40,986 nt of DNA from Candidatus Methylomirabilis sp. (GTDB lineage: Bacteria > Patescibacteriota > DYJS01), in assembly GCA_020723005.1 (NCBI GenBank), contig DYJS01000004.1:1-40986 (forward strand), given 5' to 3'. The first letter of the stretch is position 1; every line of letters begins with the position of its first letter. Shown here in pieces: positions 1 through 40,986 of the stretch. The notes beneath the pieces are model-generated. The model was not told where the DNA came from and did no database searches. It was given only the letters and a program-made list of their open reading frames with translations. The translations under genes and the position numbers were made by a program.

Positions 1-37
1 GTTCCAATCCCTTGCAGGGTTTTGGTATTTCTAATAG
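1..37 (-). CRISPR. Edge of a CRISPR array: one repeat unit
   Basis: Read on the minus strand this unit ends in GGGATTGGAAC, close to the ATTGAAAC-type 3' ends of many type I/III repeats, which become the 5' handle of the crRNA. It contains a short hairpin (CCCT, loop TGC, AGGG, around positions 9-19). It lies downstream of cas2 and on the same strand as the cas operon, where an array is expected. Only one copy is visible, so the repeat length (about 36-40 nt) and the spacers cannot be read. The window starts exactly at the repeat boundary, which may reflect an assembly break in the array. The call rests on the end motif and the context. Confidence 0.6.
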
Positions 38-185
38 CACCCAATTTTTTCACTAACCTATCCGTGCGAAAAATCAATTTTTGGATTAAGAAAATTTTTT
101 TGAACAAAAATTCAAAAAATAAATAAATTATAAAATTAAAATTGTTGATTTTTAATGTGCTAATGGATATTGGATTCACTTTTTA
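38..185 (-). promoter_or_regulatory. Putative CRISPR leader
   Basis: AT-rich non-coding stretch between the cas2 stop and the CRISPR repeat, in the position of a leader if the array is transcribed on the minus strand. The first 30 nt or so next to the repeat are less AT-rich (a CACGGATAGGTTAGTG segment on the minus strand), as expected for a leader-anchoring region. A GTGCTA...ATTGGA segment on the plus strand at 158-175 recalls the two ends of the repeat. No clear -35/-10 pair was identified. Confidence 0.4.
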
Positions 186-464
186 CTAAATAAATATAAA
201 ATCTTCATCTTGTGCTAAATCTGGATGATTTTCACCAAACTTTTCTATCTTACTTTTACAACTTTCACACAAAAAGTAAATACGAACACTATCAACTGGC
301 TGAATAATTTCTGCAATTTTTTCTTTCATAGATCTTGCCATCAATTCATCCAATTCGCATTCAAAAACACTCTTTTGCACTCTCTCTCCAAAAGATTTCA
401 TAATTTTTGCAATTTTATTTAATCTTTTCGGTGTTTTTATGTCGTATGTTACAACTAGTTTCAT
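186..464 (-). CDS. cas2: CRISPR-associated endonuclease Cas2
   Basis: 92-residue protein of the Cas2 family, which forms the Cas1-Cas2 integrase complex that inserts new spacers at the leader end of the array. The N-terminus has the ferredoxin-like first strand with the conserved Asp (MKLVVTYDI), followed by the ERVQKSVFEC segment typical of Cas2. The ATG at 464 is chosen because the protein then begins at the conserved strand and starts 4 nt after the cas1 stop. An in-frame start at 506 would add 14 residues and overlap cas1. It is the last gene of the minus-strand cas operon. The C-terminus carries a CESCKSK segment. No missing key residue was noticed. Confidence 0.93.
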   Translation of the reverse strand: MKLVVTYDIKTPKRLNKIAKIMKSFGERVQKSVFECELDELMARSMKEKIAEIIQPVDSVRIYFLCESCKSKIEKFGENHPDLAQDEDFIFI

Positions 465-468
465 AGTT

Positions 469-1458
469 TTAGAATTTGAACGGAGTATAGGTATTAACTT
501 TTTCATAAATTAAATCTCTTAAATTTCTTTGTTGCTTAATAATTATATCATAAAACGAAACCTGTTTTTCTTGACCTGGATAATCATATTTTTGAGCGAA
601 TTTTGTATGAAATGCTCGTATCAATGATTTTATTGCTTCTCTATTCATCAAAATTCTTCCATCACTCTCTTTTCTAAATTGTTCTGGCAAAACAATACTT
701 CTTGAAACAAGTCCAAGCACCATTCCATCAATAGAATAACGAAACTCTTCCATCATATCATAAACCAAACTTTTCCTTCCAAAATCAATTTTATGAAAAA
801 ATCCTAAAAAAGGATCAAGTCCAACCTGTCTAATTGCTCCACCAACAAGTTGTGCAAGCAGTGTATATCCAAAAGAAAGCATAGAATTTACCTCATCTTT
901 TGGTGGAAATTTATTTCTTCCAGAAAAAGAAAAAACTTCATTTTCAAAAAGTTTTCCAAATCCTTCAAAATATTTTCTACTTGCCAACCCTTCAATTCCT
1001 AAAAGCTCTTCAGGAGATTTTGCAAAATTTACATTATTTTTAATTTTCTCAATTTCATCCAAAATATATTGTAAATTAACACCTTTATTTCTTTGTAAAA
1101 GTTGTAAATTTCTTCTTGAGTTAGCAATTTTTCCAAGAACAATTAATTTTGAAAAATCTAATTTAAAATCTTCATTTAAAAATTTTTTATACTGCTCAAT
1201 TTTCAGATTTGTGTTTTTTCCAGTGATACTATTTATCTCTCCAATATAATCTCCATTTTCACCAAGAAAAAATATATCTCTATCAGTTTTCAAAAATTCT
1301 TTAATGACTGGAGTTGTGATTGTGATATTTCCAAAAACCACCAAATGGCTAACAGTGTTTATTGGATACTTTTTTTGCACAGATTCATTTTCTAAAATAA
1401 TCTCTCCTTCAGAAAATTTTACTACAGAATTTTGTTCAAAAATATAAATTGGAAACAT
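469..1458 (-). CDS. cas1: CRISPR-associated endonuclease/integrase Cas1
   Basis: 329 residues, normal length for Cas1, the metal-dependent integrase of spacer acquisition. The N-terminal beta domain runs to about residue 90 and the helical catalytic domain follows. The expected active-site motifs are present: LLGIEG with E156, the GFFHKIDFGR segment with H222, and the YDMMEEFR segment with D234 and E237. The GLDPFLGFFH block is a strong Cas1 signature. The gene begins 3 nt after the csm6 stop and ends 4 nt before cas2, so it is co-transcribed with the interference genes. No reverse transcriptase or Cas6 fusion is present, unlike in some type III adaptation modules. Confidence 0.96.
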   Translation of the reverse strand: MFPIYIFEQNSVVKFSEGEIILENESVQKKYPINTVSHLVVFGNITITTPVIKEFLKTDRDIFFLGENGDYIGEINSITGKNTNLKIEQYKKFLNEDFKLDFSKLIVLGKIANSRRNLQLLQRNKGVNLQYILDEIEKIKNNVNFAKSPEELLGIEGLASRKYFEGFGKLFENEVFSFSGRNKFPPKDEVNSMLSFGYTLLAQLVGGAIRQVGLDPFLGFFHKIDFGRKSLVYDMMEEFRYSIDGMVLGLVSRSIVLPEQFRKESDGRILMNREAIKSLIRAFHTKFAQKYDYPGQEKQVSFYDIIIKQQRNLRDLIYEKVNTYTPFKF

Positions 1459-1461
1459 TTT

Positions 1462-2856
1462 TTAGATTATTAAATTTTCTAAATCTTTATTTAAAATTTT
1501 GTGCCATTGTTTTTTTATTAATTTTTCATTTTGCAAAATCTTTTCTTGTTCTTTTATAAAATTTTCAATTCCACAAAAATCTGCAAAATCGTTTTCTGTC
1601 AATCCCTCCAACCTGTGAGCAACAAAAGATTCATTCCTTTTTTCCATAAGTTCCTTTAATTGTACAAAAAAAGATTTTTCAAATTTATTATTGTTCAAAG
1701 CATAAAATAAACATATTTTTGCAATAGAATTAAATTGTCTATTTTCATCAAATTCACTTCCCAAGATTTCTTTTATCTTAGATTTTACATCGGTAGTAAA
1801 AAATTCTTTTGCCTTTTCTATTAAAAAACCTCTTTCATCAGTCCATTTAAACTTATAGTTTTTTTCTAAATAAAAATTTACAAAATTATCCCATAAATTA
1901 TAAATTCTAGCAACTGCATCTGTAAATCTTCTCTGTTTGAAATAAATTTTTGTTCCAATCCAAAGATGAAAAATTTTGATTTCAGTTTTTTCAAAGTCTT
2001 CCAAGCTTGATAAGAATTTCAATTTCTCTTTTTTAGAATGTAGTTTTTCTTGTAAAATTTTTGCAGATTCTAAATCAAAAAACAAAATCGAATTTACAAA
2101 TTTTAAAACATTCAAAATTGTTTCTTTATTTGTAAACTCTGCATTTGAATCTTCTAAAATTGATATCGCTGAAGAATACTCATATTTTTTAATCAATTTC
2201 AAAATTGCATCTTGAACAAAATATTTTTTAACTGTATTCTCATAATCAATATAAAAAACTTTTCCATCATCACTAATTCTGCAAACCGATAAATTTTTTA
2301 TCCATTTTACAGCATTTAAAAACAAAGCATTGTTTAGTGCAGGAATCCCAGCAGAGATCAAAATTGTTGTTTCTATATTTTTTAAATTGTATCTTCTTAT
2401 TAAACTTTCATAAAATTCAAAAACTTTTTCCTCATCACTTGTATTAAAATTCACCTCTTCTAAAAAAATCTTACTTTTTTCTCCAAAGATTTTTTCTATT
2501 ATTTTACCTTCAAAAATTGTATCTGAATTACGAAAATTATCTCTTGCATCAATCTGATTTGTTGAAACAATTATTATATCAGAAAATTTCTCCTTTAATT
2601 TAGAAATAATTTCCAAATTTAAATTTTCTTTATATTTATCAAAATTTTTAAAAATTATTTCTGTAATTTCTTTAAATTTTTTTTCACTATCCACAATTTC
2701 CCCTGTTCTTAAATCCTCTCTTTGTTCAAAAAATTCAGGATAAAGTTTTTTAAACTCCAATCTATTGTTTTTATTCAAGTTTTTTCCACCTAAATAAAAT
2801 TTAGAAATTGTTAAATCGCTATTTCCAATATTCGCTATTAAAATTTTTTTTTTCAT
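1462..2856 (-). CDS. csm6: Csm6-like CARF-HEPN ribonuclease
   Basis: 464 residues. Csm6 is the stand-alone effector of type III-A systems: its CARF domain binds cyclic oligoadenylates made by Cas10 and this activates the HEPN RNase, which degrades RNA non-specifically. The N-terminal about 200 residues have a Rossmann-like CARF layout, with an ILIANIGNS strand at the start, an IIIVSTNQ strand near 95-101, and the ligand-loop-like LISAGIPALNNAL near 166-178. The C-terminal HEPN carries the R-x6-H motif RNESFVAH (R407, H414). A helical linker joins the two. It sits between cas6 and cas1 with spacers of a few nt. CARF similarity is judged from motif placement. A Csx1-type name is the alternative. 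No separate ring nuclease is seen in the locus. Confidence 0.82.
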   Translation of the reverse strand: MKKKILIANIGNSDLTISKFYLGGKNLNKNNRLEFKKLYPEFFEQREDLRTGEIVDSEKKFKEITEIIFKNFDKYKENLNLEIISKLKEKFSDIIIVSTNQIDARDNFRNSDTIFEGKIIEKIFGEKSKIFLEEVNFNTSDEEKVFEFYESLIRRYNLKNIETTILISAGIPALNNALFLNAVKWIKNLSVCRISDDGKVFYIDYENTVKKYFVQDAILKLIKKYEYSSAISILEDSNAEFTNKETILNVLKFVNSILFFDLESAKILQEKLHSKKEKLKFLSSLEDFEKTEIKIFHLWIGTKIYFKQRRFTDAVARIYNLWDNFVNFYLEKNYKFKWTDERGFLIEKAKEFFTTDVKSKIKEILGSEFDENRQFNSIAKICLFYALNNNKFEKSFFVQLKELMEKRNESFVAHRLEGLTENDFADFCGIENFIKEQEKILQNEKLIKKQWHKILNKDLENLII

Positions 2857-2860
2857 ATTT

Positions 2861-3625
2861 TTAATTTAATTTTTTAAATTTTACATTTCCAAAACCAAAA
2901 TTTGTTTTATTTCCAACTCCAAAAAAATCGGAAGTTTTTGCAAGAAGTGCAACAAAATTTTTTAATTTAAAATTTTTTTCATCAATATTTCTAAATTCAA
3001 AAATTGATTCACCAACAAAACCTTCAATAGAAAAATTTCTAAACTTTTTCTTTCTCGTTTCAATTTTAGAAGAAATTTGAAAAAGATTTTTATCAATAAA
3101 ATTTTCAAAATCTCTCTTTTTTTCTTCTTCAAATTTAACTAAATTTGTTTTTAAAAATTTTTTCAAAAGGGAGTTAAAAATTCTTTTCTTTTCTGGAATA
3201 GAAATAATTTCATCACCATTTTTAAAGAAAGTTGGAGAAAAAAATTTGAGAGAAAATGAATTTGTTTCTTTCGCTAAATTTTCCAAAAATTCTAAAGTTG
3301 CAAACTGAGCAAAACGATTAGAAAGATGATTTGTAAAAACTTGTAAAATTTTTATCTTCTCTTTTCCAACAAAAATTTCTTTATTGATGAAAGAAGAAAG
3401 GATCTCTCCTAAAAATTCATCTCCAAAAAAACCAAATTTTATAAAAAATTTTTCATCTTCTACAAAAAATGGAGAGATTGAAAAAGGTTTTCTTTGTTCA
3501 TGAATTTGTGAAGAGATTTCTTTTGGTAAAACCTTTAGAAATGCGGAAAAAAATTGATATCCAGAAAATTTTTTGTCGATTTGAAAAACTATATTGTAAA
3601 ACATTTTGTAAAAACTATTTTTCAA
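2861..3625 (-). CDS. cas6: CRISPR repeat RNA endonuclease Cas6
   Basis: 254 residues, the usual size for Cas6, the RAMP-fold nuclease that cuts the pre-crRNA within each repeat and leaves the 8-nt 5' handle. The middle has an LKFFSPTFF...IPEKKRIFNSLLKKF block typical of Cas6. The C-terminus has GFVGESIFEFRN followed by the glycine-rich GVGNKTNFGFGNVKF, matching the G-rich loop near the end of Cas6. H42 in the IHEQRKPFS segment is in the region where many Cas6 proteins have a catalytic His. It starts after a 93-nt gap from csm4, which holds a hairpin, and is followed 4 nt later by csm6. Confidence 0.85.
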   Translation of the reverse strand: MKNSFYKMFYNIVFQIDKKFSGYQFFSAFLKVLPKEISSQIHEQRKPFSISPFFVEDEKFFIKFGFFGDEFLGEILSSFINKEIFVGKEKIKILQVFTNHLSNRFAQFATLEFLENLAKETNSFSLKFFSPTFFKNGDEIISIPEKKRIFNSLLKKFLKTNLVKFEEEKKRDFENFIDKNLFQISSKIETRKKKFRNFSIEGFVGESIFEFRNIDEKNFKLKNFVALLAKTSDFFGVGNKTNFGFGNVKFKKLN

Positions 3626-3646
3626 AAATACAAACTCTTATCTTCC

Positions 3647-3679
3647 TTCAAGATGACAAACTTTTTTTATCATCCTGAA
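3647..3679. repeat. Inverted repeat between csm4 and cas6
   Basis: Arms TTCAAGATGA (3647-3656) and TCATCCTGAA (3670-3679) pair with one G-T type mismatch around a 13-nt T-rich loop. Further partial copies (CTCATCCTAAG) follow to about 3701. The arm sequence resembles the TTCAGGATGACA palindromic repeat seen again at 15291-15355. It occupies the largest gap inside the cas operon. It may be a mobile palindromic element or an mRNA processing/attenuation site; function is inferred. Confidence 0.55.
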
Positions 3680-3718
3680 AAATTTTTTCTCATCCTAAGA
3701 TTAAAAATCTGAAGATTC

Positions 3719-4711
3719 TTAACTTATTTTTGCTTTTAATGTAAAAGCAGTTGCATTTTGAATCACTTTTTCATTTACGGAGATATTTTTCAAAATTTTA
3801 CCAAGATAATTTTTATTTTCATAATTTTCTCTCTCTTTATCGTTTTTAAAATCTAACACACTTCCAGCAGAAAAAAATAAAATTGGTTTTTTAAAAGGAT
3901 TCTGAGAATTAGAAAACTCTTCTCCAAGTTTTCCATATTTCACAAAAGTTTCCCATTTAGAATTCTCCCCAGTTGGATCACTTTTATCTGGAACAAAATT
4001 TGAAAGCGAAACAACAGAATTATAATCTTGTAAATTTTCTAAATCATTAAAACCAGAAAACTCTTCAAATTTTGGATCTTCCAAAACTCCCATTCCAACA
4101 GATTTTTTCTTTCCAAAACCAGACTCAAAAGATTTTTTTAAATTTTCTTCAACTTCATATAATTCAAAATTTTCTTGATCTAAAATTTTTATAAAAAACA
4201 CAATTCTCATATTTTTTACAAAATATCTTGGAGTTGTTGAAAAAAGTTTTTTTCCTTCAACTGCAATTCCACTTTCTCTGCTAATTTCTACCTGAGTTTT
4301 TAAATCTTCTTCAAAAAAATTTGGAATTTCTAATTTTTCAAAACATTCTTTTGCTTCTTCTAATTTTTTAGAAACAAGATACTTAAAAATCTCTAAATTT
4401 ACAAATTTTTTCTTTTTTAACTCTTTTCCGTTTAGCTTATTTTTAATCCTCTCTAATTTCTCTTCATTTTTTTCAAAAGGAATATGTATCATAGGTTTTG
4501 GCAAGAAAATATCATTTTCATTTTCATAAAATCCATTTGAAATTGTAAAAATCGGTTTTTTTTCAAAATCTTGCAAAAATCCTTCTAAATCTTTTTCAGA
4601 TAAATTTCTTGAAAGTTCCCACACAAAATGCCCAAAAATTGTATCACTATAAAAATCTGTAAGAAATCCAGATTTTGGAGAGAAAGATAGTTTATAAATT
4701 TTATTTGTCAT
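3719..4711 (-). CDS. csm4: Type III-A effector subunit Csm4 (RAMP)
   Basis: 330 residues. Csm4 is the Cas5-like RAMP subunit that caps the 5' handle of the crRNA and contacts Cas10 in the Csm complex. Evidence: the SDTIFGHFVWEL block near residues 22-33, the KPMIHIPF segment, the glycine-rich loop GFGKKKSVGMGVL, and a C-terminal half with LSNFVPDKSDP, FVKYGKLGE, PFKKPILFFSAGS and QNATAFTL, all in the Csm4 order. Its ATG lies inside the end of the preceding small gene (11-nt overlap), so translation is probably coupled. In most III-A loci csm4 precedes csm5; here it follows csm5 and the extra gene. Confidence 0.86.
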   Translation of the reverse strand: MTNKIYKLSFSPKSGFLTDFYSDTIFGHFVWELSRNLSEKDLEGFLQDFEKKPIFTISNGFYENENDIFLPKPMIHIPFEKNEEKLERIKNKLNGKELKKKKFVNLEIFKYLVSKKLEEAKECFEKLEIPNFFEEDLKTQVEISRESGIAVEGKKLFSTTPRYFVKNMRIVFFIKILDQENFELYEVEENLKKSFESGFGKKKSVGMGVLEDPKFEEFSGFNDLENLQDYNSVVSLSNFVPDKSDPTGENSKWETFVKYGKLGEEFSNSQNPFKKPILFFSAGSVLDFKNDKERENYENKNYLGKILKNISVNEKVIQNATAFTLKAKIS

Positions 4712-5066
4712 TGGAATATTTTAATCCATCTGATTCTAAAATTTCTCCCAAAATTATACCATTTTGTTTTGCTTCTAAAACAGAATTTCTTAAAGATGCA
4801 GGATCTTTTTTTGAAATTATTACATCAGATCCAACAATTTTTAAATTCTTAGGAAGTTTTGTAAAACCAGATTCTGCAATAATCATCTTTCCTCGAACGA
4901 TTTCAAGGTTTGGAAATGAATTTTCTGACATATTTCTATTTCCAGCACAATTCAAATCTCCACCTATTTCTTTTAAATTACTTATTATTGTTGCATTTTT
5001 TTGGTTTTTGTTTTCTTCATCTTTTCTTCTGAAAATTTTAATTAAAAATTGTATAATGTTTTTCAT
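4701..5066 (-). CDS. Uncharacterised repeat protein inside the csm operon
   Basis: 121 residues, not a known Csm/Cas subunit that I recognise. The N-terminus MKNIIQFLIKIFRRK is a short amphipathic helix with a basic edge and could touch a membrane or RNA. Residues about 28-85 contain short leucine-rich-repeat-like strand/turn units (LKEIGGDL, FPNLEIVRGKMII, LPKNLKIVGSDVII) of the IGGDL / LP-NL-IVG type. The tail (86-121) looks mixed alpha/beta. It starts 29 nt after the csm5 stop and overlaps csm4 by 11 nt, so it belongs to the operon and is probably translated with csm4. It might be a complex accessory, a regulator or an anti-anti-CRISPR factor; these are guesses. Confidence 0.7.
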   Translation of the reverse strand: MKNIIQFLIKIFRRKDEENKNQKNATIISNLKEIGGDLNCAGNRNMSENSFPNLEIVRGKMIIAESGFTKLPKNLKIVGSDVIISKKDPASLRNSVLEAKQNGIILGEILESDGLKYSNDK

Positions 5067-5095
5067 ATTTAATAATTTAATCTTTTAAATCAATT

Positions 5096-6019
5096 TTAAT
5101 TTATTTTAACTTTACACCAACCTAAATGATTTTTATTTTCATCTATAAATGCTGTATGAACATTTTGATTTGAATCATTTCTCGATCTTGGAGATTGTGC
5201 ATCTGTAAATATTTTAAAATAACTTGTTCCACCAAATCCTAAATTTAATATAAATTCATCTTTTTTTAAATTTTGTAAATTAGTTTCAATTTTTTTTAAA
5301 GATTGATAAAAATGATTTTCAAAAACATTAAACCTATTTAATTTTAAAAAATTCTCTAATCCTTTTTTAGCTTTTTCTAACTCTTTACGATAATAATTTT
5401 TAGATTTTTCATTCAAATATAAAATTTGGTTTGAGATATCGTTTAAAACTTCAACTTCAAAAGACTCTCCTACTTTCAGATTTATTGCATAAACATCAAT
5501 CCATTGATTGTTTCTTTTTCCTCTATTTAAAATTTCCACATTCATTTGACCTGCTTTTAAAAAACTATCTCTCATAATTATTTTTGAAAAAGCAGGGTTG
5601 TCGCTAGAGCTTCTTTTCTCTAAAATAGTCAAAAGTGCACCTTTCACACTACTTGCAGGAATATAAAAATTGCCATTTTGATTTGGAAACTCTTTTACTT
5701 CTAAATTGCCATTCAAATTTAGATTATTATATTTTCTCAAAAACATTTCTGAAACAGATATTTTAAAATCAGAAACATCGTCTAAATTTAAATTTTTGTT
5801 TCCAAAAAATTTGAAAAAATAATTTTGAATAGCTCTTACACTTTGATTTTTTCCAATTTCAAAATAACTATATTTTTTTAAAATTTTTTTATGATTTAAT
5901 CTAAAAAATTGATTTTCTTTTTCTGTAACAATGTAATCAATTCCAAAAACAAGTTTATTTCCTGTAGAGATATGAATTGGTGTCAAAGTTTCAAATTGTA
6001 AAATAATTTTATTTTTCAT
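5096..6019 (-). CDS. csm5: Type III-A effector subunit Csm5 (RAMP)
   Basis: 307 residues. Csm5 is a Cas7-like RAMP at the 3' end of the crRNA in the Csm complex and takes part in crRNA maturation. The N-terminus has FETLTPIHISTGNKL, the standard Csm5 opening. A RAMP loop, IPASSVKGALLTIL, lies near residue 120. The C-terminus has NLGFGGTSYFKIF and ends in LGWCKVKI, similar to the Csm5 C-terminal LGW motif. Its ATG overlaps the csm3 stop by 4 nt. Shorter than many Csm5 proteins (about 350-400 aa) but all landmark motifs are present. Confidence 0.88.
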   Translation of the reverse strand: MKNKIILQFETLTPIHISTGNKLVFGIDYIVTEKENQFFRLNHKKILKKYSYFEIGKNQSVRAIQNYFFKFFGNKNLNLDDVSDFKISVSEMFLRKYNNLNLNGNLEVKEFPNQNGNFYIPASSVKGALLTILEKRSSSDNPAFSKIIMRDSFLKAGQMNVEILNRGKRNNQWIDVYAINLKVGESFEVEVLNDISNQILYLNEKSKNYYRKELEKAKKGLENFLKLNRFNVFENHFYQSLKKIETNLQNLKKDEFILNLGFGGTSYFKIFTDAQSPRSRNDSNQNVHTAFIDENKNHLGWCKVKIN

Positions 6020-6630
6020 TTTTTCTCAACTAATTCCAAAATTTCAACTGCACCATATCCACGACTTCCAGAACCTCCTAAATAATCATTTTTCAAAAGC
6101 TCAAAACCTTCTTTTATCAATTTTAGGCTTTTCTCCAAATCATCATCGGTTTCTCCTCGCAAAATTATCTCTATTTCAAATTGGACATCTTTCGGAACTC
6201 TTTCAATAAATCTTGGACCAGCTCCACTTGCTGTGCCAGTTAATCTATCGATACTAACCTCTGCTTTAATTTCATTTTCAATTTCTTCATTTTCATATTT
6301 TTTCTTCCATTCTTCTGTTAGATGTGCATCTCTGAAAATCACTTTTGTATATTTTTTGTTTTCGTTCTCTGTTTTATCTCCACCAGAACCAAAAACTTCA
6401 GCAACCTCTCCGGTTTTTGAAGGGTTACCATTTTTGAAAAGATTTTTTTCTATTTCTAAAAGCGATCTAATTTTTCCTTTCAAACTACTTCCAGGAATAT
6501 ATGGAAGTTTTGAAATTGGATCTTTTACAACATAGCTATCAATTCCTCCGATTTTAAACTGATCGTTTCCTGATCCAATATGAAGACCGGTTTTAACGAT
6601 TAAAATTATTTTATAAATTTTTCTTTTCAT
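6016..6630 (-). CDS. csm3: Type III-A backbone subunit Csm3 (target RNA cleavage)
   Basis: 204 residues. Csm3 is the Cas7-family subunit that forms the filament along the crRNA and cuts the bound target RNA at 6-nt steps. The N-terminus TGLHIGSGN...IGGIDSYVVKDP followed by LPYIPGSSLKGKIRSLLE is a textbook Csm3 sequence. D31 in GGIDS lines up with the catalytic Asp (D32 in the S. epidermidis protein), so target RNA cleavage should be intact. The C-terminus has DYLGGSGSRGYGAVEI, the glycine-rich RAMP loop. It lies between csm2 (9-nt gap) and csm5 (4-nt overlap). The start is preceded by the A/T-rich ATTAAATTAAAACT and no Shine-Dalgarno sequence. Confidence 0.96.
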   Translation of the reverse strand: MKRKIYKIILIVKTGLHIGSGNDQFKIGGIDSYVVKDPISKLPYIPGSSLKGKIRSLLEIEKNLFKNGNPSKTGEVAEVFGSGGDKTENENKKYTKVIFRDAHLTEEWKKKYENEEIENEIKAEVSIDRLTGTASGAGPRFIERVPKDVQFEIEIILRGETDDDLEKSLKLIKEGFELLKNDYLGGSGSRGYGAVEILELVEKK

Positions 6631-6639
6631 AGTTTTAAT

Positions 6640-7266
6640 TTAATCTCTTTTATATTTTGAAAAATAACCAACCAAAGAAAGCATATGCTGATAAAACATC
6701 TCTAAATTTTTTGAGAAATTTTCATCTTGAGATTTGGTAATTATATCAATTCTGTTTCTAAAAATTTCCTTAAATTCCTCTGAAGCTTCTTTTGAGTATT
6801 CAGAAAGAGCAAGAAGAATAAATAACTTCTGTTTAGCAGTTTCTATATTTCCATTTTTTCGAAAATTTTCATAAATTTTAACTATTTCATCATAAAATTT
6901 CCTAAGTTGATTATTTTTCATTCCAGATTTTGCAAGAATGCTTGCTAAATTATCAACATTTCCATAACCATCTGGAGATATAAGCCATTCAAAAATACCT
7001 TCTTCGTCAAAAAAACTATCGATTAAAAAATCTTTCATTTCAAAAAATATTTTTGTAATTAGTCTGTCTCCAAAATTTCTAGGAAAATTAAATCTTTTTT
7101 CTTTTAAATTTTCTTCTGATTCTAAAAGAATTTTAAATTTTCTATATTGACCATAAATTTCTGAAACATCTATTATATTACCTAATTTTTGAAAATATTC
7201 ACAAATATTAAATTTTTGTAAATTTCTATCAATTCTTTCTAATATAATTTTATATTTATATTTCAT
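6640..7266 (-). CDS. csm2: Type III-A small subunit Csm2, N-terminally extended
   Basis: 208 residues, larger than the usual Csm2 of about 120-145. Csm2 is the helical small subunit that lines the inner filament of the Csm complex next to the target RNA. The conserved core starts near residue 105 with NLASILAKSGMKNNQLRKFYD, which matches the Csm2 opening, and ends with the MLSLVGYFSKY helix. The first about 100 residues have no counterpart that I recognise. The ATG overlaps the cas10 TGA (ATGA), giving tight coupling to cas10. Assigned by the core motif and its position. Confidence 0.8.
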   Translation of the reverse strand: MKYKYKIILERIDRNLQKFNICEYFQKLGNIIDVSEIYGQYRKFKILLESEENLKEKRFNFPRNFGDRLITKIFFEMKDFLIDSFFDEEGIFEWLISPDGYGNVDNLASILAKSGMKNNQLRKFYDEIVKIYENFRKNGNIETAKQKLFILLALSEYSKEASEEFKEIFRNRIDIITKSQDENFSKNLEMFYQHMLSLVGYFSKYKRD

Positions 7267-9896
7267 TTTCTTAAATTTAATATTACAAATTTTAAAAGCG
7301 ATAAAATATAATTATCTACAAAATTTTTTGATGAGATATCGGTTAATTGATTGCAAAAATCAAAAACTTCTTTTTGCAAAGAATCCTTTAATTCCCCTTG
7401 TCTGTTTTTAAACTCCCTTTCAATTTTGTAAGTTAAAATTGGGTGCCAAATCATTTTTCTAGAGTCTTTTTTCTTTCCTTTCTCTTCAGATTCTTTTTTT
7501 AAAATCATTAAATCATGCAAATCCCGTAGTATTCCAGAACTCATTTTTGGTTTATTTTCCAAATTTTTATCATAATTTTTTCTCCATACAATTACATTAT
7601 TAGCTTCTTTTATAAAATCCCCCACTTCCTCATTTTTTATCACATCACCAAACAAAAATATACTTGCCTTATTTTTGGATTTATGAAAAAAATTAGAATT
7701 TTCTTTTAAGTTTGAAATATCTAATTTATCTTTCTTTGATTCTTTTTGATTTTTTTCCGAACTTTCTGCAACAAATTTTATTGGTGTAGAATGTTTAAAT
7801 GGTGTCGCACTCCAAGAGATGTGAATTTCTGGATTATTGCAAACAAATTTTTCAAATTCTTTATTCAAGTCATCAATCAAATTTAAAAAAGTTTTAGTTT
7901 CATCCTTTTCTCCGTTTCTATCATTTTTAATTTCGTCATTATTTACAAAAAATGGAGAAATCAAAAACAGATCATCTCCACCTGCATAAATTGTGTAAGT
8001 TTTTGGATAATTTTCTTTTAGCCAAAAATTTAGATACTCTGAAAAGAAAGTTTTTAAAAGATCTGACATCTGAGTGATTCGAGAAAGTGTAAAAAGATCT
8101 CTATTTTGAAAATCTTGAGATTTTTCATTTATTGTCCCAGAACTATAATATTCTTTGTTGTCTTGAATCAATGTTTTTTCATTTTGAGACAAAAGATCTG
8201 TTTTTTCATCAACTCTTAATCCTTCTGCAAAAAGTAATCCCAAATTATCAATATCTCCACGAATAGCGATTAAAGGTTTTTCTTCTGCCAATTTTTCAAA
8301 ATCAACAACTTCGTTTAATCCTTCTTTTGTTGTTAAAACATAATTTGCAACATTCAAAAACCTTGTATTTTGCAATTTTTTAATCTCTTCTCCTTCGCTG
8401 TTCTCATTTTTTCTTCCATCTTTTGCCTTTTCAAAAATTTTTTCACGATCTGGATTTATTAAAAGTCTTCTAAAGTTTTCTTTTTTTAAAAAAGAGATCT
8501 CAATTTTTTCATCAAATGAATAAAAAATTTCAAATTCATCTCTTACCATTTTTTCACCAAGGGAAATTTCTAAAAAACAATTTTCACAAATTTTCTTCTC
8601 TCCATTTTCCTCTTGAAGAGTTTTTGATAATTTCTTTGGTTTTTTACAGATTGGACATTTTATATTTTCAAAATCTTCAATATTTTTTTCAAATTCAAAA
8701 TTTCCAACAAAAACATCTTGCCAAGAATTTTCATCCTTTATTAAACTTTCAAATTGATTATTTCTTTCGTCTTGCAAATTTTCTGAAATTGATTCAAAAA
8801 TATCAAAAATATTTTCTTCGTCATCTTTTCCAGAAAAAGCATTTAATCCAAAATCTCTTGAATTCCAAATTGCAAAACGAAGTTCATAAAAATGTTTTTC
8901 TTTCAAAAAAAATTCAACTTTTTTTTTGATGTTTTTAATTAAATTATCAAAATTTTTTAAATCTGGAACAAGAATATAAAATTTCCCACCAGCTTGCATT
9001 AAAAGATTAGCTTCCGTCAAGCCAAATTCATGCAACACAACATCAGAAAAAATTTTCCCATAAATTTGAACCAAAGTACTTCTAGAGCGAAGTCTTTTTG
9101 CAACTTTCTCTCCTTCAATATCTGTAATAAATTTTTGAATTCCTAAAAAATCTCCAACTATAATTTTAAATTTAGTACATTCAATTTTTCTTTCTTTATC
9201 TTCCAATTTCCATTTATAAATACAATGAGAAATTGCAGAAACATCTTTAGAGTGTGTAAAAAGAGAGATATCAGTTTTTTCATTTCCTGTAAAATCTGGA
9301 ATGCTCCAAGTGTAAGTTTTTAAAACTTCTAACAAAAAAGAAATGATATCTTCAAAATTTGTGAAAGTAGAAATTGATTCTAAAGATTTTAACAATTCTT
9401 CAAAAGAAAAATAATGAGTTTGTAAAATGTTATTTTTTTCTTTTGGAATAATTTTTGAAATTTCAAATTTTGATTGATCAAAAAATTTGGTTTCTAATTC
9501 ACTTTGAAAATCTGGATGAATTTTTGTTTTTGAAAAAATTGAAGCCAAAAATCTATGAGAAAAATCTTTAAATTTCCCGTTCTCTGTTTCAACATATTGC
9601 AAATCTTCTCTTTCTGATGCATTTCCATGATCTGCAATCTTTATAATTTGAGTAAAAAGATCTAAATTTTTTTCTTTTGAGTGATGATTTTTAATTATTT
9701 CTAAAAATTTCGAAAAGTTTTCTTCTTTATCTTTATCTTCTAAAATTTTTTTAAAAGTTTCTTTTAAAGAATTTACAAAATCAACTCCAAAATCTGAGTG
9801 AGATTTTTGTTTCGTTTTCTCTGCTCGTTGTTTAAATTTTCCAATATCATGAAAAAGTGATCCAAGAATCAAAATTTTTTCATTAATATTCAACAA
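7263..9896 (-). CDS. cas10: Cas10/Csm1, type III-A large subunit and cyclic oligoadenylate synthase
   Basis: 877 residues, at the upper end for Csm1. It forms the crRNA-guided effector, cuts ssDNA with an N-terminal HD domain and makes cyclic oligoadenylate second messengers with a Palm domain. Visible features: LFHDIGKF with H16-D17 (HD nuclease), a zinc-binding CPIC (from C414)...CENC (to C440), and YAGGDDLFLI with GGDD at 639-642, the cyclase active site. Both activities therefore look intact. The start is a TTG (a second TTG follows at once) with no Shine-Dalgarno; an 18-bp hairpin lies 26 nt upstream. The gene is first in the operon and overlaps csm2 by ATGA. Confidence 0.96.
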   Translation of the reverse strand: MLNINEKILILGSLFHDIGKFKQRAEKTKQKSHSDFGVDFVNSLKETFKKILEDKDKEENFSKFLEIIKNHHSKEKNLDLFTQIIKIADHGNASEREDLQYVETENGKFKDFSHRFLASIFSKTKIHPDFQSELETKFFDQSKFEISKIIPKEKNNILQTHYFSFEELLKSLESISTFTNFEDIISFLLEVLKTYTWSIPDFTGNEKTDISLFTHSKDVSAISHCIYKWKLEDKERKIECTKFKIIVGDFLGIQKFITDIEGEKVAKRLRSRSTLVQIYGKIFSDVVLHEFGLTEANLLMQAGGKFYILVPDLKNFDNLIKNIKKKVEFFLKEKHFYELRFAIWNSRDFGLNAFSGKDDEENIFDIFESISENLQDERNNQFESLIKDENSWQDVFVGNFEFEKNIEDFENIKCPICKKPKKLSKTLQEENGEKKICENCFLEISLGEKMVRDEFEIFYSFDEKIEISFLKKENFRRLLINPDREKIFEKAKDGRKNENSEGEEIKKLQNTRFLNVANYVLTTKEGLNEVVDFEKLAEEKPLIAIRGDIDNLGLLFAEGLRVDEKTDLLSQNEKTLIQDNKEYYSSGTINEKSQDFQNRDLFTLSRITQMSDLLKTFFSEYLNFWLKENYPKTYTIYAGGDDLFLISPFFVNNDEIKNDRNGEKDETKTFLNLIDDLNKEFEKFVCNNPEIHISWSATPFKHSTPIKFVAESSEKNQKESKKDKLDISNLKENSNFFHKSKNKASIFLFGDVIKNEEVGDFIKEANNVIVWRKNYDKNLENKPKMSSGILRDLHDLMILKKESEEKGKKKDSRKMIWHPILTYKIEREFKNRQGELKDSLQKEVFDFCNQLTDISSKNFVDNYILSLLKFVILNLRK

Positions 9897-9921
9897 ATTT
9901 GTATTTTTCGTTTCAATTTCT

Positions 9922-9965
9922 AAACATCTCTATTTTTTTTTGCAAATAAAAAAATAGAGATGTTT
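9922..9965. other. Perfect 18-bp inverted repeat in the cas10 5' region
   Basis: Arms at 9922-9939 and 9948-9965 are perfectly complementary around an 8-nt loop (TTGCAAAT). On the plus strand the second arm runs into TTTTTT, as in an intrinsic terminator, but no plus-strand gene lies before it. On the minus strand it sits 26-69 nt upstream of the cas10 start, in the probable 5' UTR, without a T-tract. It could insulate the cas operon from plus-strand transcription or act as a 5' mRNA structure. Confidence 0.6.
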
Positions 9966-10219
9966 TTTACTAAATATATTTTATATTTTTATCTAAAAGA
10001 TCCAAATTTAATTTAAAAGTGTTCTAAAATTTCTTATTACTTAATTTTTAAAAAATAAAAGATGTATATTAAAATTGCAAAATCCAAAAAATTAAAAGAA
10101 GTTCACTTTTTAAAAATAATTTAACACAATCTGAAAAAATAAAATATTTTATGCAAAAAAATTCCAATTTATGTTTTATTTGAGGTTAGTTTTTGAATAA
10201 AATTTACAAGATCTAAAAA
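9966..10219. other. AT-rich intergenic region upstream of the cas operon
   Basis: Together with the hairpin this forms a 323-nt gap between cas10 and the chorismate mutase gene. It must contain the cas promoter (minus strand), since both flanking genes are on the minus strand and this gap is the longest on this side. Several A/T-rich -10-like strings occur (for example TATAAA near 9975-9990 on the minus strand), but I could not pair any with a convincing -35. No ORF or RNA gene recognised. Confidence 0.3.
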
Positions 10220-10480
10220 CTATTTTTCTAATTTTAATGCAAATTTATGAATGATGTTCCAAATTTCAACAATAAACTCTTCTGGTAAATCTAAACCTTT
10301 TCCCAAAGAAATTTTTGAATCCAAAACCTCTTTCCACCTTTTTTCATCAAGAGGTGGAAGATTTCTCTCTTTTTTAAATTTTCCAACTTTCAAAACAACC
10401 CTCATTCTTTCTGCCAAAAGTGAAATTATTGCAGAATCAATGAGATCAATTGATTTTCTAAAATCTTGCAAATCGTTCAT
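10220..10480 (-). CDS. Chorismate mutase, AroQ class
   Basis: 86 residues. AroQ-type chorismate mutase converts chorismate to prephenate in phenylalanine/tyrosine synthesis as an all-helical dimer. The sequence follows the family pattern closely: LQDFRKSIDLIDSAIISLLAERM at the N-terminus with the conserved Arg, the Lys of VGKFKKERN, a PPLDEKRWKEVL helix, and a C-terminal VEIWNIIHKFAL helix. No other aromatic-pathway gene is in the window, which is odd for an organism group usually lacking the pathway. It lies 73 nt downstream of the flippase gene and may be co-transcribed. The function as part of a regulatory or scavenging route is open. Confidence 0.88.
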   Translation of the reverse strand: MNDLQDFRKSIDLIDSAIISLLAERMRVVLKVGKFKKERNLPPLDEKRWKEVLDSKISLGKGLDLPEEFIVEIWNIIHKFALKLEK

Positions 10481-10553
10481 ATTAAAAATTTAATTTTAAA
10501 AAATTTTAACTATATATTTCTTACAAAAAAAATATTTTTAAAAAATTTATAGA

Positions 10554-11867
10554 TCAAAAAGATTGGGATTTATCAACTTCAAATTCCTTCTTACCAACTT
10601 CTCTTTGATATTTTTGAAACTGAAAAATTGTTAGAATCAAAACAATAAATGTAACAAAATTTGTTGTCATCGCTGTTCCAATATATGAAAATCTTGGAAT
10701 TAAAAATATATTCAAAATTATGCTAACCAAAACCCCAACAAAGGCTGGAAAAATCAAAAAATTCTGTTTTCCACGACTAACTAAAAGATAATTTAAAACA
10801 CTTGTTGGAAAAGAAAAAATTGCAGAAATAACGAGCAAATTTAGTGCAGAAACCGATCCTGTTGCAACAAAATCTTTTCCAAAAATTCGAAAACTCTCTT
10901 TTTGAAAAAAACTTGGATCAGAATCTGTGTAGATATTTATGATATATTTTGAAGTTAAAAATGTGAACAAAACACCAACTATTGCAAGAATTGTCATTAA
11001 AAAAGAAACTTTTTTTGCAAGTTTGATTGCAGAAATTTTTGTTCCTGTTGCAAGAATTGGAAAAAAAGTTCCCATTAAAATTTGTGGAACAATTCCTGTA
11101 AATTCAACAATTCTAAAAGCTGGTCGATAAATTCCAACAGCTGTTTCTGATTTCAAAAAAGAGAGAATCACTGAATCTATTCTAAAATATGCTAAAGTAA
11201 ACATCATCGCAATTCCAAGTGGCAAAGCTTCAATCAAAAAATTTTTCCAAGATGTAAAATCAAAAATAATTTTTACCTTCATCTCTTGCTGAACAAAAAA
11301 CCAAGAAATTGCCAGTGTCACAATATCTCCAATCGTAACAATAAAAATTAAAATCTCTAAACTCCAATTCAAATTTATTCCAACAATTGTCAAAATAAGC
11401 TCTGCAAACCTTCCAACCGTTTCCCCAAAAACAAGTTTCCAAAGTTTAAAATCTACTTGAAAATTTGATGAAAAAACCTGATTAACATCTCCTGCTAATT
11501 GTCCAAAAATTAAAATTAGGATTGACCATTTAATATGCTCATTGTATGGTGTAAAAATCATCAAAAAAAGTGCAAAAATATAAACTACACTTCCAGAAAA
11601 AATTCTAAAACCAAGAAAGTTTCCAAAAACATTTTCTCGTTCGTTTTGAGTTTTAGCTTGTGCCATCATACGAACAAGAATCAGATAAATTCCAAAATCC
11701 AAAATTGTTGCAAAAGTCCAAAGATAAATTTTTGGGATTTCATATTCCCCACTCCCTGAAGCCCCTAAACCACTCGCAACAACTCTAGCTGTTAACAAAA
11801 CAAGAACCACTCCAAAAATTCTACCAACAAGATGAATAATCGCATTTGAATAAACTTTTTTGGACAA
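10554..11867 (-). CDS. Wzx-like polysaccharide flippase (MOP superfamily)
   Basis: 437 residues, strongly hydrophobic throughout with about 12-14 predicted membrane segments. It matches the polysaccharide biosynthesis/oligosaccharide flippase type of the MOP superfamily, which moves lipid-linked glycans across the membrane. Typical features are the N-terminal IIHLVGRIFGVVLVLLTARV, the AYFRIDSVILSFLKSETAVG segment and the YRPAFRIVEF helix. The only suitable start is TTG at 11867; no ATG is available upstream in frame. No glycosyltransferases lie next to it, so its glycan is unknown. MurJ is the alternative, but the motif pattern fits Wzx/RfbX better. Confidence 0.78.
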   Translation of the reverse strand: MSKKVYSNAIIHLVGRIFGVVLVLLTARVVASGLGASGSGEYEIPKIYLWTFATILDFGIYLILVRMMAQAKTQNERENVFGNFLGFRIFSGSVVYIFALFLMIFTPYNEHIKWSILILIFGQLAGDVNQVFSSNFQVDFKLWKLVFGETVGRFAELILTIVGINLNWSLEILIFIVTIGDIVTLAISWFFVQQEMKVKIIFDFTSWKNFLIEALPLGIAMMFTLAYFRIDSVILSFLKSETAVGIYRPAFRIVEFTGIVPQILMGTFFPILATGTKISAIKLAKKVSFLMTILAIVGVLFTFLTSKYIINIYTDSDPSFFQKESFRIFGKDFVATGSVSALNLLVISAIFSFPTSVLNYLLVSRGKQNFLIFPAFVGVLVSIILNIFLIPRFSYIGTAMTTNFVTFIVLILTIFQFQKYQREVGKKEFEVDKSQSF

Positions 11868-11983
11868 AAAAGTGATAAAATCAAAACAAAACTAAAAAAT
11901 AAAATTCTATTGTAAAATTCCAAAAAATATTTAGTTTAAAAAAACAATTTCTAAAAAAGAATAAATATATTTTAAAAAAATTT

Positions 11984-12080
11984 TTATGAATAATGAAGGA
12001 ATCCTGCCATAAATAATAAATCTTTGTTCATTCTTGAATTTGTTCGTGAAGTATACACACTATAAGACCAAACAACAATC
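11984..12080 (-). other. Possible gene remnant downstream of mnmE
   Basis: Non-coding gap after mnmE whose base usage is less A/T-monotonous than the other spacers. On the minus strand an open frame runs from just after a TAG to TAA at 11984 and encodes about 30 residues (WSYSVYTSRTNSRMNK...FLHYS). Too short to call a gene. It could be the decayed end of a lost gene or chance. Confidence 0.2.
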
Positions 12081-12089
12081 TAATCTGAT

Positions 12090-13466
12090 TTATTTCCCTA
12101 TACAAAAGTTATGAAAAACTGAATCCAAAATATCTGGTTTAAATTTTTCACCTAAAAGCTCTGAAATTTCATCTAATGCAATTTTCAAGTTTTCTGCAAT
12201 TAGTTCAAGATTTTTCTCTTTTTTTGCAAGATTTAAAGATGAAAAAATTTCAAAAAGCTTCTCTTTTTGTCTCTCTGTGGAAACAATTATACTTTCTTCA
12301 GAAATTTTATCTTCTCCAATCAATTTTTCATAAATTTTTCTTTTGAGATCTTCTATATTTTTTTGAAATTTTACAGAGATCAAAGAAATAGAATTTTTTG
12401 AAAATTTTTTCTCTTCAAAAAATTTTTCAACATCTTTTTTAAAAGAAAAATCTTCATTGTCTATTTTATTTATGACGAATATAAAGTTTTTTATTGAAAG
12501 TTTTAAAGTTTCAAAAATTTTCATAGAGTCTAAAAAATTTTCTTGATCCAAAACCCAAAGCACAACATCAGAAAAACTAATCTCTTCTTTTGATTTTGCA
12601 ATTCCAAAGTTTTCAATTGGATCGGAAGAATTTTCATTTATTCCTGCTGTATCAACCAAAATTATTGGAAGTCCAAAAAGATCAATTTTTGATTCAATCG
12701 TATCTCTCGTTGTTCCCGGAATGTTCGTAACAATCGCTTTTTCCTTTCCAACAAAAAAATTGAAAAGTGAAGATTTTCCAGAATTTGGAAGGCCTGCCAA
12801 AACAACTTTCGCACCTTGTTCCAAAATTTTTCCAATTTTATATGTAGAAATTGTTTTTTCAATCTCTTCTAAAACTTCTTCCAAAATTTTTTTGTTTTCT
12901 GGAAGATCAAAAATTGGCAAATCGTCTTTATCATAAAAATCTAAATTAGCTTCAACCTCTGCTAAAAACTTTGTAATAATTTTTTTCCACTCAAAAATTT
13001 TTTTTGAAAAACCACCTGATAAATTTTCCAAAGATTTTTTTGTTGCAAAATTAGTTGTTGAATGAATGAGATTTGCAACAGATTCTGCTTGAACAAGATC
13101 TATTTTTCCATTTAAAAAAGCTCGTTTAGTAAATTCTCCGGGCTCTGCAATTCTTGCTCCTTTTGAAATTAAAAGAGATAAAATTCTATTTAAAATTATT
13201 GTGTTTCCATGAACCTGAAATTCAACCAAATCTTCTCCCGTATAACTTTTAGGAGATACAAAAAAAATTATTATTCCAGTTTCTACTTTTTCACTTTTAT
13301 CAAAAATATCTGAAATGTGAGCAAATCTTGGTTTTATATCTTTTATTTTTGTAATGCTTTTTGCAATTTTAAAAGAAAGATTTCCTGAAATTCTAACAAT
13401 TCCAATTCCAGAAGTTCCAATTGGTGTAGAAATTGCACAAATTGTATCTGATAAAAAACTTTTTAT
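12090..13466 (-). CDS. mnmE: tRNA modification GTPase MnmE, with non-canonical start
   Basis: MnmE with MnmG modifies the wobble uridine (cmnm5U34) of certain tRNAs. Reading from 13466 gives 458 residues, the family length. The N-terminal folate-binding TrmE domain is complete: DTICAISTPIGTSGIGIVRI, then YTGEDLVEFQVHG. The GTPase domain has GLPNSGKSS (about 225-233), GTTRDT, DTAGI and NKID, and the C-terminus is CIGK. However, the first in-frame ATG-like start is a GTG at 13229, which would delete 79 conserved residues. The codon at the expected N-terminus is ATA at 13466, preceded by an in-frame TAA. Either AUA serves as start or the first codons carry a sequence error. Confidence 0.9.
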   Translation of the reverse strand: MKSFLSDTICAISTPIGTSGIGIVRISGNLSFKIAKSITKIKDIKPRFAHISDIFDKSEKVETGIIIFFVSPKSYTGEDLVEFQVHGNTIILNRILSLLISKGARIAEPGEFTKRAFLNGKIDLVQAESVANLIHSTTNFATKKSLENLSGGFSKKIFEWKKIITKFLAEVEANLDFYDKDDLPIFDLPENKKILEEVLEEIEKTISTYKIGKILEQGAKVVLAGLPNSGKSSLFNFFVGKEKAIVTNIPGTTRDTIESKIDLFGLPIILVDTAGINENSSDPIENFGIAKSKEEISFSDVVLWVLDQENFLDSMKIFETLKLSIKNFIFVINKIDNEDFSFKKDVEKFFEEKKFSKNSISLISVKFQKNIEDLKRKIYEKLIGEDKISEESIIVSTERQKEKLFEIFSSLNLAKKEKNLELIAENLKIALDEISELLGEKFKPDILDSVFHNFCIGK

Positions 13467-13557
13467 AAAATTTTTTTACAAAGTTTTTCTAAAGATTTTT
13501 TTAAAAAAATAAAAGGTGCTTTTTAAAAACTCTACAATTTTTATTTTTAAAATCATA

Positions 13558-13586
13558 TTGAAAAGTTTAATATATCTCTTAGATAA
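13558..13586 (+). promoter_or_regulatory. Weak candidate promoter of proS
   Basis: TTGAAA at 13558-13563 followed after 16 nt by TAGATA at 13580-13585, 18 nt before the proS ATG. The -10 matches the consensus poorly. It is the best pair in the divergent gap between mnmE and proS. Confidence 0.3.
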
Positions 13587-13603
13587 AGTTTGGAAAAAGA
13601 TAT

Positions 13604-15094
13604 ATGGAGAAATCGAAAATTACAAAACAATCTGAAAATTTTTCTGAGTGGTATTTAGATGTTGTTCGTGAAGCTGGACTTTCTGAAAATTCTGAAGTTC
13701 GTGGTTGTGGAATTATCAAGCCATACGGATTTAAAATTTGGGAGTTGATTAAAAAATTTTTATCACAAGAGATTGAAGCAACAGGTGTGGAAAATGTTTA
13801 TTTTCCATCACTTGTTCCAATGGAAAATTTTGAAAAAGAGAAAAATCATGTTGAAGGATTTTCACCAGAACTTGCTGTTGTAACACATGGTGGTGGAGAA
13901 AAACTTGAAAAACCTTTCGCTGTTCGTCCAACTTCCGAAGCTGCAATGTATGGAGCATATGCTCGTTGGATTAAGTCTTATAGAGATTTACCTTTAAGAC
14001 TTAATCAATGGAACAATGTTATTCGTTGGGAAAAAAGACCTAGACCATTTTTGAGATGGAGTGAATTTTTATGGCAAGAGGGACACACAGTTTTTGAAAC
14101 AGAGGAGGAAGCAAAAAAAGAGATGTGGCAGATGCTCGATATTTATGCAAAAGTTTGTGAAAATTATTTATGTTTGCCAGTTTTGAAAGGAAGGAAATCT
14201 GAAAATGAAAAATTTGCTGGTGCGGTCATCACATCTACAATTGAATCTATGGCGAAAGATGGAAAATCAATTCAAGCAGGAACTTCTCACTATCTTGGTC
14301 AAAATTTTTCAAAAGTTTTCGGAGTAAAATTTTTAGATCGTAAAGGGAAAGAGCAATTTGCTCATCAAAATTCTTGGGGTGCTTCTTGGAGACTTGTTGG
14401 ATCTGTGATTATGGGACATGGAGACGATCATGGACTTCGACTTCCAACTCCAATAGCTCCAATACAAATTGTGATTTTACCAATTTATCGCACTGATGAA
14501 AATTTGGAAGAATTAGAATCAGCAGGACAACTTTCACAAAAAGTATCAGTTATGGATTTTTATATCAATGGATTAAAAGTTTTTGAAAATTTACAAAAAA
14601 ATTATCGTGTAAAGATTGACGAAAGAATGGATTTGAGACCGGGATTTAAATTTAATGAATGGGAATTAAAAGGTGTTCCAATTCGTGTTGAAATTGGAGT
14701 CAAAGAAGTTGAGAGCAAAACTGCTATAATTTTTAGAAGAGATACAATGCAAAGAAAAATTGTACAGATTGAAAACTTGGAAGATGAGATAAAACTTGCA
14801 ATTGAAGCACACGATAAGAATCTCTTTTTACAAGCATTGGCATTTCGAGAACAACATACTTTTCGAATTGAAAATTTTTCTGACTTTGAAATTGGAGTAA
14901 AAAAAGATATTGCTGGATATTTTGATGTTTCTTGGTGTGAAGATCCAAATTGTGAAAAAGAGATTAAAGAAAAAACTTCAGCAGTTAGTAGAGTTTTACC
15001 AACCAAAAATGAAAATAAATTACCAAAAAATTCAAAATGTTTTCACTGCGGAAAACCTGCAAAACATGATTGGATTTTTGCAAGAAGTTATTAA
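13604..15094 (+). CDS. proS: Prolyl-tRNA synthetase, archaeal/eukaryote-like short form
   Basis: 496 residues. It attaches proline to tRNA-Pro. Length and pattern fit the ProS form without the editing insertion: FSEWYLDVVREAGL at the N-terminus, class II motif 2 region RWEKRPRPFLRWSEF, WQEGHTVF, and motif 3 region GHGDDHGLRLPTPIAPIQI. The C-terminal zinc-binding domain has four Cys (CEDPNCEKE... and CFHCGKPA) and the chain ends in ARSY, as usual in this type. Its ATG at 13604 is preceded by GGAAAAAG, one of the few purine-rich ribosome sites here. It faces mnmE divergently. Confidence 0.97.
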   Translation: MEKSKITKQSENFSEWYLDVVREAGLSENSEVRGCGIIKPYGFKIWELIKKFLSQEIEATGVENVYFPSLVPMENFEKEKNHVEGFSPELAVVTHGGGEKLEKPFAVRPTSEAAMYGAYARWIKSYRDLPLRLNQWNNVIRWEKRPRPFLRWSEFLWQEGHTVFETEEEAKKEMWQMLDIYAKVCENYLCLPVLKGRKSENEKFAGAVITSTIESMAKDGKSIQAGTSHYLGQNFSKVFGVKFLDRKGKEQFAHQNSWGASWRLVGSVIMGHGDDHGLRLPTPIAPIQIVILPIYRTDENLEELESAGQLSQKVSVMDFYINGLKVFENLQKNYRVKIDERMDLRPGFKFNEWELKGVPIRVEIGVKEVESKTAIIFRRDTMQRKIVQIENLEDEIKLAIEAHDKNLFLQALAFREQHTFRIENFSDFEIGVKKDIAGYFDVSWCEDPNCEKEIKEKTSAVSRVLPTKNENKLPKNSKCFHCGKPAKHDWIFARSY

Positions 15095-15290
15095 TTCGCT
15101 AAAACTAAATTTTTACTTAATATATGAACTGTATCAGGGTATTTACCTTTTTTAATAAATATATAAAAATAAAAAATTTTATTTTTTAATTAATTATAAA
15201 AAACTTTATAAGAATTCATATTTTTTAGTTTATATTCTAACATTTTTAACATTTCTTCAGTGTTGAAAAATAAAAAAAGACAAGAGTTGT

Positions 15291-15355
15291 TTGTCATGGT
15301 GAGCCTGTCGAACCATAAACCACAACAAAAATCCTTGACAGGCTCAGGATGACAA
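15291..15355. repeat. Palindromic repeat element, GAGCCTGTC / GACAGGCTC type
   Basis: Left arm TTGTCATGGTGAGCCTGTC (15291-15309 area) and right arm GACAGGCTCAGGATGACAA (15337-15355) form a long hairpin with two internal mismatches. The arm matches the dispersed bacterial palindrome of the GACAGGCTCAGGATGACA kind, which I recall from many genomes. It is much more GC-rich than its surroundings. It lies in the 356-nt gap between proS and the next gene, which otherwise shows no gene. Likely a non-autonomous mobile element or REP-like sequence. Confidence 0.75.
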
Positions 15356-15412
15356 AAGAAAAGATTTTAAGAAAAACATAGAAACAAAAATTTTTGTTCC
15401 TCACGAGAGATG

Positions 15413-15440
15413 AAAAGGTTCAAGTCAAAAAACTTGAACC
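15413..15440 (-). terminator. Intrinsic terminator of the 19098-15451 operon
   Basis: On the minus strand, GGTTCAAGT, a 6-nt TTTTTG loop, ACTTGAACC, then TTTT. The 9-bp perfect stem plus T-run lies 10-40 nt after the stop of the beta-helix gene, in the right place and orientation to end that transcript. Confidence 0.65.
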
Positions 15441-15450
15441 CGCGGAAGAA

Positions 15451-16410
15451 TTATCCTATATTCACACTTCCACTATTAACTTCTAAATTCAAAGAATTTA
15501 ATGGTTCTTCTTTTCCAAAATATCCTTTCAAGGATTGTTCTCCACCGTTACGGCTACCAATTGATATTACATTTCCACCATTTCTAATATAAACACTATT
15601 CCCAGAAGATTTTTGACCTTTTTCATCACTTTCTTCTAAGGTAGTGAAACCAGACTTTGGTTTTTCCATATTTCCAGATCTTACTCTTACATATATTGTA
15701 GCACCTTCAATACTTTTAACCCTTATGCTTCCACTATTGCAAATTATGTTTGAGTAATTTTCTATTTGTAATTCATCAATTCTCACACTGCCACTATTTG
15801 TTCTAATTCTAATTGAACCTTTTACTGAATCAATATCAATATTTCCACTCTTAACACGAGCATCTAGTTCACCCTCAACTCTTCCAATTGTTAAATCTCC
15901 GCTATTTTGATCAACCTCCAAAGAACCAATAATTTCTCCAACTTCAATATCTCCAGAATTTCCAGAAAATCTAACATTGCCTCGCAATTTTTCAACCCTA
16001 GTTTCTCCAGATTCATTTCTTAAAATTGTTCTTATATCTTTTTCTGGAACTTGAACTATTGTTTCAGTTGTTTTTGAACAACCAGTTTCTCCATCGGAAT
16101 TTGGATTTACTTTTTTTCCGTTTATCCAAACTTCATCATTTGTAATTGAACTATTATTATTCAAAAAATTACTTATTACAACATTTCCTTTGCCAACAAT
16201 AATTACAGAACTTTCAGAAACACCTGATGATTTAGATTTTGCAACAACCCTGTTTCCATCGTATTCAAGAGTATCAAAACCAGAGCCGTTTTCGTTTTTT
16301 ACTTCAGAGTCTTTTCCTTCAATAATTGTTCTTGCAATAATTTTTGGTTTGCCTTCTGTTATTTCTACAACAATACTTCCTCCAGATGACTCAACCAAAA
16401 CTTCTTGCAA
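15451..16410 (-). CDS. DUF4097-like beta-helix protein, possibly phase variable
   Basis: 319 residues from a TTG. The second half is a series of short strands with SGD/SGN/SGS turns (NSGDIEVGEI, NSGDLTIGRV, KSGNIDIDSV, NSGSVRIDEL, NSGSIRVKSI), the layout of the DUF4097 putative-adhesin family. Upstream, the same frame stays open and meaningful (a DEKGKRIIEEIIELDPEKL segment) but the only ATG, at 16519, is out of frame because of a (GA)7 tract. One more GA would join it and give about 356 residues. There is no signal peptide in either version, so an extracellular place is not evident. It follows the TraG-like gene after 38 nt (from 16519) and ends at a terminator. Function unknown. Confidence 0.75.
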   Translation of the reverse strand: MQEVLVESSGGSIVVEITEGKPKIIARTIIEGKDSEVKNENGSGFDTLEYDGNRVVAKSKSSGVSESSVIIVGKGNVVISNFLNNNSSITNDEVWINGKKVNPNSDGETGCSKTTETIVQVPEKDIRTILRNESGETRVEKLRGNVRFSGNSGDIEVGEIIGSLEVDQNSGDLTIGRVEGELDARVKSGNIDIDSVKGSIRIRTNSGSVRIDELQIENYSNIICNSGSIRVKSIEGATIYVRVRSGNMEKPKSGFTTLEESDEKGQKSSGNSVYIRNGGNVISIGSRNGGEQSLKGYFGKEEPLNSLNLEVNSGSVNIG

Positions 16411-16473
16411 TTTTTCTGGATCAAGTTCGATGATTTCTTCGATTATTCTTTTCCCTTTCTCGTCTTTAACTAC

Positions 16474-16487
16474 TCTCTCTCTCTCTC
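16474..16487 (-). repeat. (GA)7 dinucleotide tract at the start of the beta-helix gene
   Basis: Seven uninterrupted GA units on the minus strand, about 32 nt after the ATG at 16519. With 7 units the ATG frame stops at TAG/TAA within 18 codons; with 8 units it enters the 319-residue frame. Both the upstream codons and the downstream codons look like one protein. This is the arrangement of a slippage-controlled on/off switch. Confidence 0.75.
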
Positions 16488-16557
16488 GATTTGTCTTGTT
16501 CTTGTATTTTGTTTAGCATTTTTTTAATTTAATTATTAAAATTTTAATTTTTAAAAA

Positions 16558-19098
16558 CTACTTTTCTTGACCAATCCTCATTCTCTCTTCAATTTCCATC
16601 TCAACCAATTCACGAGGACGACCATATTTTAATTTTGAAAGTTCTTTGATTAGTTGTCCTAATTTTTCATTTCTTGGAGCACGAATCGGCACAGTTTCCA
16701 TTGAAAAAGGCTCTCCATTCTGTCCATCAATCATCAAACGAACAAAAGCATTTCTATTTGGAAGTTGTGAAATATCATTTTTATCAAAAACTTTTGGAAA
16801 AAGTTTTTCAAGTGCTTCAGAATCTTCAATTCCTGTTCTAAAAACACAGACTGTTCCAACATTTCCAAGCACAGCATCTTTAACTTTTTCTGGAAGTTGT
16901 TTGACATACTGATGTCCCATCGTAAGAGAAAGTTTATACTTTCTTGCTTCAGACAAAATCTCTGCAAAACTATCATTTGCAAAATTTTGAAACTCATCTG
17001 CATATAAAAACATTGGGATTCTTGCTTCTTGTCCCATTTTTGCTCTTTGAAATGCTGCTGCTTTTAATTTTGAAACAATAATTTGACCAAGAAGAGAAGA
17101 GTTAAAAACTCCTATTTTTCCTTTTGAAAGGTTACAAATTAAAATTTTTCCATTTTGCATAACATCCATAAAATCAAAACTACTCTTGCTTTGTCCAATA
17201 ATATTTCTCATCTGTGGAGCTGTGATGAAACGACCAAATTTTGAAATTATGTATGAAAGTCTTTCACCTTTAGAATTCCCAGAAGAGTTTTTCATTTCAA
17301 CAAAAAAATAATCACGAACAGAAAAATTTTTTGATTTCTTTGCAATTGCCTCTGCGAATTTTTCATCTGCTTGCATTCTTGGCATCTCAACCAAAGTTCT
17401 TGTCGTGGATTCATCATCCATTAAAGCAAGCATACAATTACGAACAGAATGCTCAAAAATTGGTCCCATAGTTTCTGCATCAAAAAGTTGAAACAAAATA
17501 TTCACAAATTCCTGAGTTAACATATCTTTTTCATCATCATCGTGTGGTTCCATAATGTTTAGACCCATTGGACGAGAAAAATCACCGGGATCAAAATATA
17601 TCACATCTTCTGCCCTCTCTTTTGGAATATAATTTAAAATATCTTCTGCATCTTCTCCGTGTGGATCAAGAAAACAAACTCCGTTTCCTTGCAAAATATC
17701 AGAGATTATCATCTGCTTTTGAAAATAAGTTTTTCCAACACCAGTTTGTCCAATAATATATATATGACGAAAACGATCTTCTTGTTTAATTCTAACATCT
17801 TTTTTTACTCCACGAAAATTTGTAACACCCATCAATGTTCCTTCTGTTGGAAGATTTGGAGGAGCTTGAGCTTTTTTAGAAGGAAGCCAACGAATATCTG
17901 GAACTGTGCAATATTTGTTTGGTAAATGAAAAATTGTCGAAATCTCTTCAGTATTTAAAATACTTCTATCTTCCAAGTTTGTTCCAAGAACTGGAAATTT
18001 TCTTAAAACAAAATCTGTAATCAATTTCGGAGAAGAAGATCTTCGTTTTTTAAATTTATTAAATTCTGGATGTTCAAATTGTGTAAAAACTCCAATCACA
18101 TTTTCTAATCTATGTTTTGCATTTTCTTTGCTTTCACTAACAATTGCAATTCTGATAATTGAATCAAAACCAAGTTTTGTTGTTTTCTCTGCAATCGCCT
18201 TAATTCTTTCTTGATCCATAGGAGTAATCTCTCTTTTTTCTTGTTTTTCTTCTTGTTCTTTCTGAGATCTTTTTTGTTCATTTCTTTGTGCTTGTTCTGG
18301 ACTAACACTATCACCAAAAGAACTAAAAATTTCAGACAATCCATCAGCAACTCCTTTCATAACCTTTTGACCAAAAGTATCTTTTTTCTCTTCTCCTTTT
18401 TGAATTGATTTGATTTTTGCTTTTGCTTGATTTCTCCACTCTTCACTAGAAACTGGCTGAATCAAAATCTGAATCACCCCAGCTTCTGTTCCTTTCATTT
18501 TACTAATTGCAGTTGTTATTGAATTTAAAGGATCATAATCTAAAGTTTTGTAAGTTTTAATTGGAAGCAAGCTATTTTTCTCTGTCACAAGCTCAGCACA
18601 TTCAACAAATCCTTCAGAATCAAAAATTTTATGATCTTCTAAAATCTCTTCAATTGATGCATCAGACCAAACAGAATGAATCTGTCTCTCTAAAAAAGTT
18701 CTATATTTCCTTTGAATTGCAAAATAAAAATATATCTGTTCGTTTTGAGAAACAATCTCCATAGAAAGGGACGGAACCGATTTGCCCATAAATTTTTCAA
18801 ACCAACCAAATTTTTTATACATACTCCAAACATTCGCAAAAAAAGGTTCAACACCACCAAGCATAGTTTTTAAATCTAATCTTTTTTCCTCTTCATTGAT
18901 CACCTCTCTTGGAACTTTAATTCTCAAAATTGAAAGATTTAACGAAGATTCAATGTCTTGTTTTCCAGTTTGAATATTTTTGAAAATTGAAATTCCAAAA
19001 AAAATAATCAAGAAAAAAAGAATGGCAGATAATGTAACATCAATTACATTAAGTTTTAAAATTCCAATAGACCAAAATGTTGTAAAAAATATATTCAT
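16558..19098 (-). CDS. TraG/VirB4-like type IV secretion/conjugation ATPase
   Basis: 846 residues. N-terminal membrane segment at about 20-42 (VTLSAILFFLIIFFGISIF), then a long helical region, then a HerA/FtsK-type ATPase domain with Walker A GQTGVGKT (450-457), the LDPHGE strand and a Walker B like MFLYADEFQNFA. Such membrane-anchored ATPases with a type IV coupling/DNA-binding character are widespread in CPR genomes and are taken to move DNA or drive pili or uptake. No relaxase or mating-pair genes are nearby. Upstream of its ATG lies an (AAAAG)n purine tract. It heads a two-gene transcript with the beta-helix gene. Confidence 0.85.
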   Translation of the reverse strand: MNIFFTTFWSIGILKLNVIDVTLSAILFFLIIFFGISIFKNIQTGKQDIESSLNLSILRIKVPREVINEEEKRLDLKTMLGGVEPFFANVWSMYKKFGWFEKFMGKSVPSLSMEIVSQNEQIYFYFAIQRKYRTFLERQIHSVWSDASIEEILEDHKIFDSEGFVECAELVTEKNSLLPIKTYKTLDYDPLNSITTAISKMKGTEAGVIQILIQPVSSEEWRNQAKAKIKSIQKGEEKKDTFGQKVMKGVADGLSEIFSSFGDSVSPEQAQRNEQKRSQKEQEEKQEKREITPMDQERIKAIAEKTTKLGFDSIIRIAIVSESKENAKHRLENVIGVFTQFEHPEFNKFKKRRSSSPKLITDFVLRKFPVLGTNLEDRSILNTEEISTIFHLPNKYCTVPDIRWLPSKKAQAPPNLPTEGTLMGVTNFRGVKKDVRIKQEDRFRHIYIIGQTGVGKTYFQKQMIISDILQGNGVCFLDPHGEDAEDILNYIPKERAEDVIYFDPGDFSRPMGLNIMEPHDDDEKDMLTQEFVNILFQLFDAETMGPIFEHSVRNCMLALMDDESTTRTLVEMPRMQADEKFAEAIAKKSKNFSVRDYFFVEMKNSSGNSKGERLSYIISKFGRFITAPQMRNIIGQSKSSFDFMDVMQNGKILICNLSKGKIGVFNSSLLGQIIVSKLKAAAFQRAKMGQEARIPMFLYADEFQNFANDSFAEILSEARKYKLSLTMGHQYVKQLPEKVKDAVLGNVGTVCVFRTGIEDSEALEKLFPKVFDKNDISQLPNRNAFVRLMIDGQNGEPFSMETVPIRAPRNEKLGQLIKELSKLKYGRPRELVEMEIEERMRIGQEK

Positions 19099-19103
19099 AA
19101 ATT

Positions 19104-19125
19104 CTTTTCTTTTCTTTTCTTTTTT
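19104..19125 (-). repeat. (AAAAG)n tandem repeat before the TraG-like start codon
   Basis: On the minus strand, GAAAAGAAAAGAAAAG precedes the ATG at 19098 by 6 nt, with three to four AAAAG units and an A-run. It supplies the purine-rich ribosome site. Changes in unit number would shift spacing to the start. A regulatory effect is inferred. Confidence 0.6.
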
Positions 19126-19155
19126 CTAAGTCTTTCTTGTAAGATTAAGAAAATT

Positions 19156-19560
19156 TTGCAAATTGTAAAGAAGATATTTTTGTTTTTTTCACTTTTTATA
19201 GCAAATTTTGTAATTCTTAAAAAACCAGATCTTCAAACTGATGTAATAATAATTCCATTTTTAATATTTTTTTATTCTTCCATAAAAAATGATCTCACCA
19301 TTTTTTTGCTCGGATCAATCTTTTTTCTTTTTTTCTATGAAATATCTCCAATCAATCATCAAGAAATTTTTATTATTTTTATATCTCTTCTTTTTCTACA
19401 CTTTGTAAATCTTCAAATTGTAAAAAGTGATTTTATGATTTTTTGGAAAAATTTATCTCCTGCAATCTTTTTTTTATTATCAAATTTATATTTAACTCAT
19501 TTTTTCCCAAATTTTTTAATTTCACTTTTCATATTTATCTCTTTTTTAGATTTTGAATAA
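19156..19560 (+). CDS. Small membrane protein of unknown function
   Basis: 134 residues with about four to five strongly hydrophobic segments and almost no soluble loops. The start is TTG (19156), 57 nt from the divergent TraG-like gene. Size and membrane layout resemble MreD-like shape proteins, but no signature residue supports this. It fills a gap that has no gene on the other strand, which speaks for a real gene; however, phenylalanine/isoleucine-rich open frames arise easily by chance in such AT-rich DNA. Confidence 0.45.
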   Translation: MQIVKKIFLFFSLFIANFVILKKPDLQTDVIIIPFLIFFYSSIKNDLTIFLLGSIFFLFFYEISPINHQEIFIIFISLLFLHFVNLQIVKSDFMIFWKNLSPAIFFLLSNLYLTHFFPNFLISLFIFISFLDFE

Positions 19561-19651
19561 AAAATTTCAATTTTTTATAATTTGCAAAAAAATTTCTAAA
19601 ATAAATTTACTTTTCAAAAAATAATTTTTTAAAAATTGAGAACTTAAAAAT

Positions 19652-21316
19652 CTATTTTATAAAACTTTCCAAACCTTTTCCGTTCAAAATTTTGCTTTGA
19701 AAACCTGCAAAAGTTGGAGAAATCAAAATTTTATCAAAGCTGTTCTCTCTACAAATTTTTTTGGATTTCTCCATTGCATCCAAAAAATTTTCAGCAAATA
19801 AAAAATTTTTATTTGTTGAATTAAAATTTTTCATATTCTCTAAAATTTTTGAAAGTTTAATAGATCCACTCCCAGAAAGAAAAATTACAAAAATTTCAAA
19901 ATCCAAAATCTTTTTTGCTAAACTCTCCAAATTTGCATTTTTTTCATCCCCACCACAAATCAAAAGAGATCTTCCAATCGATTCAATTGCTTTTTCTGTA
20001 GAATCTGGAGTTCTGGAAATCAAATTATTAAAAATTGTTAAAAATCCAGAAATGTGAGAATTTTGAACTTTTTCCAAAGAACAAAAACTTGATTTTAATT
20101 CTTCTGGAGAATAAAAGATATCAAACTCATCAAGATAACCAAAAATTTGCAAACGATTTTCCGGTGGTTTTAAGGTTTTTATCCAATTTGAAATTTTTGA
20201 AAAATCTAACTCCAAAAAAGGAATCGCTGAAGCAATTGTTGCCAAAAGGTTAAGTTGATTAAAAATTCCAACAAGATTTAAATCACAAACACTTCCAATA
20301 ATTTTTTCTTCACCTTGCAGATTTCTCAAAGTAATCATATTTCCATTCAAAAAAACACCCGGAAATTTTTCAAAACGATAATATGAAAAATAGATTTTTT
20401 TTGCAGAAAATTTTTCAAACCTCTCACGAATAAATTTATCGTCAAAATTTAAAACCAAAAAATCATCTTTAGTTTGAAATTTTGCAATATTTTCTTTCCA
20501 CGAAACATAATTTTCAAAAGTTTTTGTTTCGTCCAGATGATCTTCAGAAATGTTTGAAACAACAGCGACATTTGGAGATTTATCTAAAAATTGCAATTTT
20601 CTGTGAGAAAGTTCCAAAACCTCAAAATCAAAGCTATTTTTCAAATTTTGAATTTCTAATTTTGAACTTGATCTATTAAAAAATTTTTTTCCTTGATTTA
20701 GATTAAAATTTTCAAAAATTTTTGGTAGCATCTGCTCACCACCACGATCGTTTCCACTAGACAAAACCTTTTTTCCAAAAGTTTCAAAAAGTGATGTTAT
20801 CCATCTTTTGATTGTTGTTTTTCCATTTGTTCCTGTGATTCCAATGATTGGATTTTTAAAAAATTCAAAATAAAAATCATCAATAATTTTAAATGGAATT
20901 TTCCTATTTTGATTTTCTTCTATAGTTTTGATTTTACTCCTTTGAAGTGTTCTTTTTTGTTTTTCAAAAGATTTATTTTTAAATTCAAAAAATTTATCCC
21001 TTTCAGCATCAATCAATTTTTGATTTTCAGAATAAAGGCGAAAACTTTGCGGAACAACAATCAGATCAGCATTCTCAATTTTAGATAAATAATTTTTTCC
21101 AAGTAAAAGTGTAAATTTTGAAATTTTTTGAAATTTCTCAACCCTCTCCTTTGCAGAAATTCCTGTGTGATATTCATGAAAAGCTCTTTTAAAATCTTCT
21201 CCCTCTCGAAAATCATGAAGAAAGATTTTTGCACCAAGAGATGAAAGAAAAATTGCTGATGCAACTCCTTCTGTTCCTGCTCCAGATACAATATGAATTT
21301 TTTTACCTTTAAACAC
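19652..21316 (-). CDS. Mur ligase family protein, MurD-like
   Basis: 554 residues from a GTG. Mur ligases add amino acids to the UDP-MurNAc peptide using ATP. The P-loop IIGITGTNGKTT (about 157-168), VSNISEDHLDETKTFENYVSWK and the LNFDD strand fit MurD, and the N-terminus has a nucleotide-binding GAGTEGVASAIFLSSLGAKI as in MurD domain 1. Against a plain MurD: it is about 100 residues longer, with an unusual lysine-rich stretch at about 105-150 before the P-loop, and the C-terminal domain has ENRLQIF instead of the normal PHRLE and no NDSKATN motif; the GGDEKNANLESL segment is kept. So MurD or a specialised relative. Confidence 0.72.
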   Translation of the reverse strand: MFKGKKIHIVSGAGTEGVASAIFLSSLGAKIFLHDFREGEDFKRAFHEYHTGISAKERVEKFQKISKFTLLLGKNYLSKIENADLIVVPQSFRLYSENQKLIDAERDKFFEFKNKSFEKQKRTLQRSKIKTIEENQNRKIPFKIIDDFYFEFFKNPIIGITGTNGKTTIKRWITSLFETFGKKVLSSGNDRGGEQMLPKIFENFNLNQGKKFFNRSSSKLEIQNLKNSFDFEVLELSHRKLQFLDKSPNVAVVSNISEDHLDETKTFENYVSWKENIAKFQTKDDFLVLNFDDKFIRERFEKFSAKKIYFSYYRFEKFPGVFLNGNMITLRNLQGEEKIIGSVCDLNLVGIFNQLNLLATIASAIPFLELDFSKISNWIKTLKPPENRLQIFGYLDEFDIFYSPEELKSSFCSLEKVQNSHISGFLTIFNNLISRTPDSTEKAIESIGRSLLICGGDEKNANLESLAKKILDFEIFVIFLSGSGSIKLSKILENMKNFNSTNKNFLFAENFLDAMEKSKKICRENSFDKILISPTFAGFQSKILNGKGLESFIK

Positions 21317-21633
21317 TTTTTTTATTTAACTATTCTAACAAAAAATCATCCAAATATTTCAATAACAATTCTAATAAAATTAGAAAAATTTTTGTTTTCT
21401 AGGAAAAAATCTATCTACAAAACTGAAATTCCTCTCTAAACAAAAACTAGAGATGTAAATTTAATTATAGAATGGATATTTTTCTTGATATAAAAAATTT
21501 TAATTTTCTTCTTATTTTCCAAAAATTTCACTATTCAAAATTTTTCTAAATCAAAATTTTTAAAATTCTATAAAAATTGCAAAATTCTTGATTTAAAAAA
21601 TTTTTTATTTAGTTGAAAAATGTACGAAAATAT
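21317..21633. other. Intergenic region upstream of the tRNA-Asn/Asp genes
   Basis: AT-rich, no ORF. A small stem (TCTCTA, 9-nt loop, TAGAGA) lies near 21432-21455 without a T-run. No convincing promoter was paired, though the tRNA promoter must be here. Confidence 0.3.
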
Positions 21634-21705
21634 TCCGCGGTAGCTCAGTGGTAGAGCAGGTGGCTGTTAACCACTTGGTCGTAGGTTCAAGCCCTACCCG
21701 CGGAG
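21634..21705 (+). tRNA. tRNA-Asn (GTT)
   Basis: Acceptor TCCGCGG / CCGCGGA, D arm GCTC...GAGC, anticodon stem GGTGG/CCACT with loop CTGTTAA (anticodon GTT), T arm GTAGG-TTCAAGC-CCTAC. No CCA encoded. First of a pair with tRNA-Asp 54 nt on. Confidence 0.96.
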
Positions 21706-21759
21706 CATCAGTTTTTTTAATTTAAAAATTTTAAATTTTATTTTTGAAATTCTGAATTT

Positions 21760-21834
21760 GGGATCATAGCTCAGCTTGGTTAGAGCGTCTGCCTGTCACG
21801 CAGAAGGTCGCGGGTTCGAGCCCCGTTGGTCCCG
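21760..21834 (+). tRNA. tRNA-Asp (GTC)
   Basis: Acceptor GGGATCA / TGGTCCC, anticodon loop CTGTCAC (GTC), T loop TTCGAGC. CCA is not encoded. Cloverleaf folds fully. Confidence 0.96.
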
Positions 21835-22007
21835 CAAAATTTTTGAACTTAAACTCATAAAATTTTAATTTTAATTCTGTTGTAAGAAAATTTTTAAAAA
21901 ACATACAAACACCTTAAGAAACTAAATAAAATTAAAATTTTGCAACCTATAGATTTTAAATTCAAAAAATAAGAGAGCGATTTTGTAATTTCTTAAAGCT
22001 TTAATTT

Positions 22008-22631
22008 TTAAAAAATCTCTTCAAGCTCCAAAAGCGATTTTATTTTTGTTCCAGAAAAATTTTTATCTTCAGCTCTGTCAATTAAAATTGGAAACAGATT
22101 TTTTGTTTTTTGCAGAGCTTCACAAACATTAATTCTGTCATCAATTACAATGTAATTTCCAGAAATTTTATCCAAATTTTTTAAATCAAGTTTTCTTCTA
22201 AAAATAAAGATTTTTGATTTGTCAAAAAATCTATAAATTCCAGTTTTCTTCAGTTTATCAAGTTGAAAATACTTAAAACCTTCAGAAAAAATTCCAAAAT
22301 TTTTAAATTTTTTAAGTTTCAAAAAATCTTCATAAATATAGCTTTTATTAAAAATATCGTCCCTTACTTTTTTAAGAAACAAGAACTCTTTATCAAATTT
22401 TTTTGATAAAATTTTTAAAAAAGTGTTTGAATTAAAATCAGAACTACTTTTTAAAGAGCTAACATAATTTTTCTCTTCCAAATTTATATTTTCAAAGCTT
22501 GTTTTTAGAATTTTTGAAAGTTTTTCGTTTATATCTTTTGCAAACCTATTTCTATCAAAAATCGTTAAATCAATATCAAATAAAATCCCATCTAACTTTT
22601 TAAATAGAATTTTTCGTCTTAAAGTTTTCAA
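22008..22631 (-). CDS. HAD-superfamily hydrolase
   Basis: 207 residues. HAD enzymes are mostly phosphatases. Motif I is FDIDLT with nucleophile D19 and D21; IFSEG near 112-116 is motif II; the Lys of FRRKLD is motif III; IVIDDRIN is motif IV. The helical cap lies between motifs I and II. Substrate unknown. The start is TTG at 22631, 25 nt after the nusA stop, so it probably shares the nusA transcript. Confidence 0.82.
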   Translation of the reverse strand: MKTLRRKILFKKLDGILFDIDLTIFDRNRFAKDINEKLSKILKTSFENINLEEKNYVSSLKSSSDFNSNTFLKILSKKFDKEFLFLKKVRDDIFNKSYIYEDFLKLKKFKNFGIFSEGFKYFQLDKLKKTGIYRFFDKSKIFIFRRKLDLKNLDKISGNYIVIDDRINVCEALQKTKNLFPILIDRAEDKNFSGTKIKSLLELEEIF

Positions 22632-22656
22632 GCCAGAAAAATTTATTTTAAGAATA

Positions 22657-23772
22657 TTATTTCTCTTCTCTTTCTTCCTCTTCTAAATCTAAAAGTGGAG
22701 TGAGAAGATCTGCTTTGCCAGAAAGATTTCCACTTTCGTCAATAGTTTCAACATTAAGCTCAACTCCACACAAAATTCCAGCCAAACGAATATTTTGACC
22801 ACCTCGTCCAATTGTGAGTGCTAACTGACTTTCTGGAACAAAAATTTTTGCAGAGAATTTATCTTCAGAGATCTCTATTTTTGAAACTTTGGCAGGAGAA
22901 AGTGCATTTCTAATGTAATCTTCCAAAGATTCAGAAAACAAAACTAAATCTAATTTTTCTTCACCTAATTCATCACTAACAGCACGAACACGAACTCCTC
23001 TTTGACCAACAAAAGTTCCAACAGGATCAATTCCTTCTTGAAGAGAACGAACAGAAACCTTTGTTCTTCTTCCAGGCTCTCTTGCAATTTTCACAATTTC
23101 TACAGATTTTTCTGAAAGTTCTGGAACTTCTAGCTCAAAAAGTTTTTGAATAAAATCAGTGCTACTTCTAGTCACAACTATTTGTTCTCCAGAACCACTT
23201 GCTTCAAGATCAATTTTTTCAATTAAAAATCTAAGTCTTTGACCTGTATAGTATCTCTCTCCTTTGATTTGGCCTTCATATTTTAAAATACATTGTCCTT
23301 GATCTAAGGTGATAATTACTCCCTTTCTATCAACTTCATAAACAACTCCGCTCATAATCTCTCCTACTTTGTCTTGATATGCAAGTGCAACAAGTTCTCT
23401 TTCTGCTTCGTGAAGTTTTTGCTCAATAACCTGTTTTGCAACCTGACTCGCAACTCGTCCGTATCCTGCTTCTGGTGTTTCTTCAACACGAATAAAATCT
23501 CCAAGTTTTGCATTTGAAGAAATTGCTTTTGCAAGTATCAAAGGAATTTCAACATTCTCATCTTCTGGAAAATTTACAACTTTTTTAAAAACAAAAACTC
23601 TAAAAATTTTTGTTTTTTCATCAATTTCAACCTCAACCTTTTGATTGACAGAACCATAATCTTTTCTAAAAGCTGCCGCAATTCCTTCACGAACTGCATT
23701 TTCAACCTTTTCTTTTGGCAAACCTTTCTCGAGTGCCATCTGCTCAATGATTTCTAAAAAATTATCCTGCAT
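22657..23772 (-). CDS. nusA: Transcription elongation/termination factor NusA
   Basis: 371 residues. NusA binds RNA polymerase and acts in pausing, termination and antitermination. Domains in order: N-terminal polymerase-binding domain (to about 130; ALEKGLPKEKVENAVREGI), S1 domain (GVVYEVDRKGVIITL region), and two KH domains (SLQEGIDPVGTFVGQRGVRV and LALTIGRGGQNIRLAG). It lacks the acidic repeats of E. coli NusA, as in most bacteria. It follows a membrane-protein gene by 55 nt and precedes a HAD gene. The rbfA/infB genes usually nearby are absent. Confidence 0.97.
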   Translation of the reverse strand: MQDNFLEIIEQMALEKGLPKEKVENAVREGIAAAFRKDYGSVNQKVEVEIDEKTKIFRVFVFKKVVNFPEDENVEIPLILAKAISSNAKLGDFIRVEETPEAGYGRVASQVAKQVIEQKLHEAERELVALAYQDKVGEIMSGVVYEVDRKGVIITLDQGQCILKYEGQIKGERYYTGQRLRFLIEKIDLEASGSGEQIVVTRSSTDFIQKLFELEVPELSEKSVEIVKIAREPGRRTKVSVRSLQEGIDPVGTFVGQRGVRVRAVSDELGEEKLDLVLFSESLEDYIRNALSPAKVSKIEISEDKFSAKIFVPESQLALTIGRGGQNIRLAGILCGVELNVETIDESGNLSGKADLLTPLLDLEEEEREEK

Positions 23773-23827
23773 TATTTTAAATTATTTAATTGGAAACTAA
23801 AAATTTAAGCTTTTTTGGCAAGTGATT

Positions 23828-25330
23828 TTATTTTTTATCTAATTTATCTTTTTTTATAACTTTAGATTTTTTAACATTTTTTTCGATTATATCTTTCTTC
23901 TCTTTATTTTTGTTGGAAACTTTTTCACTTTTATCAATTTTTTTATCTTTCTCTTCCTTTTTCACAATCTCTTTCTTGCTTGAAATTTTTATTTTTTTAT
24001 CTTCCTGCTTTTTTTCGAAAACTTCCTCTTCTTTTCCTCTCTCAGAACTCTCTTTTTCTAAAGTATTATCATTATGAAAATTCTTAATTTCTTTATCTTC
24101 TTCTAAAACATCATCCATAAAAACAATGGAGGAAGAATCGTCTTTTGTTTTTTTCTTTTTTTGAATAAAATTATTTTTTTGAACAATAAGCTGAAACCAA
24201 ATAACAAGAATTACAACCGAAACTAAAAATGTGTATGGTGTGATTGAAAAAATTTTAGAAGCAAAATCTTCAGAATTATAATTTTTTAAAACTTCAACTA
24301 CTTTTGGTGTTGAAATTGAAAATGTAAAAAATATAAAAGGTGATTGAAAAACCCAACCTATCAATTTCAAAAATCCTCTTTTTACTTTTGTTTGCCAAAA
24401 AATCATCAAAAAGAAAACGATCATTTGGCCATAAAAATTTTTTATAAATCCATAATAAAAAAGTGTTTTTGGAAATTTTAAAATCTCTTTAATTGTAATT
24501 TTTTCCGTTCCAATAAAATCTGATTTTGAAGATTTAAAAAATATATTTTCAGATTCATCTGCATAAAATTTTCCTTCAAATTTTTGAACCCAAACTTCTG
24601 AAGTGCTGATTTTTTTTGAAGTGTTAGAAAATTCAGATGAATTAAATAAATCTGAAAATGTATTAATAAAATTTTTATCTTGAGCATCTAAAAAATTATC
24701 TGAAACTGAAATAATTACTGAATTTATGTAATCATTTGAATTGTCTGAAAATCTTTCAATTCCAAAATTTACATATTCTTGTGATAAAACTTTTGGAAGT
24801 TCAATTTTTATCAAACCATCATTTTCACCATTATTAGAATATTCTCCTACAAAAATTTTTTCTCCATCTTGAATTTTCATTTTTAATACAGAAGAAAAAT
24901 TCTCATTTTCAATTTTTTTATCTTCAAAAAATTTTTCAACTTCTTCGTTTGTTGACAGAACAAATTGATTTGTTCTCATAGATATTTTTGAATTTTCTTT
25001 CTTTGAAACTGAAAAACCGGTTGGAAAAGATTTAATGATTTTATTTATATTGAAATTTTCTTTTTCTTGAATTTTAGATTCAAATTTTGAAAATAAATTT
25101 GTTTCTGTTGTTGAGAATTCTGATTTATAGGTTGTAAAAACAAAAAAATCACCATAAAATTTTTCATCAAAATATACAAATTCTGAAACTGAATTTTCTA
25201 TTTTATTTATCAAAACTTCATTTTTTTTAGGGGAAAAAACTTTATCTTCATTCATTGCAACACTTGATGCAAAAACTTTGTTTGAACTAACAAGAAAAAA
25301 AATCCCAAAAAAAATAAATAATTTTTTCAT
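23828..25330 (-). CDS. Signal-peptide membrane protein with charged cytoplasmic tail
   Basis: 500 residues. A signal peptide (MKKLFIFFGIFFLVSSNKVFA) leads an about 270-residue Ser/Asn/Phe-rich domain expected outside the membrane. Three membrane segments follow near 300-315, 323-340 and 363-384, and then an about 110-residue Lys/Glu-rich tail that should be cytoplasmic and disordered. I do not recognise the family. It is the first gene of an apparent operon with nusA and a HAD hydrolase. The outer domain could be a surface sensor or binding protein; this is only a guess. Confidence 0.65.
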   Translation of the reverse strand: MKKLFIFFGIFFLVSSNKVFASSVAMNEDKVFSPKKNEVLINKIENSVSEFVYFDEKFYGDFFVFTTYKSEFSTTETNLFSKFESKIQEKENFNINKIIKSFPTGFSVSKKENSKISMRTNQFVLSTNEEVEKFFEDKKIENENFSSVLKMKIQDGEKIFVGEYSNNGENDGLIKIELPKVLSQEYVNFGIERFSDNSNDYINSVIISVSDNFLDAQDKNFINTFSDLFNSSEFSNTSKKISTSEVWVQKFEGKFYADESENIFFKSSKSDFIGTEKITIKEILKFPKTLFYYGFIKNFYGQMIVFFLMIFWQTKVKRGFLKLIGWVFQSPFIFFTFSISTPKVVEVLKNYNSEDFASKIFSITPYTFLVSVVILVIWFQLIVQKNNFIQKKKKTKDDSSSIVFMDDVLEEDKEIKNFHNDNTLEKESSERGKEEEVFEKKQEDKKIKISSKKEIVKKEEKDKKIDKSEKVSNKNKEKKDIIEKNVKKSKVIKKDKLDKK

Positions 25331-25352
25331 TGTAAAAATTTAAAAATCTTTG

Positions 25353-25425
25353 AGCCAAGATGGAGAATCGAACTCCAGACCCAATGCTTACGAAGCACTT
25401 GCTCTACCAACTGAGCTATCTCGGC
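25353..25425 (-). tRNA. tRNA-Thr (CGT)
   Basis: On the minus strand: acceptor GCCGAGA / TCTTGGC with a G-T pair, D arm GCTC...GAGC, anticodon stem AGTGC/GCATT with loop TTCGTAA (anticodon CGT), T arm TGGAG-TTCGATT-CTCCA. A second tRNA-Thr (GGT) lies at 40424-40495. Confidence 0.95.
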
Positions 25426-25633
25426 TTCATCAATTCAATAAACTCTCTAAAACTTTACAATAAAAAATACAAGAAAGTTAGAATTTTTTATTAAATTGAA
25501 AAATAAAACTATTAAAAAATTATAATTTTTGTAAAAAAATTTAAGAAAATTTAATCTTTCAAAAACTTTTTTTAAATTAAAATTGTTTTTATTTAAATTT
25601 TTCTATAGTTTATTTTTGAATTTCTAATCAAGT

Positions 25634-26077
25634 ATGGAAGAGGAAACATTTGGCATAATTCCAGTTTTTATTGATAAAAATATACCATATTTTTTGATTG
25701 TAAAATTAATTGCGGGGCATTGGGCTTTTTCAAAAGGTCATATAGAGGAAGGAGAAACAGAAATTCAAGCCGGAAAAAGAGAACTTTTTGAAGAAGTTGG
25801 AATAAAAAAATGCAAAGTTTTAAATAAAATTTTCTTTAAAGAAAGTTTTTCTTACAAAAAACAAGGATCTTTTATCACAAAAAATGTAAAATACTTTCTA
25901 GGTTTTGTTAAAAATAAAAATGTAAAAATAGATGGCAGAGAAGTTGTTGATTTTGAATGGCTAACGTTTAGAGATGCATTAAAAAGAATAACATTTTCTC
26001 AAGCAAAAAATGTTCTAAAAGAGGTAAACAAATTTTTAAAATTAAACAAAACAGAGATTTTTAAAAATGAAAAATAA
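25634..26077 (+). CDS. Nudix hydrolase, Ap4A hydrolase-like
   Basis: 147 residues. The Nudix box is complete at about 35-57 (GHIEEGETEIQAGKRELFEE then VGI), which fits Gx5Ex7REUxEExGU. The preceding GHWAFSKGH is typical of bacterial Ap4A/nucleotide hydrolases. Such enzymes split nucleoside diphosphates linked to another group. The start codon ATG at 25634 has no clear Shine-Dalgarno. It overlaps the following DUF4012 gene by 11 nt. The substrate is not shown. Confidence 0.92.
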   Translation: MEEETFGIIPVFIDKNIPYFLIVKLIAGHWAFSKGHIEEGETEIQAGKRELFEEVGIKKCKVLNKIFFKESFSYKKQGSFITKNVKYFLGFVKNKNVKIDGREVVDFEWLTFRDALKRITFSQAKNVLKEVNKFLKLNKTEIFKNEK

Positions 26078-27701
26078 AAAAATAAACTTTGTTTTAAATT
26101 TTATTATATCTATTTTTGTATTTTTATACTTTTTTTCCTTTTTTATTGTTTTGAAAAAAGAGAAAAATTTTCAAAATTTAAAAATAAAAAACATTGACTC
26201 TATAAAAACATATAACTACTCACCCCTACAAGATTCATTAAACTTTTTTTCTGAATACGAGAAAAATAAAGAAAAATTAAATTTTACAATTTTTTCAGAC
26301 CTCTCTTTGAAAAAAATCGACGAAAATCATTTTGAGATAATTGGAAGCGAAAAATTCCTTGAAAATTTAAAAAAAATAGAAAAAATAAACTTTTTTTTAA
26401 AAAAAATTATTCCAGCATCAACTTCAATTTTTGAATCTTTTCCATTTAAAAATTATTTTTTATCAGAAAAAAATTTAGAAAATTATTATAAAATTTTACC
26501 AAAAATTGAAAAAATCTCAGATGAATTTGGAAATTTTAATTATGGAATTGAAAAAATTTTTAATAATTTTGAAATTCTTCTACTTTTTCAAAATCCACTC
26601 GAAGCAAGACCCACAGGTGGTTTTATTGGTAGTTATGCATATATTAAAATTGAAAATAAAATTATTGAAATTATTGAAGTTCGTTCTAGCTATGCAATAG
26701 AAGACTATAGAAAAATTGTTGAACCACCAAGCCAAATAAAAAAAGTTTATCCAAATTGGACCTTTCGTGATTCAAATTTCTTTTTTTCTTTCGAAGAGTC
26801 TGCCAAAAAAGCAATTGAATTTTTTGGAAGAGATATTGATTCCGTTGTTTTTATCAATCCAACTTTTTTACAAATTTTTATTGAAGAGTTTGGAGATTTA
26901 AAGATTAAAGATCAAAATTTAATAATAAACAAAAAAAATATTTTTACAGGACTTGGATTTTTTGGAGAAGCAGAACATAGGAAAAATGGTTTTTATAGTG
27001 AAAATTCAAAAAATTTTCTTGGAGAAATTTTTTCAGAAATTATCAAAAAAACCTCTCAAAAAAATAATTTTTTTGAAGATAAAAATTTTTTAAATAAAAT
27101 TTTAGCATCACTTTACAAAAGAGATCTTGTTTTCTATTTTTCAGATAAAAAATTAAATTCATTAGCAAAATATCTCAGAATAGATGGAGATTTACCAAAT
27201 TATGATGAAAATTATTTTTCTTATATTGAAGCAAATCTTAGTGGCAGTAAATCGAGCTGGAACATAAAAAAAGATATTTCAATAAATATTAGTGAAGATT
27301 TTTCAAAATACGAAATTGAAATAAAATTTTTTCACACAGGAAATCAAAATTTTTTAGATGGTGATTACAATGGATTTTTTAAATTTTTTATACCACAAAA
27401 CACAAAAGATATTATTTTATCTGGATTTGACGATCCTCCAAGTATTGTTAAAACAGAAAAAATTGTTAAAAGCGTTGAAAATCAAAGATTTTTTGCTGGT
27501 GGATGGATAAAATTAAAGCCAAACGAAGAAAAAATTGTAAAAATAAAATATCAATTAAATTCAGCTGAAAACTATTTTATATTTTTTCCACAATCTGGAG
27601 CAAGAAACCAAACACTAAAAATACTTTTAAACGGAAATGTTGAAAAAATATTACAAGATCCTGTTTTGCAAGTAAAAATTATAAAAGAAAAAAAGAATTG
27701 A
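26067..27701 (+). CDS. DUF4012-type membrane protein
   Basis: 544 residues. A single N-terminal membrane anchor (about 8-27) is followed by a large exported domain. The block LLLFQNPLEARPTGGFIGSY, then FRDSNFFFSFEESAKKAIEFF and VVFINPTFLQIFIEEFGDLKI, is the DUF4012 pattern; the family is common in CPR bacteria and Actinobacteria, next to cell-envelope genes. The function is unknown. The start overlaps the Nudix gene, so the two are translationally coupled. The protein is Lys/Asn/Phe-rich. Confidence 0.85.
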   Translation: MKNKKINFVLNFIISIFVFLYFFSFFIVLKKEKNFQNLKIKNIDSIKTYNYSPLQDSLNFFSEYEKNKEKLNFTIFSDLSLKKIDENHFEIIGSEKFLENLKKIEKINFFLKKIIPASTSIFESFPFKNYFLSEKNLENYYKILPKIEKISDEFGNFNYGIEKIFNNFEILLLFQNPLEARPTGGFIGSYAYIKIENKIIEIIEVRSSYAIEDYRKIVEPPSQIKKVYPNWTFRDSNFFFSFEESAKKAIEFFGRDIDSVVFINPTFLQIFIEEFGDLKIKDQNLIINKKNIFTGLGFFGEAEHRKNGFYSENSKNFLGEIFSEIIKKTSQKNNFFEDKNFLNKILASLYKRDLVFYFSDKKLNSLAKYLRIDGDLPNYDENYFSYIEANLSGSKSSWNIKKDISINISEDFSKYEIEIKFFHTGNQNFLDGDYNGFFKFFIPQNTKDIILSGFDDPPSIVKTEKIVKSVENQRFFAGGWIKLKPNEEKIVKIKYQLNSAENYFIFFPQSGARNQTLKILLNGNVEKILQDPVLQVKIIKEKKN

Positions 27702-27857
27702 AAATCTTTTTTCAGAAATAAGTTTTTCAAAAATTATTAAAAATTTTTACTAATAATTTAAACAATCTTAAATAATAAAAAATTTTAAAAAATTAACTAA
27801 AAATCCAAAATTTTTCAAAGAAATTAAATTAAACAAATTTTTTAACTTTTTTACTAT

Positions 27858-28352
27858 TCAATAATTTTTTCCAAAAAGAATGGAACTTATTTTATTTTTA
27901 ATTTTTTCAATAGATCTAAAAAATATCATTTTTGTTGCACTTTCGCTTTTCTGAATCATTTTAGATGCCTCTTTAAAAGTGAGTTTTTCCAAAATTTTTA
28001 ATTCAACAACAGATTTTTCAATATAATTTAATGATTCCGAAATTACATTTTTTAAAAAATCAAAATCCATATTTTCAAAAATATTATCTTCATTTTCAAA
28101 AATTGGTTCAAAAATTGAATCTGAAATATGAAATGTATTTTTTTTAGTTCTAAAATAATCAATTAAAGCAGAATTTGCTGTTTTGAAAAGATAACCTCTA
28201 TTTAATTTTTTATTTCTCAAAACTTTTAAAAATGTTTCTTGACACAGATCTAAAGAATCGTTTTCCGATCCTGTTCTTAAAAAAAAGTATCTATAAATTG
28301 AATTTATATTTTCTATATAAAAATTTTCAAAATCAAAATCCATCTTTTTCAA
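27858..28352 (-). CDS. ECF-type RNA polymerase sigma factor
   Basis: 164 residues. Region 2 is seen as IYRYFFLRTGSENDSLDLCQ followed by ETFLKVL, and region 4 as EKSVVELKILEKLTFKEASKM with a helix-turn-helix (SESATKMIFFRSIEKIK). Size and arrangement are those of the sigma-70 ECF group. An anti-sigma gene is not adjacent. The start may be 28352 or the ATG three codons later. The target regulon cannot be read from the window. Confidence 0.8.
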   Translation of the reverse strand: MKKMDFDFENFYIENINSIYRYFFLRTGSENDSLDLCQETFLKVLRNKKLNRGYLFKTANSALIDYFRTKKNTFHISDSIFEPIFENEDNIFENMDFDFLKNVISESLNYIEKSVVELKILEKLTFKEASKMIQKSESATKMIFFRSIEKIKNKISSILFGKNY

Positions 28353-28480
28353 AATCTTTCATAAAAAAGCTACTTTTAAAAATAAATTAGTAAAGCAGAG
28401 TTTTAAAAATTAAATTTAAAAATTTTAAAAACTCTTGATGAATTTTCTGAATCTTTTAGAGAGTCTTCGTAATTTGAATT

Positions 28481-28552
28481 GCGGGTATAGTATAACGGCT
28501 ATTACATCGCCTTGCCAAGGCGAAGATAGGGGTTCGACCCTCCTTACCCGCT
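28481..28552 (+). tRNA. tRNA-Gly (GCC)
   Basis: Acceptor GCGGGTA / TACCCGC, anticodon stem TCGCC/GGCGA with loop TTGCCAA (anticodon GCC), T arm AGGGG-TTCGACC-CTCCT. Very similar to the tRNA-Gly (TCC) at 33915-33986 outside the anticodon arm. Confidence 0.95.
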
Positions 28553-28703
28553 CAAAAAAGGCTCATTTAAAAATAAAGAGAGAATTTTTTGTTTTATAAA
28601 AAAGCATAACTGCTTAATTAAAAAATTTAAATTTATAATAAAGTTTTTTATTTCAAGTTTTATCTTTCCTTAATCATCTTTTGTATTTGTAAACTTCTCA
28701 AAG

Positions 28704-30152
28704 ATGGACTTTTTGAAATTTGATTTTAGAGAGAAAAAGATAACAAAAATTTTGAGAAAAAGTAGAAACAATAAATCAAATGATTATGAATTTGGATTTT
28801 CTGTTTCTCATAAACCTTTTGCAAAAACGAGTGGAAAAATTTCAGAAAAAATTGTTCGTGAAATGAGTAAAATTAAAGACGAACCAAGTTGGGTTTTGGA
28901 ATTCCGTTTGAAATCTTTAGAAGTTTTCAATTCTATGCCAATGCCAAATTTTGGACCAAATCTTTCTGAAATTGATTTTGAAAAAATTAATTACTACATC
29001 AAACCAACTGATAAAAATTTTAACTCTTGGGACGAAGTTCCAAAGGAGATAAAAGAAACTTTTGAAAAAATTGGAGTTCCTGAACATGAAAGAAAATTTT
29101 TTGCAGGAGTTGAAGCACAATTTGACAGCGAAGTAGTTTATTCAAAAGCAAAAGAATATCTAGAAAAACTTGGAGTAATTTTTTTAAGCATTGATGAAGC
29201 AATAAAAAAATTTCCAGAAATTGTTAAAAGGTATTTTGCAAAAATTGTTTTTCCAGAAGATAATAAATTTTCTGCACTGAACTCAACTTTTTTTTCTGGT
29301 GGAAGTTTTGTGTATATTCCAAAAAATGTAAAAGTTGATTTACCACTACAAGCATATTTTCGCATAAACTCTAAAAGTTTTGGACAATTTGAAAGGACTT
29401 TGATAATCGCAGAAGAAAATTCAAGTGTTTCCTATTTGGAAGGTTGCACGGCACCAATTTATAAAAAAGATTCTCTTCACTCTGCAGTCGTTGAAGTGGT
29501 TGTTGAAAAAAATGCAAGTGTCCAATATACAACAATTCAAAATTGGAGTAAAAATGTTTTTAACCTTGTGACAAAAAGAGCTTTAGTTTTTGAAAATGGA
29601 AAAATGGAATGGGTAGATGGAAATTTGGGTAGTAAAATTACAATGAAATATCCAAGCTGTATTTTACAAGGAAAAAATTCTCACGGAGAGATAATTTCTA
29701 TTTCTCTTGCTGGAGATGGGCAAATTCAAGACACTGGAACAAAAATGATTCACATAGGTGAAAATTCTACAAGTAGAGTTATTGCAAAATCTATTTGCAA
29801 AGATGGGGGAATTGCAAATTATCGTGGAAAAATTGATATGAAAATGAGAACAAAAAATTCAAAAAGTTCTGTTTCTTGCGATGCTTTAATACTTGATGAA
29901 AAATCCAAAACTTCAACTTTTCCAAAAAATATTCAAAATGGAGAAAATTCTACAATTGAGCATGAAGCAAGGATCAGTAAAATTTCTGAAGAAAAACTTT
30001 TTTACTTACAATCTCGAGGAATTCCCCAAGAAAAATCTTTTTCAATAGTCGTCCAAGGTTTTCTTGCACCAATGATAAAAAATTTACCAATTGATTATGC
30101 TGTTGAATTAAAAAAACTCATTGATTTGGAGATGGTTGGAAGTGTAGGATAA
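28704..30152 (+). CDS. sufB: Fe-S cluster assembly protein SufB
   Basis: 482 residues, full length. SufB is the scaffold on which Suf iron-sulfur clusters form, normally in a SufBC2D complex. The N-terminal region has DEPSWVLEFRLKSLEVF; the beta-helix core has NSTFFSGGSFVYIPKNVKVD and YLEGCTAPIY; the C-terminus has SSVSCDALILDEKSKTSTFP, where C392 corresponds to the essential SufB Cys, and the usual IEHEARISKISEEKLFYLQS. No sufC, sufD or sufS lies in the window. The upstream promoter was not identified. Confidence 0.95.
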   Translation: MDFLKFDFREKKITKILRKSRNNKSNDYEFGFSVSHKPFAKTSGKISEKIVREMSKIKDEPSWVLEFRLKSLEVFNSMPMPNFGPNLSEIDFEKINYYIKPTDKNFNSWDEVPKEIKETFEKIGVPEHERKFFAGVEAQFDSEVVYSKAKEYLEKLGVIFLSIDEAIKKFPEIVKRYFAKIVFPEDNKFSALNSTFFSGGSFVYIPKNVKVDLPLQAYFRINSKSFGQFERTLIIAEENSSVSYLEGCTAPIYKKDSLHSAVVEVVVEKNASVQYTTIQNWSKNVFNLVTKRALVFENGKMEWVDGNLGSKITMKYPSCILQGKNSHGEIISISLAGDGQIQDTGTKMIHIGENSTSRVIAKSICKDGGIANYRGKIDMKMRTKNSKSSVSCDALILDEKSKTSTFPKNIQNGENSTIEHEARISKISEEKLFYLQSRGIPQEKSFSIVVQGFLAPMIKNLPIDYAVELKKLIDLEMVGSVG

Positions 30153-30179
30153 AAAATCAAAATCAAAATATAACTCTTA

Positions 30180-30569
30180 CTATTTATCAAAACGCTCACC
30201 TTTATAAATAATTTGTGCATCTCTAACTTGATTTGTTTCAAATCGTGTTCCACATTTTCTACATAAAAAAAGAAATGATTTTTTACTACGGAAATCTTCT
30301 TCTTTTATTCTTAATAATGTAACATTTGCTCCACAAATTGGACACCTTGCTTCTACATCACACAACCCATCTCTTTTCATCCAATCATTCACTGTTGAAA
30401 AAGTGTGATCTGGTTGTATAATCCGCATCGTATATTCAACACCATTTTCTCCTTCTGAAATACTTTCATCATTAAGTCTTTTACCACAAAAACTACAAAG
30501 TGCTTCTTCTGAAATATATATATTATCTTTACCACAATGGGGACAAATTTTTGTTTTTAATTCACTCAT
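30180..30569 (-). CDS. Double zinc-ribbon protein of unknown function
   Basis: 129 residues. Four CxxC knuckles form two likely zinc ribbons: CPHCGK (9-14) with CSFCGK (26-31), and CPICGA (around 76) with CRKCGT (around 103). The part between them (VEYTMRIIQPDHTFSTVNDW) is unrecognised. Likely nucleic-acid or protein binding. It is convergent with sufB, 27 nt apart. Confidence 0.72.
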   Translation of the reverse strand: MSELKTKICPHCGKDNIYISEEALCSFCGKRLNDESISEGENGVEYTMRIIQPDHTFSTVNDWMKRDGLCDVEARCPICGANVTLLRIKEEDFRSKKSFLFLCRKCGTRFETNQVRDAQIIYKGERFDK

Positions 30570-30741
30570 ATTATTTTTATAAAACTTTTAATCTTTTCGT
30601 ATTTCACTCTACAAAAAAAAACAAAGTCAACTTTTTAACATAAAACTTTTAATTTAGTAATTGTTATTTTTTTATAAAATTTTCATTAAAAATAAAAATT
30701 TTTCTTAACAAAATAAATAAAAGAATTTATATTTGAAACAC

Positions 30742-30769
30742 TTGACTAAAAATTATCAAATTATAGTAA
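30742..30769 (+). promoter_or_regulatory. Candidate promoter of rplK
   Basis: TTGACT (30742-30747), 16 nt, TAGTAA (30764-30769), with an overlapping TATAGT at 30762-30767. It lies 25 nt before the rplK ATG in an otherwise A/T-rich 224-nt gap. A good -35 but an ambiguous -10. Confidence 0.45.
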
Positions 30770-30793
30770 AAGATTAGATTTTTAAAAAATATT

Positions 30794-31222
30794 ATGGCAA
30801 AAAAAATTAAGACAAAAATTAAACTTCAAATTCAAGCAGGAAAAGCAAACCCTGCACCACCAGTTGGACCAGCACTTGGACAACATGGTCTTCAAATTAT
30901 GGATTTTTGTAACAAATTTAATACTGTAACAAAAGAGAAAGGAGACACAATTTTACCTGTTGTAATCACTGTTTATGAAGATAAAACTTATGATTTTATT
31001 GTAAAAGCTCCTCCAGCATCCGAACTCCTTAAAAAGGCTTCGGGAATCTCTAAAGGTTCTGAAAAACCAAATAAAGAGAAGATTGGGAAAATCACAAAAT
31101 CTAAACTTGAAGAAATCACAAAAGTAAAAATGCCAGATTTAAATGCATATGATCTAGAAAGTGGAATGAAAATTATTGCTGGAACTGCAAAGCAGATGGG
31201 AATAGAAATTATTGAAGGATAA
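30794..31222 (+). CDS. rplK: Ribosomal protein L11
   Basis: 142 residues. L11 is part of the GTPase-associated centre of the 50S subunit and binds 23S rRNA. The N-terminal domain is standard: [20 protein letters not shown] followed by [16 protein letters not shown], then [19 protein letters not shown]; the C-terminal RNA-binding domain ends in [13 protein letters not shown]. Usually nusG precedes and rplA follows; here neither is adjacent and a lipoprotein gene follows directly. Lone rplK is a feature seen in some reduced genomes. Confidence 0.98.
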
Positions 31223-31232
31223 ATTTTTGAAA

Positions 31233-32414
31233 ATGAAAAATTTTAAATTAAAAAACTTTTTTCTTGTATTTTTACTATCTGCAATTTCTCTCTCTGCTTG
31301 CGAACTTAAAAAAAAGAACAATAGCACAACATCTTCTAAGAATAGCAATTCAACAAACAAAAACACAAAAGATGCCGAAACTAAAAAAGAAGATATTGTA
31401 ATAAACATAGAAAACTCTGTTTTTTCAAATTCTTTTTTTTATTCTAACACAGGTAAGGAAAGCGAATCTTCTAAAGTTGAGCCATTAACAAAAATTAAGT
31501 CTGAAATTAAAAAACAAGCCACTGATATAAAAAGTGAAAAATTAGCCTTTAGCTTCAGTTACAATCCATACTATCCAAAAATTTTTATTTTAGTTGGAGA
31601 TTCATCTCAATTTAACAATTTTCAACCATATCAAAAGATATTTATCTCTGATATTGATGGAAAAAATGTGAAGATGATTTATTCTCTTAAGCAAAATGAT
31701 GAGAATAAAGAAAACTATATTTCAGGATTTACATTTTCTAGTGATGGAAAAAGTGAAGCAGGATGGATTGAACAAGACAGATCGAGAGAAGATTTTCCAA
31801 CGAGAATAAAAGTTGTAAACCTTCAGGAACTTTTTAATGATTCAAAATCAGTTTCCTTTAATGAGTTTGAGCTGGATTCTGATTTTGGATTTTTCTCAAA
31901 TTTTTTAGCTATTCAAGAAGATAAATTTATTTTCAAATCTGATAAGATAGCCGGAGAGAAATATGGAGATTCTATTTTAAATTATGCTTTAAGAACATCA
32001 AATGTTCTTAAACCAAAACCATATCTATTTATTAAAGATGCTATTGAAACCTTAAAAATAAAAGATTCATCAGTTGAAATAGGACATCTTTTTTCAAGCA
32101 TAAAATCGTCTTCAAAAAATACTATATTCTTTTCTCTTATCACAAATTCTAAGTCAGAAACATCTTCTCATATCATTCAACAAGATGAACCGGGAAACTT
32201 TAGGATTATAAAAACTTTTAAAGAGAAAAATTTTGTTTGTCAGCCACAAATATCAATAAGAAGCAAAATTCCTTGCATTCAATTAGATTTTGATTCTGAA
32301 ACAGATTCATCAACACTTGTTCAACTTGATGTTTCAACAGGAAAAATTTTAGAAATAGCAAAAGATAAAAAAGTTTCTGAATTAGGATTTAACCCTATTT
32401 GGTGGGAAGTTTAA
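31233..32414 (+). CDS. Putative lipoprotein
   Basis: 393 residues from the ATG at 31233 (a TTG at 31212 would overlap rplK and is less likely). N-terminal signal with lipobox LSAC (cleavage before the Cys), then a Ser/Thr/Asn/Lys-rich linker of about 40 residues, then a beta-rich domain with periodic segments (KIFISDIDGKNVKMIYSL, GFTFSSDGKSEAGWI) that recall a TolB/WD-like propeller. Family not identified. It overlaps the next gene by 16 nt, so the two may act together at the cell surface. Confidence 0.72.
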   Translation: MKNFKLKNFFLVFLLSAISLSACELKKKNNSTTSSKNSNSTNKNTKDAETKKEDIVINIENSVFSNSFFYSNTGKESESSKVEPLTKIKSEIKKQATDIKSEKLAFSFSYNPYYPKIFILVGDSSQFNNFQPYQKIFISDIDGKNVKMIYSLKQNDENKENYISGFTFSSDGKSEAGWIEQDRSREDFPTRIKVVNLQELFNDSKSVSFNEFELDSDFGFFSNFLAIQEDKFIFKSDKIAGEKYGDSILNYALRTSNVLKPKPYLFIKDAIETLKIKDSSVEIGHLFSSIKSSSKNTIFFSLITNSKSETSSHIIQQDEPGNFRIIKTFKEKNFVCQPQISIRSKIPCIQLDFDSETDSSTLVQLDVSTGKILEIAKDKKVSELGFNPIWWEV

Positions 32415-33739
32415 AACCTTTAAAAAATAGTAATTTAATTATATTAATTATTTTTCTTTTATTTTTTTCTATTGCTCTTCTACTTGATAACCAAAAAAAA
32501 GAAAAAATAATTTCTGAAATCTCTAAAAAGATATCGATTGAAAGAAAGAAAAATGATAATTTGGAGATGAAAATTTTAGATTTTGAATCTAAAAAAAACA
32601 TTACTACGGATAAAAAATTAGAAAATTTAAACGAAACTGAGTTTCAGAAATCATTATCAGAAATCTTTGAAAATGTTAAAATTTTAAGAAAACTTGATGG
32701 TGAAATTCCAAAAAATATCTCCAAAAAAAGCAAAGAGGAGATAAAAGACTTTGTAAAGTCAGATCTTTTGTCAAAAAAATCTTCGATAGATTCTAAAAAT
32801 TCTTTATATAAAATTTTATTTTTAGTTCCAAAAGATTTTTCATATTTTGATATACTAGTTCAAACATTTCAAGAACAAGTAGCTGGATTTTATAATTCTA
32901 CAAATAAATCTTTGGTTGTTGTTTCAGAAAACGAAAAATACAAAACACCAACGATCTCTGATGCAGAAACATATATTTTATCACATGAATTTATTCATGT
33001 TTTACAAGATCAAAATTTTGGACTAGATAATGTTTTAAACAATTTTTCTGATGATTCTTTAATTGCCAGAACAGCTTTGGTTGAAGGTGATGCAACATAT
33101 TTTATGAATTTATATAAAGATAAATTTAATTTAAAAATTATAAATTCCTCTTCCGAACTTGTTTCGTCCAAAAACTTAGAAAAAGCTCCATTTGTTGTTT
33201 GGCAAGATATCGTTTTTCCATACACAGAAGGATACGATTTTGTTTCTAAAGTTATATCTCAAAAAGGAGATCTTTTTATCAATGATTTATACAAAAACCC
33301 TCCATCTTCTACTGAGCAAATAATTCATCCAGAAAAATACTTTTCAAGAGAAATTGGAGAAGATATCGTTTTTAATTTAAACTCTATTTTTTCAGAAAAA
33401 GAGTGGATAGAAACAGATTCTTTTACAGGAGGAGAACTTTTTTTTAGAACATTTTTTAGAACTCATATTGGAGATAATTTTGATTATTGTTCTGAAGGTT
33501 GGAATGGTGATAAAATATACTTCTTTCAATCTTACGAAAATTCAAATTTTAAAAAAGTTATTTTTCTAAATAAATTTGATTCAGAAAAAGATAAAATTGA
33601 ATTTCTTGATTGCTTAAACTCTGTTAGATCTAAAAATTTAAATTTTTGTTCAACAACATGCTCAATAAATCAAACTAGAGTATCATACAAAAAGCTAGAA
33701 AACGATACAATTTTAACTGAATTTTACTCAAAAACATAA
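32399..33739 (+). CDS. Membrane-anchored HExxH metallopeptidase-like protein
   Basis: 446 residues from TTG (GTG at 32402 is equally possible). A single N-terminal membrane anchor (about 12-29) is followed by a charged coiled stretch. The zinc motif HEFIH (H196, E197, H200) stands in SHEFIHVLQDQNFGL, and ARTALVEGDATYFM with a downstream Glu could supply the third ligand. This combination is found in CPR and Chloroflexi proteins of unknown role. It overlaps the lipoprotein gene, hence probably co-translated. Two Cys pairs near the C-terminus (CSTTCSIN) suggest an exported domain. Confidence 0.75.
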   Translation: MVGSLKPLKNSNLIILIIFLLFFSIALLLDNQKKEKIISEISKKISIERKKNDNLEMKILDFESKKNITTDKKLENLNETEFQKSLSEIFENVKILRKLDGEIPKNISKKSKEEIKDFVKSDLLSKKSSIDSKNSLYKILFLVPKDFSYFDILVQTFQEQVAGFYNSTNKSLVVVSENEKYKTPTISDAETYILSHEFIHVLQDQNFGLDNVLNNFSDDSLIARTALVEGDATYFMNLYKDKFNLKIINSSSELVSSKNLEKAPFVVWQDIVFPYTEGYDFVSKVISQKGDLFINDLYKNPPSSTEQIIHPEKYFSREIGEDIVFNLNSIFSEKEWIETDSFTGGELFFRTFFRTHIGDNFDYCSEGWNGDKIYFFQSYENSNFKKVIFLNKFDSEKDKIEFLDCLNSVRSKNLNFCSTTCSINQTRVSYKKLENDTILTEFYSKT

Positions 33740-33914
33740 ACCTTAAATTATTAAAATTACAAATTTTACCTCTAAAAATTTGATAACAGGGAAAGATTCT
33801 GTTTATTAAAAATGTTTTTAAAATTAAAAAAAATTAAATTTTAAAAAATAAAAATATCTCTTAATTTTCACTAAGTAAAAAAACCTATTTTCTAATTTAA
33901 AAAGTTTTAATTTG

Positions 33915-33986
33915 AGCGGGTAAGGAGAATCGAACCCCTATCTTCTGCTTGGAAGGCAGACATAATAGCCTTTATACTATACCCGC
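33915..33986 (-). tRNA. tRNA-Gly (TCC)
   Basis: On the minus strand: acceptor GCGGGTA / TACCCGC, anticodon stem TCTGC/GCAGA with loop CTTCCAA (anticodon TCC), T arm AGGGG-TTCGATT-CTCCT. Acceptor, D arm and T arm are nearly the same as in tRNA-Gly (GCC). Confidence 0.95.
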
Positions 33987-33991
33987 ATTTT

Positions 33992-34420
33992 TTATTCTAA
34001 CGAATCGCTAGAATTATTCGAATCTATCAAAACCTGATCATCATTTTGAAATGTAAGAACCTCACTTTTTCCAACAAAAACAGCTCCGGGTTCAATTCCT
34101 AAAACCTTAACACTAATATTTCCAAAAACTTTTCCAGACGAAAGAATGTGCAATTCTTCAGATGAAATATTTTCAGCATTTACAGTTCCAGAAACAATTA
34201 TTTTTTTTCCAAAAACTTTTCCACCTTTAACTTGAGAACTTATTCCAATAACAACTGTGCCATCAACTTTTATATTACCCTCTAAAATTCCATCTAATTG
34301 AACATCACCTTCTGAAATAAGATCTCCTACAATTTTTACAGAAGATCCAACAATTGTTCCATTGTCAGAAGATCTTTGCAAAGAATCATCCGAATTGTCT
34401 TGTTTTGTCAAAAATTTCAT
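33992..34420 (-). CDS. Bactofilin
   Basis: 142 residues. Bactofilins are small beta-helical cytoskeletal proteins that polymerise without nucleotide. The central part has NGTIVGSSVKIVGDLISEGD then VQLDGILEGNI, the usual opening, and repeats such as VSGTVNAENI and SSGKVFGNI. Disordered Ser/Asp-rich ends flank it. It follows the DUF4446 gene by 14 nt and ends the minus-strand run from the methyltransferase, just before tRNA-Gly. Confidence 0.92.
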   Translation of the reverse strand: MKFLTKQDNSDDSLQRSSDNGTIVGSSVKIVGDLISEGDVQLDGILEGNIKVDGTVVIGISSQVKGGKVFGKKIIVSGTVNAENISSEELHILSSGKVFGNISVKVLGIEPGAVFVGKSEVLTFQNDDQVLIDSNNSSDSLE

Positions 34421-34434
34421 TTGTAAAAATTAGT

Positions 34435-34902
34435 TTATTTTTTTAAAAAACCACTTAAAATTTCAACCTCTTCTGGAGAAAGTTGAGCTGATGAATTCTT
34501 GGCAACGATCTCCTTTCCAAAAACTTTTGAAATCTCTCTGCTAAAAAGACTTGTGATAATCACTCCATCACCTTTTTCATCTAAAAGTGCAAGCGAAAAA
34601 CTTTGATTTCCACCAGTATCTCCAAAAGGATTATATCTTTTTATAACTGGTGTTCCCACTTTACTTTTTAAAGAGTTTAAAACAAAGTCAATAGTTAAAT
34701 TAATTTTTTGAATCTCTTTTTGAGCATCCTTGAGATCTTTTTTAAGTATTTCAGTTTCAGAAATATGCCTTCCGATTATGCTATTATTAAATTTTTTTTG
34801 CAAAGAAGATAATTTAAAAAACAAAATTATCAAAAGTATTCCGAAAAAAATAGTTGTAAATATAAAAAAATATAAAAAAATATCTAAATACTCTCTTATC
34901 AT
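34435..34902 (-). CDS. DUF4446 membrane protein
   Basis: 155 residues. N-terminal membrane segment (about 8-29), a helical coiled-coil stretch, then the diagnostic RYNPFGDTGGNQSFSLALLD and GDGVIITSLFSRE. DUF4446 has unknown function but is widespread in Firmicutes and CPR bacteria. It sits between rpoD (5 nt) and bactofilin (14 nt). Confidence 0.9.
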   Translation of the reverse strand: MIREYLDIFLYFFIFTTIFFGILLIILFFKLSSLQKKFNNSIIGRHISETEILKKDLKDAQKEIQKINLTIDFVLNSLKSKVGTPVIKRYNPFGDTGGNQSFSLALLDEKGDGVIITSLFSREISKVFGKEIVAKNSSAQLSPEEVEILSGFLKK

Positions 34903-34907
34903 AATTT

Positions 34908-36344
34908 CTAATTATCTTCTAAATAAGTTTTCAATCTTCTGCCTCTTGGATGAACCTGTATCTTTTGCAAAGCCTTTGCTTCTATCTGTCGAATTCTCTC
35001 TCTCGTTACTCCAAATTCTTGCCCAACAGATTCAAGAGTTCTTGGTTGTCCATCTAAAAGTCCAAAACGAAGTTCTAAAACTCTTCTCTCTCTTTGTGAT
35101 AAAATATCTAAAACAGATAAAACATCTTCTCTTAAAAGCTGAACAGATGTTGATGCATACGGTGTTGAGTTTGGTTTTGTATCTTCTAAAAAATCAGAAA
35201 GTTTTGAGTCAGAATCTTCTCCAATTGATGCTTCAGTTGAGATAATTTTCTGCGAAATTCTACGAATCTTCTCTGCTTCTTCTTTATCAATATTTAATTC
35301 ACTTGCAAGCTCATCAACTGTTGGTTCTCTACCAAGTTCTTGCATTAAAGCTCTATGAGTTTTTCGAAATCTGTTGATGATATTTACCATATGAACAGGA
35401 ATTCTGATAGTTCTACTTTGGTCTGCAATTGCTCTTGTTACAGCTTGACGAATCCACCATGTCGCATAAGTTGAAAATTTATAACCTTTATAATAATCAA
35501 ATTTTTCAACTGCACGAAGAAGACCAATATTTCCTTCTTGAATCAAGTCTAAAAACGAAATACCTCTTCCTGTATATTTTTTTGCAATTGAAACGACCAA
35601 TCTCAAATTTGCTTGAATAATTCTCTTTCTTGCAACTTCGTTTCCTAGCTCAAGCTGTTTTGCAAGTTCAACTTCATCTTCAGCAGATAAAAGTTCAGTT
35701 TTTCCAATCTCTTTTAGATATCTTCTAACTGAATCATCTTTAATTGAATCAAGCTCAGCTTCTATATTTAGAGTTCCTTCTAAAACATTGTTTCTCTCAA
35801 TTTTCTTCAATTCATTTTCAACATCTTCATCATCTAAAACACGAAGTCCAATCAGAAAAACAACTTCAAAAAATTCATCCAAAACATCAACCTCATCTTC
35901 AGCTTCTGGAAATTCAACAAGTATTTCATCAATTGTTAAAAACCCTTTTGCTTCACCTCGTTTAATCAGTTTTTTTAAGTTTTCAGAGAAATGAACAAAT
36001 TTTGGTCTTTTTGGAGTTGGATTAATTGCACTACCTCTTCCATCTTTTTTTTCACGAGGATTTTTTAAACCAGTTTTATGATGTGGTTTAACTCCATCTT
36101 CAACTCCATCTTCATCTTCTTCACCCAATTCTTCTTCAGGATCTATGTCTGACGATTCTTCATCAGAAAAGGACTCTTCATCTTCTGTTTCGTCTGAACT
36201 CAAAAGATCATCATCAAAATCTTCCTCTTCTTCAAGACTCATTGTCGAACCAAGCTCATCTAAATCTGCCAAAGCTTCATCATAATCAAGTTGATCAGCA
36301 AAGCTAACATTTTTTTTCTTTTTTCTATTGTCTAATTTGGCCAC
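34908..36344 (-). CDS. rpoD: Primary RNA polymerase sigma factor RpoD
   Basis: 478 residues, the housekeeping sigma-70. Acidic Asp/Glu-rich N-terminal stretch (about 30-90), then region 1.2/2 with [19 protein letters not shown], region 2 with [20 protein letters not shown] and [20 protein letters not shown], region 3, and region 4 with [20 protein letters not shown] and [14 protein letters not shown]. The first 13 nt overlap the end of dnaG. The pairing dnaG-rpoD is the classical macromolecular synthesis operon without rpsU. Confidence 0.97.
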
Positions 36345-38251
36345 TTTGTTTTTAAATTATTTAACTTTTTCTGTTCTAAACTTAAAAAACTGAAATCTCC
36401 CCTTTTTTCTGAAATCAGTTTTGAGATTCCAACAACAAGTTTTTCAAAATATTTTAAAAATGCAACTTTCAAAGTTTCTTTTAAAAAAGATAAACCTTGA
36501 TGTGCCAAAAATTCTTCGGTTTCAAAAATTTTTAACCGAATCTCTTCTTCTTTTTCACGAGGCAACCCCTCAAAAATTTCCACACCAAAAGCTGTTTCTG
36601 TTGTGGCCAACAAAAACCTAATATGCTCTTCTAGAATGTCAAAACTTTTGAAAAAAATTTCTGAATCAATTTTTGGCAAAATTAGATTTTTTCTAACTGC
36701 AACAAAAACTAGAGCGACTAAATTTATTTTTTGATCATTTTTGCTTCTTTTTACTAAATTTTTCTGATTTTCTAGAATTTGAAAATTTTGATTTTTTTTA
36801 TTTTGCTTCAAAAATTTTTCAATTTTTTCTTTTGAACGAATTTCAGAAAAAACTCCACTATCAGCTATTTTTTTTGCAATTGATGAAATTTTTAAATTAT
36901 CAAAATTCTCAATAATTTCAAAAATTTTTCCAAAAATTCTTCCACTCTCCATTTTTTCTCTTTGAAAATTTTCAATTTTTAAAATTATGTAATCTTCAAA
37001 ACTAATTTTTATCTTTTCAAAGTCTAAAAGAGTAGCTCCACTAGCAAAAAATTCATCAAGATCTTTGATGTAGGAAAAATTTTTCGCACCTGCATCGTCT
37101 TTTGAAGTTCTCGTCCTAAGTTTGTCAAAAGATTCTTCTTGCGATAAATTATTTGATTGACTCGCTATAACATTATTTTGTATGCTCGTCGAAATATTTT
37201 CCGTATTTTGTATTTTGAGTTTTAAATTTTGAAATTGAACGACTTTCGGCAAAATTCCCAAACTTCCACAAATATTTATCGCTCGCTCCGTTGCTTTCTC
37301 CCCTGCCTCATCACTATCAAAAGCGAAAACAAAATTTTCTGCATATCTTTTTGCAAATTTTAACTGATCCTCTGTAATTGAAGTTCCAGAACTTGCCACA
37401 ACATTTTTCAACCCGTGCTGAAAACTTGTGATAACATCCATTTGACCTTCCACAAAAATTATTTCATTTTTTGTGGTGATTTCTGATTTATTTTCAAAAA
37501 AACCAAATAGAAGTTTTGATTTTTTAAAAACTTCAGTTTCTGATGAATTTACATATTTTCCACTCGTTTTGATAACTTGAGGATCTGTAAAGCCTTCAAC
37601 TACACGACTTGTAAAACCAACAATCTCTCCAGTAGAATTTTTTATTGGAATCATTAAACGACCAAAAAATCTATCAAAAATTCCAAATTTAAAATTTTGA
37701 GATTCAATAAAAAGTCCAGTTTTTAGTAAAGTTTTTTTATCAATTCCTTTTTGAATCAAAAAACTTGCTAAAAAATCTTTTTGAAGAGAGCTTCCACCAA
37801 GCTCAAATTTATCAATTGTTTCACGAGATAATTTTCGTTTTTCAGTTAAATAATTCAAAATTTTTTGACCAGAATCTGAAAATAAAATTTTCTTAAAAAC
37901 ATCTGTCGCAATTCTATTTATTTTTAAAATTGGATCTTCAAAACTTTTTTCTTTTGAATTTTGACTTCTAAATTTTAACTCAACTCCAGCTTCTTTTGCA
38001 AGAATTTTAAGAGTTTCAGAAAAATCTAAATTTTCAATTTTTTGAACAAAAGAAAAGATATCTCCACCAACACCACAACCAAAACATTTAAAAATCTGAA
38101 GTTCAGGATTAACTACAAAACTTGCAGTTTTTTCAGTATGAAATGGACAATTCGCTTTGAAATACTTCCCTGCTCGTTTTAAAGGTAGATATTTTGAAAC
38201 AATATCTACAATATCCAATCTCGATTTTATTTCAGAAATTTCGTTAGGCAT
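36332..38251 (-). CDS. dnaG: DNA primase DnaG, with an internal insertion
   Basis: 639 residues. DnaG makes RNA primers at the replication fork. CHC2 zinc motif: C35, H38, C56, C59 ([19 protein letters not shown]). TOPRIM: VEGQMD with E268 and [10 protein letters not shown] segment of about 55 residues (roughly 338-395) has replaced the normally very short link to the KDLDEF motif; it includes [11 protein letters not shown], which is the translation of a palindromic DNA repeat. The C-terminal helicase-binding domain follows. It begins 12 nt after the REase stop and overlaps rpoD. Confidence 0.95.
37098..37132. repeat. Palindromic element inserted in the dnaG coding sequence
   Basis: Ends TCTTTTGA (37098-37105) and TCAAAAGA (37125-37132) are perfect inverted repeats; the interior reads GACAAACTTAGGACGAG on the minus strand. 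This belongs to the GACAAGCTCAGGACGA type of dispersed palindrome. It is read in frame as [11 protein letters not shown], a peptide known from other proteins with such inserts, and does not interrupt dnaG. Confidence 0.7.
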
Positions 38252-38263
38252 AAATTAAAAAAT

Positions 38264-38956
38264 TTAACATTTATATTTCAAAATGTCTGTTTGAATACTT
38301 TTTTTTAAATCATCAATAAATTTATCAAAAGTTTTTACCTTTTCGCTTTCTTCAATTTTCAATTCTGACAAAACATAACTTCCATCAATGTCTGTTTCGA
38401 CGATTGCTCTTCCTTTTTTTGCTGGAATTTTTGTTTTTAAAGTTCCATCTTCGTCTAGGGTGATAAAATAAACTTTTATATGATTTGTTGCTTCATCAGA
38501 TAATAGCTTAAACTTCCAATATCCAGTTTGTGCAATTCGTTCTCGAAGTGTTACTTTACTAGACAAAACAGCAATTACTTCACTATTTTTTGGATTATAA
38601 ATTATCATATCAACATCTGGAAGATGAGAGCCAAATTCACCATAATCAACCAAAAGATTTCTCTTAACCAAACTCAATTCTTTCGATAAATTATTTGATG
38701 ACGATCTTTCCAAACTATTTCCATTTATAATTTCTAAACCTATTGAATGAATTTCGTCTGCAATTATGTATTCAATTAGTTTTTCTAAATTTTTTCCTTT
38801 AAAAGATCTCCAAGATTGCTCATGATCTTTTCCAATAAAATCTTTTTGATGTTGTTTTTTTACATCTTTTAAAACACTAGAAATATATCGATAGGTTTTC
38901 GAACCAAATTTTTTCTTTTTATTTTCATAAATTTTAATTAAATCTTTTATGTTCAT
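38264..38956 (-). CDS. Type II restriction endonuclease, PD-(D/E)xK-like
   Basis: 230 residues. After a lysine-rich helical N-terminus, the sequence GSHLPDVDMIIYNPKNSEV then IAVLSSKVTLRERIAQTGYW contains the PD...(S/E)xK core (D114/D116, K134) with a LRER segment that recalls BsaWI-like and other type II endonucleases of the CCGG group. Recognition sequence unknown. The ATG overlaps the methyltransferase stop (ATGA), the usual layout for a coupled restriction-modification pair. A 12-nt gap leads to dnaG. Confidence 0.72.
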   Translation of the reverse strand: MNIKDLIKIYENKKKKFGSKTYRYISSVLKDVKKQHQKDFIGKDHEQSWRSFKGKNLEKLIEYIIADEIHSIGLEIINGNSLERSSSNNLSKELSLVKRNLLVDYGEFGSHLPDVDMIIYNPKNSEVIAVLSSKVTLRERIAQTGYWKFKLLSDEATNHIKVYFITLDEDGTLKTKIPAKKGRAIVETDIDGSYVLSELKIEESEKVKTFDKFIDDLKKSIQTDILKYKC

Positions 38957-40233
38957 AATTTCTCCATAATTAATATAAATTCTGTTGGATAAACAAAAAC
39001 TTTATTTTCGTCTGTTAATTTCGCAAATTTTCCTGTTTTTTCATCTCTTATTGAAGGTAAATTTTTTGAAGGAATTTCTCGTTTGATAATTTCTACAATT
39101 TTAAAACCCAAATTTTCTAATTGTTCTGTAAAAACTTCTGCATTTAAAATTTCAACTCCTTTTAAACTTGTATTTCCAACAACTATTGCGGTTTTTCCAC
39201 CAACTTTTAAAATTCTTTTCATTTCCAGAAAAACTTCGTTCATTTCGCTAAAATAAATAGAAACTTCCTCAGCGGTTTTTTTATCTTTTTTAAGCAAATC
39301 ATCAATAATCTCTTGTGCGATAAAACTATTTAAAAAAATTTTATCGTTTGAATGATACGAAGATCCAATAAACTTTTTTCTAAATTGAAATAAATCTTCT
39401 GCATAATCAAGCCACAAAATTGAAAGTTGGTGCAAATCTGCATATTCGTAAGATGTTACATAAGGTGGAGATGTTACAATCAAATCAACTGAACAATCTT
39501 TTGCTGGAAAATTTCTTGCATCAGAACAAAAAAGTTCACTTTCAATATCCAAAAAATTTTTCTCTTTTAAAAGGTTGAAAAATTCTAAATTTCCAGAGAT
39601 CATTGATTTAATTTGTTTAAAAAAAGACAAAAACGGATCGTATGGTATTTTTGATAAATCTCTAGTTGGTTTGTTGCTTTTTTGCATCCAAATTGAGCAA
39701 CCTTTTAAAATGTTTGAAAATGCACAAAGAAAAAAATTTTTAATTTGAAGATCATCAATTTTTACAATTTTTGAAAGAATAAATGCAAGTTTCTTTTTTT
39801 CATTTTCTAAAAACCAATAATCGATTCTATCGTATTTTGGTAAAGAAATCTCTAAAGAATCTGAATAAGAATCTAACGAAAATTTTAAATCAATAAAATA
39901 TCTGGAAAGCTTTACTGGTTCGATTGGTGTAATTTTTGATTTTGCAATCAAAATTGCAACTGGGTTTATATCAACACCAATTGATTTTCTACCCATAATT
40001 TTTGACTCAACCAAAGTTGTTCCACATCCACAAAAAGTGTCTGCAACCAAATCGCCTTTTTTCGTATATTTTGAAACAATTCTTGAAACAATTTGAGGAA
40101 TAAATTTTGCAGGATAGTGATGATATCCATGGGTTAAATAAGTTGTATCTTTTCTAGTTTTTTCTGAAAATGACCAAGAAAAATCGATTTGAGCAAATTC
40201 AAATAAATTTTTTATTTTATTCTTGTCGGTCAC
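38953..40233 (-). CDS. DNA methyltransferase (SPPY type, N4-cytosine or N6-adenine)
   Basis: 426 residues from a GTG. SAM motif I is VADTFCGCGTTLVES (63-77, with GVDINP after it) and the catalytic motif IV is TSPPY (254-258), in the order I then IV (alpha/gamma-like). An N-terminal YLTHGYHHYPAKFIP block is typical of such enzymes. The TSPPY form is usual for N4-cytosine methylation, but N6-adenine cannot be excluded. It should protect host DNA from the endonuclease encoded just downstream. It is first in the minus-strand run that continues to dnaG and rpoD. Confidence 0.9.
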   Translation of the reverse strand: MTDKNKIKNLFEFAQIDFSWSFSEKTRKDTTYLTHGYHHYPAKFIPQIVSRIVSKYTKKGDLVADTFCGCGTTLVESKIMGRKSIGVDINPVAILIAKSKITPIEPVKLSRYFIDLKFSLDSYSDSLEISLPKYDRIDYWFLENEKKKLAFILSKIVKIDDLQIKNFFLCAFSNILKGCSIWMQKSNKPTRDLSKIPYDPFLSFFKQIKSMISGNLEFFNLLKEKNFLDIESELFCSDARNFPAKDCSVDLIVTSPPYVTSYEYADLHQLSILWLDYAEDLFQFRKKFIGSSYHSNDKIFLNSFIAQEIIDDLLKKDKKTAEEVSIYFSEMNEVFLEMKRILKVGGKTAIVVGNTSLKGVEILNAEVFTEQLENLGFKIVEIIKREIPSKNLPSIRDEKTGKFAKLTDENKVFVYPTEFILIMEKL

Positions 40234-40423
40234 TCTTCAATTAACTTATTAAATTTTTCAACTTTTCATTTTTCACCCTAAACAAACCAAAAAAATTTTC
40301 CACAATTTTTCAAATTGATTTATTAAAAATTTACTAACAAATTAAAATTAATGAATAGAGTTAAAACCCTTTAGATATAAACTTTATTTAAAAAAATTTT
40401 TATAAAAATAGAAAAACTAATTG

Positions 40424-40495
40424 AGCCCAAATCGGGACTTGAACCCGAGACCCCGTCCTTACCAAGGACGTGCTCTACCACTGAGCTATTTGGGC
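40424..40495 (-). tRNA. tRNA-Thr (GGT)
   Basis: On the minus strand: acceptor GCCCAAA / TTTGGGC, D arm GCTC...GAGC, anticodon stem CGTCC/GGACG with loop TTGGTAA (anticodon GGT), T arm TCGGG-TTCAAGT-CCCGA. No CCA encoded. Confidence 0.95.
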
Positions 40496-40796
40496 AAAAA
40501 TTTTTACAATTTAAAATTTTTATTTAAATCTCTCACAAATTCGCTAAACATTCAAAATATTTTGTCAAAGAATTTTAAACTCAAAAACTTTTATTTTATA
40601 TGAAAAATCTTTAAAATATATTACTTAAAAATTCAAAATCAAAAAAATTTTCCCAATTTTTTTACTTCATCTTTTGACTTACTTTTGGCTTTTAATCTTT
40701 TTTCTTTCAAAACCTTGACTTAACTCTCTCTCTAAAATCAAATAAGAAATTGACAAATTCAGTTTCAAAGATTTTTAGAATTAAATTTTTTAAAAA
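40496..40796. other. AT-rich intergenic region before the last gene
   Basis: 301 nt without an ORF. TTGACA at 40750-40755 is a perfect -35; the best -10 (TAGAAT at 40776-40781) lies 20 nt on, too far for a standard promoter, but the pair is in the right place for the gene starting at 40797. Nothing else recognised. Confidence 0.35.
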
Positions 40797-40986
40797 ATGA
40801 ATAATGAAGAAAGTTATCAAAATAATAACCTAACAATTTTAGAAGAGACGGAAAATTTAATAATAGTTAGTCCTAAAAATAAATCTTTAGAAGAAATGTA
40901 TGAAAAAGCACAAAAACTTGCAAATGAAAAGAATAAAATGGTAAGATTTACATTTCAAGGTGGTGTAGATTTCACTTTTTATCCAG
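40797..40986 (+). CDS. Hypothetical protein, truncated at the window end
   Basis: An ATG-started open frame that runs out of the window after 63 codons. The visible part (NNNLTILEETENLIIVSPKN, then an amphipathic helix LEEMYEKAQKLANEKNK and the strand MVRFTFQGGVDFTFYP) is soluble and alpha/beta. No family recognised. It starts a new transcription unit on the plus strand. Confidence 0.5.
   Translation, partial: MNNEESYQNNNLTILEETENLIIVSPKNKSLEEMYEKAQKLANEKNKMVRFTFQGGVDFTFYP

Follow-up and report, generated by a model that had tools for sequence, protein, structure and literature searches.

Introduction

Pathogens and mycoplasmas offer well-known examples of genes switched on and off by repeats, and the products of phase-variable genes are usually surface-exposed or act on surfaces or DNA, a feature that is typical and not strictly required. 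A search of the open-access literature gave no report of a frame switch by short repeats in bacteria of the candidate phyla, although absence from that literature is not proof.

In the mod gene of Mycoplasma mycoides subsp. capri (MmyCI), the frame meets a TAA codon immediately beyond the tract when there are 12 AG repeats, while 10 repeats put the gene in frame and leave its product active (PMC3498834). The locus described here resembles mod in its intragenic AG/GA tract, in the TAA codon found directly after that tract at an out-of-frame count, in the full protein encoded at another count and in its AT-rich reduced genome (PMC3498834). It differs in that the 12 and 10 units of mod were found in clones of differing activity, whereas we have a single genome with 7 units, and in that mod encodes a Type III methyltransferase and our locus a DUF4097 protein. 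The frame of the Helicobacter pylori oipA gene is also set by a dinucleotide (CT) tract at the 5' end of the ORF (PMC10564699), but oipA encodes an outer-membrane protein, whereas our protein has no signal peptide.

The DUF4097 domain is carried by LiaG, and the Toastrack domain has been described as a right-handed beta-helix (PMC11237479). Our protein is like the Toastrack proteins and the LiaG protein of Bacillus subtilis in that it scores above the Pfam cut-off and is predicted to have a strand-rich, possibly beta-helix-like core (PMC11237479). LiaG belongs to lia/psp envelope-stress operons, whereas the protein described here has no membrane helix and has the genes of a VirD4/TraG-like ATPase and a prolyl-tRNA synthetase as neighbours. 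The hypervariable PTD-repeat gene of a Gracilibacterium is another case of repeat-associated variation in a CPR bacterium (PMC6851277), but its repeats are coding 9-mers with synonymous variation and not a short tract that switches the frame.

The window, that is, the whole stretch of 40,986 nucleotides that was analysed, has 26% G+C and belongs to a genome of 749 kb, available as a draft assembly (25 contigs, 91% complete, N runs adjoining repeats). Stretches totalling about 440 kb of this genome were read, and the whole-genome counts given below are pattern searches. The genomes of relatives from the same phylum are about 0.4-2 Mb in size, which fits the presumed CPR assignment.

Results

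The (GA)7 tract puts a long open frame out of frame with an upstream ATG codon

The features of the locus, all on the minus strand, are as follows.

16558..19098, minus strand: VirD4/TraG-like ATPase gene (DUF87, TraG-D_C), upstream on the same strand, 38 nt before ATG 16519
16466..16519, minus strand: 17-aa ORF that begins at ATG 16519, crosses the tract and ends at the TAA directly behind it; present 7-unit product MLNKIQEQDKSRERESS
16474..16487, minus strand: (GA)7 tract within the 5' coding region; the pure AG/CT run is 16473-16487, 15 nt
15451..16512, minus strand: long open frame of 353 codons, DUF4097/Toastrack protein, with a coding signal back to about the tract
16408..16410, minus strand: TTG, the long frame's first canonical start codon, with a poor start context and 21 coding codons upstream
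15413..15440, minus strand: terminator-like hairpin GGTTCAAGT...ACTTGAACC followed by TTTT, directly after the stop (read from the sequence)

The first-pass annotation had claimed that the frame of ATG 16519 enters the (GA)7 tract, that the long frame ending at 15451 is reached from it only with 5 or 8 units, and that this long frame stays open through the repeat to a TAA near the ATG. Our results agree on all three points. The tract occupies codons 11-16 counted from ATG 16519, whose frame terminates after 17 codons, and the long frame is open upstream as far as the TAA at 16515-16513; no ATG, GTG or TTG was found in it upstream of TTG 16410. In silico changes of the unit count gave products of 354 aa with 5 units and 356 aa with 8 units, versus 15-19 aa with 4, 6, 7, 9 or 10 units.

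The same arrangement could serve recoding, in which slippage of the ribosome or the RNA polymerase over one GA unit yields a constant fraction of full-length protein from unchanged DNA. The long frame is regained when two bases are read twice, the TAA lies directly behind the tract, and a dinucleotide run permits the tRNA or the nascent RNA to re-pair after a two-base slip. However, two-base recoding is rare in general, and we regard this explanation as highly improbable.

The start signal and the coding signal are in different frames

A start-site motif was found upstream of the ATG codon.

16528..16534, minus strand: AATTAAA start-site motif, exactly at -15 of ATG 16519

AATTAAA was present in the last 30 nt upstream of the ATG in 47 of 200 genes, versus 4 in the preceding 30 nt, and it peaked exactly at -15 (18 of the 214 ATG genes, against 1-4 at other offsets). 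With ATG 16519 left out of the training set for start context, its upstream score was higher than those of 99.5% of gene starts and of 99.9% of the intergenic ATGs that are not starts. Enrichment of G upstream of starts, of the Shine-Dalgarno type, was absent in the genome, so that Shine-Dalgarno sequences are not the rule here. AATTAAA, fixed at -15, may be a lineage-specific initiation signal. A TANAATNAA promoter motif before ATGs was also considered and was rejected, since it was not enriched over shuffles.

Codon usage was scored with a model trained on the confident genes of the window, for which the 95th percentile of off-frame 25-codon windows was about -0.4. The 21 codons of the long frame from 16473 to 16411 scored 9.9, while the other two frames of the same segment scored about -10.5. 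The segment from the ATG to the tract scored 0.52, which is uninformative either way; the median of true N-termini was 0.58. Since 16473-16411 belongs to the coding part of the long frame, TTG 16410 is very probably not where the gene begins, and both codon usage and start context disfavour it. This affects annotation, as TTG 16410 is the earliest canonical start that the long frame offers. Since a true start signal and a true coding region are thus found in different frames, a shift must lie between 16512 and 16468, an interval that includes the tract.

We also considered that the gene is not disrupted at all and begins at a non-canonical codon (ATA 16446, ATC 16443 or similar) or at TTG 16410, the mini-ORF of ATG 16519 being a leader or unused. 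Such starts are plausible because two genes, mnmE and ruvC, lack ATG, GTG and TTG at conserved N-termini, and in 120 of 357 cases the first start that is possible is a TTG. The start-context scores point the other way, as they are poor for ATC 16443 (-1.0), TTG 16410 (-1.8) and ATA 16446 (-3.1) in comparison with ATG 16519 (4.88), and no codon of the long frame between 16512 and 16410 has a context comparable to that of ATG 16519. In addition, the coding signal reaches 21 codons upstream of TTG 16410, and this reading would leave the near-perfect start signal, out of frame as it is, to coincidence. A rescue of ATA 16446 by the AAAGG upstream of it, as a Shine-Dalgarno sequence, was rejected because starts in this genome show no upstream G enrichment. 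Taken together, we consider an undisrupted gene unlikely.

The two genes lacking canonical starts are those of MnmE (window 13475, minus strand) and RuvC (L041 19780, minus strand). RuvC could begin with ATT (IRILGIDPG), and the genome may make use of non-canonical starts.

The tract exceeds chance expectation

Four (GA)5 matches were observed in the window, versus 0.12 expected from dinucleotide shuffles. In the approximately 440 kb that were read, AG/CT runs without a preceding TTGAC numbered 1404, 275, 154, 25, 15 and 5 for lengths of 5 to 10 nt, respectively, and above 10 nt the only run outside the TTGAC promoter family (described below) was the 15-nt tract of the window. Extrapolation of this decay, by simple arithmetic, gave about 0.02 expected runs of 15 nt. 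The tract is therefore more than chance. At least one (GA)7 was present in 20 of 144 other genomes from the phylum, which makes a lone tract unusual and not unheard of.

A frame-junction scan of the whole genome was dominated by antisense shadows and was replaced by a filtered scan. The tract of the window was the only convincing intragenic tract of its kind found, which indicates that a general contingency repertoire within coding regions is absent. Two G homopolymers occur despite the AT-rich genome, a G9 (L036 12376-12384) and a G8 (L045 13243-13250), one of them intergenic and the other inside a broken reading frame. The G8 tract (L045 13243) was unconvincing as a second intragenic switch, as it sits in a broken, pseudogene-like region.

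The long frame encodes a DUF4097 protein that looks soluble

The protein had been called DUF4097-like in the first-pass annotation, and family searches bore this out.

15544..16143, minus strand: DUF4097 (Toastrack, PF13349) domain by Pfam; strand-rich core predicted at residues ~150-265 of the ORF read from 16473

The match to the Pfam DUF4097 'Toastrack' family (54.8 bits, cut-off 22.9) was obtained when the C-terminal 231 residues were scanned alone, and a family search of the genome found DUF4097 at the same place with 51.7 bits. The full 340 aa gave no Pfam match, probably as the effect of a filter. A weak match to LiaG agreed with DUF4097. The AlphaFold2 single-sequence model had a strand-rich core at residues ~160-240 (pLDDT 75-91), and a fold search of the PDB with this model found nothing significant, nor did a search of the PDB by sequence give a match.

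The family search revealed no DUF4097 paralogue in the genome. No homologue of the protein was found in 38 relatives, and 380 genomes of the phylum yielded just two weak domain-level matches; comparison of proteins on contigs of other genomes found no close relatives.

The earlier suggestion of a switch for a surface protein was unsupported. No signal peptide or membrane helix was found in the DUF4097 protein, and its maximum 19-residue mean hydropathy was 0.99, so that it has no hydrophobic segment. The protein looks soluble, and these absences make the surface-protein rationale weak.

A fixed frameshift or an assembly error could give the same frames

A fixed frameshift, namely a recent slip by one unit or another indel within 16512-16468, would make the gene an early pseudogene with no reversible switching. 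This is plausible because the genome contains real pseudogenes, each with several lesions, and another gene (L013, minus strand, ~12830) whose frame appears to shift at an A6 run; a benefit of switching is also not evident. In contrast to those pseudogenes, the DUF4097 gene has one lesion only, exactly where the sole long intragenic AG/CT run sits, and its 353 codons are otherwise open, with a strong coding signal and an intact domain. We consider a fixed frameshift plausible but rather unlikely.

The pseudogenes with multiple frameshifts, named here by motif reading, are SodA-like (L030 18950-19800, minus strand), MinD-like (L035 4600-5560, minus strand), NUDIX-like (L042 6400-7100, plus strand) and ABC-F-like (L034 8300-9000, plus strand). 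They are evidence of ongoing gene decay. In the case of the A6 run, which lies on the contig of the window and downstream of it, an ORF started by ATG shifts frame near the run.

An error of sequencing or assembly, with a true count of 8 (or 5) and an intact gene, would be in line with a draft of 25 contigs, 91% complete, in which N runs adjoin repeats. However, the 15-nt tract is well inside the length of short reads, the large housekeeping genes of the window are intact, and the clustering of several hits in pseudogenes, as opposed to scattered single indels, speaks against a high rate of indel errors. We judge such an error to be very unlikely.

Phase variation of the DUF4097 gene is the leading reading

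Slippage-controlled phase variation of the DUF4097 gene, with the assembly representing the OFF phase, is our leading reading among several, and we hold it tentatively, with less than even confidence. According to this model, the gene would start at ATG 16519 and encode a mainly soluble DUF4097/Toastrack protein, the translation of which would depend on the length of (GA)n. With 5, 8 or 11 units the full protein of about 354-358 aa would be made, whereas with the 7 units of the assembly ribosomes would stop after 17 codons and the gene would be OFF. Replication slippage, by adding or removing units, would turn the gene ON or OFF. We infer the slippage in the population, its reversibility and any benefit from this arrangement.

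Neither the MutS nor the MutL family was detected by family search in the 91%-complete genome, while both families matched in 11 of 14 control genomes. Slippage would consequently go uncorrected. H. pylori is likewise without canonical mismatch repair. The frame logic of the phase variation first proposed for this locus has been upheld, and the start motif, the codon usage, the outlying tract and the undetected MutS and MutL favour a real start that the tract separates from its own coding region; the surface location is unsupported. For a highly mutable tract, 7 units would be a small number, and this counts against a switch. With a dinucleotide tract separating a start signal from an intact domain, and with neither MutS nor MutL detectable in the genome, the locus is a concrete and testable one.

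A family of promoter-like elements has CT runs as spacers

The pattern TTGAC-(CT)n-TA[AG]AAT was found at 24 distinct places in the genome by pattern search, and its reversed control at 0 places. One copy is in the window.

40715-40800, plus strand: promoter-like element of the TTGAC-(CT)n-TA[AG]AAT family

Further examples are found in L055, L065, L067, L072, L074, L079, L032 (11193) and L034 (10007). Each of 360 other genomes of the phylum had a few at most. In the genome, 9 of the 10 places with at least 7 GA units were this promoter-like element read on the CT strand, and the tenth was the tract of the window. Membership of the tract in the family was rejected, as its flanks are TTTAACTA and GATTTG and no plus-strand ORF lies downstream.

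In these elements, TTGAC-(CT)n-TA[AG]AAT is followed by an AT-rich leader and then by a small ORF, whose ATG usually lies at a distance of 67-93 nt from TTGAC. The spacing of the boxes was 8, 9, 10, 11 (twice), 12, 14 (11 times), 15 (three times) and 19 nt (three times). The elements are often divergent from housekeeping genes, identified by reading as polA, uvrB, pth, murC, metG, murE and mnmA. The downstream genes are mostly unrelated orphans; a short zinc-ribbon-like start is common to just two of the small proteins compared, and the 8 that were scanned against Pfam all stayed below the cut-off. A DNA pattern scan outside the genome gave three promoter-like matches in other organisms, and a scan of viral contigs gave no match.

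For transcriptional phase variation one would expect such an arrangement, with a CT tract in the promoter spacer whose length varies. A family with variable spacers would look similar if it were a co-regulated regulon with a tolerant spacer, and also if drift were acting on decaying copies of the element. Beyond the single gene, the Toastrack (GA)n switch and the 24 (CT)n-spacer elements could together form a slippage-based contingency system working without mismatch repair, the elements shuffling the expression of many small proteins through the length of their tracts; we find this wider proposal unlikely. If true, it would be the first such repertoire known to us in an apparently CPR-type bacterium. 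The genome-specific family of 24 promoter-like members may be a more novel feature than the GA switch.

Upstream of the apparently frameshifted gene of L013 we observed TTGACTTCA-T10-ACTAGGAT, which is the spacer element in a T-tract form. The window also carries a CRISPR-Cas-like gene cluster (186-9896, minus strand) with Cas2-, Cas1- and Cas10/Csm-like ORFs, as read from the ORF list only.
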